Assembly: GCA_947450025.1 (NCBI GenBank)
Contig: CANFTW010000007.1
Location: 1-64,000 of the forward strand
From: Bacteroidota bacterium
GTDB taxonomy: Bacteria; Bacteroidota; Bacteroidia; B-17B0; Aurantibacillaceae
Length of the DNA: 64,000 nucleotides
Direction of reading: 5' to 3'
Below, piece after piece: positions 1-64,000 of the stretch (positions within the stretch are counted from its first letter, which is position 1; each line of letters opens with the position of its first letter). The notes under the pieces are model-generated. The model made no database searches, was not told where the DNA came from, and saw only the letters and a program-made list of their open reading frames with translations. A program made the position numbers and the translations under genes.

Positions 1-111
1 GAGTTAAAAATACAGATTGGAGAAAAAGAAGCTGGATGTTTGGATTTGAAAAAATTCTCAGAATTAGGTGGAATCTTTACTGGGAAAATCTCAAATTTTA
101 AGTGTAATTAA
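1..111 (+). CDS. C-terminal end of an unknown protein (partial)
   Basis: An open frame enters from the left edge and ends at TAA 109-111, giving 36 residues that finish GKISNFKCN. The piece is too short to assign to a family. It is followed directly by a strong hairpin terminator, which supports this being a real gene end and not a chance frame. Its start and function lie outside the window. Confidence 0.6.
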   Translation, partial: ELKIQIGEKEAGCLDLKKFSELGGIFTGKISNFKCN

Positions 112-116
112 CTCGT

Positions 117-150
117 AATTAATGTTTTGTAAATAAAACATTAATTTTTT
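117..150 (+). terminator. Rho-independent terminator
   Basis: A 12-bp perfect stem (117-128 with 135-146) encloses a 6-base loop and runs into six T residues (145-150). It closes the transcription unit of the gene ending at 111. Confidence 0.8.
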
Positions 151-191
151 CCATAAAATGAAAAAATAATAAATTAAATCATGATATCAGA

Positions 192-219
192 TTGTCTTCA
201 GAATTACTCTTTATATTTG
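192..219 (+). promoter_or_regulatory. Bacteroidota-type promoter for the DUF2271 gene
   Basis: TTG at 192-194 is followed after 17 bases by TATATTTG at 212-219, matching the -33/-7 consensus of the primary sigma factor of this phylum. The predicted transcript start near 225 leaves a leader of about 20 bases before the ATG at 247. Confidence 0.65.
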
Positions 220-246
220 TAACATAACATAAGTTCAAAATTTAAC

Positions 247-1074
247 ATGAAAAAACTTTTATCTAAACTTACTATTTTATCGTTAGGAATTTTCTTTTCA
301 ACGACTGGTTCAGCTCAAACAACAGGTGTGTTAACATTTACATTTACTGAAGTTCCAGTAGCCACAGCTTCTACATATCAAAGTACAGGAAAACATGATT
401 TGGCAGTTTGGATTCAAACAAGTGCAGGAGCTTTTGTGAAAACAAAATTACGTTATGCAGGTGGTGGAACAAGCGATCATTTACCAACATGGGCATCTCA
501 AGCATCATGTACAGGGGGTAGTTGTATATCAGCAGGCTGTAATACAGTAGATGGAACAACTGGAGCTACTCAGAGTTCTTTTAAAACTTATACAGTATCT
601 TGGGATGGAAAAAAAGGTGCAGCTGCAACAGGCACAGTTCAGCCTGATGGCGTTTATAAAGTAACAATTCAATCAACGTGGAATCATGGAACTGGTGGTA
701 CAGCAACTACTTCATATACTTTCACAAAAGGCCCAACTGTTGATGATCAAGCACCTGCTAATACTACAAATTTTAGTAATGTTGTTTTGCATTGGCAACC
801 AACAGGAACAGTAGGAATTGATGAAACAGCTTCTAATCCTACTATTTCAGTTGCACCAAATCCTTCAAATGGAATATTTAACGTTGATTTTAAAAACGCA
901 AACAGTATTAAAGTATTTAATGCTTTAGGTGTTTTAGTGTACGACGAAAAAATTGAACAAGCAACTGAAGGAACTAAAGCAGTTGATTTATCAAGCTTCT
1001 CGGATGGTATTTATTTTATTAATGTATCTAATGGAAAAGGATCTATTAATCATAAAATTATTTTAAATAAATAA
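247..1074 (+). CDS. T9SS-exported DUF2271 domain protein, likely flavinylated
   Basis: Secreted protein of 275 residues. Residues 1-23 form a signal peptide ending SAQ. Residues about 25-190 resemble DUF2271, including the late DG-x-YKV stretch. The last 80 residues are a T9SS sorting domain (APNPSNGIFNVDF, then DGIYFINVSNG). Residues 102-111 read DGTTGATQSS, which matches the [S/T]GATx[S/T] motif where ApbE attaches FMN by a phosphoester bond; Thr108 would be the acceptor. Three cysteines (88, 93, 98) sit just before this motif. DUF2271 proteins are known neighbours of ApbE and flavin-based redox proteins, and apbE lies convergent 66 bp downstream. The inference is an extracellular or cell-surface flavoprotein in electron transfer. 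The T9SS tail is clear; the DUF2271 assignment rests on motif and context. Confidence 0.8.
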   Translation: MKKLLSKLTILSLGIFFSTTGSAQTTGVLTFTFTEVPVATASTYQSTGKHDLAVWIQTSAGAFVKTKLRYAGGGTSDHLPTWASQASCTGGSCISAGCNTVDGTTGATQSSFKTYTVSWDGKKGAAATGTVQPDGVYKVTIQSTWNHGTGGTATTSYTFTKGPTVDDQAPANTTNFSNVVLHWQPTGTVGIDETASNPTISVAPNPSNGIFNVDFKNANSIKVFNALGVLVYDEKIEQATEGTKAVDLSSFSDGIYFINVSNGKGSINHKIILNK

Positions 1075-1090
1075 TTTTATGATTTTAAAT

Positions 1091-1123
1091 AAAAAAAAGG
1101 TTAGCGTTAGCTAACCTTTTTTT
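1091..1123. terminator. Bidirectional terminator
   Basis: The stem GGTTAGC (1099-1105) pairs with GCTAACC (1110-1116) around a 4-base loop. It is flanked by an A tract before and a T tract after, so it can end both the DUF2271 gene (+) and apbE (-), which converge here. Confidence 0.85.
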
Positions 1124-1140
1124 ATGCTCTTAAGCTTCGT

Positions 1141-2145
1141 TTATTCTTTTTCAGAAACAAGAGTTGATATGCCAGGCGTTTCATAAATTTGATAATTGCC
1201 TTGATCATCAGAATAAATTAAATAAGCTTGTAGTTCAGGATGATTCTTTAAAAATTCCTTAGCTTTCTCAAGTCCCATTACTAAAATGCCTGTTGCATTA
1301 GCATCTGATGAAATACATTCTTTCGAAAAAACGGAGGCGCTTAATAAATTATTTTTGGTTGGATAACCTGTTTTGGGATCAAGATGGTGATGATATTTTA
1401 TGCCGTCTTCTAAAATAAATCGTCTGTAATTTCCAGAAGTTGCTACCGCTAAATTTTCGAGTTTAACAATTGCTTTAAAATCATTTGTTCCTTCTTTATT
1501 GTCGATTGGTTTTTCAATACCTATTTTCCAGTTATCGCCATTTGGTTTTTTGTTTTTTGCAAATACTTCGCCACCAATTTCAACGATATAGGATTTTATA
1601 CCTTTTGAATTCAAAAAATTAGAGACTACATCAACAGAGTAACCTTGTGCAAAGGCATTAAAATCTAAAGCAACTCGCGGGTCTTTTTTAATTATTTTAT
1701 GACCTTTTAAGCTAATTAAATCAAATCCTACAAATTGAAGAATACTGTCAATTTTTGATTTTTCAATTTTTTGTTTCTTTCCTGGTCCAAATCCCCATGC
1801 GTTAACTAATGGGTAAACTGTGGGATCAAAGGCTCCGTTAGTATTTTTCCAAACTTCTTTAGCTTTATTGAAACAGGTAATAAAATACTGATCAACGACC
1901 ACTTTTTTATCATTAGCATTTATCCTTGAAATAATAGAATTAGGAATATAGGTTGATACCGATTTATCAAAATCTGCAAGTATTTTTTCTATTTCTGGCT
2001 GTAAATCTCGATTTAAAGAATCAAAATAAGTAATGTGATAGGTTGTTCCTTGAGCAAACCCCTCAAGTTTAATAGGTTCATCTTGTGCTGTTAAAAATGA
2101 ACATAAAGAGATTGTAAAACAAAGTGTGCTTATTATTTTTTTCAT
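1141..2145 (-). CDS. apbE: FAD:protein FMN transferase ApbE
   Basis: Transfers FMN from FAD to a threonine or serine of exported target proteins. The chosen start gives 334 residues beginning MKKIIST, so that a signal peptide (1-20, ending TAQ) sits at the N-terminus; an in-frame ATG 12 codons earlier would bury it. Family motifs occur in order: DFNAFAQGYSVD (161-172), VEIGGEV (188-194), VATSGNYRRF (234-243), HLDPKTGYP (254-262) and SSDANATGILVMG (279-291, the Mg-binding region). No lipobox cysteine follows the signal, so the enzyme is probably a soluble periplasmic protein. The neighbouring convergent gene at 247-1074 encodes a probable substrate. Confidence 0.95.
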   Translation of the reverse strand: MKKIISTLCFTISLCSFLTAQDEPIKLEGFAQGTTYHITYFDSLNRDLQPEIEKILADFDKSVSTYIPNSIISRINANDKKVVVDQYFITCFNKAKEVWKNTNGAFDPTVYPLVNAWGFGPGKKQKIEKSKIDSILQFVGFDLISLKGHKIIKKDPRVALDFNAFAQGYSVDVVSNFLNSKGIKSYIVEIGGEVFAKNKKPNGDNWKIGIEKPIDNKEGTNDFKAIVKLENLAVATSGNYRRFILEDGIKYHHHLDPKTGYPTKNNLLSASVFSKECISSDANATGILVMGLEKAKEFLKNHPELQAYLIYSDDQGNYQIYETPGISTLVSEKE

Positions 2146-2273
2146 GGTTCTGTAGTCTATATCATCTATGCTCACAAACAATTGTTATTAAGGTCTTTAC
2201 GTAAAATAGTAATGAAATAGTTGTGTTTTTTTAAATCCCTCTAAAATAATTAAATATTTAGAAAAACATATAG

Positions 2274-2302
2274 TTATTAAACAAATAAAGTCAATATCTT
2301 TG
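2274..2302 (+). promoter_or_regulatory. Probable promoter of the O-antigen-like locus
   Basis: TATCTTTG (2295-2302) is an exact -7 match and TTA (2274-2276) lies 18 bases upstream in the -33 position. It precedes the first exporter gene by about 50 bases. A second -7-like box, TATTTTTG, lies at 2336-2343, only 7 bases before the TTG start. Confidence 0.5.
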
Positions 2303-2350
2303 GGCATATAGGCGCTTTAAAATACAGACTTCTTTTATTTTTGTAATACC

Positions 2351-3184
2351 TTGAATACCGAAAAAGTAATAATTGACCCCACTTTGAGTTCTTTCCTTTC
2401 TATTAAGGATGTGCTTCGATATAAGAGTTTACTTAATAATCTTGCTAAACGAGACTTTTTGGTTCGTTATAAGCAAGCTTTTGCTGGTATTATGTGGGCA
2501 TTAGTAAAGCCTTTAATTAATATTATTGTTTTTGGGTACCTCTCTAGTAAAATTAATAATACAACCAATACCACAACCAATTTTCTATATGTAGCTTCTG
2601 CAATGTTATTATGGCAGTTGTTTTCAAATGTGTTTAACGACGTCAGTAACTCCATAATCGGAAACTCTAATTTGTTCTCAAAGGTATATTTCCCGAAAAT
2701 TATTATTCCATTAAGTACCATTTTAGTATGCATGGTTGATTTTTTAATTTCATTATTAATTTTAGTGGTTTTATTTATTATTTCTGGCCAACAAATTCAT
2801 TGGCAAATTATTTTAGCGCCTTTTTTTATAGCATTAACTTTAATAAATGGCTTCGGGATTGGACTATATTTTGCCACTATTAATGTAAAATATAGAGACG
2901 TGAAATTTATTGTGCCTGTTATTTTACAAATTGGAATGTTTGTTAGCCCTGTTATTTTACCGACTTTAAAATATTTAGGCCCGCTTCCTGAATGGTTACG
3001 ATGTGTTTTTTGTTTAAACCCAATGGTTGGAGCTATTGATGGTTTTAAATATGCTTTGTTTGGAGGAGATGCTGTTTATAATATCTATTATTTTGTGTTA
3101 TCAATATGCGTTTCTATTTTATTTCTGTTTATAGGAGTGAAGTACTTTTATAAATTTGAACGTAATTTTGTAGATTATATCTAG
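2351..3184 (+). CDS. wzm: ABC-2 type polysaccharide export permease (Wzm-like)
   Basis: Membrane subunit that exports a finished lipid-linked polysaccharide across the inner membrane. The 277-residue protein has a cytoplasmic start with the family motif RDFLVRYKQAFAGIMWALVK (34-53), then about six membrane segments, including one around the conserved region FIVPVILQIGMFVSPVILP. The start codon is TTG; no ATG lies upstream in frame. The stop shares one base with the GTG start of the ATPase gene, so the two subunits are probably translationally coupled. Length and topology are typical of Wzm/TagG/RfbD proteins. Confidence 0.92.
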   Translation: MNTEKVIIDPTLSSFLSIKDVLRYKSLLNNLAKRDFLVRYKQAFAGIMWALVKPLINIIVFGYLSSKINNTTNTTTNFLYVASAMLLWQLFSNVFNDVSNSIIGNSNLFSKVYFPKIIIPLSTILVCMVDFLISLLILVVLFIISGQQIHWQIILAPFFIALTLINGFGIGLYFATINVKYRDVKFIVPVILQIGMFVSPVILPTLKYLGPLPEWLRCVFCLNPMVGAIDGFKYALFGGDAVYNIYYFVLSICVSILFLFIGVKYFYKFERNFVDYI

Positions 3185-4440
3185 TGGGTAAAAATACTGT
3201 TATAAAAGTTGAACATTTAACTAAGCAATATTTGCTTAATAAAAGTCTATTACCTAAAAGTGATACGCTTTATGGTAGTTTTTTAAATGGATTACGGCAT
3301 GTCAAAAACCTTTCTCAAAAACAACAAAAAGAAGAGTTTTTGGCACTTCAAGATGTTTCTTTTGAAATAGAACGTGGCGATAGGGTAGGGATAATTGGAA
3401 GAAATGGAGCAGGAAAATCTACTTTATTAAAAATATTATCTCGAATTACACCACCAACAAAAGGAAGGATTGAGTATACAGGCAGGATGGCCTCTTTATT
3501 AGAGGTTGGCACTGGCTTTCATGGAGATTTATCGGGTAGAGAAAATATTTATTTAAACGGATCTATTTTAGGCATGAATAAACATGAAATAGATCGAAAG
3601 TTTGATGAAATAGTAGCCTTTAGCGAAATCGAAAAATTTATTGATACTCCAGTGAAACGATATAGCAGTGGGATGTATGTTCGGTTGGCTTTTGCAGTTG
3701 CTGCTCACCTTGAGCCAGATATTTTAATTGTAGATGAAGTGTTAGCTGTTGGAGATGCTGCTTTTCAAAAAAAATGTTTGGGTAAAATGAAAGATGTGTC
3801 AAGTAGTGGACGTACTATTTTATTTGTTAGCCATCAAATGTCGGCTATTCAAAATCTTTGTGATAAATGCCTATATCTAAAAAATGGTAAAGTTGTTGAT
3901 TTTGGTGTTTCGGAAAAAATTATCCCTCAATATTTGCTTTCTTCTCAGGCACTTAATTCAATCGTTTTATCTGATTTAGTTGATCGTTCTGGAAATGGAA
4001 TACTAAAGTTTTTGTCTATTAAATATAAAGATGGGAATGGCTCAGTCATTACAAGTGCTATTGCAGGTTCAAGTTTAAATATTGAGTTTGAGATTTTATC
4101 ATCTGCCTCATCTGTTTTATCAAATATTAATATTACTGTTGGAATTGATGATGAACATGCCCAAAGAATTACACAATTAAATAATAACAATACCAATCAG
4201 ATTTTTAATCAGGTATTGCCAGGTGTGTTTAAAGTTCATATTAACATACCTGTTTTGCCATTTAAAGGTGGAAGGTATACTATATCTTTATTCGCATCTG
4301 TTAATGGAGACATTGCTGATTGGATTCAAGAAGCTACCGTTTTAGATATTGAAAGTGGCGATTTTTTCAAAACTGGAAGATTGCCAGATGAAGGGCAAGG
4401 AAGTGTTTATGTTGACCATAATTTTTCTTTACTTAGCTAA
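3184..4440 (+). CDS. wzt: ABC polysaccharide export ATPase with C-terminal carbohydrate-binding domain (Wzt-like)
   Basis: Energises export with the Wzm-like permease just upstream. Walker A GRNGAGKST is at 72-80, followed by signature YSSGMYVRLAFA, Walker B ILIVDEVLAVGD and the H-loop FVSHQM. After about residue 250 comes a 150-residue beta-rich extension of the Wzt C-terminal type, which in known systems binds the modified non-reducing end of the chain before export. Start is GTG, overlapping the previous stop by one base. The extension implies a capped polymer; a candidate capping methyltransferase is encoded at 6280-7098. Confidence 0.93.
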   Translation: MGKNTVIKVEHLTKQYLLNKSLLPKSDTLYGSFLNGLRHVKNLSQKQQKEEFLALQDVSFEIERGDRVGIIGRNGAGKSTLLKILSRITPPTKGRIEYTGRMASLLEVGTGFHGDLSGRENIYLNGSILGMNKHEIDRKFDEIVAFSEIEKFIDTPVKRYSSGMYVRLAFAVAAHLEPDILIVDEVLAVGDAAFQKKCLGKMKDVSSSGRTILFVSHQMSAIQNLCDKCLYLKNGKVVDFGVSEKIIPQYLLSSQALNSIVLSDLVDRSGNGILKFLSIKYKDGNGSVITSAIAGSSLNIEFEILSSASSVLSNINITVGIDDEHAQRITQLNNNNTNQIFNQVLPGVFKVHINIPVLPFKGGRYTISLFASVNGDIADWIQEATVLDIESGDFFKTGRLPDEGQGSVYVDHNFSLLS

Positions 4441-4488
4441 TTATCAATAATATATTTATCAATTTGATGAATTATTTTATTATACCTC

Positions 4489-5211
4489 ATGATACAGAAA
4501 ATAATAAATAGAATCAAAAATATTGCTAATCGGTTTAATTTTTCTAATAATCAAATATTAGGAACATTTATAAAAAAGGAAAATGTAACCTTAAGTAATG
4601 TTGAAATTAAATTAGGCGTTAAAGCAAAACTCACTTTATTAGAAGGTGTTAAAATTCATAATTATAAAATTGTTATTGAAGAGGGTGAATTAATTATAGG
4701 TGAAAACACTATTCTTGAGCAAGGTAATAGCAGTTTAATTCCTTCTATTTATATTAGTTCTGGAAAATTAGAGATAGGTCATCATAATGTTATTAAAGCT
4801 GAATTTTGTATCAGATTCGAAGGGCATTGTACTATTGGTAATTATAATTGCTTAAATGAATTAACAGAAGTTAGATGTGATGAAAGAATAGATATTGGAG
4901 ATTTTAATTTAATTTCATATGAATGTATGATTTATGATACAAATACTCATTGCATCTATCCTCCAATTCAGAGACGAAAAATAACAACTCAGGACTTCCC
5001 TGCAATAGGCATTGAACGCGAAAAACCAATGACTAAACCTATTATTATCGGAAATGATTGTTGGATTGGGAAAAGAGCTGTTGTTTTAAAAGGATGCATC
5101 ATTGGAAACGAAGCAATATTATCGGCATGTAGCGTCGTTACAAAATCAGTTCCCGCTCATCATATGGCGTATGGTAATCCGGCCCTAATAAAATCAAAAG
5201 TTAATTCATAA
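4489..5211 (+). CDS. Left-handed beta-helix acyltransferase
   Basis: A 240-residue protein with hexapeptide repeats throughout (for example IVIEEGELIIGENTILEQG, then IGNYNCLNELTEV). The C-terminal third carries the classical transferase stretch IIIGNDCWIGKRAVVLKGC followed by SVPAHHMAYGNPA. Such enzymes O- or N-acylate sugars with acyl-CoA. The N-terminal half is weaker in repeats than usual and lacks a recognisable nucleotide-sugar domain, so the acceptor is unknown. It lies 48 bp after wzt and 9 bp before the next glycosyltransferase, inside the operon. Confidence 0.82.
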   Translation: MIQKIINRIKNIANRFNFSNNQILGTFIKKENVTLSNVEIKLGVKAKLTLLEGVKIHNYKIVIEEGELIIGENTILEQGNSSLIPSIYISSGKLEIGHHNVIKAEFCIRFEGHCTIGNYNCLNELTEVRCDERIDIGDFNLISYECMIYDTNTHCIYPPIQRRKITTQDFPAIGIEREKPMTKPIIIGNDCWIGKRAVVLKGCIIGNEAILSACSVVTKSVPAHHMAYGNPALIKSKVNS

Positions 5212-5220
5212 ACTCTATTT

Positions 5221-6144
5221 ATGAGGACTTTAGCACCTATCATATTATTTGTTTTCAATAGACCTGAGCATACTAGAAAAACATTGTTAAGTCTTAAAGA
5301 AAATGAATTAGCAAAAGATTCCTTATTGATTATATATGTAGATGGACTTAAATTTAACTCTACCGAAGAACAAAAGGAGAGGAATGAGGCTGTGAAAAAA
5401 GTTATTCGAGAAGAGGTTTGGTGTAAAGAAGTCGTCATTATTGAATCAGAAAATAATAAAGGCTTAGCTAAATCTATTGTTGATGGCGTTACGGAAAATG
5501 TTAGGAAATATGGGAAAGTTATTGTTTTGGAGGATGATTTAATTACTGATAGATTTTTTTTGAAATTCATGAATGATGGTTTGGATATGTATGAATTTGA
5601 AGATAGTGTAGCTTGTATTTCGGGCTATATTTATCCTGTAAAAAACATATTACCAAATACATTTTTTATAAAAGGAGCCGATTGCTGGGGATGGGCTACG
5701 TGGGAAAGATCTTGGAATTTATATGATGATAATGGGTCTCGTTTATTAGAGCAATTAGAGGATAAAAAGCTCTCATTTGATTTTAATTTTTTTAATTCTT
5801 ATCCATATATTGATATGCTAAAGGATCAAATAGATAAGAAAAATAATTCATGGGCAATTTTGTGGTATGCATCAGCATATTTGAGAAATAAATTAACACT
5901 TTATCCTGGGAAATCATTAATACAAAATATTGGAATTGATGGTTCTGGTATTCATAGTGGAGAATCAAATTTGTTTGACGTTGAAATTTTAAATCAGGAA
6001 GTGATTCTTGAAAAAATCCCAGTACTAGAAAATGTTTCTGCGAAAAAAAATATTTCTGAATATTTTCATGTCATTTTTAAAGTTAATAAAGTTACTTTTT
6101 TAAAACGGATTTATTCAAAGCTCATATCTAAGTTTATAAGCTAA
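5221..6144 (+). CDS. Glycosyltransferase, GT-A fold
   Basis: The 307-residue protein starts with APIILFVFNRPEHTRKTLLS, typical of a GT2/GNT-I-like family found in capsule loci. The metal-binding acidic motif is VIVLEDDL (about 100-107). The acceptor-side motif GADCWGWATWERSWNLYD is strongly conserved in the family. No membrane segment is visible. It probably adds one sugar in the repeat unit of the locus; donor and linkage cannot be read from the sequence. Confidence 0.85.
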   Translation: MRTLAPIILFVFNRPEHTRKTLLSLKENELAKDSLLIIYVDGLKFNSTEEQKERNEAVKKVIREEVWCKEVVIIESENNKGLAKSIVDGVTENVRKYGKVIVLEDDLITDRFFLKFMNDGLDMYEFEDSVACISGYIYPVKNILPNTFFIKGADCWGWATWERSWNLYDDNGSRLLEQLEDKKLSFDFNFFNSYPYIDMLKDQIDKKNNSWAILWYASAYLRNKLTLYPGKSLIQNIGIDGSGIHSGESNLFDVEILNQEVILEKIPVLENVSAKKNISEYFHVIFKVNKVTFLKRIYSKLISKFIS

Positions 6145-6279
6145 ATCACGCTATATGTATCGTATATATTAATCATTTCTTCATTTTTTTTTTTAAATTT
6201 ACCCAACATTAATTATTTAAAACATTTCTTATTTAATCATGAGATGATTTATTAAATACTAAATTGAAAAATTATTATT

Positions 6280-7098
6280 TTGAAAAATATTATTAAATTT
6301 CTTGTTCCAGATTTCATTCTTAAGAAATATCATGCATATAGATATACTAAAAATGATGCCTATGGATGGAGTGGTGATTATTCATCTTGGCAAGAGGTAA
6401 TGAATATTTCAACTGGTTATAATGCTGATGAAATTTTTAATAGAGTTGATAAGGGATTAACAGAAGTTATTAATGGCCGCGCAGCATTTGAAAGAGATAG
6501 CGTGGCATTTAAAGAATTAATTTATAGTGAAGATTTACTTAAATTATTTAAAACTATTTCAAATGAGCATCATAACCATTTACGTTTAATTGATTTTGGA
6601 GGTGCTTTAGGAAGTATTTATTACCAATATAGAAAGTTGTTATCTGGTGTAGTAATTAATTGGTCAGTGGTTGAGCAAGGTGAATTTGTTAGAATTGGCA
6701 TTCAGAAATATAGTAATCAGGAAATTAATTTTTTTTATACAATTGACGAAGCTTTAAATTCAGGAAAGCAAGATGTTTTATTTATGTCTTCGGTATTGGC
6801 CTATTTACCTGATCCTGAAAGTTTTTTAAAGCAGATGATAGAGTACAAAATTAAATATATTGTTTTATATCGAACGGCATTTGTGCAAAGAGAAAAGCCA
6901 CTTTTAACATTACAGCAGGTCCCTCCAGAGTTTTATAATGCATCGTATCCTGCATGGTTTTTTAACGAAAAAAAAATCAAATCTATTTTGGAGCAATATT
7001 ATACAATGGTAGATAGCTTTGATGGAGATATAGAAACCACCTTAAAGGTTGGTAAAAATGATTGCTATTGGAAATGTTTAGTTTTTAAATTAAAATAA
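6280..7098 (+). CDS. Putative methyltransferase, TIGR04325/LIC12133 family
   Basis: A 272-residue protein whose N-terminal half has the family hallmark YGWSGDYSSWQEV, STGYNA and a later GRAAFERDSVAF. The SAM-binding region follows as LRLIDFGGALGSIYYQYR (about 100-117). Members are found in surface polysaccharide loci of Leptospira and Bacteroidota. TTG is the start codon. The stop overlaps the ATG of the next gene by one base. A role in O-methylating the glycan, perhaps as the terminal cap read by the Wzt C-terminal domain, is an inference from context. Confidence 0.8.
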   Translation: MKNIIKFLVPDFILKKYHAYRYTKNDAYGWSGDYSSWQEVMNISTGYNADEIFNRVDKGLTEVINGRAAFERDSVAFKELIYSEDLLKLFKTISNEHHNHLRLIDFGGALGSIYYQYRKLLSGVVINWSVVEQGEFVRIGIQKYSNQEINFFYTIDEALNSGKQDVLFMSSVLAYLPDPESFLKQMIEYKIKYIVLYRTAFVQREKPLLTLQQVPPEFYNASYPAWFFNEKKIKSILEQYYTMVDSFDGDIETTLKVGKNDCYWKCLVFKLK

Positions 7099-8141
7099 TG
7101 AAATTAAATTTTGTAACACTTTTTAATTCAAGCTACTTAACCAGAGGATTGGTTCTTTATGAGTCATTATTAAAACATTGTCCAGATTTTCATTTATACG
7201 TCGTAGCATTTGATGATGTTACTTACAACTATTTTCAATTAAATCCTCATAAAAACCTAACGGCTATTTCATTGAGTCAGTTTGAGGATGAAAAGTTATT
7301 ATCGGTAAAGTCTTCTCGGTCATCTGGTGAATATTGTTGGACATGCACCGCATCAACTATATTATATTGTATTAATACTTACCAATTAAATCACTGCGTT
7401 TATATTGATGCGGATATGTGTTTTTATTCAAATCCTCAATCTTTGTTTGACGAATGGGGTGATAAATCAGTATTAATTACCGAACATCGTTATACTCCTG
7501 AATATGATCATTGTGAAGAAAGTGGCATTTATTGTGTTCAATTTGTTGGATTTAAAAATGATGTTGATGGTATTACAGCCCTGAAATATTGGAGGGAATC
7601 TTGTATTAATTGGTGTTATGCTAGAGTGGAAGATGGCAAATTTGGAGATCAGAAATATTTAGATGATTGGACGACTCGATTTAATAACGTTCATGTGTTG
7701 AATCATTTAGGTGGTGGCATAGCTCCTTGGAATATTCAGCAATATGAATTTAAGATTGATAAAAAGAATGTGTTTGGTATAGAAAAACGAACTGGTAATA
7801 AATTTGAACTTGTTTTTATTCATTTTCATGGCCTAAAGTTTTATGATAACAATATCGTTTCTATAGCTCCATCCGAATATGAGTTAGAAAAATATCTAAT
7901 TACTTTGTTTTTTAAACCTTATGTTGGTTTATTAATGAGTCAGAAAAGTCGTATTTTTAAGACAGATTCAAGTTTTAACCCAAATGGTTCAGCAGGCAAA
8001 GCACCTTATAAAAGGTTGAATTTCAGAGCCATTAAAGAATATTATATAGAAGGTATTAAAAATAGTAGACGTAACATATTGGGAATGTACTTAATAAAAA
8101 AAATTAAACATCATTATTTTTTTAACGCATTAGATTTATAA
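7098..8141 (+). CDS. Glycosyltransferase, GT8-like nucleotide-sugar transferase
   Basis: The 347-residue protein begins MKLNFVTLFNSSYLTRGLVL, a GT-A nucleotide-binding start, and has the DxD motif in VYIDADMCFYSNP (about 97-109). Downstream features GGGIAPWNI and FIHFHGLKF resemble the conserved histidine-containing end of related putative glycosyltransferases. It is coupled to the methyltransferase gene by a TAATG overlap. Sugar specificity is unknown. Confidence 0.78.
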   Translation: MKLNFVTLFNSSYLTRGLVLYESLLKHCPDFHLYVVAFDDVTYNYFQLNPHKNLTAISLSQFEDEKLLSVKSSRSSGEYCWTCTASTILYCINTYQLNHCVYIDADMCFYSNPQSLFDEWGDKSVLITEHRYTPEYDHCEESGIYCVQFVGFKNDVDGITALKYWRESCINWCYARVEDGKFGDQKYLDDWTTRFNNVHVLNHLGGGIAPWNIQQYEFKIDKKNVFGIEKRTGNKFELVFIHFHGLKFYDNNIVSIAPSEYELEKYLITLFFKPYVGLLMSQKSRIFKTDSSFNPNGSAGKAPYKRLNFRAIKEYYIEGIKNSRRNILGMYLIKKIKHHYFFNALDL

Positions 8142-8201
8142 TAAAGATAATACGATTGAAGTATAAATTAGAATAACAAAAACAGGATAATTTCTTATAA
8201 A

Positions 8202-9287
8202 ATGATTGAATACGAGAACTTAAATAATTTGAATAAACCATTATTTGAAGAATATAAAACAGCCTTTAATGAAGTATTAGAAAGTGGTTGGTATGTTTTA
8301 GGTAATAAAGTTAAAGAATTTGAAAATCAATTTGCGAGTTATTGCAATACCTTACATTGTGTAGGTGTGGCAAATGGGTTGGATGCTTTGAATTTATCTT
8401 TACGTGCTTTTGGATTCGAACGTGGTAGCGAGGTTTTAGTTCCATCAAATACATATATAGCAACCATTTTATCCATCGTTGATAATGGCTTACAACCTGT
8501 ATTAGTTGAACCAAATATTCATACGTATAATATTGATCCTGAATTGTTAGAACAAGCAATTACATCAAAAACTAAAGCCATTATGGTGGTGCATTTGTAT
8601 GGCAAGGTTTGCGAGATGGACCCTATTTTATCAATTGCTAAAAAACATAATTTAAAGGTTATTGAAGATTGTGCTCAATCTCATGGAGCAAAGTATAAAG
8701 GTCATTTATCTGGCAGTTTTGGAGATTACGCAGCCCATAGTTTTTATCCAACTAAAAATTTAGGAGCATTAGGCGATGCGGGTGCCGTTACAACTAATTC
8801 AGATGATTTAGCCAAAAAAATTAGAATTTTAAGAAATTATGGTTCTGAAGTAAAATATTATAATGACGTTGTTGGGGTTAATTCAAGATTAGATGAATTA
8901 CAAGCAGCTTTATTACTAGTTAAATTGAAATACATGGAACAAATTACATTGCATAAACGTGAATTAGCTTCTGTTTATGTAAATGGATTGAAATCTGATT
9001 TCATTAAACCTCAGATTCATAAAGATTATTATGATGTGTTTCATATTTTTAATATTAGACATTCTAAAAGAGATGCGTTAAGAGATTATTTATTGAAACA
9101 TGATATAAAAACAGAAATTCATTATCCTTTAGCTCCTAACAAGCAAAAAGCAATGATTGGAATACTCGATAAACAGAATACGCCAATTGCAGAAGAAATT
9201 CATCAAACAACACTAAGCCTTCCTATTTCCTATTTTCACACCAAAGAAACTATTCAAAAGGTAGTGGATGTTATGAATTCATTTTAA
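8202..9287 (+). CDS. DegT/DnrJ/EryC1/StrS-family sugar aminotransferase
   Basis: PLP-dependent transaminase of a nucleotide-linked keto sugar, 361 residues. The PLP lysine lies in [17 protein letters not shown] and the cofactor aspartate in [11 protein letters not shown]. The opening [15 protein letters not shown] is typical of the FdtB/QdtB branch that makes dTDP-3-amino sugars, but no FdtA-type ketoisomerase was seen nearby, so the exact product is open. It begins a run of genes that continues with a glycosyltransferase one base after its stop. Confidence 0.9.
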
Positions 9288-9288
9288 A

Positions 9289-10089
9289 ATGCCTTTATTA
9301 TCTATCATAACTATAAATTATAACAACGCTAATGGATTGAAAAAAACCATGGATAGCGTAATTTCTCAAAGTTTTAAAAATTTTGAATATTTAGTGATTG
9401 ATGGAGGTAGTGATGACGGTAGTTTAGATGTTATTAAAAATGCACAGGCGGTTCATTATTGGGTCTCTGAAAAAGATAATGGAATTTATGATGCCATGAA
9501 TAAAGGAATTATTAAGGCTAAAGGCGATTACATTTTGTTTTTAAATTCTGGAGATTTGTTGCTGAACGATTCTATTTTACAAAAGGTAATAAACTTAAAT
9601 TTAAAAGAAGATATTTGGTATGCTGATTTGATTTTTGATTTTGGGAATGGCAATCATAAATTAATGAAATTACCAAAGACATTAACAAAAATGCACATGT
9701 ATAAGGATAATATTTGGCATCCTACATCTTTTATTAATCGTTCTCTTTTTTTGAAATACGGAAATTATAATTTAATGTATAAAATAGCAGCAGATTATGA
9801 TTTCTTTTTTAAAGCTATTGTTGTAAAAGACGCATCCACTGCATCAATTCCATTTCCAACAGCACTATATGATACTTCTGGATTAAGTTCATTATCTGAG
9901 AATTTAGACCAAATAAAGAAAGAAAGAGTTATGATTCATCAAAGTTATTTAACAATAGATGAAATTTCTTACTATGATAACTTAATGAAATTTAAAATCC
10001 AATCTTTTTCTAAATGGTTAATTAATAAACCAAAAGCTACTCGAATTACTAATCTATTATTCAACGTTTATTCTAAATTACGAAATTAA
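9289..10089 (+). CDS. Family 2 glycosyltransferase
   Basis: A compact 266-residue GT-A enzyme: SIITINYNN at the N-terminus, DGGSDDGS, the distinctive VSEKDNGIYDAMNKGI and LFLNSGD as metal-binding region. This pattern is the WcaA/PglI-like GT2 branch common in capsule clusters. It starts one base after the aminotransferase gene stop, suggesting translational coupling. Predicted cytoplasmic with no clear membrane segment. Confidence 0.9.
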   Translation: MPLLSIITINYNNANGLKKTMDSVISQSFKNFEYLVIDGGSDDGSLDVIKNAQAVHYWVSEKDNGIYDAMNKGIIKAKGDYILFLNSGDLLLNDSILQKVINLNLKEDIWYADLIFDFGNGNHKLMKLPKTLTKMHMYKDNIWHPTSFINRSLFLKYGNYNLMYKIAADYDFFFKAIVVKDASTASIPFPTALYDTSGLSSLSENLDQIKKERVMIHQSYLTIDEISYYDNLMKFKIQSFSKWLINKPKATRITNLLFNVYSKLRN

Positions 10090-10095
10090 AAGTCC

Positions 10096-11217
10096 TTGAA
10101 ACAAAAGAAACATATAATTTTTTTTAGTCCAACAATGCAAAGAACTGGCTCTGAAATTGTATTGTTGAATTTATTAAATCATATCAGTGATTTCTTTGAG
10201 GCAAGCGTTATATCAAAATATAAAGGCCCATTATTACATTTTATTAAAAATAATATTAAGACCTCATACTTATATCAAAAAAAATCGAATGATCTACTTT
10301 ATAGAATTATTTTTAGATTAAAGTCAATTTTTATTATTCCGTTTATATTAAAAAATAAAAAAGAGTCTAGTTGGTATATCAATACGATTGTGACACCAGA
10401 TATTTTAAATTTTGCTATAAAATATAAAGTAAATGTTGTTTTACATGTACACGAATTGGAACAGATGTTTGATTTACTAAATAAGGAACAGTTAGAGCAA
10501 ACGATTCATTACCCAGATTTAATTATTGCGAATTCAGAACACACGAAACAGTTAATTAAGCAATATGGCAGAACAAAATCAATAGAATTATGTTACCCTG
10601 CAATTGATACAAAAAAAAATAAATCTAACAGATTAATAAAAGAAAACTATCGCACACAATTAAATATTCCTCAAGATTATTTTGTTTGGACCATGTGTGG
10701 CACTTTAGATCTAAATAAGAATCCTGATCTTTTTATCGAAATAGCCGCTCAATTATTAAAAAGTAAACCAAACACCATTTTTTTATGGATAGGAAGGGCA
10801 AATGATCAAGATTTTTTTGATAGTGTTAAGAATAAAACTATTCAAAAAAATATTTCAGATAAAATTTATTGGATTGATTGCGCCAATGAGGATTATCTTA
10901 ACTATTTTAATTGTGCAGATGGTTTTGTTCTTACTTCAAATAAAGAATCTTTTTCTTTAGTAACTATTGAAGCATTGTTATTAGGTATTCCTGTTGTTAC
11001 CCATGATTGTGGAGGCGTAAAAGAGATATTAAGAGATGACATTGGTATTATAGTTAAGGAGAAAAATAACGTTCAATATTTTGTTGATGCGATGCTGTTA
11101 TATATGAATAATGAAATGTCGCATAATATAACTGGTGGAATCGAAAGAGCTATGGAATTTGATATTAAGATTTGGAGTCAAAAATGGAATGAAATATTAA
11201 TTAATTATGTAAAATGA
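10096..11217 (+). CDS. Family 4 glycosyltransferase
   Basis: A 373-residue GT-B enzyme. The N-terminal half carries MQRTGSEIVLLNLLNHIS; the C-terminal donor-binding half has MCGTLDLNKNPDLFIEIA and NKESFSLVTIEALLLGIPVV with the nucleotide-sugar glutamates. It uses a TTG start 6 bases after the previous stop. The ATG of the next gene overlaps its TGA stop. Confidence 0.88.
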   Translation: MKQKKHIIFFSPTMQRTGSEIVLLNLLNHISDFFEASVISKYKGPLLHFIKNNIKTSYLYQKKSNDLLYRIIFRLKSIFIIPFILKNKKESSWYINTIVTPDILNFAIKYKVNVVLHVHELEQMFDLLNKEQLEQTIHYPDLIIANSEHTKQLIKQYGRTKSIELCYPAIDTKKNKSNRLIKENYRTQLNIPQDYFVWTMCGTLDLNKNPDLFIEIAAQLLKSKPNTIFLWIGRANDQDFFDSVKNKTIQKNISDKIYWIDCANEDYLNYFNCADGFVLTSNKESFSLVTIEALLLGIPVVTHDCGGVKEILRDDIGIIVKEKNNVQYFVDAMLLYMNNEMSHNITGGIERAMEFDIKIWSQKWNEILINYVK

Positions 11218-12071
11218 AAACTCTTTGCTTGTATGCTTCTTATGTTGATGGAATAGGGTTACCATATTACTCTGGTATATATGTTTCCGAATTAAAAAAG
11301 CATTTTACAGATGTTATTTATTTACATTCCAATCAATTAGATAGAGATTCAATTGATTTTTTAGATCAACAATCGGTTAATCATCAATTAGTAGATAATC
11401 AAGGTTTTGATTTTGGTCAATGGAAACAAGCTTTATCAACAATTAGTTTAGATAAATATGATCAATTATGTTTAGTGAATGATTCTTGCATATTATTCGC
11501 ATCATTAAGTCATTTAATTGAGTGGTTCAATAAATCCAAGTTAGATTTTGGAGGTTTAACTAAATCAGAATATCAAAAAGAACATATTCAATCCTATTTT
11601 TTATTATTTAATAAAAATACTTTTAATGATTTAGTTAATTATTTTAAGAACACTAAAACATCAAATGATATAAAACAAGTAATATCTGATTTTGAAATTG
11701 GCTTAAGTCAATATTTAATCTCAAAAAACTATTCAGGCGATTCTTTTTTAACTAACGATGGCTATATAGGTGAGTTTTCTCCTTATTACCAATGTGTTAA
11801 CTATCATATTAAAAATGGTTCGCCAATGATAAAGAAAAAAATTATATTTTCTTCTTTCAGAAAAGACGAATTATTTACGTTAGCTCGTATGAATTTTGAT
11901 ATTAATATAGACAGTTATATAAATTTAATAAAAGAAAATAATGATCAACTTATTTTGTCATTTGAGATGCTTTTAAAAAGTGAAAAAAACAAATTATCTC
12001 AATTAGATAGAATAAAATATTCTCTAAATTGTTTAATGATTCAATATTACCGTAAATTTAAACGTGATTAA
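11214..12071 (+). CDS. RgpF-like rhamnan synthesis protein (putative)
   Basis: The 285-residue protein has the order of motifs seen in rhamnan synthesis F-type proteins: a start like MKTLCLYASYVDG, an NQGFDFGQW segment, a CLVNDSC segment and then HIQSYFLLFNKNTF. These proteins are putative glycosyltransferases of rhamnose-containing polymers. No DxD motif is obvious and overall similarity is weak, so the function is tentative. Start overlaps the preceding stop (ATGA) and its end overlaps the next GTG start by 8 bases. Confidence 0.6.
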   Translation: MKTLCLYASYVDGIGLPYYSGIYVSELKKHFTDVIYLHSNQLDRDSIDFLDQQSVNHQLVDNQGFDFGQWKQALSTISLDKYDQLCLVNDSCILFASLSHLIEWFNKSKLDFGGLTKSEYQKEHIQSYFLLFNKNTFNDLVNYFKNTKTSNDIKQVISDFEIGLSQYLISKNYSGDSFLTNDGYIGEFSPYYQCVNYHIKNGSPMIKKKIIFSSFRKDELFTLARMNFDINIDSYINLIKENNDQLILSFEMLLKSEKNKLSQLDRIKYSLNCLMIQYYRKFKRD

Positions 12072-13071
12072 TTCTACTCCTTTAATTAGTATATGTATTC
12101 CTACTTATAATGGTTCACGTTATATTGAAAAATGTATAGCTTGTTGTGTTGACCAAACTTATAGAAATATTGAAATAATTATTAATGATGATGGTTCTTC
12201 TGATAATACTCTTGAATTAATAGAGCAGTTTTCAAAACAAGATACGCGTATAAAATTAACTCAAAATAACAAAAATTTAGGGTTAGTGGCTAATTGGAAT
12301 CGATGTTTAGAACTGGCTTCTGGCCAATATATTAAGTGGTTGTTTCAGGATGATTTAATGGAATTAAATGCTATTGAATCTTTTTATGATATTGCTAAGA
12401 AAGGATACGATGTTATTGTATCAAAACGTCATTATGTGTTACCTGATAATGCAACCGAACTTGATAAAAAGTATTATGATCATGATATTAAAAAACTAGA
12501 AAATTATTTTCCGAAAAATGCTGAAGGATTTTATTTCTCAAACAAGCAAGTTGTTGATATAGCTTTATCTAACATCGCATTAAATTTTATTGGAGAGCCT
12601 AGTTTATTGTTTTTTAAAAAAGATTTGATAAATACGGTTGGAAATTATGATCCATTATTTTATCAAATTTGTGATTTAGAACATAGCATGAGGTTGAGCA
12701 CGATGAAAGGGATTTATGTTATTAATAAAACACTTTGTCATTTTTTTATTCATCAAAATTCGACATCTACCTCTAACATTAACGATAAGTATTTTTATTT
12801 GGTTAATTTCGAATCGGCCCTTTTTGCTTATAAATTATATCACAATAGTATATTTAGTAATTTACATAAGTTATTATCATTTAAACAAAAGTTGAAATTA
12901 GTAGTATATTATAAATATAAGATTTTTAATGCTTGGCACATTTCTAAAAATCAATCAGAATCTGATGTTTATCGGAAAGCAGTCTTAGATTACCCATTTT
13001 TAAAAGCATCGATTTTTGATTTTATCGTATTGTATCCCTTATTTTATATGATGAGTTTAATAAAGAAGTAA
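12064..13071 (+). CDS. Family 2 glycosyltransferase
   Basis: A 335-residue GT2 enzyme with PLISICIPTYNGSRYIEKC, then NDDGSSDNT and WLFQDDLMELNA as metal-binding region. A GTG start overlaps the preceding gene by 8 bases. The last 70 residues are basic and hydrophobic, consistent with membrane association. It ends the first tightly packed sub-operon; 87 bp with a promoter-like box follow. Confidence 0.88.
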   Translation: MINSTPLISICIPTYNGSRYIEKCIACCVDQTYRNIEIIINDDGSSDNTLELIEQFSKQDTRIKLTQNNKNLGLVANWNRCLELASGQYIKWLFQDDLMELNAIESFYDIAKKGYDVIVSKRHYVLPDNATELDKKYYDHDIKKLENYFPKNAEGFYFSNKQVVDIALSNIALNFIGEPSLLFFKKDLINTVGNYDPLFYQICDLEHSMRLSTMKGIYVINKTLCHFFIHQNSTSTSNINDKYFYLVNFESALFAYKLYHNSIFSNLHKLLSFKQKLKLVVYYKYKIFNAWHISKNQSESDVYRKAVLDYPFLKASIFDFIVLYPLFYMMSLIKK

Positions 13072-13134
13072 ACGTATTATTTGTATTACAGTAGGATTTT
13101 GTTCTATTTCTCATCTATAATTTATAGTAATTCT

Positions 13135-13154
13135 ATCATTTTTGTATATTTGTT
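13135..13154 (+). promoter_or_regulatory. Promoter-like element, first of two identical copies
   Basis: The 20 bases ATCATTTTTGTATATTTGTT include the -7 box TATATTTG (13145-13152). The same 20 bases recur at 22224-22243. The -33 match is poor. The ATG of the next gene lies only 6 bases after the -7 box, so a transcript would be almost leaderless. Confidence 0.45.
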
Positions 13155-13158
13155 TTGA

Positions 13159-14097
13159 ATGATTAATGAATATCAATACAACATAAGTGTAGTTATTGTA
13201 AGTTACAATGTATGTGATTATATTATCGAAGGTATTGAATCACTATTTAAATTTTCTCAATTTCCGATACAAATTATTTTAGTAGATAATAATTCTTCTG
13301 ATAACACCTTGTCATCAGTTAGAGCTAAATTTCCTGATGTTTTGATTATTGAAAATAAAGAAAATGTGGGTTTTTCGGCAGCTAATAATCAGGGATTTCA
13401 ATTATGCACTGGTAATTATATATTATTATTTAATCCAGATGCAGCTTTAGTTGAAAACTCTTTGGAGTTAATGATAAAGGAAATAGATTTAAGGGTAGGT
13501 AAAGATGTTTTATTAGGAACTAAATTAATAAATACAGATAACTCTATACAGGCATCATGTTGGAAATTTCCAAATCCTATCCAACATTTATTGGAATTAT
13601 TTTTTTTAAATACCTGGATGAATATTTCACAATATCAATCTGATTTATTAATTGAAACAAGAGAGGTAGATTTTATTTCTGGAGCTTTGATTTTTATGCA
13701 TGTTGAAACTTTAAAAAAACTTAAAGGTTTAGATGTGAATTTATTTTGGATGGATGATGTAGATTTATGTAAACGTAATATTGAGTTAGGTGGTAAAAAT
13801 ATTTATTTCCCACACACTAAAATCAAACATCATATTGGTAAGTCATCCAAGAAAAATCTTAATATTGTTATTTCTAATCAGATTATAAGTAAACTAAAAT
13901 TTTACAAAAAACACAAGCAGGTTTCTTATTTTCTTATATCTGTGCCTATTTTTATTTTACAAATACTAAGTAGAGTGCCTTTGTTTTTCATAATTGGGTT
14001 ATTTAAGAAAGAGTATCGTATTAAATGTAAGGCATACATCTATACTTTTTCTAAGATGATGAATTATTTATTTTTTAGAAAACAATCTGTTATATAA
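13159..14097 (+). CDS. Family 2 glycosyltransferase, WbbL/rhamnosyltransferase-like (copy A)
   Basis: A 312-residue GT2 enzyme: ISVVIVSYNVCDYIIEGIES, VDNNSSDNT, ENVGFSAANNQGF and LLFNPDAALVE as acidic motif. ISGALIFMHVETL, then FWMDDVDLCKR, are typical of rhamnosyltransferases of the WbbL type. The C-terminal 60 residues contain hydrophobic membrane-associating helices. It is closely similar to the gene at 15233-16162, and both are paired with similar GT4 genes. Confidence 0.9.
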   Translation: MINEYQYNISVVIVSYNVCDYIIEGIESLFKFSQFPIQIILVDNNSSDNTLSSVRAKFPDVLIIENKENVGFSAANNQGFQLCTGNYILLFNPDAALVENSLELMIKEIDLRVGKDVLLGTKLINTDNSIQASCWKFPNPIQHLLELFFLNTWMNISQYQSDLLIETREVDFISGALIFMHVETLKKLKGLDVNLFWMDDVDLCKRNIELGGKNIYFPHTKIKHHIGKSSKKNLNIVISNQIISKLKFYKKHKQVSYFLISVPIFILQILSRVPLFFIIGLFKKEYRIKCKAYIYTFSKMMNYLFFRKQSVI

Positions 14098-15197
14098 TGA
14101 GAGTGTTATTATTATCAGATACTCATTCTGAACATACAGAAAAGTGGGCAATAGGCTTAGCGACAAATGGCGTTAAGGTTGGATTGTTTAGTTTTAATAA
14201 AGCATCTTATTCTTGGTACGCCAATCATTCAAATATTGAGGTACTTCATGAGTCTAAAGAAAAATTAGATACTGATACACAACTTGGTAAGTTATCCTAT
14301 TTGAAATATATAAAAGATTTAAAAAAGGCCATTGCTTATTTTAAACCAGATGTATTGCACGCTCATTATGCAACAAGTTACGGATTAATAGGAGCTTTAA
14401 GTGGGTTTCATCCATTTGTAATTTCCGCTTGGGGAACAGATGTGATGAAATTCCCTCAAAAAAATTTTATTAATCGAGCGATGCTTAAATTCAACCTTAA
14501 AACTGCTGATGCTATTTGTGCTACGTCACATACGATTGAGACGTTTTTAAAACCTGTAACCAATAAACCCGTTCAAGTTATTCCATTTGGTGTAGATGTG
14601 GAAGTCTTTTCAAAAAAAGAGGTTAAGAGTGTGATTTATGAGAAAGCCTTTGTGATTGGATGTGTTAAATCGTTAGAAGAAATATATAATATTGATATAT
14701 TAATTAAAGCTTTTTCTCATATTAAATCAAAATATCAACAGCAAAACATTAAATTATTAATTATTGGAACAGGTTCACAAGAGTTTACTTTAAAGAAGCT
14801 AGTAAGCGACATGAACTTATCAGAAGATGTTATTTTTACTGGCAGAATTGCTTTCTCTCAAGTATCGGAGTATTTTAATATGCTCGATGTATTAGTGAAT
14901 ATTAGTAACTATGAAAGTTTTGGAGTATCTGTTATTGAAGCAATGGCTTGCGAAAAACCTGTGATAGCTACTAATACTGGTGGATTAAAAGAAATTATTG
15001 AAAATTCTGATTATGGAAGTTTAGTGAGAATAAGAGATGTTGAACAAACAGCTTTTGAAATAGAAAAGTATTTTATGGATGAATCATTAAAACATACCGT
15101 CGGTAAAGCTGCTCGAGAGAAAGTTATTCAGAAATATAATTGGAAAAATAATATTAATCAGATGATAGAAGTGTATCGTCACCTTCTAAAAAAATAA
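14097..15197 (+). CDS. Family 4 glycosyltransferase (copy A)
   Basis: A 366-residue GT-B enzyme beginning MRVLLLSDTHSEHTEKWAIG. Central segment LHAHYATSYGLIGALSGFHP and SAWGTDVM; donor-side motif NYESFGVSVIEAMACEKPVI. It overlaps the stop of the GT2 partner by one base. A second gene at 16381-17445 shares the same motifs, suggesting duplication of the GT2-GT4 pair. Confidence 0.9.
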   Translation: MRVLLLSDTHSEHTEKWAIGLATNGVKVGLFSFNKASYSWYANHSNIEVLHESKEKLDTDTQLGKLSYLKYIKDLKKAIAYFKPDVLHAHYATSYGLIGALSGFHPFVISAWGTDVMKFPQKNFINRAMLKFNLKTADAICATSHTIETFLKPVTNKPVQVIPFGVDVEVFSKKEVKSVIYEKAFVIGCVKSLEEIYNIDILIKAFSHIKSKYQQQNIKLLIIGTGSQEFTLKKLVSDMNLSEDVIFTGRIAFSQVSEYFNMLDVLVNISNYESFGVSVIEAMACEKPVIATNTGGLKEIIENSDYGSLVRIRDVEQTAFEIEKYFMDESLKHTVGKAAREKVIQKYNWKNNINQMIEVYRHLLKK

Positions 15198-15232
15198 ATT
15201 AATTATTTCAGGAAACAGTAACCCACTTATAA

Positions 15233-16162
15233 ATGCAAATTAAATCTAAAATAGATATTAGTGTCGTTATTGTAAGCTATAATGTTAAAGATTTGGTTTT
15301 AATTTGTTTAGAAACTTTATATAAATTTCTCCCAAATGATATCTTGATTGAATGTGTTTTAGTTGATAATTGTTCAGTTGACAATACAATTAATTCGGTA
15401 CAAGAAAAATTTCCAAAAGTCATTACTATTGTCAATGATTTTAATGCCGGATTTCCAGCGGCTAATAATCAGGCTTTTAAAATAGTCACTGGTGAGTATA
15501 TATTGATGTTAAATCCTGATACGGAATTCACCGACGATTCATTAAAAAAACTTTTATTAAAAATTAAAACAGATCCTTCAGTTAGTTTAATTGCACCAAT
15601 GCTTTTAAATTCTGATCATAGCAGGCAATTAAGTGTATGGAGATTCCCGTCAATATGGTCAATTTTTTGCGAAACACATTATTTAAATTTTCTCTTAGGA
15701 TTTAAAAATTACAAGGATAAAGATTTGACAATACCTTTTGAGGCTCAATGTTTCTCTGGAGCAGCTATTTTATTCAATCGAGAGGTGTTTCATAAAATAG
15801 GCTTTTTAGATGAAACTATGTTTTGGATAGAAGATACTGAGTTTTGTTACCGTGCCTATCATGCTGGGTTAAAATTAATGTATTTCCCTGATGCAAAGAT
15901 TATACATCATGTTGGTCAAAGTGCTAAAAAAAATTACAATATCTCTATTTCAAATCAGATATTTAATAAAATGAAATTTTTCAAAAAACATCATTCTATT
16001 TTATCATGGAGTATTGTATGGATTTTGAGTTTTTACCATGTTGTAATTAAATTGCTAATATTTGGTCTTTTATCGCCATTTAATAAGATTTATTTTAAAA
16101 AAGCAAAAGCCTATTTCTATACATTACCGCTCGTTTTTAATCCGCCTAAGGGGATGAAATAA
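15233..16162 (+). CDS. Family 2 glycosyltransferase, WbbL-like (copy B)
   Basis: A 309-residue paralogue of the gene at 13159-14097. The same motifs recur: ISVVIVSYNVKDLVLICLET, VDNCSVDNT, NAGFPAANNQAF, LMLNPDTEF and FWIEDTEFCYRA. The C-terminus again holds a hydrophobic stretch. Sequence differences are spread over the whole length, so the duplication is not recent. Gap to its GT4 partner is 218 bp, unlike copy A. Confidence 0.9.
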   Translation: MQIKSKIDISVVIVSYNVKDLVLICLETLYKFLPNDILIECVLVDNCSVDNTINSVQEKFPKVITIVNDFNAGFPAANNQAFKIVTGEYILMLNPDTEFTDDSLKKLLLKIKTDPSVSLIAPMLLNSDHSRQLSVWRFPSIWSIFCETHYLNFLLGFKNYKDKDLTIPFEAQCFSGAAILFNREVFHKIGFLDETMFWIEDTEFCYRAYHAGLKLMYFPDAKIIHHVGQSAKKNYNISISNQIFNKMKFFKKHHSILSWSIVWILSFYHVVIKLLIFGLLSPFNKIYFKKAKAYFYTLPLVFNPPKGMK

Positions 16163-16208
16163 GACATAGGATAATGGTTCTAATAGGAATGATTTCATCT
16201 AAAACATT

Positions 16209-16241
16209 ATTATAAATATTCAGAATTTATAATGGTTTTTT
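16209..16241 (+). terminator. Possible weak terminator
   Basis: A 9-bp AT-only stem (16209-16217 with 16225-16233) with a 7-base loop is followed by GG and six T residues. Stem stability is low, so partial termination is more likely than a full stop. Confidence 0.4.
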
Positions 16242-16334
16242 ATTACTTTTATAAGGTTAGTGTTTTTAAAAAGTTGTTTTTGTTGATTGGTATGTTTTTA
16301 ACCTATTACCTAATTTAACTAGTAAACACAGTAT

Positions 16335-16342
16335 TATATTTG
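16335..16342 (+). promoter_or_regulatory. Promoter -7 box, candidate
   Basis: TATATTTG matches the -7 consensus; a clear TTG at -33 is missing. Together with the hairpin upstream it suggests that the GT4 gene at 16381 can be transcribed independently. Confidence 0.35.
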
Positions 16343-16380
16343 ATATTAATAATTTGTAATTTAATTTTGGAATAACATTT

Positions 16381-17445
16381 ATGAGAATTTGTTTATTTGC
16401 TGATGGGGAAAGTATACACACACAACGATGGTGTCAGCATTTTTTTAATAAAGGTCATGATGTTCACTTGATAACATTTAAGAATGTAGAAATTGCAAAT
16501 GTAAATGTTCACTTTATTGAAGGAGTTAATATTGATGTCGCCGGAGGAAATTGGCAAGTTATTTTAAAGTTTAAAAAAGTAAAAAAAATTATAAAAGAAA
16601 TTAAACCACAAGTCCTTCATTCTCTTTATGCAACGAGTTATGGATTTGTAGGAGCACTGTCAGGTTTTCATCCGTATATAGTAACTCCCTTAGGTACAGA
16701 TATTTTAATTAGTCCAGATCAATCTTTTATTTATCGATCAATATTAAAATATGTATTTAGAAAGGCAGACATTGTAACATCTATGGCTCCACATCTAAAG
16801 TTGGCATTATTAAAATTAGGGACCAAAAAAGAAAAAATAGTTGATATTTTATTTGGAATAAATACGTCTATTTTCAATAAAAATAATCGTGTTTTGTCAG
16901 ATAAAGAATTTGTTATTTCTAGTACTCGAAACTTTGAACCAGTTTATAATATCCCACATTTTTTAAAATCCATCGCACAGGTAAAAAGTCAAATCCCCAA
17001 TTTAAAAGTAAACATGATTGGATTTGGTTCTTTACATGATGATTTAGTCAATTTGTCTAAAGATTTAAAAATTGATGATATTGTAGTTTTTCACGGAAAA
17101 GTACATCAAAGTAAAGTAGTAGAAGTGTTAAATCAATCTCATGTTTTTGTAACCGTTTCATTGTCAGATGGCAATAGCATGTCCTTAATTGAAGCAATGG
17201 CTTGCGGCGCTTATCCTGTGGTGACAGATATTTTAGCAAATAAACAATGGATTACAGAAGGCTTAAATGGTTATTTTGTAAAAATTAATGATGTGGACGG
17301 CTTATCACAAGCGTTGATTTCCATTTATGAAAATTTCAATACCATCATTGATAATGCTCTTAAAGAAAATGATAGAATAGTTACTGAAAAAGGCACATGG
17401 GATGCAAACATGGCAAAAATGGAAGAAATATATTTATCATTATAG
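16381..17445 (+). CDS. Family 4 glycosyltransferase (copy B)
   Basis: A 354-residue paralogue of the gene at 14097-15197. It starts MRICLFADGESIHTQRWCQH and retains LHSLYATSYGFVGALSGFHP, here followed by TPLGTDIL in place of SAWGTDVM. Donor-side motif VSLSDGNSMSLIEAMACGAYP. The SDGNS change from the copy A sequence NYESFG, at a position near the donor pocket, suggests the two copies use different donors or linkages. Confidence 0.9.
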   Translation: MRICLFADGESIHTQRWCQHFFNKGHDVHLITFKNVEIANVNVHFIEGVNIDVAGGNWQVILKFKKVKKIIKEIKPQVLHSLYATSYGFVGALSGFHPYIVTPLGTDILISPDQSFIYRSILKYVFRKADIVTSMAPHLKLALLKLGTKKEKIVDILFGINTSIFNKNNRVLSDKEFVISSTRNFEPVYNIPHFLKSIAQVKSQIPNLKVNMIGFGSLHDDLVNLSKDLKIDDIVVFHGKVHQSKVVEVLNQSHVFVTVSLSDGNSMSLIEAMACGAYPVVTDILANKQWITEGLNGYFVKINDVDGLSQALISIYENFNTIIDNALKENDRIVTEKGTWDANMAKMEEIYLSL

Positions 17446-17481
17446 ATTGATGGTTCCATTTGGATATAGATTTTTAATAAA

Positions 17482-18384
17482 ATGACTCGTCTAAAATATA
17501 TTAAGCATCATCATATAGATTTTGAAAAATGGGATAATACTATCTTGTTGTCAGAGATACCTTTTGTATTTGCCCAGTCTTTTTATTTAAATGCTACTTG
17601 TCCGCATTGGGATGCATTAGTTATTGGAGATTATGAAAGTGTTTTCCCTATCACTTATAAATCTAAATTTGGTTATCGATATTTGCCACAACCATCTTTT
17701 ACTTCTCAACTTGGAGCATACGGTAAAATTAATTTAGAGGTTGAGAAATTATTTTATGAATATATTATTCAACATTTTAGCTTAATTGATTTGGAGTTTA
17801 ATGCGTTTAACCAATTAAAAACAAATCATTTTTTACCAAAAAATACCTTTACGATTAGTTATTCTAAAGGCTATTCTTTTAATCAAAACACAAAACGTAA
17901 TATAGCTAAGGCTAAAGATGCTGGATTGCATATTGTTGCTGTGAATGAAAGAGATATTCTTAAATTATCTCAAACATATTTAAATTCATTTTTAAGGAAC
18001 GATCTACATTTAACTTCATTAACAGTTAATTTAATGGATGATTTATTATTAAATGCTCTTAAAACTAAATCTTTGTATACTTTTCAAGTGCTCGATTCCA
18101 AAAATACGATTAAGGCACTTGCCCATTTTATAAGTAATGGAAAACATGCTCTTTATTTAAAAGGGACACAATTGGATAAAAATTCGGGAAGTATGCATTT
18201 ATTATTAAGTCAGGCGATTGAGTTTTTTTCAGACAAATCAGATCTTTTTGATTTTGGAGGTGGTTCTAACTCTCAAGGCCTAGCTTCTTTTTATGCAGGA
18301 TTAGGCGGAGAGAAATTAGAATATGGATTTTTAAGAGTTAATAAATTACCACGGTTAATTAATTTTTTAAAAAAGAAAAGGTAA
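17482..18384 (+). CDS. FemAB/GNAT-like acyl transferase (putative)
   Basis: A 300-residue protein common in polysaccharide loci of this phylum. Two GNAT-type halves are suggested: an N-terminal region with FAQSFYLNATCPHWDALV and a C-terminal region with GSMHLLLSQAIEFF and FDFGGGSNSQGLASFYAGLG, where FemAB-like proteins bind substrate. It may transfer an acyl or aminoacyl group onto an amino sugar. No catalytic residues can be assigned with confidence. Confidence 0.65.
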   Translation: MTRLKYIKHHHIDFEKWDNTILLSEIPFVFAQSFYLNATCPHWDALVIGDYESVFPITYKSKFGYRYLPQPSFTSQLGAYGKINLEVEKLFYEYIIQHFSLIDLEFNAFNQLKTNHFLPKNTFTISYSKGYSFNQNTKRNIAKAKDAGLHIVAVNERDILKLSQTYLNSFLRNDLHLTSLTVNLMDDLLLNALKTKSLYTFQVLDSKNTIKALAHFISNGKHALYLKGTQLDKNSGSMHLLLSQAIEFFSDKSDLFDFGGGSNSQGLASFYAGLGGEKLEYGFLRVNKLPRLINFLKKKR

Positions 18385-18505
18385 AGAACGCTTTTTACTT
18401 ACCTTTAAATGCTTAATAAAACAATGACATAGTAGGTAAATGAGTTGTCTTAAGGAACAGAAAATTAAATATTAAACAAGCTGTAATAGAATTAGAATTG
18501 AACCC

Positions 18506-19732
18506 GTGAAATTACTCATCTTAACACAATATTTTCCTCCAGAGGTTGGGGCTCCTCAAAATCGTTTATTTGAGTTGGCAGTTCGACTAAAAAAACTTGG
18601 AGTAGATGTATCAGTGTTAACCGCAATGCCAAATTATCCTCAAATGAAAATTTATGATGGGTATCAAGGTAAAGATTATCTCTATGAGGAAATAGAAGGG
18701 ATACCCGTTCATAGATCTTCTATTTATTTGCCAAAAAGTAAATCCATTATACAGCGTTTATTAAATTATTTTTCGTTTGTTTATTCATCTGCCAAGGTAG
18801 GCCGTTCTAAAATTGGACCTATTGATGTGATTATGTGCGAATCACCTCCTTTGTTTTTAGGGTATTCAGCATTGTATTTAAAAAGAAAGAAGAACGCTAA
18901 ATTGATATTTAACGTATCTGATTTATGGCCAGAAAGCGCTGAAAAATTAGGAGTGGTGACAAATAAGTGGATGCTTAAATTGGCCTACCACCTAGAGGCT
19001 AAATTATATCGTCAGTCAGTTTTAGTTACTGGTCAAACTCAAGGTATATGTAAAAATATAAATGAGCGTTTCTCAAATGTGAAAACCTTTTGGTTGCCAA
19101 ATGGCGTAGATGTATCCTATTATAATCCTTCCGCGGTTTCAGGAAATTGGAGAACGGATCATGGTTTTAAAGAACAAGATATTTTATTTTTATATGCTGG
19201 AATTATTGGCTTAGCGCAAGGCTTAGAAATTATTTTATCAGCGGCTGATAAGGTTAAAGGGCATGAATTGATCAAATTTATTTTTGTAGGTAGTGGACCC
19301 GAAAAAGAAAAATTACAAGCTATTCAAAAAGAAAAACAACTAACGAATGTTTATTTTTTTGATGCGGTTTCTAAAACGCAGATGCCTCAAATTGTTCAGG
19401 CAAGCGACGTCTCTATTATTCCGTTAAGAAAATTAGAATTATTTTTAGGCGCCATACCTTCAAAAATATTTGAAAACTTGGCGATGCAAAAAGCGGTCAT
19501 ATTAGCCGTTGATGGCGAAGCTCGGGAACTATTTGTTAATCAAGGGAAATGTGCGTTATACTCGGAACCGGAAAATGTAGAAGATTTAGTGGAAAATGTG
19601 TTATTGTTAGCTCATGATAAGTCTTTAAGAAAACAATTAGGAGAAAGAGGCAGAATCTATGTAGGTGAGAGTTTTAATAGAAATGTCATTGCTCAAAAAT
19701 TCAATGAGGTATTAAACACGCATGCTGGATAA
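18506..19732 (+). CDS. Family 4 glycosyltransferase, WbuB/WcaI-like
   Basis: A 408-residue GT-B enzyme starting MKLLILTQYFPPEVGAPQNR, the typical opening of WbuB/WcaI transferases (L-FucNAc or colanic acid). Later motifs include VSDLWPESAEKLGVV, FVGSGPEKEKLQ, and IPSKIFENLAMQKAVI near the donor site. It uses a GTG start and overlaps the following gene by 11 bases. FucNAc transfer is only suggested by family resemblance. Confidence 0.9.
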   Translation: MKLLILTQYFPPEVGAPQNRLFELAVRLKKLGVDVSVLTAMPNYPQMKIYDGYQGKDYLYEEIEGIPVHRSSIYLPKSKSIIQRLLNYFSFVYSSAKVGRSKIGPIDVIMCESPPLFLGYSALYLKRKKNAKLIFNVSDLWPESAEKLGVVTNKWMLKLAYHLEAKLYRQSVLVTGQTQGICKNINERFSNVKTFWLPNGVDVSYYNPSAVSGNWRTDHGFKEQDILFLYAGIIGLAQGLEIILSAADKVKGHELIKFIFVGSGPEKEKLQAIQKEKQLTNVYFFDAVSKTQMPQIVQASDVSIIPLRKLELFLGAIPSKIFENLAMQKAVILAVDGEARELFVNQGKCALYSEPENVEDLVENVLLLAHDKSLRKQLGERGRIYVGESFNRNVIAQKFNEVLNTHAG

Positions 19733-20954
19733 ATTAAAAAAAATATATCATTTACAAGGTTATCAATTACCGTTGATGATTGCATTTTTATTGCCTTTTG
19801 GAATTAACTATGCTATTTTTATTTTAGCATGGGCTCTTTGCTTCTTTCTCTTGGGTGATGTTAAAAAGGGCATGAGTCAATTTATGAAGAACAAATGGGC
19901 ATATGTTTTAATTCTGTTTTTTATCATTCATGCGGTAGGTTATTTCTTTTCTGGTAATAAAGCAGGCGCATTAAATGCGATTGAGATAAAATTAAGTTTT
20001 TTAGCTTTTCCTATCTTAATATTTTCCTCCCAGTATTCAGAGGTTCAAATCAAGAAAATAGTAATTTCATTTGTAACCGGTTGCATTTTAACTTCAGTTA
20101 TTTGTGTTTTTAGAGCATTTTATAATTATTGGATATTAAACACTAGTGGCTTTTTTTATACCGAGTTTAGTGTTTTTATGCATCCAAGTTATTTTGTCAT
20201 GTATTTAATATTTGCTCAGCTAATCGTTTTACTTTTTTATCCAAAATGGCTTTCACATTTATCCAATTTGAACATAAAAATTGGATTTATGTCCATCATT
20301 TTTTTAGTCGCTATTTTTTTATGTTCCTCTAAAATGGGTTTAATCACAGCGTTTTTATTGCTGCCAACGACATTTGTTGTTCTTTTATACAAAAATGGTT
20401 ACAAAAAAATAATTATAGGTTTATTGATAGGTTTAATGGGGGCGATAGCTATTGCTTATAAATTATTTCCAACGCCATTTGAGAGAATTAAAATGGCCGT
20501 TAAAGTGTCCTCATCTTCCCAGTCGATTGATAAAACAGATGCAGAGAGTACTGCTGTTAGAATATTAATTTGGAAAGAATCTGTAAAATTAATTAAACAA
20601 CAGATAATTTTTGGAACAACTCCAGGTGATACAGATGACGATTTGGTAGCGGCATATCAAAAGGAGGGATTGTCGGGAGCCTTAAAAAAACGATTAAACG
20701 CTCATAATCAATTTTTACAAACTTTTATAGGTACAGGGATTATTGGGTTTTTATTATTGGTATTGTTAACCTTTGGGGGATTGGTTTATGGTTTTGTGAC
20801 AAAAAATTACCTGCTCATGTTATTTAGTTGTTTAATTATTTTTAATTTTTTAGTTGAATCGATGCTTCAAGCTCAGGCAGGATTTATTTTCTTTGTATTT
20901 TTCTTTTGTCTTTTAACCCAATATCATTTTCATAAACTTAGTAAAACAGTATGA
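19722..20954 (+). CDS. O-antigen ligase/polymerase family membrane protein (Wzy_C-like)
   Basis: A 410-residue protein with about ten to twelve hydrophobic segments and a large periplasmic loop between residues about 245 and 335, containing RILIWKESVKLI and LNAHNQFLQTFIGTGIIG. The H-x-Q-F-L-Q motif is diagnostic of the ligase/polymerase superfamily. In an ABC-exported pathway the chain is completed in the cytoplasm, so a ligase role (WaaL-like) is more likely than a polymerase role, but the sequence alone cannot separate them. Overlaps both flanking genes. Confidence 0.8.
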   Translation: MLDKLKKIYHLQGYQLPLMIAFLLPFGINYAIFILAWALCFFLLGDVKKGMSQFMKNKWAYVLILFFIIHAVGYFFSGNKAGALNAIEIKLSFLAFPILIFSSQYSEVQIKKIVISFVTGCILTSVICVFRAFYNYWILNTSGFFYTEFSVFMHPSYFVMYLIFAQLIVLLFYPKWLSHLSNLNIKIGFMSIIFLVAIFLCSSKMGLITAFLLLPTTFVVLLYKNGYKKIIIGLLIGLMGAIAIAYKLFPTPFERIKMAVKVSSSSQSIDKTDAESTAVRILIWKESVKLIKQQIIFGTTPGDTDDDLVAAYQKEGLSGALKKRLNAHNQFLQTFIGTGIIGFLLLVLLTFGGLVYGFVTKNYLLMLFSCLIIFNFLVESMLQAQAGFIFFVFFFCLLTQYHFHKLSKTV

Positions 20955-22162
20955 TTCCTTTTTCTCCTCCACGTATAGATGATAAAATAATCGCTGAAGT
21001 TACCGCAGCATTAAAGTCAGGTTGGATTACAACAGGGCCTCGCACAAAAGATTTCGAAAAAAAACTAACGGCATATTGTGGTAATAAATCTACATTATGC
21101 TTAAACTCAGCAACGGCTGGGTTAGAAATTATGTTGCGTTGGTTTGGAGTAGGTGAGGGCGATGAAGTGATTTTACCAGCTTATACGTATTCTGCAACAG
21201 CTAATGTGGTCATTCATTGTGGCGCAAAACCTGTTTTTGTGGATGTGAATGCAGATGATTTTAATATCAATGTGTCTAATATAGAAAAAGCTATTAATGA
21301 ACGAACAAAAGTGATTATGCCAGTTGATTTTGCTGGTTTTCCTTGCGATTATGATGAAATTAATAGCTTGGCAGTTATTTATAAATCTATTTTTAAGCCT
21401 CAACATAAGAATCAAGAATTACTTGGACGTATCATGATTTTATCAGATTCAGCCCATTCATTTGGGGCTAATTATAAAGGTAAAAAATGTGGAGCTTTAG
21501 CCGACGTGTCTGTATTTTCATTTCATGCGGTAAAGAATTTAACAACAGCCGAAGGTGGCGCTGTGGCTTTAAATTTCCCTGAGCCGTTTGATAATACAGA
21601 GCTATATAACTATTTATGTATGTATACTTTACATGGGCAAAATAAAGATGCTTTAGCAAAGACTCAAAAAGGAAATTGGAAATATGATATTGTGGAAGCG
21701 GGTTACAAATGTAACATGACAGACATGTCCGCCGCCATTGGTTTGGTAGAGTTAGAGCGTTACGATAACGATACACAACTTAAACGAAAACAAATTTTTG
21801 ATACCTATCAAGCTGCATTTTCAAAAGATGAGCGTTTCCAAGTCCCTGTTTATCATACTGATTCAAAGGTGGGATGTTATCATTTATATCCTTTAAGAAT
21901 TAAAGGAATTACTGAAGAACAGCGCGATGCCATCATGAAAGAAATTTTTGATTGTGATGTATCAGTTAATGTTCATTTTATTCCTGTGCCAGCCATGACG
22001 TTTTATAAGAACCTTGGTTATGATTTAAAAAATTATCCAGTGACTTATGATAATTTTAGCCGAGAAATTTCATTACCAGTTTTTTATAATTTAACTCAAG
22101 AGCAAACTCAAACAGTTATTCATGCAGTGGTTTCTTCTGTAGATAAGATTCTTAATCAATAA
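20951..22162 (+). CDS. DegT/DnrJ/EryC1/StrS-family sugar aminotransferase
   Basis: A 403-residue PLP enzyme distinct from the one at 8202-9287. Motifs: LKSGWITTGPRTKDFE, LNSATAGLEIMLRW, SDSAHSFGANYKG and PLP lysine in FHAVKNLTTAEGGAVAL. The YNMTD-like region reads YKCNMTDMSAAIGLVEL. An insertion of about 20 residues lies around residues 140-160. Its position before a PglC-like transferase suggests that it makes a 4-amino sugar nucleotide for the first sugar of the repeat, in the manner of PglE. Start overlaps the membrane protein gene by 4 bases. Confidence 0.9.
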   Translation: MIPFSPPRIDDKIIAEVTAALKSGWITTGPRTKDFEKKLTAYCGNKSTLCLNSATAGLEIMLRWFGVGEGDEVILPAYTYSATANVVIHCGAKPVFVDVNADDFNINVSNIEKAINERTKVIMPVDFAGFPCDYDEINSLAVIYKSIFKPQHKNQELLGRIMILSDSAHSFGANYKGKKCGALADVSVFSFHAVKNLTTAEGGAVALNFPEPFDNTELYNYLCMYTLHGQNKDALAKTQKGNWKYDIVEAGYKCNMTDMSAAIGLVELERYDNDTQLKRKQIFDTYQAAFSKDERFQVPVYHTDSKVGCYHLYPLRIKGITEEQRDAIMKEIFDCDVSVNVHFIPVPAMTFYKNLGYDLKNYPVTYDNFSREISLPVFYNLTQEQTQTVIHAVVSSVDKILNQ

Positions 22163-22223
22163 ATATCATTGTTTTTGCGATGTATCATAGGATAATCGAG
22201 GTTAATGTCATTAAAGCCTAATG

Positions 22224-22243
22224 ATCATTTTTGTATATTTGTT
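22224..22243 (+). promoter_or_regulatory. Promoter-like element, second of two identical copies
   Basis: Identical over 20 bases to 13135-13154, with -7 box TATATTTG at 22234-22241. Here the leader to the TTG start at 22258 would be about 11 bases. Confidence 0.45.
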
Positions 22244-22257
22244 GAATAGTTTATACT

Positions 22258-22848
22258 TTGTTAAAACGATTATTTGACATAATTGCTTCGCTGTTTGGTA
22301 TTATTCTCCTATTACCATTGTTTTTGATAATAGGAATCGGAATGATGTTGACTTGTGGTTTCCCATTATTTTATTTACAAGTAAGAGTAGGAAAAAATAA
22401 TCAGGATTTTAAAGTCTTTAAATTTAGAACGATGCATTTGGATGCTGACAAAAAAGGACTCCTAACAGTAGGAGGGAGAGATCCTCGTGTGACATCGATT
22501 GGCTATTATTTAAGAAAATATAAGCTAGATGAACTTCCTCAATTATTTAACGTTCTGATAGGTGATATGAGTTTAGTGGGACCGCGACCAGAAGTTAGAA
22601 AATATGTTGATTTGTATTCTGAGGAACAAAAACAAGTTTTAACGATTAAGCCTGGTATTACAGATTATGCCTCAGTAGAATATATTAAAGAGAATGAGCT
22701 TTTATCAAAATCTCAAAATCCAGAGCAAACCTACATCCAGGAGATTATGCCAGCTAAATTAGCTTTAAATGCTAAATACATTAAGCAGCAAGGTATTGTA
22801 GTAGATGTGAAGATCATTTTTAATACCATTTTCAAAATATTGAAATAG
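22258..22848 (+). CDS. Phosphoglycosyl transferase, PglC/WcaJ C-terminal type
   Basis: Starts repeat-unit synthesis by moving a sugar phosphate to undecaprenyl phosphate. The 196-residue monotopic form has one N-terminal re-entrant hydrophobic helix (about 6-32), KFRTMH (55-60), the catalytic Asp-Glu pair in KLDELPQ (91-92), then GDMSLVGPRPE and KPGITDYASV. Length equals PglC-type enzymes, without the N-terminal membrane domain of WcaJ. TTG start. With the upstream aminotransferase this suggests an amino sugar at the reducing end. Confidence 0.93.
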   Translation: MLKRLFDIIASLFGIILLLPLFLIIGIGMMLTCGFPLFYLQVRVGKNNQDFKVFKFRTMHLDADKKGLLTVGGRDPRVTSIGYYLRKYKLDELPQLFNVLIGDMSLVGPRPEVRKYVDLYSEEQKQVLTIKPGITDYASVEYIKENELLSKSQNPEQTYIQEIMPAKLALNAKYIKQQGIVVDVKIIFNTIFKILK

Positions 22849-22875
22849 AATGGAGTAGAAACTACCCATTTCTTT
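22849..22875 (+). terminator. Probable terminator of the O-antigen-like locus
   Basis: AATGG plus GTAG (22849-22858, one bulged A) pairs with CTAC plus CCATT (22862-22870) around AAA and is followed by a short T-rich stretch. It lies directly after the stop of the phosphoglycosyl transferase gene. Confidence 0.45.
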
Positions 22876-22963
22876 AATAAAATTTAATAAGTTGTAAGCC
22901 TGAAGATGACCGTTCTTTTGGCTTTAATTTTTATATTTACCTACTATAATTTTTTTTAAAAAT

Positions 22964-23617
22964 ATGAAAAACCTTTCTCTTATTATTAATGGCGTACTAG
23001 TGATTGCAGTAGCTATTTTATTTTATCAAGTAAACTCTTTAAAACATCAAGGAGTGGCGGTTGAATCTGCTTCTGAATCATCTGTGAAAGATTCAGCTCA
23101 TAAAAAACCAGTGATTAATGAGATTGGCCCAACTGAATTGGCTGATGCGAAAATAGCCTTTGTGAATATTGATTCTATTAATTCTCAATACTTATACTTG
23201 GCTGATTATTCTAAGAAAATGAAAGGACAAGTATTGTCTATCGAAAATCAAATAGAAAGTTTAACCGCATCTTTTCAAGCAGAATATGAAGCTTATCAGC
23301 AATCAGCTCAAGCTGGTATTGCACCTCAAGGCGAAATGCTTAAAGCAGAAGAAAGTTTAAAACGTAAAGACCAAGAAATAAAGAATAAGCAGTTGCAATT
23401 ACAAAATTTACAGTACGACCAACAAGATAAAGTATTTGAATTGAATGCAAAATTGCAGCAAGTGGTTGATCAATATAATAACGGTAGATTTGATTATGTG
23501 ATGTCTTATTCTGAAACATTACCTATCCTAACATTTAAAAACAAAAAATTAGATATTAGTAAGGATATTATTAAGATTTTAAATGATGAATATTCAAATT
23601 TTAAAAAGAAAAAATAA
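22964..23617 (+). CDS. OmpH/Skp family protein
   Basis: The 217-residue protein has an N-terminal membrane anchor or signal (about 5-25), then a linker, the OmpH opening KIAFVNIDSINSQY and a long charged Gln-rich coiled coil (about 80-170). Skp-like chaperones hold unfolded outer membrane proteins in the periplasm. The uncleaved-looking N-terminus and the absence of a bam gene next door make its exact role uncertain. Its stop overlaps the ATG of the next gene. Confidence 0.75.
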   Translation: MKNLSLIINGVLVIAVAILFYQVNSLKHQGVAVESASESSVKDSAHKKPVINEIGPTELADAKIAFVNIDSINSQYLYLADYSKKMKGQVLSIENQIESLTASFQAEYEAYQQSAQAGIAPQGEMLKAEESLKRKDQEIKNKQLQLQNLQYDQQDKVFELNAKLQQVVDQYNNGRFDYVMSYSETLPILTFKNKKLDISKDIIKILNDEYSNFKKKK

Positions 23618-24018
23618 TGGAAGATAGAAAAGCTTTATTATCTAAAATCATGCATGTTCATCATTTCCATGAAACCTTTCAAATTGGAAATGCAGATATG
23701 CCTACTTTAATTGATGAACGTGATTATACGCTTCGTTTTAATTTGATTAAAGAAGAAAATGAAGAATATTTAGACGCTTGTAAAAATGGTGATATAATTG
23801 AAATAGCAGATGCTTTAGGCGATCAATTATATATATTATTTGGAACAATCTTAAAACATGGGTTACAGCATAAAATTGAAGAAGTATTTGATGAAATACA
23901 ACGCAGTAATATGAGTAAATTAGATGAACAAGGTCAGCCTATTTTTAGAGAAGATGGTAAGATTTTGAAAAGCAATTTATATTTCCGTCCAAATATTAAA
24001 GATATTTTAGAAAAATAG
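23617..24018 (+). CDS. MazG/HisE-like NTP pyrophosphohydrolase
   Basis: A 133-residue all-alpha protein with the metal-binding signature EENEEY (47-52) and EIADALGDQLY (62-72), the E-E-x-x-E plus E-x-x-D pattern of the MazG/PRA-PH superfamily. Such enzymes cleave nucleoside triphosphates or related nucleotides to monophosphate and pyrophosphate. The C-terminal 30 residues include SNMSKLDEQGQPIFREDGKI, typical of the single-domain bacterial subgroup. Translationally coupled to the OmpH-like gene, though a functional link is not evident. Confidence 0.85.
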   Translation: MEDRKALLSKIMHVHHFHETFQIGNADMPTLIDERDYTLRFNLIKEENEEYLDACKNGDIIEIADALGDQLYILFGTILKHGLQHKIEEVFDEIQRSNMSKLDEQGQPIFREDGKILKSNLYFRPNIKDILEK

Positions 24019-24022
24019 TAAT

Positions 24023-24415
24023 GTGTTTACATTAGAACAAATTAAATCGGCTCATTCAAAAGTAAAAAGTGGCGCTGATTTTCCAAACTATATTCAAGAT
24101 TTAATAAACTTAGGCATAAAAAGTTATCATACTTATGTGAGTGATGGTCATGAATAATATTTTGGTAAAGATGATGAGCATATTCAATCAGAAGCTAACT
24201 ATCCTGTTTTAACTATTTCTCAAAAGAGTGATCTATTTACTTTTGTCAATCGTCTTAAAATTCACCAACAGGGCCAAACAGATTACTTTACTTTTTGTAA
24301 GGATGCCGCTCAATCTGGTGTTGAAAAATTGGTGGTTGATATGCAAAAAATGACTTGCACCTATTATGATTTTTTAGGAAACAATCTCTTGGAAGAAAAA
24401 ATTCCTACACAATAG
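24023..24415 (+). pseudogene. DUF1398 family gene interrupted by an in-frame stop
   Basis: From the GTG at 24023 the frame reads VFTLEQIKSAHSKVK and up to VSDGHE, then meets TAA at 24155-24157, and continues in the same frame as YFGKDDEHI, LKIHQQGQTDYFTFCKDAA and KMTCTYYDFLG to TAG at 24413-24415. The conserved blocks H-Q-x-G-Q-T-D-Y and T-C-x-Y-Y match DUF1398 proteins and the total of about 130 codons equals the family length. A single C-to-T change from CAA would explain the stop. No frameshift is needed. Either a recent pseudogene or a sequencing error. Confidence 0.8.
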
Positions 24416-24422
24416 TTATGTC

Positions 24423-24444
24423 GGTTCGAGCGCAGGCGAGAACC
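24423..24444. repeat. REP-like palindrome
   Basis: A short hairpin with arms GGTTC and GAACC around GAGCGCAGGCGA-type sequence. It resembles the TTCGAGCGCAGTCGAGAA repeat scattered in Bacteroidota genomes. It directly follows the DUF1398 pseudogene. Confidence 0.55.
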
Positions 24445-24542
24445 AAGTAATTAATAAAGAAGCTTTCATTCATTCAAATTGGAAGAAAATAGTTGAAGAG
24501 TTAAAATCTAAAAATTTAACCTCACATACCAACACTTATTAA
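24445..24542 (+). pseudogene. Possible coding remnant
   Basis: An open stretch without a start codon encodes NKEAFIHSNWKKIVEEL and ends at TAA 24540-24542. Its composition looks coding but no family was recognised. It lies between a REP-like palindrome and the end of the convergent methyltransferase gene, so it is probably gene debris. Confidence 0.3.
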
Positions 24543-24568
24543 CTTCGCTCTAAGTGACAAGTTATTCA

Positions 24569-25270
24569 TTAGGATTTTATTGTATAAATAATCCCTTCGA
24601 CATACCGTTTGTTTTTTTCTGTGTAAAATACCTCAAAACCATTTTTCTCAAAAATAGCTTTGTATTTAGGATTAAGATAAATACAGTAAATTGTTCTTTG
24701 GTTTGTTTTTACACTTTCTTTAATATGATCAATCACTTTTTGCAGAATCTCTTCTCCAAAGGGATTAAAAAAGTAAAAGACTTCAGCATTGCTAGGGATA
24801 TGGTATTGAGTAGCATCTTCAAATAAAAATTGGATGGTGCTATGTTGGTTTTTCTTTTTATAATTAGCATGGTTATCATTAGCAACCTCTATTAATTCCT
24901 TAGCAATATCAACGCCAACTAGGTTCGTAAAACCACACTGTTCAGCTACAAATAGGGCGCGACCTTTTCCACAACCGAAGTCAATGAGTGGAAATGCCTT
25001 AGTTTTAGATGGTAATTGATTAAAAATCGAATATAAGATATAGTAACTAGCGCCTTGATAATGATGGTTTTGATCAGAATTTTCTCCAGCAAGGGTTAAT
25101 TTTTGTAGGTTAACAATGCTGTGAGTATGAATACCTAGCTGTTTTTCAAACTTGCTTTCGTACGTTAGTAAGTTAAATGTATTGCGCGCACCCCTATAAT
25201 AGAGTGATCTGAAAAAGTAATAGATGTATTGAAAAAATTTCATTAGCTCAAATGTAATATCTTGTATCAT
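24569..25270 (-). CDS. Class I SAM-dependent methyltransferase
   Basis: The SAM-binding motif I is FPLIDFGCGKGRALFVAEQ, followed by VGVDIAKELIEVAN and FLFEDATQYHIP; FYFFNPFGEEIL occupies the motif IV position. The N-terminus before the core holds a hydrophobic aromatic segment (FFQYIYYFFRSLYY). The start chosen gives 233 residues; an upstream in-frame ATG at 25312 would add 14 and lie 11 bp from the divergent rel gene. Substrate unknown. Confidence 0.8.
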   Translation of the reverse strand: MIQDITFELMKFFQYIYYFFRSLYYRGARNTFNLLTYESKFEKQLGIHTHSIVNLQKLTLAGENSDQNHHYQGASYYILYSIFNQLPSKTKAFPLIDFGCGKGRALFVAEQCGFTNLVGVDIAKELIEVANDNHANYKKKNQHSTIQFLFEDATQYHIPSNAEVFYFFNPFGEEILQKVIDHIKESVKTNQRTIYCIYLNPKYKAIFEKNGFEVFYTEKNKRYVEGIIYTIKS

Positions 25271-25323
25271 ACTATTGATAGTTTTGATAAAAAAAATTAC
25301 CTTCATACACACAAAACGTACTT

Positions 25324-27522
25324 ATGCAAATTGATGTAGAAGCAGAAAAAAAAGAAATATTAAATCGGTATAAAAATTTAATAAAAGCTTGTAAACGCCG
25401 CTTAGAAAAAGGGGATAAAGAGATTATACGTAAAGCGTTTGAAGTTTCTGTAGAGGCTCATAAAGAAATGCGTCGTAAGTCTGGCGAACCTTATATTTAT
25501 CATCCCATTGCTGTTGCTCAAATTTGTGCCGAAGAAATTGGTTTAGGAACTACTGCCATTGTTTGCGCTTTATTACACGATACGGTTGAAGATACCGATA
25601 TGACCCTAGATGACATCAAAGGCATGTTTGGTGATAAGGTTGCTCAAATTATTGATGGCTTAACCAAAATATCAGGAGTGTTTGATCATACTTCTTCTAT
25701 CCAAGCCGAAAACTTTAGAAAGATGTTGCTAACGCTTTCAGAGGATGTAAGAGTAATTTTAATTAAACTTGCCGATAGATTGCATAATATGCGAACGCTT
25801 GATCACATGAAGCGTGATAAGCAAATGAAAATTGCAGGCGAAACCTTGTATTTGTATGCACCTCTAGCGCATCGTTTAGGATTAAATGCGATCAAATCAG
25901 AGTTAGAAGATTTAGGTTTAAAATATACTAATGAAGATTGGTATAATCAGGTTGTACAAAAGTTAGAAGAAACGGAGCCGGTTCGAAAAAAATTCATTAA
26001 AAATTTCATTGACCCTTTAAATGATATTTTAAAAGAACAAGGCTTTAAATTCAAAATTTTTGGCCGACCAAAATCCATTTACTCTATCTATAATAAGATT
26101 AAAAACAAAGGCGTACCATTTGAAGAAATTTACGATTTGTTTGCCATTCGTATTGTTATTGATACCTCAATGGATAAGGAAAAGGCTGACTGTTGGAAAA
26201 TATATTCCATCATTACCGATTTTTATCATCCTAATCCTGATCGGTTAAGAGACTGGATCTCAACACCAAAAAGTAATGGATATGAAAGTTTACATACCAC
26301 AGTGATGGGCCCTGAGGGTAAATGGGTAGAAGTTCAAATTCGAACAGTGCGCATGGATGATTTAGCGGAGATGGGCTATGCGGCGCATTGGAAATACAAG
26401 GATGCTGCGGCCGAAAAAGAAAGTAATCTTGAAAATTGGTTACGCCGTATTCGTGAAATGCTGGATAATCCTGATCCAAATGCCTTGGAGTTTATTGATG
26501 ATTTTAAATTAAATTTATTTGCCGACGAAATTTTTGTGTTTACTCCAAAAGGTGAAATGAAAAATTTACCCATATCGGCAACGGCTTTAGATTTTGCTTT
26601 TGAAATTCACACAAAGGTTGGAGAGCAATGCATTGGAGCTAAGGTTAATCATAAATTGGTACCCTTGAGCTATCAACTAAAAAGTGGCGACCAAGTTGAG
26701 ATTTTAACCTCCAGCAAGCAGATTCCAAAAGATGATTGGATTAATTATGTGGTAACGGCACGTGCCAAATCTAAAATAAAGAGTGCCTTAAAAGAGGCTC
26801 GTCGTAAGGTTGCCGAAGGAGGAAAAGATATTTTAGAAAAGAAATTCTATAAATGTAAATTAGATTTCACGGTTCAAAATATTAATGAGTTAATGTCCTT
26901 TTTGAAATTACCTTCTAACAGCGAATTATTTTATAGAGCGGCTTTAGGAAATGTGGATGTTAAAGAATTAAAAGAGTTTATTGATTTTAAATTACATCCC
27001 GAAAAATATAAACCAAAGAAAAAAGAAAACAAGATTGAGGAATTGGTTACCAATGTGCGAGGCAGCTCGGATATGTTGGTGATAGGAGATGATATGCAGA
27101 AATTAGATTATGGCTTATCATCCTGTTGCAGTCCTATTCCAGGCGATGATGTGTTTGGTTTTGTAACAATTAATGAGGGAATTAAAATCCATCGTGTTAA
27201 TTGTCCCAATGCAGTTAAATTGTTATCTAATTATGCTTACCGCGTGGTAAAGGCTAAGTGGAATAATGACCACTTAATTTCGTTTTTGGCAGGTATTAAA
27301 ATTAAAGGAACCGATGAATTAGGTTTAGTAAATAATGTGACTAAGGTTATTTCGAGCCAATTAAATATTAACATGCGTTCTATTAATTTTGACACAGAAG
27401 ATGGTATATTTGATGGAACGATTATGGTGTATGTGCATGATGCCAAACATTTAAGCGTGTTGATTGATAATTTAATGAAAGTAAAAGGTGTAACCAGTGT
27501 AATACGTATTGATAATAACTAA
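25324..27522 (+). CDS. rel: Bifunctional (p)ppGpp synthetase/hydrolase (RelA/SpoT homologue)
   Basis: Makes and degrades the stringent response alarmone. The 732-residue protein has all domains in order: HD hydrolase (about 40-200; YHP at 59-61 and HDTVEDT at 85-91), synthetase (about 240-365; GRPKSIYSIYNKIKNKG and STPKSNGYESLHTTV), TGS (about 400-460; IFVFTPKGEMKNLP), zinc-finger/conserved cysteine region (SSCCSPIPGDDVFGFVT) and a C-terminal ACT domain. Both catalytic sites look intact. The stop overlaps the ATG of the Fur-family gene by one base. Confidence 0.97.
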   Translation: MQIDVEAEKKEILNRYKNLIKACKRRLEKGDKEIIRKAFEVSVEAHKEMRRKSGEPYIYHPIAVAQICAEEIGLGTTAIVCALLHDTVEDTDMTLDDIKGMFGDKVAQIIDGLTKISGVFDHTSSIQAENFRKMLLTLSEDVRVILIKLADRLHNMRTLDHMKRDKQMKIAGETLYLYAPLAHRLGLNAIKSELEDLGLKYTNEDWYNQVVQKLEETEPVRKKFIKNFIDPLNDILKEQGFKFKIFGRPKSIYSIYNKIKNKGVPFEEIYDLFAIRIVIDTSMDKEKADCWKIYSIITDFYHPNPDRLRDWISTPKSNGYESLHTTVMGPEGKWVEVQIRTVRMDDLAEMGYAAHWKYKDAAAEKESNLENWLRRIREMLDNPDPNALEFIDDFKLNLFADEIFVFTPKGEMKNLPISATALDFAFEIHTKVGEQCIGAKVNHKLVPLSYQLKSGDQVEILTSSKQIPKDDWINYVVTARAKSKIKSALKEARRKVAEGGKDILEKKFYKCKLDFTVQNINELMSFLKLPSNSELFYRAALGNVDVKELKEFIDFKLHPEKYKPKKKENKIEELVTNVRGSSDMLVIGDDMQKLDYGLSSCCSPIPGDDVFGFVTINEGIKIHRVNCPNAVKLLSNYAYRVVKAKWNNDHLISFLAGIKIKGTDELGLVNNVTKVISSQLNINMRSINFDTEDGIFDGTIMVYVHDAKHLSVLIDNLMKVKGVTSVIRIDNN

Positions 27523-28013
27523 TGGGAGACAAAATGACACAGGAAACAAAGGAAGCTGTTGAGAAAATTTTAACAGATTATCTGGAGAAAAATAAACACC
27601 GTAAAACATCGGAGCGGTTTGCTATTTTAAACGAAATATACTCTCATGAGGGGCATTTTGATATTGAAGGCTTATATGTGATGATGAAGAATAAAAAGTA
27701 CCGTGTGAGTAGAGCAACCTTATATAATAACATTGAGTTATTGTTAGATGCAGGTTTGGTCGTTAAACATCAATTTGGCAAAAATTTAGCTCAGTTCGAA
27801 AAAGCCTATAAATTTAAGCAGCACGATCATTTAATTTGTAGCGATTGCGAAAAAGTGTTTGAGTTTTGTGACCCTCGAATTATGCAAATACAAAAAATGG
27901 CAGAGGATATGTTGAATTTTGATGTGTTTCATCATTCCTTAAATTTCTTTGCAAAATGCCGTGGTTTAAAAGAAAACGGTGTTTGCGAACATAAAAAAAA
28001 TGCCACTAAGTAA
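27522..28013 (+). CDS. Fur-family transcriptional regulator
   Basis: A 163-residue metal-dependent repressor. The winged helix has RKTSERFAILNEIYSHEGHF and recognition helix VSRATLYNNIELLLDAGLV; the dimerisation domain has HDHLICSDCEKVFEF and a second cysteine pair in AKCRGLKENGVCEHKK for structural zinc. Typical Bacteroidota Fur/PerR sequence. The first ATG overlaps the rel stop; a second ATG lies four codons downstream. Which metal or peroxide it senses is not decided by the sequence. Confidence 0.92.
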   Translation: MGDKMTQETKEAVEKILTDYLEKNKHRKTSERFAILNEIYSHEGHFDIEGLYVMMKNKKYRVSRATLYNNIELLLDAGLVVKHQFGKNLAQFEKAYKFKQHDHLICSDCEKVFEFCDPRIMQIQKMAEDMLNFDVFHHSLNFFAKCRGLKENGVCEHKKNATK

Positions 28014-28088
28014 ATGGTTAAATAGGAATCTTAAAAATTGACTTTCTACCATGAATCCTAATCTATAATTAATATCTTAAGTAGTTGG

Positions 28089-28106
28089 CCTGAGCGGAGC
28101 TGAAGG
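28089..28106. repeat. REP-like element
   Basis: CCTGAGCGGAGCTGAAGG resembles the CCTGAGCGNAGTCGAAGG repeat seen across Bacteroidota genomes. It sits in the 174-bp gap before the STAS gene; nothing else was recognised in this gap. Confidence 0.5.
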
Positions 28107-28187
28107 AGTAGTAAAAGAATAAAAATCGTTATTTAAACATAAAAAATAATATTAAATTTAAAATTCAAACGCATAATAAATATCCAT

Positions 28188-28532
28188 ATGGTTCTAGAGT
28201 ATACCTTAACAGAAGAAAATAACATACAAGTTTTAGTATTAAGCGGTGAGTTAATTGATAAGCATCAAGCCAATGATTTAATGACACGTATGGAGGAATT
28301 ATTGGAACAAGGTAAGCCTAAATTAATAATTGATTTATCAGATTTAAAATACATGAATAGTAGTGGCTTAAATGTTTTAATTCAATTACTAACCAAAACC
28401 CGCAACAATGGTGGCGAAAGTGTGATTTATAACCTCAGTAAAAAAGTAAACGATTTATTAGTGATTACTAAATTAAATACCCTGTTTAAAGTGGCTGATA
28501 GTAAAGAGGCTGCGATAAAAATGTTAGGTTAA
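28188..28532 (+). CDS. STAS-domain anti-sigma factor antagonist
   Basis: The 114-residue single-domain protein follows the SpoIIAA/RsbV pattern: VLSGELIDKHQANDL, LIIDLSDLKYMNSSGLNVLI with the phospho-acceptor serine of the SSG motif at 58 or 59, and a C-terminal helix. It should swing between free and phosphorylated forms in a partner-switching circuit. No kinase or phosphatase partner lies next to it. Confidence 0.88.
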   Translation: MVLEYTLTEENNIQVLVLSGELIDKHQANDLMTRMEELLEQGKPKLIIDLSDLKYMNSSGLNVLIQLLTKTRNNGGESVIYNLSKKVNDLLVITKLNTLFKVADSKEAAIKMLG

Positions 28533-28552
28533 TCGTAAAAAGATTAGTTATT

Positions 28553-28588
28553 AAATCCTTCTGTTAGCAATAGCAGAGGGATTTTTTT
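28553..28588 (+). terminator. Rho-independent terminator of the STAS gene
   Basis: An 11-bp stem with one G-T pair (28553-28563 with 28574-28584), a 10-base loop and seven T residues at 28582-28588. The last codons of the convergent phosphatase gene touch the T tract. Confidence 0.85.
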
Positions 28589-29039
28589 ATGCAAAAGCAA
28601 TGTGTTGGCAAACTTTATAAACTAGTTGAAACACTTCTTCAAAACCTTGCTCCCCTCCAAAGTAAGGATCAGGGACTTCTAAATTTTGATGAGGATGTGA
28701 GGCATTTAACAACAAATCAACTTTAGCTTTATGTGCCTCATGACATGCTAAAGCTAAGACATTTGATAAATTACTTTTATCCATCACATAAATTTTATCA
28801 AACTTATCAAAGTCAGATGTCTTAAACTGACGAGCTCTTAAGGGTTTTAAATCAATATGATGTTTAGCGGCATTAGCAATGGTTCTAGCATCTGGTGCTT
28901 CATCTTCATGGTAATTGGATGTTCCTGCTGAATCTACTCTTAGGTTAAGGTTGTTTTCTTTAATCAACTTTAGCATAATACCTTCTGCTAACGGAGAACG
29001 ACAAATGTTACCCAAACAAACCATTAAAATTTTTTGCAT
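28587..29039 (-). CDS. Low-molecular-weight protein tyrosine phosphatase
   Basis: A 150-residue enzyme with the P-loop VCLGNICRSP (7-16) and the general acid region EVPDPYFGG near residue 121. Family members dephosphorylate tyrosine kinases such as Wzc. A Wzc-like kinase is encoded at 52857-55250, but this gene is not in that operon, so the pairing is speculative. It lies in a run of minus-strand genes 8 bp after the YbjN-like gene. Confidence 0.92.
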   Translation of the reverse strand: MQKILMVCLGNICRSPLAEGIMLKLIKENNLNLRVDSAGTSNYHEDEAPDARTIANAAKHHIDLKPLRARQFKTSDFDKFDKIYVMDKSNLSNVLALACHEAHKAKVDLLLNASHPHQNLEVPDPYFGGEQGFEEVFQLVYKVCQHIAFA

Positions 29040-29047
29040 AAGCCGTA

Positions 29048-29443
29048 TTAGTTTTCTTCAGCTGGCACAAAACTACTTTGTTCAGCGTAAAATGCGGTTT
29101 TAGTTAATAAACTAATAATGTTTTCTTTGGTTAAAGCGGCAGCTTCAGTGGTGTATTTCAAAAATACAGCTTCATCCATAATTGCGTAAGCAATGCCACT
29201 TAATCCATAGTTTTTTTGTAATAGGTGTAACAAAAAGGCTTCTTTATTTTCGTCGGGTAATCCGCATAATGGAGATACAACCTGAAACAAAAATTGTTTT
29301 TCTTGTTCCCAAACATCAATCATGATATCAAATTTTCCTTTTTTTAAATTCCATTGTCCTGGCATGTTGCCACGAGTTTCGTCTGGGTTTAATCCTAGTT
29401 CAATAATGGCATCATCTACCAATTTAAAATACGTTTGTAACAT
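29048..29443 (-). CDS. YbjN-like / type III chaperone-fold protein
   Basis: A 131-residue acidic protein. The pattern QWNLKKGKFDIMIDVW, FLFQVVSPLCGLP and LLQKNYGLSGIAYAIMDEAVFLKY fits the YbjN/CesT-like alpha-beta fold. Members are small cytoplasmic proteins of unclear, possibly chaperone-like, role. It starts 5 bp after the class IV aminotransferase gene, indicating an operon. Confidence 0.65.
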   Translation of the reverse strand: MLQTYFKLVDDAIIELGLNPDETRGNMPGQWNLKKGKFDIMIDVWEQEKQFLFQVVSPLCGLPDENKEAFLLHLLQKNYGLSGIAYAIMDEAVFLKYTTEAAALTKENIISLLTKTAFYAEQSSFVPAEEN

Positions 29444-29448
29444 GATTT

Positions 29449-30294
29449 TTAGTGGGCTAATTCGTTTAGTTTTTCAGTAAAAAACACCGCTTTTTGATTG
29501 GTGTAAAATTTGTTTTTAAATTGTCCAACCCATTGAATTCCTTTGGTAGCATTGGTTAAAAAAACTTCGTCTCCATTGGTCAGGGTATGAACGGTTAAGG
29601 GTTGTTCAAAGCTTAAAATTTTATTTTGTGCGGCAATATCTAAAATTTGTTTTCGCATCACCCCATCAATACAACCATCGGCAATAGGAGAGGTGAAGAG
29701 TGTGCCGTTTTTTACAACAAAAATATTTGAGCTGATACTTTCAATAATATTTCCATGATCATTCACCAATAAACAGTCATCTAACTTTAAAGAAGTCTTA
29801 GTAATACCTGCCATCACATAAATTAAAGCACTTCCTGTTTTTAGATTCGAAATTTTATTAATTGATTTTTTTATTTCGGCATACACATCTACCCACAATC
29901 CTTTTTGGTTTAGGGTATACCCTGTTGTTGGAAAAGATTCTGATTCAATTAAAAAAGAAATGTCGTTTGTTTCAGGTGTGTAAAAGCCACCTTCGTTTCT
30001 AAAAACAGTTAGTCGAATACGAGCTTCTCGATCAGTTTTATTTTGCTCTAATAAATGACGCATTAATTGCTCAATATTTACCGAAGTAAATTCTGCAGGA
30101 ACATTCATTCGTAAGGTAGTCATCCCTAATTTTAAACGCTTCACATGATCTGCCAGAAACATGATTTTTCCATTGGTATAACGGATGCTTTCAAATAATG
30201 AGTCGCCATATCTAAACGCTCTATTTGTAAAACTAATAGCGGGCTCGTATAAACCAATTAAATGTCCATTATATATACAATAAGAATCTTGCAT
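29449..30294 (-). CDS. Class IV aminotransferase
   Basis: Fold-type IV PLP enzyme of 281 residues. FRYGDSLFESIRY (28-40) and the PLP lysine in NKISNLKTGSALIYV (about 148-162) are clear, as is NIFVVKNGTLFTSP. The family includes branched-chain aminotransferases, D-amino acid aminotransferases and 4-amino-4-deoxychorismate lyase (PabC); the absence of a typical BCAT substrate loop makes PabC-like lyase plausible. First gene of the three-gene minus-strand run ending with the phosphatase. Confidence 0.85.
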   Translation of the reverse strand: MQDSYCIYNGHLIGLYEPAISFTNRAFRYGDSLFESIRYTNGKIMFLADHVKRLKLGMTTLRMNVPAEFTSVNIEQLMRHLLEQNKTDREARIRLTVFRNEGGFYTPETNDISFLIESESFPTTGYTLNQKGLWVDVYAEIKKSINKISNLKTGSALIYVMAGITKTSLKLDDCLLVNDHGNIIESISSNIFVVKNGTLFTSPIADGCIDGVMRKQILDIAAQNKILSFEQPLTVHTLTNGDEVFLTNATKGIQWVGQFKNKFYTNQKAVFFTEKLNELAH

Positions 30295-30403
30295 TGAGCT
30301 TTAAAAGTATAAAAATATGAAATTTATACTGTTATGTGATGCATTTTGATGAAAATAAAAGCAGAGGTTATTTTATTCTATCTCTCAGAAAATGATAAAA
30401 TCG

Positions 30404-31465
30404 CTAAAGTGAGTCAATCAATTTATTTTTTTGAATCATGCTTAATAAACACTCAACCCATTTTTTAGGTGAATGAGATTGTGCTAAGGTATGAGAATGT
30501 TGACTCATGGATAATAAATCGGCAGCACTTGTATGAATGATATGCTTGAGTGCTTGCTTGATGCTAGAGACATCTTGTGCTATAAATTCAAAGCCGTTTT
30601 TGCCTTCTTGTAAAAATTGTTCTTTAGCGCCAACCTGCTGACTTAATAAAAGAGGAAAGCCCGAAGCAGCCAATTCGTGAACCACCAAGCCCCAAGGTTC
30701 AAATCGGCTAGGTAAAATAAACACGCCAGTTTGTAATGTATATGGCGCCATATCTTTTGGTTGAATGAACCCAAAGTGTTTTATTTTGGGATGATTTATT
30801 GGCTCAATATCGCCAACACCTAAACACCATAATTCCCATTCGTTGGGATATTCTGTTTGAAGTTCTGTAAAGGCTTGCCAAAGTTCTTTGATTCCTTTAA
30901 ACTCATAATATCTACCAACGTATAAGAAGCGTTTAGGGAAATGACTTTGTTTTTGTGCTTTTTGAGATTGGTAAATTGCTTCAAAATAAGGCAAATTGGC
31001 ACTATAAAAACCAGTTTGAATATTGGAGGGTTTAAACCCCAATTTTAAGGCATATTGTTTTTGAATTTGTCCAGGAACCCACGCATGAGAAAATACACGA
31101 AGTAATGTAAATCGACTAAGGATGGTTGCAAGATGTTGTTTTAAAGTTCCTCGCCAATGCGTGTCACAAGTCATAATGGTGGGAATTTTGCCATAATACC
31201 TTTTGGTGATATTTAAGTAATCTTGATCAATCCAGCCACTACAAATCATCACATCGGGCCCAATATCATTGACAAGTTGTTTTAATTGCGTCAAGTTATA
31301 ATCCGTTTTTGTATATAATTTGAGATGAGGGCTTTCTTGAAATTGAAAAGGCGCTTCTTTATTAACAGGCCACCGGATGATGTGAACTTCGCCATGCTGA
31401 CTTAATTCATGGCAACAAGCTAACACATACTCGGCTATTTCTGTATATAAAAAAACAAATTTCAT
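30404..31465 (-). CDS. Glycosyltransferase, GT-B fold
   Basis: A 353-residue GT4-like enzyme: N-terminal MKFVFLYTEIAEYVLACCHE, donor half with FPKRFLYVGRYYEFKGIKEL and ILPSRFEPWGLVVHELAASG, the E-x7-E type donor motif. It stands apart from the polysaccharide loci, between the aminotransferase gene and rpmE2, and its target is unknown. Confidence 0.85.
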   Translation of the reverse strand: MKFVFLYTEIAEYVLACCHELSQHGEVHIIRWPVNKEAPFQFQESPHLKLYTKTDYNLTQLKQLVNDIGPDVMICSGWIDQDYLNITKRYYGKIPTIMTCDTHWRGTLKQHLATILSRFTLLRVFSHAWVPGQIQKQYALKLGFKPSNIQTGFYSANLPYFEAIYQSQKAQKQSHFPKRFLYVGRYYEFKGIKELWQAFTELQTEYPNEWELWCLGVGDIEPINHPKIKHFGFIQPKDMAPYTLQTGVFILPSRFEPWGLVVHELAASGFPLLLSQQVGAKEQFLQEGKNGFEFIAQDVSSIKQALKHIIHTSAADLLSMSQHSHTLAQSHSPKKWVECLLSMIQKNKLIDSL

Positions 31466-31484
31466 GCGATAACGAATGTACTAA

Positions 31485-31520
31485 ATAAAAAAATCCATTC
31501 GCTATGAAGCAAATGGATTT
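31485..31520 (-). terminator. Terminator of rpmE2
   Basis: AAATCCATT (31491-31499) pairs with AATGGATTT (31512-31520); on the minus strand the hairpin is followed by seven U residues. It lies 22 bp after the rpmE2 stop. Confidence 0.8.
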
Positions 31521-31542
31521 CTAAATGTTTAATTTAAAAAAA

Positions 31543-31794
31543 TTAAGCTTTTTTAGAATAACGAGTTTTAAATTTATCAATACGACCCGCTGTATCTACT
31601 AATACTTGTTTACCAGTATAGAAAGGGTGAGAAGTCATTGAAATATCTAATTTAATTAAAGGATACTCGTTTCCATCTTCGTGAACGATTGTATCTTTAG
31701 TATCAGCGCAAGATTTAGTTAAAAAAGTGTAACCATTAGACATGTCTTTAAATACACATAATCTATAGTTTTCTGGGTGAATTTCTGCTTTCAT
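31543..31794 (-). CDS. rpmE2: 50S ribosomal protein L31, type B
   Basis: An 83-residue ribosomal protein with MKAEIHPENYRLCVFKDMSN, the type B TKSCADTKDT segment and DISMTSHPFYTGKQ, ending in a basic tail. The zinc-binding CxxC of type A L31 is absent, which marks the zinc-independent form. It has its own promoter and terminator. Confidence 0.97.
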   Translation of the reverse strand: MKAEIHPENYRLCVFKDMSNGYTFLTKSCADTKDTIVHEDGNEYPLIKLDISMTSHPFYTGKQVLVDTAGRIDKFKTRYSKKA

Positions 31795-31832
31795 TTTATA
31801 TTCAATTAATTTATTTCAAAAAATTTGGAATG

Positions 31833-31861
31833 CAAAGATAGTAAATTTCTTTAAACTCCAA
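31833..31861 (-). promoter_or_regulatory. Promoter of rpmE2
   Basis: Read on the minus strand: TTG (31861-31859), 18 bases, TATCTTTG (31840-31833). This is one of the two best consensus matches in the window and leaves a leader of about 33 bases. Confidence 0.75.
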
Positions 31862-31913
31862 GTATTTTTATCAAAATTATAATAATATTTCCTCATTTTC
31901 GTTATTAAAAGTA

Positions 31914-31921
31914 TAAATTTG
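31914..31921 (+). promoter_or_regulatory. -7 box before the lipoprotein gene
   Basis: TAAATTTG matches TAnnTTTG, but the ATG at 31926 lies only four bases after it. If used, the mRNA would be leaderless or nearly so. No good -33 element is visible. Confidence 0.35.
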
Positions 31922-31925
31922 TTTC

Positions 31926-33392
31926 ATGTTAAGAGTTATCTCTATTATTATCATAACTATCTGTATGTCAGTTAGTTTTATGTCTTGTAAAAAAGACAAG
32001 CTATTAACAGACCCTTCTGCGACCTTAGCGTTTTCGCAAGATTCAATTTTATTTGATACGGTTTTTACGACCATTGGCTCGGCTACTCGCAATATTAGAG
32101 TCATTAATAAGAATAAGCAAAAGATTAATATTTCATCTATAAGATTGGAGCAAGGGCAAGCCTCTAACTTTTTTTTAAATGTAGATGGTATACCTGGTAA
32201 GGAAGTGAATGATGTTGAAATTTTAGCGAATGATAGCATTTATATATTTGTTCAAGTCAATGTTAATCCAACAAATGTTAATAGTCCTTTAATTATTCAA
32301 GATAAAATTTTATTCGACCTTAATGGCAATCAACAAAGCGTTGCTTTAGAAGCCTGGGGTCAGGACGCGTATTATCATTTTCCAACTAGTGCAATTCAAT
32401 ATAAAAATGGATTTTTACCTTATTCTACCATAGCTGCTGGAACTAATACCACTGTTACTTGGGGAGCACTCGATAATAAACCACACGTTATTTATGGTTG
32501 GTTAGTAGTAGATTCTCTTCAGAAATTAGTGATTAATCCTGGCATGAAGGTTTACTTTCATCAAAATGCAGGCTTATGGGTTTATCGTTACGGAACTTTG
32601 CAAGTGAACGGCACTTTAGGGAATGAAGTTGTGTTTCAAGGTGATCGCCGAGAAGCTGATTATGCTGATTTACCGGGGCAATGGGATAGGATATGGATTA
32701 ATGAAGGACATACGGATAATTACATTAATTATGCGATTATTAAAAATAGTTTTATTGGTGTGCAGGCGAGTATCCTAGAAAATGCTAATCAGCCACGAAA
32801 ATTAAAATTAACCAATACCATTATTAAAAACTGCTCAAAGTGGGGATTATATACTCAATATTTTGATGTATGGGGCGCTAATAATGTGATTGCGAATTGC
32901 AAAGAGTATTGCGCAGCATTTACCTTAGGAGGGAATTACACATTTTTACATACCACTTTTGCTAACTATTTTACTCAAGATGGTGGAAGAGGAGGGCAGC
33001 CTTGCGTTCATATTGATAATTATGATGGTTCAGCTGTCATTAAAACAGATAGTATATATTTTGCTAATTGTATCATTGAGGGTAGTCAGTCAAATGAATT
33101 TGAGCAAGATATTCGAGTGTCATCAAACCTATCACAAAAATGCCTGATGAGCCATTGTTTAATTCGCTCATCCACAATTACCAATACCTTAATTACAACT
33201 TCTGCAAATGTTTACAATGGAAACCCGGCTTTTAATGGAACAGCCCTATATGATTTTAGCATTCAATCTAGTTCAACTGCAAAAAACGTAGGTGATTTAA
33301 CAATCCCTTCACTATATCCAATTTGCAATCAAGATATTAAAGGAATAGCCAGACCAACAGGCCCTTTAGTGTCGGCTGGAGCGTATCAATAA
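31926..33392 (+). CDS. Lipoprotein with predicted right-handed beta-helix
   Basis: A 488-residue protein with a type II signal (MLRVISIIIITICMSVSF, then MSCKKD with the lipidated cysteine at 21). Residues 25-155 form a beta-sandwich-like module (SILFDTVFTTIGSATRNIRV); from about 170 the protein turns into repeated short strands (for example QVNGTLGNEVVFQGDRREA, KLKLTNTIIKNCSKWGLYT) of the parallel beta-helix kind. Homologous lipoproteins of unknown function are common in Bacteroidota. No enzyme residues were recognised. Confidence 0.8.
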   Translation: MLRVISIIIITICMSVSFMSCKKDKLLTDPSATLAFSQDSILFDTVFTTIGSATRNIRVINKNKQKINISSIRLEQGQASNFFLNVDGIPGKEVNDVEILANDSIYIFVQVNVNPTNVNSPLIIQDKILFDLNGNQQSVALEAWGQDAYYHFPTSAIQYKNGFLPYSTIAAGTNTTVTWGALDNKPHVIYGWLVVDSLQKLVINPGMKVYFHQNAGLWVYRYGTLQVNGTLGNEVVFQGDRREADYADLPGQWDRIWINEGHTDNYINYAIIKNSFIGVQASILENANQPRKLKLTNTIIKNCSKWGLYTQYFDVWGANNVIANCKEYCAAFTLGGNYTFLHTTFANYFTQDGGRGGQPCVHIDNYDGSAVIKTDSIYFANCIIEGSQSNEFEQDIRVSSNLSQKCLMSHCLIRSSTITNTLITTSANVYNGNPAFNGTALYDFSIQSSSTAKNVGDLTIPSLYPICNQDIKGIARPTGPLVSAGAYQ

Positions 33393-33421
33393 TTTAATAA
33401 ATTCAAAACGAGGTGTTGCGT

Positions 33422-35212
33422 TTACATTCTTTCTGGCACATCAATACCTAAACACGTCATTCCATTTTTAATGATACTTGCCGTTGAGTCTATTAACTTA
33501 ATTCTAAATTCTTTAATGGTATTGTTTTCTTCTTTTAAAACAGGACACTCATTATAAAATTGATTAAATAATTTAGTTAATTCGTAAATATAATTTGCAA
33601 CCACTGCCGGATTAAAGGTCTTTGCAGATTCTTCTAAAATATAAGGGAACTCATATTGCAATTTAATCAGTTCTTTTTCTTTTTCGTGCAACGTGATATG
33701 GTCTGATATTAAAATAGATTGTAGGTTGCCTTCAAATTTTCTTAAAATCGATTTAATACGGGCATGGGTGTATTGTATAAACGGCCCTGTGTGTCCATTA
33801 AAGTCAATACTTTCCTTAGGATCAAATAACATTTTCTTTTTAGGATCTACTTTTAAAATAAAATATTTTAAAGCTCCCATACCAATGGTTTGGTATAAAG
33901 TTTCCAATTCCTCTGTCGTAAATCCTTCAACTTTTCCTAATTCTTTTGTTGTTTCTTTTGCTGTAGCAACCATGCCGTCCATTAAATCATCGGCGTCTAC
34001 AACGGTTCCCTCTCTGCTTTTCATTTTACCTTCAGGAAGTTCAACCATTCCATATGATAAATGATAACATTCATTAGCCCAAGAATAACCAAGTTTAGCA
34101 AGAATTTTAAATAAAACTTTAAAGTGGTAATCTTGTTCATTACCAACTGTATAAATCATTTGATTGATTTTTGGAAATTCTTTAAAGCGTTCAATCGCTG
34201 TTCCCATATCTTGCGTTATGTAAACAGATGTTCCATCACTACGCAGAACTACTTTTTCATCTAGGCCTTCGTTGGTTAAATCAATACAAATACTGCCGTT
34301 ATCTTTTTTATAGAATATGCCTTTGGTTAATCCTTCTTGAACAACTTCTTTACCTAGTAAGTAAGTGTTGCTTTCATAGTACATTTTATCAAAATCAACT
34401 CCTAATTTTTTATAAGATACACCAAATCCATCATATACCCATCCATTCATCATCTTCCATAAATCAATGGTATCAGGGTCATTGGCTTCCCATTTTAATA
34501 GCATTTCCTGAGTTTGCAACATTATGGGAGCTTGTTTTTCAGCCTCTTCTTTTGTTGCCCCACCATCTATTAATGTTTGAATTTCTTTTTTATAGGCTTT
34601 GTCAAATTCAACATAATATTTACCAACCAAATGATCGCCTTTCATTCCAGTTGATTGAGGTGTTTCTCCATTTCCAAATAATTTCCAAGCAATCATACTT
34701 TTACAAATATGAATGCCACGGTCGTTTACTAAGTTTACTTTAATTACCTCATGTCCTTGAGTTTTTATGATGGTAGCAACAGAGTAACCTAATAAATTAT
34801 TTCTAACATGCCCAAGGTGTAATGGTTTGTTAGTATTAGGAGATGAATATTCCAACATAATTTGTTTTCCACTACTATTAGCTTCCTTTATGCCGTAATT
34901 AGACATTTGGCTAATGCTTTTATACTCTGTTAACCAAAAATCATTTGAAAGAGAAAAATTTAAAAAACCCTTTACCACATTAAACTGAGTCACAGATGAG
35001 TGATGTTTTAATAATTGCTCGCCAATTAATTCACCGGTTTTTTCGGGAGTTGCTTTGGCAGCTTTAATGTATGGGAAAGTGACTAAGGTATAATCGCCCT
35101 CAAATTCTTTTTTAGTTTTTTGAAGAATAATATCATTTGGGTTTGTTGTTAAACCAAATAATTCATTAATAATGGGCGATAGACTACTTGATAAAAAATG
35201 CTCGATGTTCAT
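33422..35212 (-). CDS. argS: Arginyl-tRNA synthetase
   Basis: Class I synthetase of 596 residues. The HIGH-like signature is NKPLHLGHVRNN (129-138), and GKMKSREGTVV occupies the KMSKS region; the C-terminal helical anticodon domain contains the HARIKSILRKF and ELTKLFNQFYNECPVL signatures. An in-frame ATG five codons upstream is rejected as start because those codons overlap the TACTTTTG promoter box. Convergent with the lipoprotein gene. Confidence 0.97.
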   Translation of the reverse strand: MNIEHFLSSSLSPIINELFGLTTNPNDIILQKTKKEFEGDYTLVTFPYIKAAKATPEKTGELIGEQLLKHHSSVTQFNVVKGFLNFSLSNDFWLTEYKSISQMSNYGIKEANSSGKQIMLEYSSPNTNKPLHLGHVRNNLLGYSVATIIKTQGHEVIKVNLVNDRGIHICKSMIAWKLFGNGETPQSTGMKGDHLVGKYYVEFDKAYKKEIQTLIDGGATKEEAEKQAPIMLQTQEMLLKWEANDPDTIDLWKMMNGWVYDGFGVSYKKLGVDFDKMYYESNTYLLGKEVVQEGLTKGIFYKKDNGSICIDLTNEGLDEKVVLRSDGTSVYITQDMGTAIERFKEFPKINQMIYTVGNEQDYHFKVLFKILAKLGYSWANECYHLSYGMVELPEGKMKSREGTVVDADDLMDGMVATAKETTKELGKVEGFTTEELETLYQTIGMGALKYFILKVDPKKKMLFDPKESIDFNGHTGPFIQYTHARIKSILRKFEGNLQSILISDHITLHEKEKELIKLQYEFPYILEESAKTFNPAVVANYIYELTKLFNQFYNECPVLKEENNTIKEFRIKLIDSTASIIKNGMTCLGIDVPERM

Positions 35213-35216
35213 GCCG

Positions 35217-35224
35217 CAAAAGTA
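35217..35224 (-). promoter_or_regulatory. -7 promoter box of argS
   Basis: On the minus strand TACTTTTG runs from 35224 to 35217, only four bases before the ATG (35212-35210). This decides the argS start and suggests a leaderless or very short-leader transcript. The -33 match is weak. Confidence 0.5.
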
Positions 35225-35313
35225 CATAAAAAATGGATTATGAATTAACTATTTAGTGGCAATATAATTACGCTAAAATTAGTATCTTCGTTATTGAATT
35301 TATATAATTTCAT

Positions 35314-36261
35314 ATGAGAAAAATATTAGTTACTGGTGGGGCAGGAAATGTGGGAGGAGCCTTAGTTGCAAAATTGGTTCAGGACAAATCAAATTTTGTG
35401 GTAGTTGTTGATAATTTATCTACAGGATTTGTTTCTAAATTGCCTTCTACAGAGCATACCAATTGGAAATTTATTAAAGCAGATGTGAATGATTATCGTG
35501 AGATTTCATCGATCATGTTGTCCTATAGTTTTGAATATGTTTATCATTTCGCGGCAGTGGTTGGTGTTTTAAGAACACAGGCTAACCCTGTAAGTGTATT
35601 AGAAGATATTTCAGGGATCAAACATGTTTTAAATTTATCAAAGAATTCATCGGTAAAGCACGTTTATTTTTCATCTTCTTCCGAAGTATATGGAGAGCCA
35701 GTAGAATTGCCTCAGCATGAACATCGCACACCCTTAAATTCGAGAGTTCCTTATGCGGTTGTAAAAAATGTAGGAGAAAGTTTTTTAAAAAGCTATCAGC
35801 AAGAGTTTGGCTTGCCATATACCATTTTCAGATTTTTTAATACCTATGGTCCTAATCAAAGCACTGATTTTGTGGTATCTCGTTTCTTGGCTTCAGCGCT
35901 TAAACATGAGGATATTACCATTTATGGTGATGGCTTGCAAACACGTACTTTTACGTATATTGATGACAACGTGGATACCATTGTTGCCATCATGGAACAT
36001 AAATTATTAGAAAATGATGTGATAAATATAGGTAGCGATAAACTCATGACCATCTTGGATTTAGCGAAGCTTGTGATCAAAATTACCAACAGTAAATCTC
36101 AAATTATTCATTTACCACCTTTAAAAGATGGGGATATGACTCGTCGTCAGCCTGATAATACTAAAATGAAAGAAATTTTAGGACGAGAATTAATTTCAGT
36201 AGAAGAGGGGATTACTCGAATGATGAATGATAAAAAATACCTTCAATCTATTGGACTTTAA
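35314..36261 (+). CDS. NAD-dependent sugar-nucleotide epimerase/dehydratase
   Basis: A 315-residue extended SDR enzyme: Rossmann motif GGAGNVGG (8-15), VYHFAAVVGV, SSSSEVYGEP and the catalytic YxxxK in PYAVVKN (about 147-153), then RFFNTYGPNQ and the R-x-F-T-Y-I-D motif near residue 210. The pattern fits UDP-glucose 4-epimerase/UDP-glucuronate decarboxylase relatives. It opens a four-gene plus-strand operon with asnB, a glycosyltransferase and bioD. Confidence 0.87.
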   Translation: MRKILVTGGAGNVGGALVAKLVQDKSNFVVVVDNLSTGFVSKLPSTEHTNWKFIKADVNDYREISSIMLSYSFEYVYHFAAVVGVLRTQANPVSVLEDISGIKHVLNLSKNSSVKHVYFSSSSEVYGEPVELPQHEHRTPLNSRVPYAVVKNVGESFLKSYQQEFGLPYTIFRFFNTYGPNQSTDFVVSRFLASALKHEDITIYGDGLQTRTFTYIDDNVDTIVAIMEHKLLENDVINIGSDKLMTILDLAKLVIKITNSKSQIIHLPPLKDGDMTRRQPDNTKMKEILGRELISVEEGITRMMNDKKYLQSIGL

Positions 36262-36264
36262 TTT

Positions 36265-38151
36265 ATGTGTGGGATTGCAGGTATCGTTAGTCAACAAGTA
36301 AACCATTCCGTTCATCATCAGGCAATTAAAAACATGACTCAGGAAATGGTTCATCGTGGACCAGATGCTGAGGGTATATGGAACGATGACATCTGTTTTT
36401 TAGGACATCGTCGCTTATCAATTATCGATTTATCAGAATCTGCACATCAGCCATTTTTATCTCAAGATCAGCGTTACGTTTTAGTTTATAATGGCGAACT
36501 CTATAACTATAAAGCCTTAAAGCTTGAACTTCAAAGAGCCCAACACGGGTCAAAGGAATTACCTTATATGTTTAAAACAAATTCAGATACCGAAGTTGTT
36601 TTAGCGGCTTATTTGCGCTGGGGGAAGCAATGTGTTAATTATTTTAATGGCATGTTTGCTTTTGCCATTTGGGATACTTTAGATAAAAAGCTTGTTATAG
36701 CAAGAGATAGATTAGGAGAAAAACCTTTGTATTATTATCTAAAAAATAATGTTCTATTATTTTCATCTGAAATGAGAGCCTTGATACAATCAGGTTTAAT
36801 AGATAAAAAAATCAATTTAAAATCGGTTGCGGAATATGTTCAATATGCCACCGTTCATGCTCCTCATACCATTTTACAAGATGTCATGATGTTGATGCCA
36901 GGACATATTCTGGAATGGCAACAAGGTGCAGCAACTATTCAATCATATTGGAATATTAATGATTTTACAAAATCAAAAGAGGATATCAGTTACAAGCAAA
37001 CTTGCCAAAATGTTAATGAACTCTTGACTTCATCTGTTGAAAAACGATTAATGTCTGATGTGCCATTTGGCGCTTTTTTATCTGGAGGGATTGATAGCAG
37101 TGCCATTGTTGGTTTAATGAGTAAAGTGTCATCAGAAAAAATACAAACGTTTAATATTAGTTTTGATGAGGGCGAGTTTTCAGAATCTATTTATGCTAAG
37201 CAAATTGCTCAAAAATTTAATACACAGCATCACGAAATAAAATTAACACCTAACGATTTCTTAAAACAATTGCCCGAAGCTTTACATGCAATTGACCATC
37301 CAAGTGGTGATGGAGCTAATAGTTATATTGTATCAAAGGCTACTAAAAAAGAGGGGATTACCATGGCACTCTCTGGCTTAGGTGGTGATGAATTGTTTGC
37401 TGGCTATGATATTTTTAAACGTTATTATGAATTAGAAAAAAAAGGTTGGTTAAATATTTTACCAGCTAAAAGTATCGTAGGAAAAATTGTTGCGGCTAAG
37501 AAAAAATCAGTTCAGGGTGATAAAATGGCTGAAATATTAAGTTTAGATACGATTAATGGATTTCATGCTTACCCAATCAATCGTAAATTATTTAATCCAA
37601 AAGATTTTTGTTCCTTATTAAAAGAACAGCATCATGCAGATCTGTTTATTAAAAATGTTATCAGAAAAAGTGAAACAGATAAAAAGCATGTGCTAAGCCG
37701 AGTATCTTTATTTGAGATGCAAACCTATATGCAAAATGTCTTGCTACGAGATGCTGACCAAATGAGTATGGCAAAAGCATTAGAAGTACGCGTTCCTTTT
37801 TTAGATCATAAATTGGTGGAGTATGTCTTAAGCGTGAATGATGATTATAAATACCCTCATACACCTAAAAAGTTATTAGTTGATGCCGTAGGTGATTTAT
37901 TGCCAGAGAATATTGTTAACCGCCCAAAAATGGGATTTGTATTGCCTTGGAAAGAATGGTTAAAAGATGATTTAAGAGATTTTTGCGAAGAACATATGAT
38001 TCAGTTTTCTAAACGAAGTTTTGTTAATCGTGAGTCGGTATTAATTATTTGGAATCGATTTTTGAATCAAGATCCTAAAATTAGTTGGAGTAGAGTTTGG
38101 CATTTGGTAGTTTTAAATCATTGGATAAATACACATCAGATTGAGTGCTAA
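36265..38151 (+). CDS. asnB: Asparagine synthase (glutamine-hydrolysing)
   Basis: The 628-residue protein has the N-terminal glutaminase with Cys2 (MCGIAGIV), HRGPDAEG and YNGELYNY, and the synthetase domain with the pyrophosphate loop FLSGGIDSSAIVGL (about 270-283) and LSGLGGDELFAGYDIF. In surface polysaccharide loci such enzymes often amidate sugar carboxyl groups instead of making free asparagine. The neighbouring epimerase and glycosyltransferase favour that view, but it is inference. It overlaps the next gene by 11 bases. Confidence 0.92.
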   Translation: MCGIAGIVSQQVNHSVHHQAIKNMTQEMVHRGPDAEGIWNDDICFLGHRRLSIIDLSESAHQPFLSQDQRYVLVYNGELYNYKALKLELQRAQHGSKELPYMFKTNSDTEVVLAAYLRWGKQCVNYFNGMFAFAIWDTLDKKLVIARDRLGEKPLYYYLKNNVLLFSSEMRALIQSGLIDKKINLKSVAEYVQYATVHAPHTILQDVMMLMPGHILEWQQGAATIQSYWNINDFTKSKEDISYKQTCQNVNELLTSSVEKRLMSDVPFGAFLSGGIDSSAIVGLMSKVSSEKIQTFNISFDEGEFSESIYAKQIAQKFNTQHHEIKLTPNDFLKQLPEALHAIDHPSGDGANSYIVSKATKKEGITMALSGLGGDELFAGYDIFKRYYELEKKGWLNILPAKSIVGKIVAAKKKSVQGDKMAEILSLDTINGFHAYPINRKLFNPKDFCSLLKEQHHADLFIKNVIRKSETDKKHVLSRVSLFEMQTYMQNVLLRDADQMSMAKALEVRVPFLDHKLVEYVLSVNDDYKYPHTPKKLLVDAVGDLLPENIVNRPKMGFVLPWKEWLKDDLRDFCEEHMIQFSKRSFVNRESVLIIWNRFLNQDPKISWSRVWHLVVLNHWINTHQIEC

Positions 38152-39280
38152 AAAAGATATATTGATTTTATGCGATTGGTTTTTACCAGGTTATTTAGCT
38201 GGAGGGCCAATACAATCTATTGCTACACTAACCGAAAAATTAGGTTCAGATTTTAATTTTAAAATCATTACATCTGATAGGGATTTTAAATCAAAACAAT
38301 CCTATCCCAATATTAAGGCTAATGAATGGACGGTATTTGAAGGAAGAGCTGTTTTTTACATTAGTCCAAATAATATGAATTCTGATTTTATTTTAAAATT
38401 GATTCTAAGTACAAAACATGAAGTTATTTATTTGAATAGCTTATTTTCAAAGCAGTTTACGATAGGACCTCTCAGATGGAAACAACAAGGTAAAATCAGC
38501 GCTGATATTATTTTAGCACCTCGCGGTATGCTAGGTGATGGAGCAATAGCCATAAAGCCATTAAAAAAGCATGTTTTTTTGAGATTTGCTAAATGGTTTG
38601 GATGGTTTCAAAATATTATTTGGCAATCAACTTCTGAACAAGAATCCTTTGAAATAAAAAAAAGAATAGGACTAAATAGTCACATCAAGCAAGCTTCCAA
38701 TTTTCCTAATTCAGATAGTTATTTTAAACCTATTCAAAAAAAAGAAGGACATCTGAAATTGTGTTTTATTTCGAGAATCTCTGAAAAAAAGAATTTAAAC
38801 TTTGCGATGGATGTTTTGAAATTAGTGAATTCCGTTGATTTAGTTTTTGATGTATACGGTCCCATCGAAGATGAAGAATATTGGAATCTCTGTCAAGAAA
38901 ATGCTAAGCAATTACCAGCTAATGTGTCCTATCATTACAAAGGTGTTTTAAAGCCATCAGAGATTGGTCAGGTTGTTTCTGAATATCACGCCCTCTTATT
39001 GCCAACACAAAATGAAAATTACGGACATATCATTGTAGAAACCTTACAACATGCAAGACCTATTATCATTTCAGATCAAACTCCTTGGCGACATTTACAG
39101 AGTGAACAAGTAGGATTTGATATTGACTTGTTACATAAGGAAAAGTTTATAGAATCCATTCAATCTTTAAGTTCAATGAATCAAACTGATTTTGATAAAG
39201 TGTGTGAAAGATGCTATAACTATATCCATCAAAAACTAAATGCTGAAGAAATTCGCAAGCAATATTTAAATTTATTTTAA
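38141..39280 (+). CDS. Family 4 glycosyltransferase
   Basis: A 379-residue GT-B enzyme: LILCDWFLPGYLAGGPIQSI at the N-terminus (acceptor loop), LAPRGMLGDGAIAIKPLKK in the middle and LCFISRISEKKNLNFAMDVL, PTQNENYGHIIVETLQHARP in the donor domain. TTG start inside asnB; the stop overlaps the bioD ATG by one base. The GGPIQS motif places it in a family common to capsule clusters. Confidence 0.88.
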   Translation: MSAKKDILILCDWFLPGYLAGGPIQSIATLTEKLGSDFNFKIITSDRDFKSKQSYPNIKANEWTVFEGRAVFYISPNNMNSDFILKLILSTKHEVIYLNSLFSKQFTIGPLRWKQQGKISADIILAPRGMLGDGAIAIKPLKKHVFLRFAKWFGWFQNIIWQSTSEQESFEIKKRIGLNSHIKQASNFPNSDSYFKPIQKKEGHLKLCFISRISEKKNLNFAMDVLKLVNSVDLVFDVYGPIEDEEYWNLCQENAKQLPANVSYHYKGVLKPSEIGQVVSEYHALLLPTQNENYGHIIVETLQHARPIIISDQTPWRHLQSEQVGFDIDLLHKEKFIESIQSLSSMNQTDFDKVCERCYNYIHQKLNAEEIRKQYLNLF

Positions 39281-39900
39281 TGATGAATTATTTTATTACA
39301 GGTATAGGAACCAATGTAGGTAAAACAGTTGTTTCTGCCATATTAACCGAATGCTTAAATGCTGATTATTGGAAACCTATACAAAGTGGAGTTCTAGAAG
39401 GAAAAGATTCTGATACGGTTAAATCACTCATTACCAATACTCAATCTGCTTTTCATCCCGAAACCTATTTATTAAAAGAGCCTTTGTCGCCCCATTTTGC
39501 TGCTAAATTAGATGGCATTCATATTGAATTAAAGAAAATTCAACTTCCTGAAACCAAAAATCATTTAATTATAGAAGGAGCAGGAGGATTATTGGTTCCT
39601 ATTAATGAGTCAAACTATGTGATTGATATAGCTCAGCAATTCGATTGTGAAATCGTGTTAGTGATTTCAAGTTATTTAGGCTGTATTAATCACTCCTTGT
39701 TATCTATCGATTATTTAAAGCGGAATCACTTTAAATTGAAAGCATTAATATTTAATGGTGAATTTGAACCTGAAGTTAAACAAGCGATTACTCATACTGT
39801 TCAGAATACCTTAATTATTGATATCCCAACCTTAAGCACCCTCCATAAATCACAAATTCTTGAGATTTCACAAATAATTAGGGCTCAAAATGCCCTATAA
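39280..39900 (+). CDS. bioD: Dethiobiotin synthetase
   Basis: Converts 7,8-diaminononanoate, CO2 and ATP to dethiobiotin. The 206-residue protein has the P-loop GIGTNVGKT (8-16), the lysine in WKPIQSGV and the IIEGAGGLLVPIN segment. Length is slightly below the usual 220-240 but all motifs are present. It is fused by one-base overlap to a glycosyltransferase gene in a sugar locus, an odd place for a biotin gene; no other bio gene is in the window. Confidence 0.92.
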   Translation: MMNYFITGIGTNVGKTVVSAILTECLNADYWKPIQSGVLEGKDSDTVKSLITNTQSAFHPETYLLKEPLSPHFAAKLDGIHIELKKIQLPETKNHLIIEGAGGLLVPINESNYVIDIAQQFDCEIVLVISSYLGCINHSLLSIDYLKRNHFKLKALIFNGEFEPEVKQAITHTVQNTLIIDIPTLSTLHKSQILEISQIIRAQNAL

Positions 39901-39968
39901 TGGGGCTGTTTTATAATTTTCTATCTCGTTAATGATTTGTATCTTTACAACTCTTTAAAATAGATATT

Positions 39969-40922
39969 ATGATAAAGCCAATTAAGTTAATTGAAGTAAA
40001 AAGTGAAATAGGAGCAGGAACTCGTGGGTCGAGTATGGGTGTGGATGCAATTAAAATTGCTGCCTTAGATTTTGGTAGTAATTTTTTCAAAAAATTCAAA
40101 GCTGTTGAAGTTCAAAATGAAAATCATTTATTATTAGAACCAGTTGTTAATGATTATGCAAAACGTATCAAAGGAGTTCATACCCTAAATGATCGTTTAG
40201 CGAATGAAATTAAAAAAACATTATTAAATGATGAAGTTCCTATTGTTTTAGCTGGCGACCATAGTTCAGCTTTAGGAACCATTACTGGTATTAAAATGGC
40301 TTATCCTAAAAAACGTATTGGAGTTATTTGGATTGATGCGCATGCTGATTTACATACACCTTATACAACGCCAAGTGGTAATATGCATGGAATGCCAATT
40401 GCTTGTGTGTTAGGAGAAGATAATAAAGAACGTCAGCAAAATAAGCCAGATGATGAAACGATTGAATATTGGGAAAAATTAAAATCGTTGGGTGGTATTA
40501 CTCCCAAAATTCATTATAATGATTTAGTGTATATTGCATTACGTGACTTTGAACCTCAAGAGGAATTTTTAATTAAAAAGAATAAAGTTCGTGTGTTTAA
40601 CTTACAAGAAATTCGTAAAAAAGCAGTAGAACGTGTGGCGATTGAATCATTAAACTATTTAGATCATTGTGATTTAATTTATGTGAGTTTTGACGTAGAT
40701 AGCATGGATAGTCGTATTAGTAGCGGAACAGGAACGCCAGTTCCAAACGGTATTACAGAAAAAGAAGCGGGTAATTTAATTTATTACATCATGCGTTCTA
40801 AAAAAATTGTTTGTTTTGAAATGGTGGAAATTAACCCAACGCTTGATAAAGAAAATTTAATGGCAGAAAACGCTTTCGAGATTTTACAAAAAGCCACTAA
40901 TCAATTAAATAACGATTTTTAA
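39969..40922 (+). CDS. rocF: Arginase family enzyme
   Basis: Binuclear manganese ureohydrolase of 317 residues. Metal ligands appear in GDHSSALG, IDAHADLHTP and SFDVDSMDSR; SGNMHGMPIA is the substrate loop typical of arginases. Arginase cleaves arginine to ornithine and urea; agmatinase or formimidoylglutamase is less likely given the full loop and length. It stands alone, followed by a large REP-like hairpin. Confidence 0.9.
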   Translation: MIKPIKLIEVKSEIGAGTRGSSMGVDAIKIAALDFGSNFFKKFKAVEVQNENHLLLEPVVNDYAKRIKGVHTLNDRLANEIKKTLLNDEVPIVLAGDHSSALGTITGIKMAYPKKRIGVIWIDAHADLHTPYTTPSGNMHGMPIACVLGEDNKERQQNKPDDETIEYWEKLKSLGGITPKIHYNDLVYIALRDFEPQEEFLIKKNKVRVFNLQEIRKKAVERVAIESLNYLDHCDLIYVSFDVDSMDSRISSGTGTPVPNGITEKEAGNLIYYIMRSKKIVCFEMVEINPTLDKENLMAENAFEILQKATNQLNNDF

Positions 40923-40925
40923 ATT

Positions 40926-41002
40926 GTAAGCCTGAATTTGTTTCAGGGTCTCATAAATTAAAATGTATGAGAATGAAGAGGCTGATACAAGTTCAGCATG
41001 AC
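40926..41002. repeat. Large composite REP-like inverted repeat
   Basis: Two arms pair imperfectly over the whole length, with exact inner arms CTCATA and TATGAG. Each arm also folds alone: CCTGAA/TTCAGG around TTTGT at 40931-40947 and GCTGA/TCAGC around TACAAGT at 40981-40997. A cloverleaf-like fold is therefore possible. Close relatives of CCTGAA-TTGT-TTCAGG repeats occur in many Bacteroidota genomes. Confidence 0.7.
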
Positions 41003-41038
41003 GCAAATATTTCAACTCAATAGCTGACAGATCGAAAA

Positions 41039-42685
41039 ATGAAATCACTAAAAACCATTAATGCCTATTTTGTGAAATACAAGTGGCGTTTGTTATTAGG
41101 GGCATTATTTGTTGTGCTATCTACTATTTTTTCAATTTATCAGGGGGTAGTTGTTAGAGATGCAACTAATGAAATTTACAATGTCGTTTCTCACAAAACA
41201 GTGTTTCAAAGCTTTGTGTTTGTAAAGCATGGTTTGTTGATGTTATGTTGCGCTTTAGTGAGTGGGTTCTTTATGTTTTTAATGCGACAAACCATTATCG
41301 TAATGAGCAGGCATATTGAGTTTGATCAAAAAAATGAAATGTACAGTCATTATCAAACCTTAGATGCTTCTTTTTATAAAAATCATAGCACGGGTGATTT
41401 AATGAACCGTATTAGTGAAGATGTTGGAAAAGTTCGCATGTATACAGGTCCTGCGGTGATGTATTTAATAAATACATTTTCAACCGTGGTAATTGTTTTA
41501 GCCTTTATGATTAAAGTAAACTGGCAATTAACCTTATTGGTATTTGCCCCATTACCTCTTTTATCTTTTGTCATTTATAAAGTATCTGATTTGATTAATA
41601 AACGTAGCACGGTAGTGCAACAAGAATTATCAAAATTAACCTCTCATGCACAAGAAACGTTTTCAGCTATTAGAGTCATTAAGGCTTATGCGCGCGAAAA
41701 ACACTATATCAATGAATTAGCTTCTTTAAATACTGATTTCAAAAAACATAATTTACGCTTAGCTATAGTTGAAGCATTTTTTCAACCAGTGATGGTATTA
41801 ATGATTGGTGTGAGTGTGATAGCTACCGTTTGGTATGGTGGCCATTTAGTGATTGATAAAACCATTGAGCCAGGAAACATTACGGAATTTATTTTATACG
41901 TGTATAAACTAACTTGGCCATTTGCATCTTTAGGTTGGGTAACCTCTTTAATTCAAAGAGCATCAGCTTCTCAAACACGTATTAATGAATTTTTAAAAAC
42001 AAGATCTACAATTGTCAATACGCCTGAGGTAAAACAAAAAATTGAAGGAGCTATTGAGTTTAAAAATGTGGGGTTTGTGTATGAAGATAGTAAAATTGAA
42101 GCACTTAAAAATTTTAATCTAAGTATTGAAAAAGGTAAAACCATTGGTATTAAGGGGCAGATAGGCTCCGGAAAATCAACTTTAGCTAATTTAGTTACAC
42201 GTTTATACGATACTACTTCGGGAGACATATTAATTGATCATCGCCCGATTAAAACTTATGACTTATTTGAATTAAGAAAAAGTATCGGGTATGTGCCACA
42301 AGAAGTGTTTTTGTTTTCTGATACCATTAGAAATAATATTGCTTTTTCTACAGGTCATGAGTACACGGAAACTGAAATTATACAAGCCGCTAAAGATGCG
42401 GGCGTTTACGATAATATTATGACATTTCCCGAGGGTTTTGATACTGTGATAGGGGAGAGAGGTGTCACACTATCAGGTGGACAAAAACAACGTATTTCGA
42501 TTGCTCGTGCTATTATTTCTAAACCTCAAATTTTAATATTTGATGACTGTTTATCGGCGGTGGATGTTGAAACGGAAGAACTGATTTTAAATAATTTGAA
42601 GTCTATTATGAAAGATAAAACTTCTATTATCATCAGCCATCGTGATTCAGCTTTGCGTTATGCAGACAAGGTAGTTGAGTTATAG
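41039..42685 (+). CDS. ABC exporter half-transporter (permease-ATPase) with altered catalytic site and short C-terminus
   Basis: A 548-residue half-transporter. Six membrane helices lie in residues about 15-310. The ATPase has Walker A GQIGSGKST (about 373-381), signature LSGGQKQR, Walker B ILIFDDCLSAVD and H-loop ISHRDS (His534). The residue after the Walker B aspartate is Asp503, not the usual catalytic glutamate, as in the degenerate half of heterodimeric exporters such as BmrC. The protein ends at ADKVVEL, about 30 residues before the usual MsbA-type end. A partner half was not found in the window. Substrate unknown. Confidence 0.88.
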   Translation: MKSLKTINAYFVKYKWRLLLGALFVVLSTIFSIYQGVVVRDATNEIYNVVSHKTVFQSFVFVKHGLLMLCCALVSGFFMFLMRQTIIVMSRHIEFDQKNEMYSHYQTLDASFYKNHSTGDLMNRISEDVGKVRMYTGPAVMYLINTFSTVVIVLAFMIKVNWQLTLLVFAPLPLLSFVIYKVSDLINKRSTVVQQELSKLTSHAQETFSAIRVIKAYAREKHYINELASLNTDFKKHNLRLAIVEAFFQPVMVLMIGVSVIATVWYGGHLVIDKTIEPGNITEFILYVYKLTWPFASLGWVTSLIQRASASQTRINEFLKTRSTIVNTPEVKQKIEGAIEFKNVGFVYEDSKIEALKNFNLSIEKGKTIGIKGQIGSGKSTLANLVTRLYDTTSGDILIDHRPIKTYDLFELRKSIGYVPQEVFLFSDTIRNNIAFSTGHEYTETEIIQAAKDAGVYDNIMTFPEGFDTVIGERGVTLSGGQKQRISIARAIISKPQILIFDDCLSAVDVETEELILNNLKSIMKDKTSIIISHRDSALRYADKVVEL

Positions 42686-42717
42686 AGGTTTAAACTTATA
42701 TTTACTTTAAACAATAG

Positions 42718-42768
42718 AACACAGATATCGGAGATGGATATGATTGGTTAAGACTTTTTATCTGTGTT
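42718..42768. repeat. Inverted repeat with 10-bp arms
   Basis: AACACAGATA (42718-42727) and TATCTGTGTT (42759-42768) are perfect inverted copies 31 bases apart, located just after the ABC exporter gene. The sequence resembles ATCTGTGTTAATC repeats of this phylum. No T tract follows, so it is not a standard terminator. Confidence 0.6.
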
Positions 42769-42810
42769 AATCTTAACAAACAGGGTCATCTGCATTTCAT
42801 TTAAGGACTC

Positions 42811-43509
42811 TTAACAAATCAACAACAAACGGCTCTCACCTGCTTTTTCCTTTGGTGCACGGTGAATACAAGGTAGAATTTGACTTTCAGGGTGATCAAC
42901 TGCTAAGCGCCATAAGTTTCCAATTCCTAAATTTAAAAGTGGCGCATTAGGTTTTGCTTGATAATGCAAATCAAAGAAATTATCAATTATATAAGATTTA
43001 AATTCTTCATCAGTTCCTGTAAAATGTTTTTTTAATTCATTGCGTATTTCAGGAACGAGTATTTTTTGTTCGGCATGGGCATTAGGTAATATGTCACTTG
43101 ACGCTCCATAGTAAGTACATAAAATGGTGTCCGTTGGGATGGGTGAGCGGTCGACATGAAAGGAATACACATCGGTTGGAAAAAATGGATGTTCTTCGTC
43201 ACGCTCATAATATTTGATGATATTAAGCGAAGGAGAGGCGCCATGTTCTTTCAATACTTGTAAGTCATTTAAAATAATATCACGTGCCAATTGTCCTTCT
43301 TCACTTAATTCAAGTTGAAGTAATTGCTCTTTGTTCAATATTGTTATGTTTTCTGTTGTTTCTGCTTTTTTTATAATCTCAGAAAAATCTCCTTTAAGTT
43401 CACGTTTCCAACAAACTGCATTCAACTCTTCATAGAAAGGTGTCGATAGCAAATCATGAAAATTAGTAACTTCATGAATGAGCTTCTCTCTATGGAATGA
43501 TGAAATCAT
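42811..43509 (-). CDS. DUF1826-like protein
   Basis: A 232-residue cytoplasmic protein without signal or membrane segment. The block YSFHVDRSPI followed by TILCTYYGASSDILPNAHA and the late IHRAPKEKAG, RLLLIC resemble DUF1826 proteins. The H-x-D and the distant histidine recall the metal triad of iron/2-oxoglutarate oxygenases, but the link is weak. Function unknown; it stands alone between an inverted repeat and a lipoprotein gene. Confidence 0.6.
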   Translation of the reverse strand: MISSFHREKLIHEVTNFHDLLSTPFYEELNAVCWKRELKGDFSEIIKKAETTENITILNKEQLLQLELSEEGQLARDIILNDLQVLKEHGASPSLNIIKYYERDEEHPFFPTDVYSFHVDRSPIPTDTILCTYYGASSDILPNAHAEQKILVPEIRNELKKHFTGTDEEFKSYIIDNFFDLHYQAKPNAPLLNLGIGNLWRLAVDHPESQILPCIHRAPKEKAGESRLLLIC

Positions 43510-43650
43510 AATATGTTGATGGAGGATATTTACGTTTTAAGACTTTGTGCTTTTGGTTTTTGAAATTGAAAACTTTCTGCTAACACTAACGTTTTTTAAA
43601 TGGAGTAACTATTTTTTATTTGTAAAGCCAATGTAAAATTGCAAAATCAA

Positions 43651-44076
43651 TTATAGGGCGTTTTTTGTGTGCTTTTTAAGATTGATACTAACTTTTTTTC
43701 CTCTACTATTATTTATTTCGCCTTTAAAAACATTCTCTTCTGTTAGCATTAAAGAATATTGAATTATAAATTTTTCTTTAGGGTCTGTTTTGTTTTCCAT
43801 TTGAAATAATAATTTGGATCCCTTATATATAATATTACTGTAAACATAATTTGAATTGTTTATGCAAATGATGTTGATTTTACCCCTATCATTTAATCCT
43901 ATTTTAAGTGTGTCTACGTAATTAACATCCGTTTCAGGTTCAAGAGACCCATTTCCCCAGTGTTCAGTCCAGAGCCCAATTATTTTGTCATCATCTTTAA
44001 GAGTATTGTCTTTATTTAAAATACAGCTAAAACAAATCAAACTAATGATAATTACACATGCTAAAGTTTTTTTCAT
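43651..44076 (-). CDS. Small hypothetical lipoprotein
   Basis: The start was placed at the ATG giving MKKTLACVIIISLICFSC, a type II signal peptide with lipidated cysteine at 18; an ATG 18 codons upstream would bury the signal. The mature part of about 124 residues contains IIGLWTEHWGNGSLEPET and ends in a basic tail. The IxGxW opening recalls lipocalin-like lipoproteins that start with a short GxW strand, but this is weak. No function assigned. Confidence 0.65.
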   Translation of the reverse strand: MKKTLACVIIISLICFSCILNKDNTLKDDDKIIGLWTEHWGNGSLEPETDVNYVDTLKIGLNDRGKINIICINNSNYVYSNIIYKGSKLLFQMENKTDPKEKFIIQYSLMLTEENVFKGEINNSRGKKVSINLKKHTKNAL

Positions 44077-44177
44077 TCTGTCTTGTTTTAAATGGCCATA
44101 TAACTTGTCTAAATCCATTATAAATGACATTATGACTTTTTACCTATTTCATTAATAATGATGAGAAGACTGTTTTA

Positions 44178-44714
44178 CTACCCCTTCAACTTAATTAAAG
44201 CAAAGACAGAGTAATTGAGCATATCCATGTAATTGGCATCTACGCCTTCACTGACAATGGTTTGTCCTTTGTTGTCTTCAATTTGTTTAACCCGAAAAAT
44301 TTTCATTAAAATTAAATCTGTTAAGGAGCTCATACGCATGTCCCGCCAAGCCTCGCCATAGTCATGATTTTTATCTTCCATGAGCTGTTTGGTTTGTGTG
44401 GCGTATTTATTGTACAATTGCTCAACTTCTTCGTAAGGGAGTTCTAACCTTGTATCCTCTTTTAATTCTAATTGAATTAAAGAGATGATGCAATAATTAA
44501 TAATACCAATATATTCTCCAGTTATATCATCCAAAACCTTTTGTGTGCCTTTTTCTTCAATGCTTTTAATGCGTTGTGCTTTGATGAAAATTTGATCGGT
44601 TAACGAAGTAGGGCGTAGGTTACGCCATGCGGTGCCATAATCTTTCATTTTTTTCAAAAAAAGATCCTTACATAATTTTATAGCCCTGTCGTATTGTTGT
44701 GAAGTTGTATTCAT
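44178..44714 (-). CDS. DUF1599 (nucleotide modification associated domain 1) protein with two tandem copies
   Basis: A 178-residue protein built from two similar halves: first MKDYGTAWRNLRPTSLTDQI with KAQRIKSIEEKG, then NHDYGEAWRDMRMSSLTDLI with KIFRVKQIEDNKG. Each half ends with a short Y-x-x-x-x-N-Y segment. The duplicated DYGxAWRxxRxxSLTD motif is the domain hallmark. The biochemical role is unknown; the family is named from association with nucleotide-modifying genes in phages. It is divergent from folP across about 20 bp, an arrangement seen in relatives. Confidence 0.85.
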   Translation of the reverse strand: MNTTSQQYDRAIKLCKDLFLKKMKDYGTAWRNLRPTSLTDQIFIKAQRIKSIEEKGTQKVLDDITGEYIGIINYCIISLIQLELKEDTRLELPYEEVEQLYNKYATQTKQLMEDKNHDYGEAWRDMRMSSLTDLILMKIFRVKQIEDNKGQTIVSEGVDANYMDMLNYSVFALIKLKG

Positions 44715-44734
44715 ATATTTACACTGCTAATTTA

Positions 44735-45577
44735 ATGAAAATGACCAAAACGTATTTAACAAATGGTAAACAATTGAGTTTTGAAAAGGCTCAAGTGATG
44801 GCTATTATTAATGTAACTCCCGATAGTTTTTATGATGGAGGCAAGTTTTCGTCGGTGTTTGATATTGTCAAAGATGCTGAAATGAAAATCAGCGAGGGAG
44901 CCACGATGATTGATATTGGCGCAGCTTCATCAAGGCCAGAATCTATTCAGATTTCTCCCTCTGATGAAATAAAACGATTAAAAGAACCTTTAATACAATT
45001 GCGAAAGGAATTTCCTGATGTTTTAATCTCAATTGATACCTATTATTCAGAAGTTGCCAATTTTACGATTGATTTAGGAGCCGATATCATTAATGATATT
45101 TCAGGTGGTAATATGGATGATAACATGTTGGATGTGGTAGCCAAACATCAAATTGCCTATGTTTTAATGCATATGCAAGGAACTCCTCAAACCATGCAAA
45201 TTAATCCGTTCTATCAAAATGTAGTAGAAGAAGTCAAAACTTTTTATCGTAATAAAATAGAAGCATGCGAGCAACGAGGATTTGATAAATTAATTATTGA
45301 TCTTGGTTTTGGTTTTGGAAAAACTCTAGAGCATAACTATGTCTTGTTAAAACAGATGAATGAGTTCACTGAATTTGGTTTGCCTATTTTAGCGGGGCTT
45401 TCTCGTAAATCCATGATCAATAAAGTGATTCACACCTCGCCTGTAACGGCACTGAATGGAACAACGGTACTAAATACATTAGCCCTTCAAAACGGCGCTA
45501 ACATTTTAAGGGTTCACGATGTAAAAGAAGCCAAACAAGCCATTGACTTGTTTGAGTTTTATAAAGGTGTTAAATGA
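44735..45577 (+). CDS. folP: Dihydropteroate synthase
   Basis: Condenses p-aminobenzoate with the pterin pyrophosphate in folate synthesis. The start chosen (280 residues) places MAIINVTPDSF at 22-32; an earlier ATG at 44699 would overlap the divergent DUF1599 start. Further motifs: MIDIGAASSRP, ISIDTYYSEVA, DIINDISGG, LMHMQGTP, DLGFGFGK and LAGLSRKSMI, all as in functional enzymes. Convergent with the dehydrogenase gene 5 bp downstream. Confidence 0.96.
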   Translation: MKMTKTYLTNGKQLSFEKAQVMAIINVTPDSFYDGGKFSSVFDIVKDAEMKISEGATMIDIGAASSRPESIQISPSDEIKRLKEPLIQLRKEFPDVLISIDTYYSEVANFTIDLGADIINDISGGNMDDNMLDVVAKHQIAYVLMHMQGTPQTMQINPFYQNVVEEVKTFYRNKIEACEQRGFDKLIIDLGFGFGKTLEHNYVLLKQMNEFTEFGLPILAGLSRKSMINKVIHTSPVTALNGTTVLNTLALQNGANILRVHDVKEAKQAIDLFEFYKGVK

Positions 45578-45582
45578 AATTT

Positions 45583-46353
45583 TTATTGAGCGTTCCAGCC
45601 ACCATCTACTGGTAAAGCGGTACCTGTCATGGTTTTTGCAACATCAGAGGCTAAGAATACTGCCAATTGACCTAACTCTTCAACGCTTACAAAATCTTTA
45701 ACAGCTTGTTTCAGTAACATGACTTTACTCACAACATCCGCTTCGCTCATGTTATGGGCTTTGGCTTGATCGGCAATTTGTTTTTCAACCAAGGGAGTTT
45801 TTACATAACCTGGGCAAATGGCATTAGCGGTTATTCCAAACGGAGCACCTTCTAGGGCTATAGTTTTTGTAAATCCTACGATGCCATGTTTACTAGCAAT
45901 ATATGCGCTCTTAAATTCAGAAGCTACTAAGCCGTGCGCAGAAGCAATGTTTATTACTCGTCCAAACTTCCGTTCTTTCATTCCTTTCCAAACAGCTTTG
46001 GTTAAATGAAAAGCGGAGGTTAAGTTAATACCAATAATGGCATCCCATTTATCTTCAGGGAAATCTTCAATAGGTGATACAAATTGAATGCCAGCGTTGT
46101 TAACCAATACATCTATTTTACCAAATTTTGTAACAGTATCCTCTACCATTTTTCTTAATTCAGCAGGCTGCAACATATTAGCATTGCTATACATGACATC
46201 AATGCCATATTCTTTTGCTATACCATCTGCAATTTCTTGACCGTTAGTTTCTAAACCATTAAATACAATATTGTATTGTTTTGTTTTTGCAAATTCTATA
46301 GCAATACCAAGTCCAATACCACTTGTGCTACCTGTAATTAAGATTGTTTTCAT
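45583..46353 (-). CDS. 3-hydroxybutyrate dehydrogenase, SDR family
   Basis: A 256-residue classical short-chain dehydrogenase: GSTSGIGLGIA, NNAGIQFVSPIEDF, the catalytic serine in NIASAHGLVAS and YIASK (about 154-158), then CPGYVKTPLVEKQI. The segment GIQFVSPIEDFPEDKWD is characteristic of D-beta-hydroxybutyrate dehydrogenases. It interconverts 3-hydroxybutyrate and acetoacetate with NAD. Ends next to folP; upstream 18 bp away is the LOG-family gene, probably the same operon. Confidence 0.9.
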   Translation of the reverse strand: MKTILITGSTSGIGLGIAIEFAKTKQYNIVFNGLETNGQEIADGIAKEYGIDVMYSNANMLQPAELRKMVEDTVTKFGKIDVLVNNAGIQFVSPIEDFPEDKWDAIIGINLTSAFHLTKAVWKGMKERKFGRVINIASAHGLVASEFKSAYIASKHGIVGFTKTIALEGAPFGITANAICPGYVKTPLVEKQIADQAKAHNMSEADVVSKVMLLKQAVKDFVSVEELGQLAVFLASDVAKTMTGTALPVDGGWNAQ

Positions 46354-46371
46354 GATGTGTTTTTATTCAAA

Positions 46372-47085
46372 TTAGAAATTTGGTTTTAATAAGTAACGGC
46401 TATAAAAATCAACAATATGTTTAACCGCTTCATCTGCCGTATCCACAATTTTAAATAAATCTAAATCAGACTCGTTGATATTGTGTTCTTGCATTAACAT
46501 CGTATTTTTAATCCAATCAAGTAAACCTTGCCAATATTCCTTACCAACTAAAACTACCGGAAATTCTGCAATTTTATTGGTTTGAACTAAAGTTAAGGAT
46601 TCAAATAATTCGTCAATCGTTCCAAAACCACCAGGCATGCCTATAAATCCTTGAGAGTATTTTAAGAAAACGGTTTTACGAACGAAGAAATAATTAAAAT
46701 CAATGCTTTTATCTCGATCGATATAATCGTTTGGTTTTTGTTCAAAAGGTAAATTTATATTTAATCCTACGGAATTTCCACCACCTCTTTTCGCGCCTTT
46801 ATTAGCTGCTTCCATAATGCCTGGGCCACCCCCTGTAATCACACCATAACCTTCTTGAGTGAGTTTAAAGGCAATTTCTTCGGCTAATTGGTAATATTTA
46901 TTTTCGGGCTTAGTTCTTGCAGAACCAAAAATAGAAACGCATGGACCTATTTCTTGCATTCTTTCAAAACCATTCACAAATTCGCTCATGATTTTAAACA
47001 ATCTCCAACTATCTGAAGCCATTACTTCACGTGTTTCTCTAGAGGCAAATGCTTTTCTAATTCTATCTTCTTTTTCTTGTGTCAT
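46372..47085 (-). CDS. LOG family / TIGR00730 Rossmann-fold protein
   Basis: A 237-residue lysine decarboxylase-like-fold protein. VSIFGSARTKPENKYY, GYGVITGGGPGIMEAANKGA and MPGGFGTIDELFE give the PGGxGTxxE signature of cytokinin-activating phosphoribohydrolases. Bacterial members cleave nucleoside 5-prime-monophosphates. The physiological role here is unknown. Confidence 0.92.
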   Translation of the reverse strand: MTQEKEDRIRKAFASRETREVMASDSWRLFKIMSEFVNGFERMQEIGPCVSIFGSARTKPENKYYQLAEEIAFKLTQEGYGVITGGGPGIMEAANKGAKRGGGNSVGLNINLPFEQKPNDYIDRDKSIDFNYFFVRKTVFLKYSQGFIGMPGGFGTIDELFESLTLVQTNKIAEFPVVLVGKEYWQGLLDWIKNTMLMQEHNINESDLDLFKIVDTADEAVKHIVDFYSRYLLKPNF

Positions 47086-47108
47086 ATATGTTTTAGTTTT
47101 TAAAACTA

Positions 47109-47164
47109 TAAAAGTTTAACCATCAAAGTTAAAAAAGTTATTCTTTACGATCATTAAACTTTTA
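47109..47164. repeat. 11-bp inverted repeat downstream of uvrA
   Basis: TAAAAGTTTAA (47109-47119) and TTAAACTTTTA (47154-47164) are perfect inverted copies 34 bases apart, between the LOG gene and the uvrA stop. It may form a weak 3-prime hairpin for uvrA; no U tract follows it. Confidence 0.45.
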
Positions 47165-47187
47165 AACTTTATTAGATGTAAAATTTG

Positions 47188-50043
47188 TTAAAGTTCTTTT
47201 TTTAAGAAAGGGGCTGTATATCCTTTTTTAGATTTCACTAATTCTTCGGGAGTGCCAGTAAATAATATTTCTCCACCACCTTTACCACCTTCCATGCCCA
47301 CATCAATTAAGTAATCAGCTACTTTAATAATATCCATGTTATGTTCAATGACAACCACAGTATTTCCGCTATCTACTAGTCGATTTAAGACGCCTAGTAA
47401 AATACGAATATCTTCAAAATGTAAACCGGTTGTTGGCTCATCTAAAATGTACAATGTATTACCAGTATCGCGTTTACTTAGTTCGGTTGAGAGTTTGACA
47501 CGTTGCGCTTCGCCACCACTTAAAGTGGTGGCTTGTTGCCCTAGTGTAATGTAGCCTAAACCAACATCTTGTAAGGTTTTTATTTGACGATAAATGCTAG
47601 GTAAATTTTCGAAAAATTCACACGCTTGATCAATCGTCATGTTTAATACATCACTAATCGATTTTCCTTTGTAACGAATTTCACATGTTTCTCTATTGTA
47701 TCTTCTTCCATTACATTCATCACAATTCACATACACATCAGGTAAGAAATTCATTTCAATGGTTTTTACACCAGCGCCACCACAGGTTTCACAACGACCA
47801 CCCTTTACGTTAAATGAAAAACGTCCAGGTTTATAGCCTCTAATTTTTGCTTCTGGTAATTCAGAAAATAAAGTTCTGATATCCGAAAATACATTGGTAT
47901 AAGTTGCAGGATTGCTTCGTGGTGTCCGTCCAATTGGTGATTGATCAATATCAATTACTTTATCTATATGTTCAATGCCTGTAAATGATTTGTAGGGTAG
48001 GGGACGCTTCTCTGAATTATAAAAATAATTACTTAAAATAGGATACAACGTTTCGTTAATTAAACTTGATTTACCGCTTCCACTCACACCTGTGACACAA
48101 ATAAATTTCCCTAAAGGAATTTCTACGCTTACATTTTTTAAATTATGACCCGTACATCCTTTTAAAACTAATTTTTTGCCATTTCCTTTTCGTCGTGTTT
48201 TTGGAACTTCAATACTACGTTTGCCAGTAATATATTCGGCCGTAACAGTATTAAATTTCAACATATCTTTTGGTTTGGCAGCTGCCACTACACGTCCACC
48301 GTGAACGCCAGCGCCAGGGCCAATATCAATCACGTAGTCAGATTCGATAATCATGTCTTTATCGTGTTCGACAACCAAAACACTATTGCCAACATCACGT
48401 AAATTTTTTAAAGCTTCAATTAAACGCATGTTATCACGTTGATGTAAGCCAATACTAGGCTCATCTAAAATATATAATACACCCACTAATTGAGAGCCAA
48501 TTTGAGTGGCTAAACGTATACGTTGTGCTTCGCCACCACTTAAGGTTTTTGAAGAACGATTTAAGGTCACATAATCTAAACCAACTTCTAATAAAAATCC
48601 AATACGAGTTCTGATTTCTTTAAGGACTTCTTTAGCAATCACGTTTTGAGATTTACTTAAACGCTTTTCAATCCCTTTAAACCAATCGCCTAAAATATTG
48701 ATGTCCATTTCAGAAAGTTCTGCAATGTTTTTATCATCAATTTTAAAATACAATGCTTCCTTTTTTAAACGCGTTCCTTCACAAACCGAACAATTAATTT
48801 TATTAGTAAAGCCTTCCACACATCTTAACATAGCTGGAGAAGGATCTTCCTCAGCTTGACGAGAGATATGAGTAGCAATGCCATCAAATGCAGAACTATA
48901 ACCATTGGCGTTAGTATCTGATTTAATGGTGAATAGTTCTTCGGTTCCGTTCAATAAAATATTAACCGCCTCTTCAGGTATATCTTCAAAAGGTGTATCT
49001 AAAGTAAATTTATATTTTTCGCCTATGGCTTCAATTTGTTTAAATACCCAAATACCCTTGGATGGACCAAGAGGAGCAATAGCACCTTTACGAATAGATA
49101 GTTTTTGATTAGGAACAATTTTGGAAATGTCTACTTCGCTTACAACACCTAATCCATTACAATGCGGACAAGCTCCATAAGGTGAATTAAACGAAAATAA
49201 ATTAGGAGCAGGTTCATCATAAGAAATTCCAGAAGTAGGACACATTAATGAACGAGAAAAGAATTGAACTTTTCCAAAACCAAAAGACGATGCTGCTTTC
49301 TTTTTTGCTTTTGGATTTTCTTCTTCATGCTCTAATACCATGATGGTTCCTTTACCTTGCTTCATGGCAGTTTGTATAGATTGGTATAAACGCGCTTTAA
49401 TATCTTTAGTAATTTCTAAACGATCAATGACAATTTCGATATCGTGAATCTTATAACGATCTACTTGCATTTTAGGTGTAATATCTACGATAGCTCCATC
49501 AATGCGAACTTTATTAAATCCTTTTTTGCGAACATCTTCAAATAGCTCTCGGTAATGTCCTTTACGACCTTTAACCACAGGAGCTAACAAATTGATTTTT
49601 TTGAGATTGTATTTTTCTAAAATTAAATCAATAATTTGATCATCGCTATAGCGAACCATTTTTTCGCCCGTAACATAAGAGAAGGCTTCGCCCGAGCGTG
49701 CAAACAATAAGCGTAAGAAATCATAAATTTCGGTTATTGTTCCAACTGTAGAACGAGGATTTTTGTTAACGGTTTTTTGTTCTATGGAGATAACAGGACT
49801 CAATCCTGAAATTTTATCAACATCAGGGCGTTCCATGTTTCCTAAGAACTGACGAGCGTAACTCGAGAAACTTTCGATATAACGACGTTGACCTTCTGCA
49901 TAAATAGTATCAAATGCTAATGAAGATTTTCCACTACCACTTAAGCCGGTAAGAACTACTAATTGATTTCGAGGAATATTGAGTGATATATCTTTTAAGT
50001 TATGGGCACGAGCACCGATGACTTCTATTTGTTCGTCTTCCAT
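47188..50043 (-). CDS. uvrA: UvrABC system protein A
   Basis: DNA damage-recognition ATPase of nucleotide excision repair. The start giving 951 residues (MEDEQIEVIGARAHNL) was chosen; the longer frame adds 23 residues unlike the family. Two ABC modules are complete: Walker A GLSGSGKSS and GVSGSGKSS, signatures LSGGEAQRIRL and LSGGEAQRVKL, Walker B ILDEPSIGLH and ILDEPTTGLH. Zinc fingers CPHCNGLG, CSVCEGTR and CETCGGAG with CDECNG are intact. Confidence 0.97.
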   Translation of the reverse strand: MEDEQIEVIGARAHNLKDISLNIPRNQLVVLTGLSGSGKSSLAFDTIYAEGQRRYIESFSSYARQFLGNMERPDVDKISGLSPVISIEQKTVNKNPRSTVGTITEIYDFLRLLFARSGEAFSYVTGEKMVRYSDDQIIDLILEKYNLKKINLLAPVVKGRKGHYRELFEDVRKKGFNKVRIDGAIVDITPKMQVDRYKIHDIEIVIDRLEITKDIKARLYQSIQTAMKQGKGTIMVLEHEEENPKAKKKAASSFGFGKVQFFSRSLMCPTSGISYDEPAPNLFSFNSPYGACPHCNGLGVVSEVDISKIVPNQKLSIRKGAIAPLGPSKGIWVFKQIEAIGEKYKFTLDTPFEDIPEEAVNILLNGTEELFTIKSDTNANGYSSAFDGIATHISRQAEEDPSPAMLRCVEGFTNKINCSVCEGTRLKKEALYFKIDDKNIAELSEMDINILGDWFKGIEKRLSKSQNVIAKEVLKEIRTRIGFLLEVGLDYVTLNRSSKTLSGGEAQRIRLATQIGSQLVGVLYILDEPSIGLHQRDNMRLIEALKNLRDVGNSVLVVEHDKDMIIESDYVIDIGPGAGVHGGRVVAAAKPKDMLKFNTVTAEYITGKRSIEVPKTRRKGNGKKLVLKGCTGHNLKNVSVEIPLGKFICVTGVSGSGKSSLINETLYPILSNYFYNSEKRPLPYKSFTGIEHIDKVIDIDQSPIGRTPRSNPATYTNVFSDIRTLFSELPEAKIRGYKPGRFSFNVKGGRCETCGGAGVKTIEMNFLPDVYVNCDECNGRRYNRETCEIRYKGKSISDVLNMTIDQACEFFENLPSIYRQIKTLQDVGLGYITLGQQATTLSGGEAQRVKLSTELSKRDTGNTLYILDEPTTGLHFEDIRILLGVLNRLVDSGNTVVVIEHNMDIIKVADYLIDVGMEGGKGGGEILFTGTPEELVKSKKGYTAPFLKKEL

Positions 50044-50134
50044 TTTTTTAAGGGACAAAAGGGAGTTAAGACGAGTTGATGCAGGATTTTCATTATTTAT
50101 ATCTTGTATCACTTTTGCCTTGTGTCTCTTGAGT

Positions 50135-51205
50135 CTATTTTTTTAAAGTGTCAGTAATTATTTTTAAAGTATCTGTTAAACTTTTTATTGTTAATGTTGT
50201 ATCGATGGATGCATCCTTGGGAAATACATCATTAAAGTAAACACTTAAATCGAGGTTTTTGTTTTTTGGAATTTTAATTTGAAATGTTTTTTTATCAGGA
50301 TTGTTAAGCTGTTCTCCAATAAGCCAAGGATTAAAGGTTTTTAAGACAATTTCATTGGTGTTAATGTGTTTAGCAAATGCTTTTAAATTGGTAATGGATG
50401 AATCAACTTTCACAATTTTAAAAGCAGGAAATGCCCCTGTATTTTTTATTTTATGTTTTACTCCAAAATGTTCGGGATTAGATAAGAGTGTTTTATAGGC
50501 TAATATTCGGTAAATGAAACTTCCAGTTTCTTTATTTAAAAGTAGGTCGTAATAATTATTAGTATTTTGCTTTTTCAAAGCATTTTGAATACCTCCGATA
50601 CCGACATTATAGGCTGCAGCCGCTAAAGTCCAATTGTCAAAATAAGCATGAGCATCTTTAAAGTGCTGACATGCTACATAAGTCGATTTTTCTACATCCA
50701 ATCGTTCATCAATTCCATTGTTAACGGTTAATCCATAATGTTGAGCTGTTACGGGCATTAGTTGCCAAAAACCAGCAGCTCCCATTGGAGATACGACATT
50801 AGACAAATGACTTTCTATAATGGCCACATATTTAAAATCATCTGGAACGCCTTCTTTTTTTAAAATGGGTTCAATTAAGGGGAACCATTTTTGAGCTTTC
50901 ACAAATAATGCTAATGAGGAACTTTTCCAAGATTTGTTATTAAAAAATTCCTTTTCTAAACTTTCTTTAATCTCGTAATCATTTTGAGGGACTCGTTCAC
51001 CAGCAAATTGAAGATTAGAAGGGATGTTTAATCCAAGTACTTCAAAGTTTGAATTGGTATAATCCGATGAAGATAAATGAATTGTTGTGCTAGAAAATTT
51101 AAATAACAAGCTGATTAATGTCCACAACAAAAAACTTACAATTATTTTTTTGTAAAGAGGAGATGGTTCGCGAATTATTTTTAAAATCCAAACAGATAAG
51201 GTCAC
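50135..51205 (-). CDS. Lytic transglycosylase, MltD-like
   Basis: The GTG start at 51205 overlaps the stop of the upstream gene as GTGA and gives 356 residues with one N-terminal membrane helix (about 20-36). The SLT domain follows (about 105-230): catalytic Glu131 in AIIESHLSN, then SPMGAAGFWQLMP and AAAYNVGIGGIQNAL. The enzyme cleaves peptidoglycan strands in the periplasm. As last gene of the wza-wzc operon it may open the wall for the export machine. A far upstream ATG (51280) is rejected because it lies inside the preceding gene. Confidence 0.88.
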   Translation of the reverse strand: MTLSVWILKIIREPSPLYKKIIVSFLLWTLISLLFKFSSTTIHLSSSDYTNSNFEVLGLNIPSNLQFAGERVPQNDYEIKESLEKEFFNNKSWKSSSLALFVKAQKWFPLIEPILKKEGVPDDFKYVAIIESHLSNVVSPMGAAGFWQLMPVTAQHYGLTVNNGIDERLDVEKSTYVACQHFKDAHAYFDNWTLAAAAYNVGIGGIQNALKKQNTNNYYDLLLNKETGSFIYRILAYKTLLSNPEHFGVKHKIKNTGAFPAFKIVKVDSSITNLKAFAKHINTNEIVLKTFNPWLIGEQLNNPDKKTFQIKIPKNKNLDLSVYFNDVFPKDASIDTTLTIKSLTDTLKIITDTLKK

Positions 51206-52290
51206 TTTCTTTTTATAATCGTATTTAAATATAAAGATACGAAAGTGATAGCACAAAATATAATAGAAACAATCAACCATTTAGATTGATAGTATAAGAT
51301 GTTATTTAAGGTTAAAAATATCCCGATTAATGCGATGAGTAAAAAAAGTCGAGCAATTTTTTTCTCTTTTAAGCCTTTAAAAAATAAATGATGAGTGGTA
51401 TGATCTTTTCCTCCAACAAAAGGTGATTGTCCTCTTCTAAGTCTGTTAATACTTACGGTAATGGTGTCAGTTAATGGTAAAATAAACACGCAGGCGATGG
51501 ATATAAAACCAAATAATATAGGATTAACTAAATCCTCTCCAACGCTTATAAATGAATGTGCATTCCAGCAATAATCAATACCTATAACAGATAGAAAAGC
51601 GCCTAAAAATTGACTACCTGTATCACCCATAAACATTTTGGCAGGATGCCAATTGTAAACCAAAAAACCTAGAAGAGATCCTAAGACCCCTAAACTTAAT
51701 ATGGGAACTGGGTTTAATAGTGAATTTAAATTGACGTTTAAAATGATTGCGAAAATTAAAATAACAATTGATACTAAAGTTGTTATTGCATCCATATTAT
51801 CAAGCATATTGATGGAATTCATAAACCCAATGACCCAAAAAGCTGTTAAAGCCAGATTAAGAATTTCGTTAGAAAAAATGTTGATTTTAGTCCCCGTAAA
51901 GTATAAAATAAACCCACAAGATAATTGAATAATAAATTTTAATAATGGCCTTGTATTATAAGCATCATCTGCTAGGCCCATTAAAAAACCTAAAGTGCAA
52001 GTCATTAAAATTCCCACAACTTTTAAGCTACTATATTTCATTGGCAAAAGATGATCAATAAAATTTAGAGAGATAAACGTCATTAAAAATATCATAAAAA
52101 AAGATATTCCTCCAATTGAAGGTCTTGCAGCTGGACTCCATCGAGTTTGTTTTTCAAAAGAGATGATCTGTCTTATACCTAGAGTTTGAGAAAATTTTAA
52201 AAGCGTAGAATTTAATACAACGGATATGATGAAAGTTATACCAACTGCTAGTAGAACGAATAGTAAAATATTATTTTGAAAAAAAGACAT
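51202..52290 (-). CDS. MraY/WecA-family undecaprenyl-phosphate sugar-1-phosphate transferase
   Basis: A 362-residue protein with about ten membrane helices. Family motifs in cytoplasmic loops: GLADDAYNTRPLLKF, SINMLDNMDAITT, HPAKMFMGDTGSQFLGA and GGKDHTTHHL. It starts lipid-linked glycan synthesis by transferring a HexNAc-1-phosphate. Its place in the wza-wzc operon makes it the likely initiating enzyme of that second polysaccharide. Start lies 2 bp after the stop of rfbC. Confidence 0.9.
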   Translation of the reverse strand: MSFFQNNILLFVLLAVGITFIISVVLNSTLLKFSQTLGIRQIISFEKQTRWSPAARPSIGGISFFMIFLMTFISLNFIDHLLPMKYSSLKVVGILMTCTLGFLMGLADDAYNTRPLLKFIIQLSCGFILYFTGTKINIFSNEILNLALTAFWVIGFMNSINMLDNMDAITTLVSIVILIFAIILNVNLNSLLNPVPILSLGVLGSLLGFLVYNWHPAKMFMGDTGSQFLGAFLSVIGIDYCWNAHSFISVGEDLVNPILFGFISIACVFILPLTDTITVSINRLRRGQSPFVGGKDHTTHHLFFKGLKEKKIARLFLLIALIGIFLTLNNILYYQSKWLIVSIIFCAITFVSLYLNTIIKRK

Positions 52291-52292
52291 TT

Positions 52293-52835
52293 TTAGAAAG
52301 GGCTTACAAATTCTTTAAATAAGGTACCTAATAAATCTTTATCGGATAAAATTGGGTTTGATATATTCCAGTTAATATTTAAATCCGTATCATTCCATAA
52401 AATAGTGCCTTCAGACGCTTTATTGTATAGTTGAGTGCATTTGTAAGAGAAAATAGTATTATCTTTTAACGTAACAAAACCATGTGCAAATCCAGAAGGT
52501 ATATAAAACATAGTTTTATTTTCTTCTGTGAGTTCTATGGAAACATATTCTCCGTAGGTTGGCGAATTTTTTCTGATATCAACAGCAATATCTAATACGG
52601 CGCCATTAATAACACGCACCAATTTGCCTTGATCAAAAGGAGGCGCTTGAAAATGTAACCCTCTTAATACGCCTGTATTTGAAAGTGATTGATTATCTTG
52701 AACAAAACTAACGTCTATTCCATTGGTTTTAAAGGCTGCTTCATTATAACTTTCAAAAAAATAACCTCTAGCGTCTTCAAAAACTCTTGGTTTAATAATC
52801 AGTAAATCTTTTATTTTAGTTGTAATTAATTCCAT
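52293..52835 (-). CDS. rfbC: dTDP-4-dehydrorhamnose 3,5-epimerase
   Basis: RmlC-type cupin of 180 residues. FEDARGYFFESY, QDNQSLSNTGVLRGLHFQ (with catalytic His) and FYIPSGFAHGFVTL carry the expected motifs; catalytic tyrosine is in FSYKCTQLYN. It epimerises the keto sugar on the way to dTDP-L-rhamnose. RmlA, RmlB and RmlD were not found in this window, so the rest of the pathway must be elsewhere. Confidence 0.94.
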   Translation of the reverse strand: MELITTKIKDLLIIKPRVFEDARGYFFESYNEAAFKTNGIDVSFVQDNQSLSNTGVLRGLHFQAPPFDQGKLVRVINGAVLDIAVDIRKNSPTYGEYVSIELTEENKTMFYIPSGFAHGFVTLKDNTIFSYKCTQLYNKASEGTILWNDTDLNINWNISNPILSDKDLLGTLFKEFVSPF

Positions 52836-52856
52836 AATGTTTTAGTACAAAGTTTT

Positions 52857-55250
52857 TTAGTCACTATAATATCCATTACCATATCCATATCCGTGGCCAT
52901 ACCCATAACCATATTTATATCCATAGGTAGATCGTTTTGTATCTACGCCATTGAGAATGAGTGATAAATTATTGATATTACCTTCATTGATTAATTTATC
53001 TAAGATTTGAACAAAGCCTTTTTTCGAATAATCTGAACGGAATACATAAATAGGATAGTCAGCTTTTTGAACGGTTGTGATTCCGTCAGTTACTAAACCA
53101 ATTGGAGGGTTATCAAATACTATATAATCATATGTTAATTTTAATTCTTCTATCACTGAATTTAATTTATCGCTAATAATTAGTTCAGAAGGATTAGGAG
53201 GTATTGGTCCAGCTGTAATATAATCTAAACCAGCAAAATGACTTTGATTGATACATTCACTAACTGAAGACATACTGGTTAAAATAGTACTCATTCCAAT
53301 TTCATTAGCCACACCAAACCCTTTATGAATTTTTGGTTTACGCATATCTAAGTCTAAAAGAATTACTTTTTTACCTGTATAGGCCAATATACCAGCAATA
53401 TTTAAACACACAAACGTTTTTCCTTCTCCAGAAATAGAAGAAGTAACGGCAATAATTTTTGGGCCCTCGGTGTTATTAATAAAATTTAAATTCGATCGAA
53501 TACTTCTAAAGGCTTCTGCAATTTGGGATTTTGGATTTTTATCAACAACTAATTGAGAAATAGGAACGTCGCTTTCATAGTTAGGAACAATACCTAAAAC
53601 TGCAATGGATGCATCAATATGATTTACGACATCATTTATTGAGGTTATTTTATCATGAAGGAAATAACGAGTAAATACTAGAAGTAATGACAATAGGAAT
53701 CCTGATAAGATTGCAATAAGAATTGCTGCATTTCTGTTAGGGGAAACTAATTTACCTTCTTTTACAGCTTCTTCTAAAATTACATTTTGAGAAACAAATC
53801 CAGCTTTTGAGATAGAGAATTCAGTTTTCTTTTCAAGAAGCATCGTGTAGTATTTTTCACTGATGCTAAACAAACGCATTAATCTTGAGTGTTCTAAATC
53901 TTCATCAGGATTGGTTAAGTTTTTACTTTTATATTCAGAGTATTTTTGTGTTAAGCTTGTGTATTTCGATTTATACTTTAATCGAACAGTATTAATGGTT
54001 TCAATTAATAGTTTTTTTTGAGTTTCTATATTGAAATTTATTTGCTTAATATTTTCGCTACTAGGAGTTACCATATAAAGCAGATCTTCTTTTTCTAATA
54101 ATAGTTTCTGAATACTTTGAGTATATTCCTTAATGGCATTTTCATATTCAGTTCCTGATATCATTGAAATCAATTGATAGGTATCGATACTTTTGTTTTT
54201 AAGAATATTTTGCTGCAGCTCACCCAAAATCTTCTCGTCAAGTTCAACTTGAAGCATATCATCTTCTATTTTAGAAAGACGAAGGGCATTAGGATCGGAT
54301 TCTGTTTCTTTAATCGTATAGTTGTGTGTTTTTCTGAATGCTTGAAGACTATTTTCGGAAGATTTTAAATCGCTGTAAACCTCCTCTAATTTATTATCAA
54401 TAAAAGATAATATACTTTTAGAACTTTCACTTTTTCGCTCAACATCAAACTTTAAGTATTCTTCAGAAATCAAATTAACGATATCTTTTGATTTTTGAGG
54501 GTTGACATCGGTTACTTTAATTTGAATAGTTTTAGCAGCTTCATTAACTAATTTAATATCCATTTTGGATTGTAAGTTTGCCGTAACGTTGTCAACATTA
54601 TTGATAATAAAATAAGATTTGTTATTATCAAGTAGCTCTATCTTTAAACGTTGGTTGTCGAATTTAGAATTAGGAAAAATGCTTAATTCAAAGTATGGGG
54701 AATTTATGACATTAAATGTTGTAAATGGAAGTGTGAAATTTCTGCCATCTGCTGTAAATTTTAATATACCAGTAGTAAGCGTGTTAAATTTGATATAAAT
54801 TTTTATACCATAAATTGTGTTTTTTTTAATATTAAATTTTGCTAAATAAGGAGAGTATGTGTACAGTTCATTATTTTTAAAAGTACCCTCATTAAAATAA
54901 CTAATTTGTATGTCTGATTTTTCAACAACTCGTTTTAAAAATATTTTAGAACGAATTTGCTCCATAGCTTCAGCTATTTTATTATCACCCCCATCAAATT
55001 TTGATATTTGTAAAATTTCTGTCGCTCGATCGTTTTCGTTTATTTGAATAATTGTTGAGGATTGATATTCGGGCTCGCTATATCTTAAATAAATGGCAGC
55101 TATACCAACACTTAAAATAAAAAAAGCTAAGACATACCACAAACTTTTTTTGATAATATAAAATACTAAGGCGATATCGAGTTCGCTGCTAAAACGGGAA
55201 ACTCGGTCTCTATATTTATCAATGGAATTTGTACTGTGAGAATGTATCAT
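52857..55250 (-). CDS. wzc: Polysaccharide co-polymerase/tyrosine autokinase (Wzc-like)
   Basis: A 797-residue inner membrane protein. It has an N-terminal Wzz domain with a membrane helix (about 35-55), a long coiled periplasmic part (about 260-460), a second helix (about 505-530) and a cytoplasmic BY-kinase domain: Walker A SSISGEGKTF (about 600-612), Walker A-prime ILLDLDMRKPKIH and Walker B IVFDNPPIGL. The C-terminus is a Tyr-Gly repeat, with about ten tyrosines in the last 24 residues, the place of autophosphorylation. It controls export through the Wza-like channel encoded just upstream (stop-start overlap of 4 bases). Confidence 0.95.
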   Translation of the reverse strand: MIHSHSTNSIDKYRDRVSRFSSELDIALVFYIIKKSLWYVLAFFILSVGIAAIYLRYSEPEYQSSTIIQINENDRATEILQISKFDGGDNKIAEAMEQIRSKIFLKRVVEKSDIQISYFNEGTFKNNELYTYSPYLAKFNIKKNTIYGIKIYIKFNTLTTGILKFTADGRNFTLPFTTFNVINSPYFELSIFPNSKFDNQRLKIELLDNNKSYFIINNVDNVTANLQSKMDIKLVNEAAKTIQIKVTDVNPQKSKDIVNLISEEYLKFDVERKSESSKSILSFIDNKLEEVYSDLKSSENSLQAFRKTHNYTIKETESDPNALRLSKIEDDMLQVELDEKILGELQQNILKNKSIDTYQLISMISGTEYENAIKEYTQSIQKLLLEKEDLLYMVTPSSENIKQINFNIETQKKLLIETINTVRLKYKSKYTSLTQKYSEYKSKNLTNPDEDLEHSRLMRLFSISEKYYTMLLEKKTEFSISKAGFVSQNVILEEAVKEGKLVSPNRNAAILIAILSGFLLSLLLVFTRYFLHDKITSINDVVNHIDASIAVLGIVPNYESDVPISQLVVDKNPKSQIAEAFRSIRSNLNFINNTEGPKIIAVTSSISGEGKTFVCLNIAGILAYTGKKVILLDLDMRKPKIHKGFGVANEIGMSTILTSMSSVSECINQSHFAGLDYITAGPIPPNPSELIISDKLNSVIEELKLTYDYIVFDNPPIGLVTDGITTVQKADYPIYVFRSDYSKKGFVQILDKLINEGNINNLSLILNGVDTKRSTYGYKYGYGYGHGYGYGNGYYSD

Positions 55251-56005
55251 TTTACATTTTTAATAAAAGCATACAATAGAAAAGTTGAACTAATCAACGA
55301 CACAATTGGTGTAATTTCAGCTACTAATGTTTTAGCCAACCTATATCGAGGTTCCACGTAAATGATATCATGTGCTAATACAACTGTATTTCCTACGGCT
55401 ACACCTTCAATTTTTGATAAATCCATCAAATAAACCTTAGGTTTTTGATTTTCTTGATTTCGAATTAGTTTTACTTTATAAGCCTTACCATCTTCAGATA
55501 TACCTCCTGTTAAAGCTAGAGCTTCAATAACTGTAGTATTGTTATTTGTTAAATTTAAAACTTTTGCTGTACCTCCATTGCCAGGAAATACAATTACGCG
55601 TTTATTAGTTACCGTCATATATACAAATGGCTTAACATAATAATCCGCATAAATTTGTTCAAGATATTCAGTGGCCTCCCTTATACTTAAACCAGCTAAT
55701 TTTACTCGTCCAATTAAAGGTAATTTACAAGTACCGTCTCTATTAATGACGTAATCCAAATCAATCCATCTACTCATCTGATTTGAATTGGCTAAATCGA
55801 TAATTTTAAAGCCGTCGTTTGAAAATATTCTAACGTTGATAATATCATTTGCATCGATTTTATAATCTTGCTTCGATAACGAATCAACAATTTTATCAAA
55901 AGTATAATCCTTGTTTGTTTTTAACATCAAATTCGATCTGAAAACTTTACAAGAAGAAAAACAGAAGACTATTAGTAAAAGGAAGAAATATTTATAAAAA
56001 CGCAT
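55247..56005 (-). CDS. wza: Polysaccharide export outer membrane lipoprotein (Wza-like)
   Basis: A 252-residue lipoprotein with lipobox FSSC (cysteine 19). The Poly_export domain shows YKIDANDIINVRIFSND and YVINRDGTCKLPLIGRVKLAG, followed by an SLBB region (VIVFPGNGGTAKVLNLTN, TVIEALALTGGI). The C-terminus holds a hydrophobic helix typical of the Wza outer membrane barrel. It heads the export operon and overlaps wzc by 4 bases. Confidence 0.93.
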   Translation of the reverse strand: MRFYKYFFLLLIVFCFSSCKVFRSNLMLKTNKDYTFDKIVDSLSKQDYKIDANDIINVRIFSNDGFKIIDLANSNQMSRWIDLDYVINRDGTCKLPLIGRVKLAGLSIREATEYLEQIYADYYVKPFVYMTVTNKRVIVFPGNGGTAKVLNLTNNNTTVIEALALTGGISEDGKAYKVKLIRNQENQKPKVYLMDLSKIEGVAVGNTVVLAHDIIYVEPRYRLAKTLVAEITPIVSLISSTFLLYAFIKNVK

Positions 56006-56022
56006 ATATCGATATTATATTA

Positions 56023-56051
56023 CAAAGTTAAAATTTATCCGCTAATATCAA
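56023..56051 (-). promoter_or_regulatory. Promoter of the wza-wzc operon
   Basis: Minus strand: TTG (56051-56049), 18 bases, TAACTTTG (56030-56023). Near-consensus match; the transcript start near 56017 leaves a leader of about 12 bases to the wza ATG at 56005. Confidence 0.72.
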
Positions 56052-56054
56052 AAA

Positions 56055-57236
56055 TCATCTGTAATTTAATAATTTCATATACAATTCTCTCATATCGCTT
56101 ACTAATCTGGTATAACTGAATTTTTGAATAGCCCAACTTTCTCCCTTTTTCGCGAGCTCAGGCAATAAAGATTTATTTTGACAAGCTTGATGTAAATTAG
56201 TAAAAAAGGTCTTTTTATCATCAATATTTGATAAAAGTCCACATTCTGGATGTAATACGTCTTCTATTCCGCCAACATTCGTTGCAACAACATATTTACC
56301 TGCAGCTTGAGCTTCAATAATACTTACCGGAGTGCCTTCGTTTAGTGAGGTTAAGGTCACAATATCTAAGCCATGAAGCGCCCATTCAACGTTTGTTATC
56401 CAGGATGTGAAAATAATATCTACTTCATCCTTCGGATTATTAGACCATGAAACATGATTGTTTTTACAAGTTTCTGTAATCACTTCTCTTGTGTCTCCAT
56501 CTCCAATGATAAAAGCTTTAAAATTGCCTATACCTTGAGATTTTAAATAAGCTATGGATTCAATAAATAGGCTATGATTTTTGATTGGAGCTAACCTTCC
56601 TATGATTCCTATGGCTAATTGATTATCATTTAGGTTATATTTTTCCCTAAATTCTTTTCGGTTTTGTTCTTTGTTTAAGGTAAACTTCGTTAAATCAAAT
56701 CCTAAGGGTACTACATGAATTTTTTCTTTCGGAGCAATATGAAAAACCTCAGATAATTCTTGTTTTTGCTTATTACTAATAGCCACAATAGCGGTTGAAT
56801 GTTTTGCTAAGTAACGTTCAATGGTTTTGTAAAATGTGGTTTTAAATTTACCAAAATACGAATGAAATACATGTCCATGAAAGGTGTGAACTATAATAGG
56901 AACATGACAATCTATCGCAGCTAAACGACCTATGGCACCTGCCTTTGAAGCATGAGTATGAACAATATCTGGCTTAAATTCATTAATGATTTTTTTGATT
57001 TCTTTATAAGCCGCGTAATCTGATTTTAAATTGATTTCTCTTTGAAATTCATGTAAAACACTTGGCTTTAATCCTAATCCTTCTGGAATATATAATGAAC
57101 TATCTTCACCTTCTTCTTCTGGACCACCAACTAAAAGTGTTTCGAAGTCTGGTTCTAAGTATTTTGATAGATAACTCACATTGTATGTTATGCCACCAAT
57201 GTTAAAACGATTAATTATGCGGAGTACTTTTGGCAA
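56055..57236 (-). CDS. Family 4 glycosyltransferase
   Basis: A 393-residue GT-B enzyme: LRIINRFNIGGITYNVSYLS at the N-terminus, DIVHTHASKAGAIGRLAA and HTFHGHVFHSYFG typical of the capsule GT4 group, then GIIGRLAPIKNHSLFI and SLNEGTPVSIIEAQAAGKY in the donor half. It follows mpl by 4 bp and may be co-transcribed with it; it precedes the wza promoter by only a few bases, so it likely belongs to the same polysaccharide function. Confidence 0.9.
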   Translation of the reverse strand: MPKVLRIINRFNIGGITYNVSYLSKYLEPDFETLLVGGPEEEGEDSSLYIPEGLGLKPSVLHEFQREINLKSDYAAYKEIKKIINEFKPDIVHTHASKAGAIGRLAAIDCHVPIIVHTFHGHVFHSYFGKFKTTFYKTIERYLAKHSTAIVAISNKQKQELSEVFHIAPKEKIHVVPLGFDLTKFTLNKEQNRKEFREKYNLNDNQLAIGIIGRLAPIKNHSLFIESIAYLKSQGIGNFKAFIIGDGDTREVITETCKNNHVSWSNNPKDEVDIIFTSWITNVEWALHGLDIVTLTSLNEGTPVSIIEAQAAGKYVVATNVGGIEDVLHPECGLLSNIDDKKTFFTNLHQACQNKSLLPELAKKGESWAIQKFSYTRLVSDMRELYMKLLNYR

Positions 57237-57240
57237 AATA

Positions 57241-58608
57241 TTAGTTTAGATTTAATTCATTAGACAATTCTTTAAAATCGATTCCATCAAAATTACCAGA
57301 ACTCATCATTAATAAGACATGATTTTTTAAAGATTTAGATTTCAGGTATATTTTTAATTCATCACTATTGGTAAATACTTTTAAGTCATGGCGATTAAAA
57401 TAAGTAAGAACTTGCTCTTCTGTAATAGGAGTTAATTTTTTATGAGCGATGGTATGAGGATTGAAATAGACAATGGCCTCATCAGCGTCATTCATCGCTC
57501 CATTATACTCAGACAGAAACGTTTCATTTAAGCTGCTAAATGTATGTAATTCCATACAAGCTAAAACAGAACGATCAGTAAATTGTTGTTTAACTGCCTG
57601 GGTGGTTGCTTTTAATTTAGATGGGGAGTGTGCAAAGTCTTTATAGAATGCAAACGTATCTGTTTTTGAAACTAGTTCTAAACGTTTGGCAGCTCCTTTG
57701 AAGGATTGTATGGCTTCATAAAATTGAGCGTCGCTTAATCCAAGTTTATTGCAAACCAAGCGCGCACCATTTAAATTCATTAAATTATGATTTCCGAATA
57801 CCATTAATGGAATATTTTTTCCATTATCTTCTAAAATAGTCGTCCCATTTTCAATTCGGTGTTTAGGAATAGAGTAGGGTATTTTTGTGATGTTATTTGA
57901 TTTGCCTGAATTAGCGGCTACCTTTTGTAATTCAACATCTTCATTGCAATAAATCAAATGACCATTTGGCTCTATTATATCAACAAATTTCTCAAATTGA
58001 TTAACATAAATCTCAAAAGTTGGAAATACATTAATATGGTCCCAAGCAATTCCACTAAGGATAGCAATATTTGGATGATATAAATGAAATTTAGGACGTC
58101 TATCAATTGGAGAAGCAAGGTATTCATCCCCTTCAATAATAGCAATTGGAGCTTCTTTGGTGAGCTTTACCATGGTATTAAATCCTTCTAATTGAGCACC
58201 AACCATAAAATCAGTATCCATTTTATGAAAGTTTAATACATGCAGAATCATAGCTGTAATAGTTGTTTTGCCGTGGCTTCCTCCAATTACTACTCGTGTT
58301 TTATCTTTAGTTGCTTCGTAAATGTATTCAGGATAAGAGTATACTTTTAGATTTAACTCTTTGGCTCTAATTAATTCAGGATTATCTTCTCTGGCATGCA
58401 TTCCTAGAATCACCGCATCGATATCAGTAGTGATTTTTTCTGGGAACCAGCCAATTTCTGCAGGTAAAATACCAGCATTCTTTAAACGAGTTTTTGATGG
58501 TTCATTGATCTCATCATCACTACCAGTAACAATAAATCCTTTTTCGTGTAAGGCTAAAGCCATGTTGTGCATGGCACTTCCTCCAATTGCAATTAAGTGA
58601 ACTCGCAT
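57241..58608 (-). CDS. mpl: Murein peptide ligase Mpl (UDP-MurNAc tripeptide recycling)
   Basis: A 455-residue Mur ligase: N-terminal MRVHLIAIGGSAMHNMALAL, ATP-binding GGSHGKTTITAM (109-120), DEYLASPIDRRPKF and FKDFAHSPSKLKAT in the C-terminal part. Mpl attaches the recycled tripeptide to UDP-MurNAc, saving de novo stem synthesis. The family resembles MurC; the HAREDNPELIRAK segment and the DF-A-H-S-P motif favour Mpl. Confidence 0.88.
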   Translation of the reverse strand: MRVHLIAIGGSAMHNMALALHEKGFIVTGSDDEINEPSKTRLKNAGILPAEIGWFPEKITTDIDAVILGMHAREDNPELIRAKELNLKVYSYPEYIYEATKDKTRVVIGGSHGKTTITAMILHVLNFHKMDTDFMVGAQLEGFNTMVKLTKEAPIAIIEGDEYLASPIDRRPKFHLYHPNIAILSGIAWDHINVFPTFEIYVNQFEKFVDIIEPNGHLIYCNEDVELQKVAANSGKSNNITKIPYSIPKHRIENGTTILEDNGKNIPLMVFGNHNLMNLNGARLVCNKLGLSDAQFYEAIQSFKGAAKRLELVSKTDTFAFYKDFAHSPSKLKATTQAVKQQFTDRSVLACMELHTFSSLNETFLSEYNGAMNDADEAIVYFNPHTIAHKKLTPITEEQVLTYFNRHDLKVFTNSDELKIYLKSKSLKNHVLLMMSSGNFDGIDFKELSNELNLN

Positions 58609-58647
58609 AATTAGAACTTTGTATAGTTATACGAAGTAACCATTTTT

Positions 58648-58681
58648 AAATAAAAAATGCGACCTATAAGACCTGCATTTT
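58648..58681 (-). terminator. Terminator of the desaturase gene
   Basis: AAAATGC (58654-58660) pairs with GCATTTT (58675-58681); on the minus strand a U-rich run follows the stem. It lies 20 bp after the desaturase stop. Confidence 0.65.
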
Positions 58682-58701
58682 AAACAATGATTTGTTAAGT
58701 A

Positions 58702-59802
58702 TTATGCCATTTTAGGACTAGGTTGTCCTAGTTGGTATAATAATTTAGCATGAGCAGCTAATGCACCAACAAATGTTTTTTTAGTATAATAAGGTAAATT
58801 GAATTCTTCAGCAGTTTTTTTGATAATTGGGGCGATTTTCTTATAATGAACGTGACAAATATTTGGAAATAAATGGTGTTCTACCTGAAAATTTAAGCCA
58901 CCAACAAACCAAGAGAATGCCCAGCTTTTTTGAGCAAAATTAGTGGTTGTTTTTAATTGATGAGCCGCCCAATCATCTTGCATATTACCTTTTTCGTCTG
59001 GTAATGGAAATTCAGTTAAATCAACCACATGAGCGGGTTGAAAAATTAAGGCTAAAATCATCCCACAAGTAAAATGCATAATAGCCCATCCAGCAATAAT
59101 TTGATACCAAGGACTATTCATAATTAATAGAGGTAAACCAAGACTGTACCCTAAATAAAACAATTTATTTAAAATCAATAAGTACAACTCTTTTTTATAG
59201 GTTGTTTTTCTGATAGTTAACAATCCCATTCTGTTATAGCGAGCAAGTTGTTGAAAATCTTTAGTAGTGGCCCACATAATTGTCATTAAGCCATAAAAAA
59301 ACCATGCGTATAAAAATTGGAATTTATGAATCCATTTATACTCTGCATGAGGAGAAAATCTTAAAAATCCTGGAGGTGCGATGTCTTCATCATGACCTTC
59401 AATATTGGTATAAGTATGGTGCAAATTATTATGTTGTAATTGCCAGTTTAGAGAACTACCTCCAATAAAATTCATACTACGACACATTAATGCATTTAAT
59501 TTGGCATTTCGAGAATAAGACCCATGATTGGCATCATGCATAATTGATAAACCAATACCACTCATTCCAAAACCCATCAAAATACATAATAATGATTGAA
59601 TCCAAAGATTATCAAAAGTATTAGTAATTAATAAGACGAAGGGAGTGAAATATAATGCAAACATGAAAATGGATTTTATGACCATTTGAGCGTTTCCATA
59701 ACGAGAAAGATTGTTTTCTTTGAAATAGTCGTCAACACGTTTTTTTGCTGTTAAATAAAAGGAACGATTTGCATTGTTGAATCTGATTGATTGAGTACTC
59801 AT
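58702..59802 (-). CDS. Membrane fatty acid desaturase
   Basis: A 366-residue membrane di-iron desaturase. Histidine boxes: HDANH (89-93), HNNLHH (124-129) and QVEHH in a C-terminal position near 305. The glutamine in place of the first histidine of the third box is the mark of front-end (delta-6-like, linoleoyl-CoA type) desaturases. Four or more hydrophobic helices lie between the boxes. No cytochrome b5 domain is fused. Substrate is probably an acyl-CoA or acyl-lipid; it may adjust membrane fluidity. Confidence 0.9.
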   Translation of the reverse strand: MSTQSIRFNNANRSFYLTAKKRVDDYFKENNLSRYGNAQMVIKSIFMFALYFTPFVLLITNTFDNLWIQSLLCILMGFGMSGIGLSIMHDANHGSYSRNAKLNALMCRSMNFIGGSSLNWQLQHNNLHHTYTNIEGHDEDIAPPGFLRFSPHAEYKWIHKFQFLYAWFFYGLMTIMWATTKDFQQLARYNRMGLLTIRKTTYKKELYLLILNKLFYLGYSLGLPLLIMNSPWYQIIAGWAIMHFTCGMILALIFQPAHVVDLTEFPLPDEKGNMQDDWAAHQLKTTTNFAQKSWAFSWFVGGLNFQVEHHLFPNICHVHYKKIAPIIKKTAEEFNLPYYTKKTFVGALAAHAKLLYQLGQPSPKMA

Positions 59803-59827
59803 TTATGATTATTTTTTGTTATTAGGA

Positions 59828-59858
59828 CAAAGATAAGTTTAAAAAACTCAAAAATCAA
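59828..59858 (-). promoter_or_regulatory. Promoter of the desaturase gene
   Basis: Minus strand: TTG (59858-59856), 20 bases, TATCTTTG (59835-59828), leader of about 20 bases to the ATG. No other signal was seen in the 138-bp gap to the cysteine desulfurase gene. Confidence 0.6.
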
Positions 59859-59940
59859 TTTTCTCAAATGGTTCATTATTAACAAATTATAGCTTATAAT
59901 TCGTTTTAGAAGACTTAAGTGCTTATTTCTGAGAGGAATG

Positions 59941-61071
59941 CTATTTATATAACGACAAGATATCAGTCACTAATTTTTCAATATCTTCTTTTTGGCTTTT
60001 TTTACCAAATGAGAAGCGAATAGAATTTGCAACTTCATCTTTTTCTAATCCCATGGATAATAATACATGAGATGCTTCAGAATTTGCAGAAGTGCATGCC
60101 GAACCTAAAGAAACAGCGTATTGACCTTTAATTTTAGAAAACACAGAATTGCCTTCTTTTATAGGAGGAAAGTAAATATTTGACGTGTTATAAAGCCTGT
60201 ATCTTGTTGATCCGTTGATTCTTAAATTAGCTATTTCAAGTAATTGATGCTCTAGATGTCCTCGAATTTTGGAGATATGCATATTGTCATCCCAGAACTC
60301 GTTTTGAGCAATTTCACATGCTTTTCCTAATCCGACAATTCCTGTAACATTTAAAGTCCCACTCCGTTTATCATTTTCATGCCCACCACCATGAAATAAA
60401 GGCGTTAAGTTTACTCGTGGATTTTTTCGACGAACATATAATGCTCCCGCACCTTTTGGTCCATATAGTTTATGCGCCGAAATGCAGCACAAATCTAATC
60501 CCATCTCATTCACATCAATAGGCAATTTGCCAGCCATTTGAGTAGTATCACTAAAAAAGAAAGCTTCGTGTTGATGAGTAATTTCTGAAATTTTCTCTAA
60601 ATCTTGTAATACACCAGTTTCATTATTTGCAGCCATAATAGCCACTAAAATGGTTTTTGGAGTAAAACTTTCTTTAAGCTCATCCAAATCAATTCGCCCT
60701 TCTCTGTCAACATTTAAATAAGTAACAACAGCACCTTTTTCTTCTAAATAGGCACAGGTATCTAAAACAGCTTTATGTTCTGCTTTACAAGTAATAATAT
60801 GGTTTCCTTTAGTTTGATATGCCTCAAAAACACCTTTTAAAGCCATGTTAATCGCCTCGGTTGCACCAGATGTAAAAATGATTTCAGAACTTTCAGAACC
60901 AATAAAATTGGCTACTTGATTTCTAGATTTTTCAATTGCACCTTGAGCATACCAACCCAAAGGATGGGTATTACTGGAGGCATTACCAAAATGTTCTGTA
61001 AAATAGGGTAACATTTCTGCTAATACTCTTTCTTCAACAGGCGTTGTAGAATTATAATCTAAATAAATCAT
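59941..61071 (-). CDS. Cysteine desulfurase, NifS/IscS-like
   Basis: A 376-residue PLP enzyme that releases sulfur from cysteine. The start (MIYLDYNSTTP) was chosen because the longer frame reads into the thiolase gene. PLP lysine 201 in CCISAHKLYGPKG, His100 in AEHKAVLDT and active cysteine 326 in SLGSACTSANSEASH are present; the RSGTLN motif follows HGGGHENDK. The ATG overlaps the thiolase stop by one base. No IscU or other iron-sulfur partner is adjacent. Confidence 0.93.
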   Translation of the reverse strand: MIYLDYNSTTPVEERVLAEMLPYFTEHFGNASSNTHPLGWYAQGAIEKSRNQVANFIGSESSEIIFTSGATEAINMALKGVFEAYQTKGNHIITCKAEHKAVLDTCAYLEEKGAVVTYLNVDREGRIDLDELKESFTPKTILVAIMAANNETGVLQDLEKISEITHQHEAFFFSDTTQMAGKLPIDVNEMGLDLCCISAHKLYGPKGAGALYVRRKNPRVNLTPLFHGGGHENDKRSGTLNVTGIVGLGKACEIAQNEFWDDNMHISKIRGHLEHQLLEIANLRINGSTRYRLYNTSNIYFPPIKEGNSVFSKIKGQYAVSLGSACTSANSEASHVLLSMGLEKDEVANSIRFSFGKKSQKEDIEKLVTDILSLYK

Positions 61072-62276
61072 TAAGCTTTTTCGATTATAGCGGCATAACC
61101 TTGCCCAACACCAATACACATGGTTGCTAATGCGTATTTTTTATTTTGAAGATTTAATTCAATAGCTGCTGAATTAATGATACGAGCACCGCTCATTCCT
61201 AGAGGATGACCTAAAGCAATCGCACCACCATTTGGATTAATACGAGGGTCTTTATCATCTAATTTCCATTGACGAGTACAACCTAATGCTTGAGCAGCAA
61301 AGGCTTCGTTTAATTCAATAATATCAATATCATTCCAAGTTAAACCTGCTTTTTTAAGAGCTTGATTTGCTGCCTCAACTGGACCTAATCCCATAATGCG
61401 AGGTTCAACACCAACAACAGCACTGCTAACAATACGGGCTAATGGTTTTAAGTTATATGATTTGATGGCATTTTCACTCGCTAATAAAATTGCTGCAGCT
61501 CCATCGTTTAATCCGGAAGCATTACCAGCCGTAACCGTTCCTTCTTTTCTGAAAGATGGTTTTAATTTTTGTAAGCCTTCTAAAGTTGTATTGACTTTCG
61601 CAAATTCGTCAGTTTTAAAAATTAATGCATCGCCCTTTTTTTGAGGAATTTCAACTGGAATAATTTCTTTTTCAAATCTTCCAGCAGCCATTGATTTAGC
61701 AGCTTTTTGTTGACTCCATAATGCAAAGGCATCTTGGTCTTCTCGACTAATTTTGTGCATTTCGGCTACGTTTTCAGCTGTTTCTCCCATAGCATCTACA
61801 CCATATTGTTCTTTTAATTTAGGATTAATAAATCTCCATCCAAAACTACTATCAAATAATTGTTGGTCGCGACCAAATGCAGAACTAGCTTTACTCATCA
61901 CTAATGGACCACGAGTCATGTTTTCAACACCCGAAGAGATCATTAAATCAGCTTCGCCTAATTGAATATATCTTGCAGCATCAACAGTAGCGCTTAAACC
62001 AGAAGCACATAAACGATTTACCGTTTGACCAGGAACAGTAATTGGTAATCCTGCCATCAACGAAGCCATACGAGCCACATTACGATTATCTTCGCCAGCC
62101 TGATTGGCGCAGCCCATGATCACATCAACTACTTTTGAAAAATCAACAGAAGGATTTTTTACCATTAATTCTTTTAAAACTAAGGTTGCTAAATCATCTG
62201 TTCTCACAGTTGATAGCGTTCCTCCAAAATTTCCGATGGCTGTTCTTACGCCATTAATGATATAAGCTTGTTGCAT
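61071..62276 (-). CDS. Acetyl-CoA acyltransferase (thiolase)
   Basis: A 401-residue degradative-type thiolase. Nucleophile Cys90 in TVNRLCASGLSA, ENMTRGP, then GGAIALGHPLGMSGAR and the second cysteine in CIGVGQGYA. Thiolases of this type act in fatty acid beta-oxidation or in PaaJ/PcaF-like routes; no neighbouring fad gene helps decide. Confidence 0.92.
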   Translation of the reverse strand: MQQAYIINGVRTAIGNFGGTLSTVRTDDLATLVLKELMVKNPSVDFSKVVDVIMGCANQAGEDNRNVARMASLMAGLPITVPGQTVNRLCASGLSATVDAARYIQLGEADLMISSGVENMTRGPLVMSKASSAFGRDQQLFDSSFGWRFINPKLKEQYGVDAMGETAENVAEMHKISREDQDAFALWSQQKAAKSMAAGRFEKEIIPVEIPQKKGDALIFKTDEFAKVNTTLEGLQKLKPSFRKEGTVTAGNASGLNDGAAAILLASENAIKSYNLKPLARIVSSAVVGVEPRIMGLGPVEAANQALKKAGLTWNDIDIIELNEAFAAQALGCTRQWKLDDKDPRINPNGGAIALGHPLGMSGARIINSAAIELNLQNKKYALATMCIGVGQGYAAIIEKA

Positions 62277-62295
62277 AATTTAGAATTTGAAACTA

Positions 62296-62303
62296 CAAAA
62301 ATA
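62296..62303 (-). promoter_or_regulatory. -7 box before the thiolase gene
   Basis: Minus-strand TATTTTTG runs from 62303 to 62296 and matches TAnnTTTG; the -33 element is not clear. Leader would be about 14 bases. Confidence 0.4.
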
Positions 62304-62426
62304 TTGTTTTTACTAAGACTTACTCATTAAAATAGGGTTTTTAATAGTTTTATATTTTTTACACACTAAAAGCGCTTAGATTTTCGTTACTTTGTATTAT
62401 CATTTTACGTTTTTTAATAGCATTTT

Positions 62427-64000
62427 TTGAAGAAAGTCAGTGTATATTTTTTAATTGTCGTAAACGCATTTTTATTTTTTGGAGTAAAAGCGCAAGTTGC
62501 AGCTCCCGATTTACGATGCGTTTCTGTTGCCTCGCCTACCAGCGCTGTTTTAACATGGGTTGTTCCATCTGATCCTTTAGGGTTATTTACTCAATATCAA
62601 ATATGGTGTTCTCCTACTCAAGCAGGACCTTATTCATTAATAGGTACTGTGAATTTTTATCTGCAGTCATCTTATACTCAAACGCCTTCAAATGCAAATT
62701 TACAATCGCAATATTATTATATCACAACGGTTAGCGGCACCTATACATCTTCGCCATCAGATACCTTGAGATCTGTTTTTTTAAATCTAAGCAATCCAGG
62801 AAATGGTGTTATTAATTTAAATTGGAATGCAACAAAAAGTCCTTTATTGACATCTTCTTCTACAACATACACCTTATCTCGAAAAACCACTCCTGGTTCA
62901 TGGAGCCCCATATACACAGGTAATCATTTAAATTTTAAAGACACCATTACGCTGTGCAAGGTTTTTTATAATTATAAAGTAGAAATTTCGGACGGGTTAG
63001 GTTGTATTTCATCATCTAATATTGCTAGCGATACTTGTTATAATGTGCAGCCTCCCAACGTCTTAGTCATAGACTCTGTTTCGGTAGATGATAATGGGCA
63101 AACGATTATTGGATGGCCACAGTCTTCTTCTTTAGATTTAGATTGTTACATCATTTATTCTTCTAGTGGTGGGTTTTTAACTGAAATAGGAAGAGTTTGC
63201 GGAATTAGTAATACCATCTTTACAAATACAGTTTCAAATGCGAATAGTGGTTCCGAAGGATATTGTATTGCAGGGATTGATAGTTGTGGGAATTTTAGTA
63301 TTCCAAGTTTAACGAATAATACCATGTTCCTTTCAACCACCTATGATTTATGTCAAAGAATGTCAACTTTAACCTGGACTGCTTATAGTAATTTACCAAA
63401 AGGAGTTTTAAAATATGATATTTACTGTTCAATAAATGGAGCAGCTTATGCATGGGTTGGGTCTAGTAATTCTAACACGTTCAATCATTCTGGTTTAATT
63501 CCGGGATCATTATATTGCTATTATATCAGAGTTGTTAATTCTGATAATTCTATTACAGCAAGATCTAATAAAGCATGTTTAACTGCCGGAGCTTTGCCAG
63601 GACCATCATTTGTTTATATCAATTCAGTTAGTGTAAACCCTACTAGTAAGTTTGTAGAAATTACTTATAGCGTGGATACTCTTCAGTTGTTTAAAGGTTG
63701 TCATATTTATAAATCAGAGGATGGAATTAATTTTACAAGACTAACTTATATATCATCTACAGTTTCGCCTCAAACATACATTGATAAAAATGTTCATACT
63801 CAAGAAAAAAACTATTTTTATAAAGTTGAAGTAGCTGATAATTGTGATAATCCTGGTGTTGTTAGCAATGTTTCCAAAACGATATTACTACATGTTAGTA
63901 ACGATCAGAGCGATTTTTTTAATGTAACCTTAACTTGGGATAGTTATTCCACTTGGTTGGGCGGAGTTCAGTCGTATAATATTTATAGAGCGGTTAATGG
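62427..64000 (+). CDS. Secreted fibronectin type III-like repeat protein (partial)
   Basis: An uninterrupted frame of over 520 codons opens at TTG 62427 and leaves the right edge. Residues 1-23 form a signal peptide ending VKAQ. The rest consists of repeated beta-sandwich units of about 100 residues, with strand patterns such as SAVLTWVVPSD, QYQIWCSPTQ, KYDIYCSINGAAY and CHIYKSEDGINF ending in YNIYRAVNG; aromatic-x-I-Y segments recur. This is typical of large gliding-motility-associated T9SS proteins of the phylum, but the diagnostic C-terminus is outside the window. Cysteines are frequent, suggesting disulfides. Confidence 0.75.
   Translation, partial: MKKVSVYFLIVVNAFLFFGVKAQVAAPDLRCVSVASPTSAVLTWVVPSDPLGLFTQYQIWCSPTQAGPYSLIGTVNFYLQSSYTQTPSNANLQSQYYYITTVSGTYTSSPSDTLRSVFLNLSNPGNGVINLNWNATKSPLLTSSSTTYTLSRKTTPGSWSPIYTGNHLNFKDTITLCKVFYNYKVEISDGLGCISSSNIASDTCYNVQPPNVLVIDSVSVDDNGQTIIGWPQSSSLDLDCYIIYSSSGGFLTEIGRVCGISNTIFTNTVSNANSGSEGYCIAGIDSCGNFSIPSLTNNTMFLSTTYDLCQRMSTLTWTAYSNLPKGVLKYDIYCSINGAAYAWVGSSNSNTFNHSGLIPGSLYCYYIRVVNSDNSITARSNKACLTAGALPGPSFVYINSVSVNPTSKFVEITYSVDTLQLFKGCHIYKSEDGINFTRLTYISSTVSPQTYIDKNVHTQEKNYFYKVEVADNCDNPGVVSNVSKTILLHVSNDQSDFFNVTLTWDSYSTWLGGVQSYNIYRAVN

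Follow-up and report, generated by a model that had tools for sequence, protein, structure and literature searches.

A T9SS-tailed, DUF2271-like protein encoded beside apbE in a Bacteroidota genome is a putative covalent flavoprotein

ApbE attaches a flavin (vitamin B2) to proteins that are known from membranes, from the periplasm and, in Gram-positive bacteria, from the cell envelope. The closest described systems include DUF2271 proteins; in the one from Amantichitinum, the cognate ApbE adds the flavin to the motif Thr of [S/T]GA[S/T], and a PepSY membrane protein is frequent in classical DUF2271 clusters (accessible part of PMC8238504). In Pfam, DUF2271 is predicted to be periplasmic. The ApbE motif comprises seven residues, D-x-x-[S/T]-G-A-[S/T], of which the Asp is called strictly conserved in the part of PMC12052999 that was accessible. 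Among the literature matches listed, which were mostly open-access main texts taken without their supplements, no T9SS cargo is described as ApbE-flavinylated; the main text of PMC8238504 mentions neither 'type IX' nor 'Bacteroidetes', PMC11334425 does not mention 'secretion', and the accessible part of PMC9331221 yields a citation only, with no such T9SS flavoprotein described.

The locus studied here (Table 1) lies at the beginning of the window, by which we mean the whole 64,000-nucleotide stretch of DNA analysed; this stretch opens contig 7 of the source genome, which is 3.2 Mb in size and 99.96% complete. As the initial annotation had claimed, the gene at 247-1074 on the plus strand encodes a product of 275 aa that reads DGTTGATQSS at residues 102-111; a signal peptide of about residues 1-23 was likewise read by eye, and the claimed T9SS tail was recovered by two profiles, Por_Secre_tail at residues 204-272 (54.3 bits, cut-off 27, Pfam) and the T9SS type A domain (46 bits, cut-off 23, NCBIfam). 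The convergent neighbour, with its ATG at 2145, proved to be apbE as proposed, since its product matched PF02424 over profile positions 2-266 of 266 (282 bits, E 6.2e-84); it also resembles the solved ApbE 6nxi (E 6.2e-54) and is the only ApbE match in the source genome. The two genes have 66 bp between their ends, and the suggestion that they share one terminator stood in part: the hairpin located there is bordered by A and T runs on either side and has an RNA z-score of -4.55, with 0/200 shuffles folding as well, whereas a simple terminator scan listed no site. We regard this hairpin as a plausible terminator for both genes. Upstream, TATATTTG fits TAnnTTTG, which we take to be the Bacteroidota promoter element, and is one of five plus-strand matches to that consensus in the first 2400 bases. 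Beyond apbE, positions 2351-9287 of the window read as a pair of polysaccharide ABC exporter genes with others for sugar handling; such polysaccharide could relate to the anchoring of T9SS cargo.

Table 1. Coordinates of the features of the locus in the window
Feature	Position	Strand	Basis
Promoter-like element TATATTTG	212..219	+	Consensus match only, 27 bp upstream of the flavoprotein ATG
Flavoprotein gene (275-aa, T9SS-type, DUF2271-like, putative covalent flavoprotein)	247..1074	+	ORF with ATG start, and profile matches
Sec signal peptide, residues about 1-23 (...STTGSA/QTT)	247..315	+	By eye from sequence
Conserved beta-sandwich domain, residues 23-185, divergent DUF2271	313..801	+	Alignments, AlphaFold2, Pfam on homologues
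ApbE recognition motif DGTTGAT, residues 102-108; putative acceptor Thr108, codon 568-570	550..570	+	Alignment and published motif (PMC12052999)
T9SS type A C-terminal sorting domain, residues 204-272	856..1062	+	PF18962, TIGR04183
Bidirectional terminator-like hairpin common to both convergent genes	1092..1123	.	RNA folding z-score
apbE, FAD:protein FMN transferase; N-terminal signal sequence by eye; ApbE domain 1219-2049	1141..2145	-	PF02424

The search for the T9SS translocon in the source genome was made with SprA, and SprA_N matched twice within an open frame of 2471 aa (C7:84831-89573) on the same contig as the window. The AlphaFold2 model of the conserved domain had a pLDDT of 96.1 and a pTM of 0.91, and its secondary-structure string places Thr108 in a turn between short strands. 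Foldseek with this model against solved structures returned nothing at E<=0.001, the best entries of a second structural look were a C2 domain (Z 7.3) and FlgD (Z 6.2), and a flavoprotein appeared as a clear structural match in neither list. The sequence profile of the domain also matched FlgD over part of its length (E 1.2e-4), which we read as a sandwich fold in common; overall, the fold resembles general Ig/C2-like sandwiches, with no confident match. A viral or phage origin was rejected, as no relative was encoded at any of the 21 places where the patterns matched viral contigs, and there was no PHROG match.

The sequence DGTTGAT fits the published motif. When the Thr/Ser-rich window protein was shuffled, [ST]GA[ST] arose in 13% of shuffles and D..[ST]GA[ST] in 0.6%, so that the motif letters alone are weak proof, the bare core being that frequent; conservation and apbE linkage across homologues do more. 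In a set of 17 aligned homologous domains, Thr108 and Gly106 were invariant and Ala107 was present in 16/17. A scan of a genome collection retained the best 80 of 83 relatives, at 79 loci, and the window protein together with 79 homologue domains from these best 80 of 83 formed the conservation alignment (n=80). The relatives come from Bacteroidota taxa, apart from two 'uncultured bacterium' records (L112 and L125), and include homologues in Flavobacterium alvei HR-AY, F. silvisoli RD-2-33, F. gelidilacus DSM 15343, F. aciduliphilum DSM 25663 and Kaistella gelatinilytica G5-32. Since the patterns that fetched the homologue loci lie outside the motif, its conservation is not built in. Position 106 was G in 79/80 and position 107 was A in 65/80, and position 108 was T in 74/80 and S in 3/80 (T or S in 77/80); the reading would have been undermined by a Thr108 that varied among homologues, and this was not what the alignment gave. 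The Asp position, by contrast, held D in 48/80, G in 26/80 and S in 6/80, and this counts against flavinylation, given that the accessible part of PMC12052999 calls the Asp strictly conserved.

A DUF2271 domain had been expected in the N-terminal part of the protein, and this expectation held for the family, though not for the window protein itself. The latter had no match to DUF2271 (PF10029) at E<=1, and a search of the source genome with PF10029 gave nothing at E<=0.001, whereas 53/80 family members matched at E<=0.01 (27/80 did not), the best at 3.9e-12. With the cut-off at 27.3 bits, L052 and L063 passed at 31.1, while L054, the nearest homologue (73% identical in the domain), fell short at 23.3; among nine members scanned singly, five were below the cut-off and two (L084 and L129) had no match. 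A profile-profile comparison of the family with four classical DUF2271 sequences only was weak (E 0.0082, probability 4.8%) and aligned motif on motif. A PF10029 search in 149 genomes of the class returned eight matches (L046-L053). Three of these, L051-L053, are members of the T9SS-tailed family, with the tail recognized by Pfam in L052 and L053 and by eye in L051, while L046-L049 are short classical DUF2271 proteins; a likely PepSY gene adjoins L046-L048 (by sequence) and a profile-confirmed PepSY gene adjoins L049. As Por_Secre_tail was found in 76/80 family members (Pfam) and DUF2271 matched 53/80, the family appears to be a divergent, T9SS-directed branch of DUF2271. The window protein is below profile detection, and we do not file it as a profile-level DUF2271 member. 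The domain also heads proteins of 509-1063 aa at L055, L057, L061, L066, L104 and L126 (L104 being cut by the contig end), and PKD and Ig-like domains or repeats, as in a stalk or adhesin, are present among family members (Pfam).

We then related the motif to the presence of apbE, which was no more than 2 kb from the domain at 56/79 loci; 53 of these had it downstream, in the convergent arrangement of the window. With L131 left out, 71 of the other 78 loci could be judged: apbE was near 49/61 loci with GA[ST] and 6/10 without it, which was not significant (p 0.22), and 12 judgeable copies with the GA[ST] motif had no apbE within 2 kb. Six apbE-adjacent copies read TGST, TGTT or TGGT, with S, T or G for Ala and the Thr kept, while the four that had neither apbE nor GA[ST] (L113, L121, L129 and L132) had lost the core. 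Under a looser grouping by core kept or lost, chosen after seeing the data, apbE was near 55/67 loci versus 0/4 (p 0.0019). In a tree that, like the model, derives from a domain alignment made without L073 and L100, these four group with L110 and L122 as the six paralogues of a single clade (support 100/99). The clade has lost the core in five copies and has TGSS in L110, it retains the scaffold residues, and no apbE was seen nearby (L110 and L122 could not be judged); because the motif-less copies sit in one clade, they perhaps reflect a single event. This clade is a natural control set. L131:9692-10477 is an apbE-adjacent homologue on a long branch with no canonical motif, and its product may use another acceptor site. 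At L103:12103-12969, Flavobacterium alvei has a second paralogue across apbE, with an SGAT motif and, by eye, a T9SS-like tail, and apbE there thus lies between two likely substrates.

Co-occurrence was evaluated in 100 related genomes, 61 of the window's family and 39 outside it, which were searched for the flavoprotein domain with the domain alignment. Within the family, the domain was found in 11 genomes, apbE in 11 and both in 10 (Fisher p 1.3e-9); G018 has a fragment of 22 residues where a contig ends, and counting this as a twelfth gave p 7.8e-9; both values are optimistic because the genomes are related. The exceptions were G025, with apbE only, and G001 and G018, with only a fusion and only the fragment, respectively, and no apbE found; in G007, apbE is on another contig and has an internal stop. 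G012 and G017 each have a single apbE alongside one fusion and one stand-alone copy, and one ApbE could therefore serve both. The apbE of G025 (L138, G025:C42) is like that of the window, in a genome with neither this flavoprotein nor FMN_bind.

FMN_bind was absent from all 61 genomes of the family (0/61). Outside the family, apbE was present in 19/39 genomes and FMN_bind in 15/39, all 15 within the 19; the genomes with apbE and without FMN_bind were G061, G063, G071 and G081, of which G063 has the flavoprotein. The source genome had no FMN_bind, DUF2271 or DUF3570 match in a search confined to these types. Within that scope, we rejected an FMN_bind protein of the NqrC/RnfG type as the reason for apbE (0 in the source genome and 0/61 in the family) and, likewise, DUF3570 as the ApbE substrate. 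PepSY_TM (PF03929) was found neither in the source genome nor in the 11 same-family genomes with the flavoprotein, and tblastn with one PepSY query placed no PepSY near the flavoprotein (0/79 loci).

To look for redox partners, we searched within 4 kb of the domain by tblastn, and found DUF5777 at 30/79 loci, YceI at 20/79 and heme-motif lipoproteins at 19/79, with any of them at 31/79, all of which are lower bounds because few queries were used. In four Flavobacterium isolates and Kaistella, the gene order was DUF5777, a CxxCH protein, YceI, flavoprotein and apbE, with apbE convergent in the four Flavobacterium isolates and on the same strand in Kaistella. In the source genome, the DUF5777/heme/YceI group is on contig 9 (L137) and not with the flavoprotein; its members are DUF5777 (276 bits), YceI (40 bits) and a pair of small proteins containing spaced C...CH motifs, of which one has a sub-threshold cytochrome match and the other none. 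DUF5777 matches occurred in 90/100 relatives, with or without the flavoprotein. A dependence of the flavoprotein on this group was rejected on these grounds, and since DUF5777 is elsewhere in the source genome and widespread, the group is a candidate partner only, the link being suggestive and not exclusive. The heme-motif lipoprotein, DUF5777 barrel and YceI group is nonetheless the best candidate partner of the flavoprotein. The first 111 positions of the window encode the C-terminal part of a TPR-repeat protein that is truncated where the contig begins. At 28/79 loci, the flavoprotein has such a TPR gene within 3 kb, and the TPR protein may therefore be a further partner.

Judging from the sequence, it is probable that ApbE puts FMN on Thr108 in the periplasm and that T9SS then exports the protein, giving a surface flavoprotein with an electron-carrying FMN. 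The 275-aa protein would reach the periplasm through its signal peptide, its N-terminal beta-sandwich, a divergent DUF2271 domain, would fold there, and the neighbouring periplasmic ApbE would transfer FMN from FAD to Thr108 in DGTTGAT, a step that we assume to precede export. T9SS takes cargo already folded in the periplasm. It would recognize the sorting domain, so that the protein, folded and bearing its flavin, would pass through the outer membrane and reach the surface or medium, and there its bound FMN would serve as an electron carrier. We infer the FMN-Thr108 bond, the order of the steps, the export and the redox role, the last being less certain than flavinylation and export. The proposal of a flavinylated, T9SS-exported protein, already made in the initial annotation, gains support from the conservation of Thr108 and from the DUF2271 matches of the family.

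Two alternatives concern the substrate and its destination. ApbE might act on a different, unrecognised protein, with TGAT present in the T9SS protein by chance or for folding. The bare core in 13% of shuffles, the presence of apbE without the flavoprotein in G025, the substrate types such as NqrB/RnfD that lie outside the present search and the existence of genomes with orphan apbE (accessible part of PMC8238504) would all fit this explanation, but the co-occurrence of 10/11 both ways in 61 genomes, the adjacency of apbE at 56/79 loci, the conservation of the motif within a DUF2271-like domain and the clade that keeps the scaffold, drops the motif and has no apbE seen near it make it improbable. 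It is very improbable that the protein is flavinylated yet retained in the periplasm like classical DUF2271 proteins, considering the sorting tail in 76/80 members, the SprA gene in the source genome and the lack of PepSY_TM there and in the 11 genomes of the family that have the protein, even though Pfam predicts a periplasmic location for DUF2271 and the classical members L046-L049 adjoin PepSY-type genes.

A third alternative accepts flavinylation and export but denies electron transfer outside the cell, the flavin being structural, serving an adhesin-like or sensing function, or taking part in a local enzyme reaction. We consider this possible, although not likely. The long proteins headed by the domain at six loci, with PKD and Ig-like domains as in surface stalks, the lack of a dedicated donor (no PepSY_TM in the source genome or in the 11 same-family genomes) and a fold like general Ig/C2-like sandwiches, with no confident match, are in agreement with it. 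Conversely, the characterised ApbE-modified proteins are described as electron carriers (accessible parts of PMC8238504 and PMC12052999), and heme-motif lipoprotein, DUF5777 or YceI genes occur within 4 kb at 31/79 loci. For the surface flavoprotein with an electron-carrying FMN, we can sketch, tentatively and with considerable doubt, an electron route at the outer surface of Bacteroidota in which small heme lipoproteins, YceI and a DUF5777 barrel in the outer membrane would pass electrons to a T9SS-displayed, covalent-FMN protein without a PepSY or FMN_bind (NqrC/RnfG) partner. Such a route, on an equally doubtful footing, might be a flavin-based counterpart of outer-membrane cytochrome conduits.

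If the preferred reading of a flavinylated and exported protein is true, the Bacteroidota surface would receive, via T9SS, a permanent redox group loaded in the periplasm, which could give these bacteria an unrecognised means of moving electrons outside the cell. It would also help to account for some of the 'orphan' apbE genes of genomes that lack FMN_bind substrates, and the predicted flavoprotein bears on whether T9SS carries cofactor-loaded cargo.

In comparison with known systems, the window protein resembles T9SS type A cargo in its signal peptide (by eye) and Por_Secre_tail. It shares the ApbE motif D-x-x-[S/T]-G-A-[S/T] with the NqrC/RnfG FMN_bind proteins, but has no FMN_bind match, in a family where FMN_bind is missing from all 61 genomes. 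The Listeria extracellular electron transfer proteins (accessible parts of PMC9973259 and PMC12052999) are similar in being ApbE-like flavinylated and outside the cytosol, while their system, unlike that of the window, is Gram-positive and has no T9SS. The closest likeness is to the DUF2271 ApbE substrates of PepSY-like systems (PMC8238504, accessible part), with which the family has in common the profile matches (53/80), the [S/T]GA[S/T] acceptor and the apbE neighbour. It differs from them in its T9SS tail, the lack of PepSY_TM and the convergent two-gene layout, and the sorting tail points to probable export and not to periplasmic retention as in classical DUF2271. Because DUF2271 substrates of ApbE have been published (PMC8238504, accessible part), it is not flavinylation but the T9SS export, together with the missing PepSY partner, that would be new in this system.
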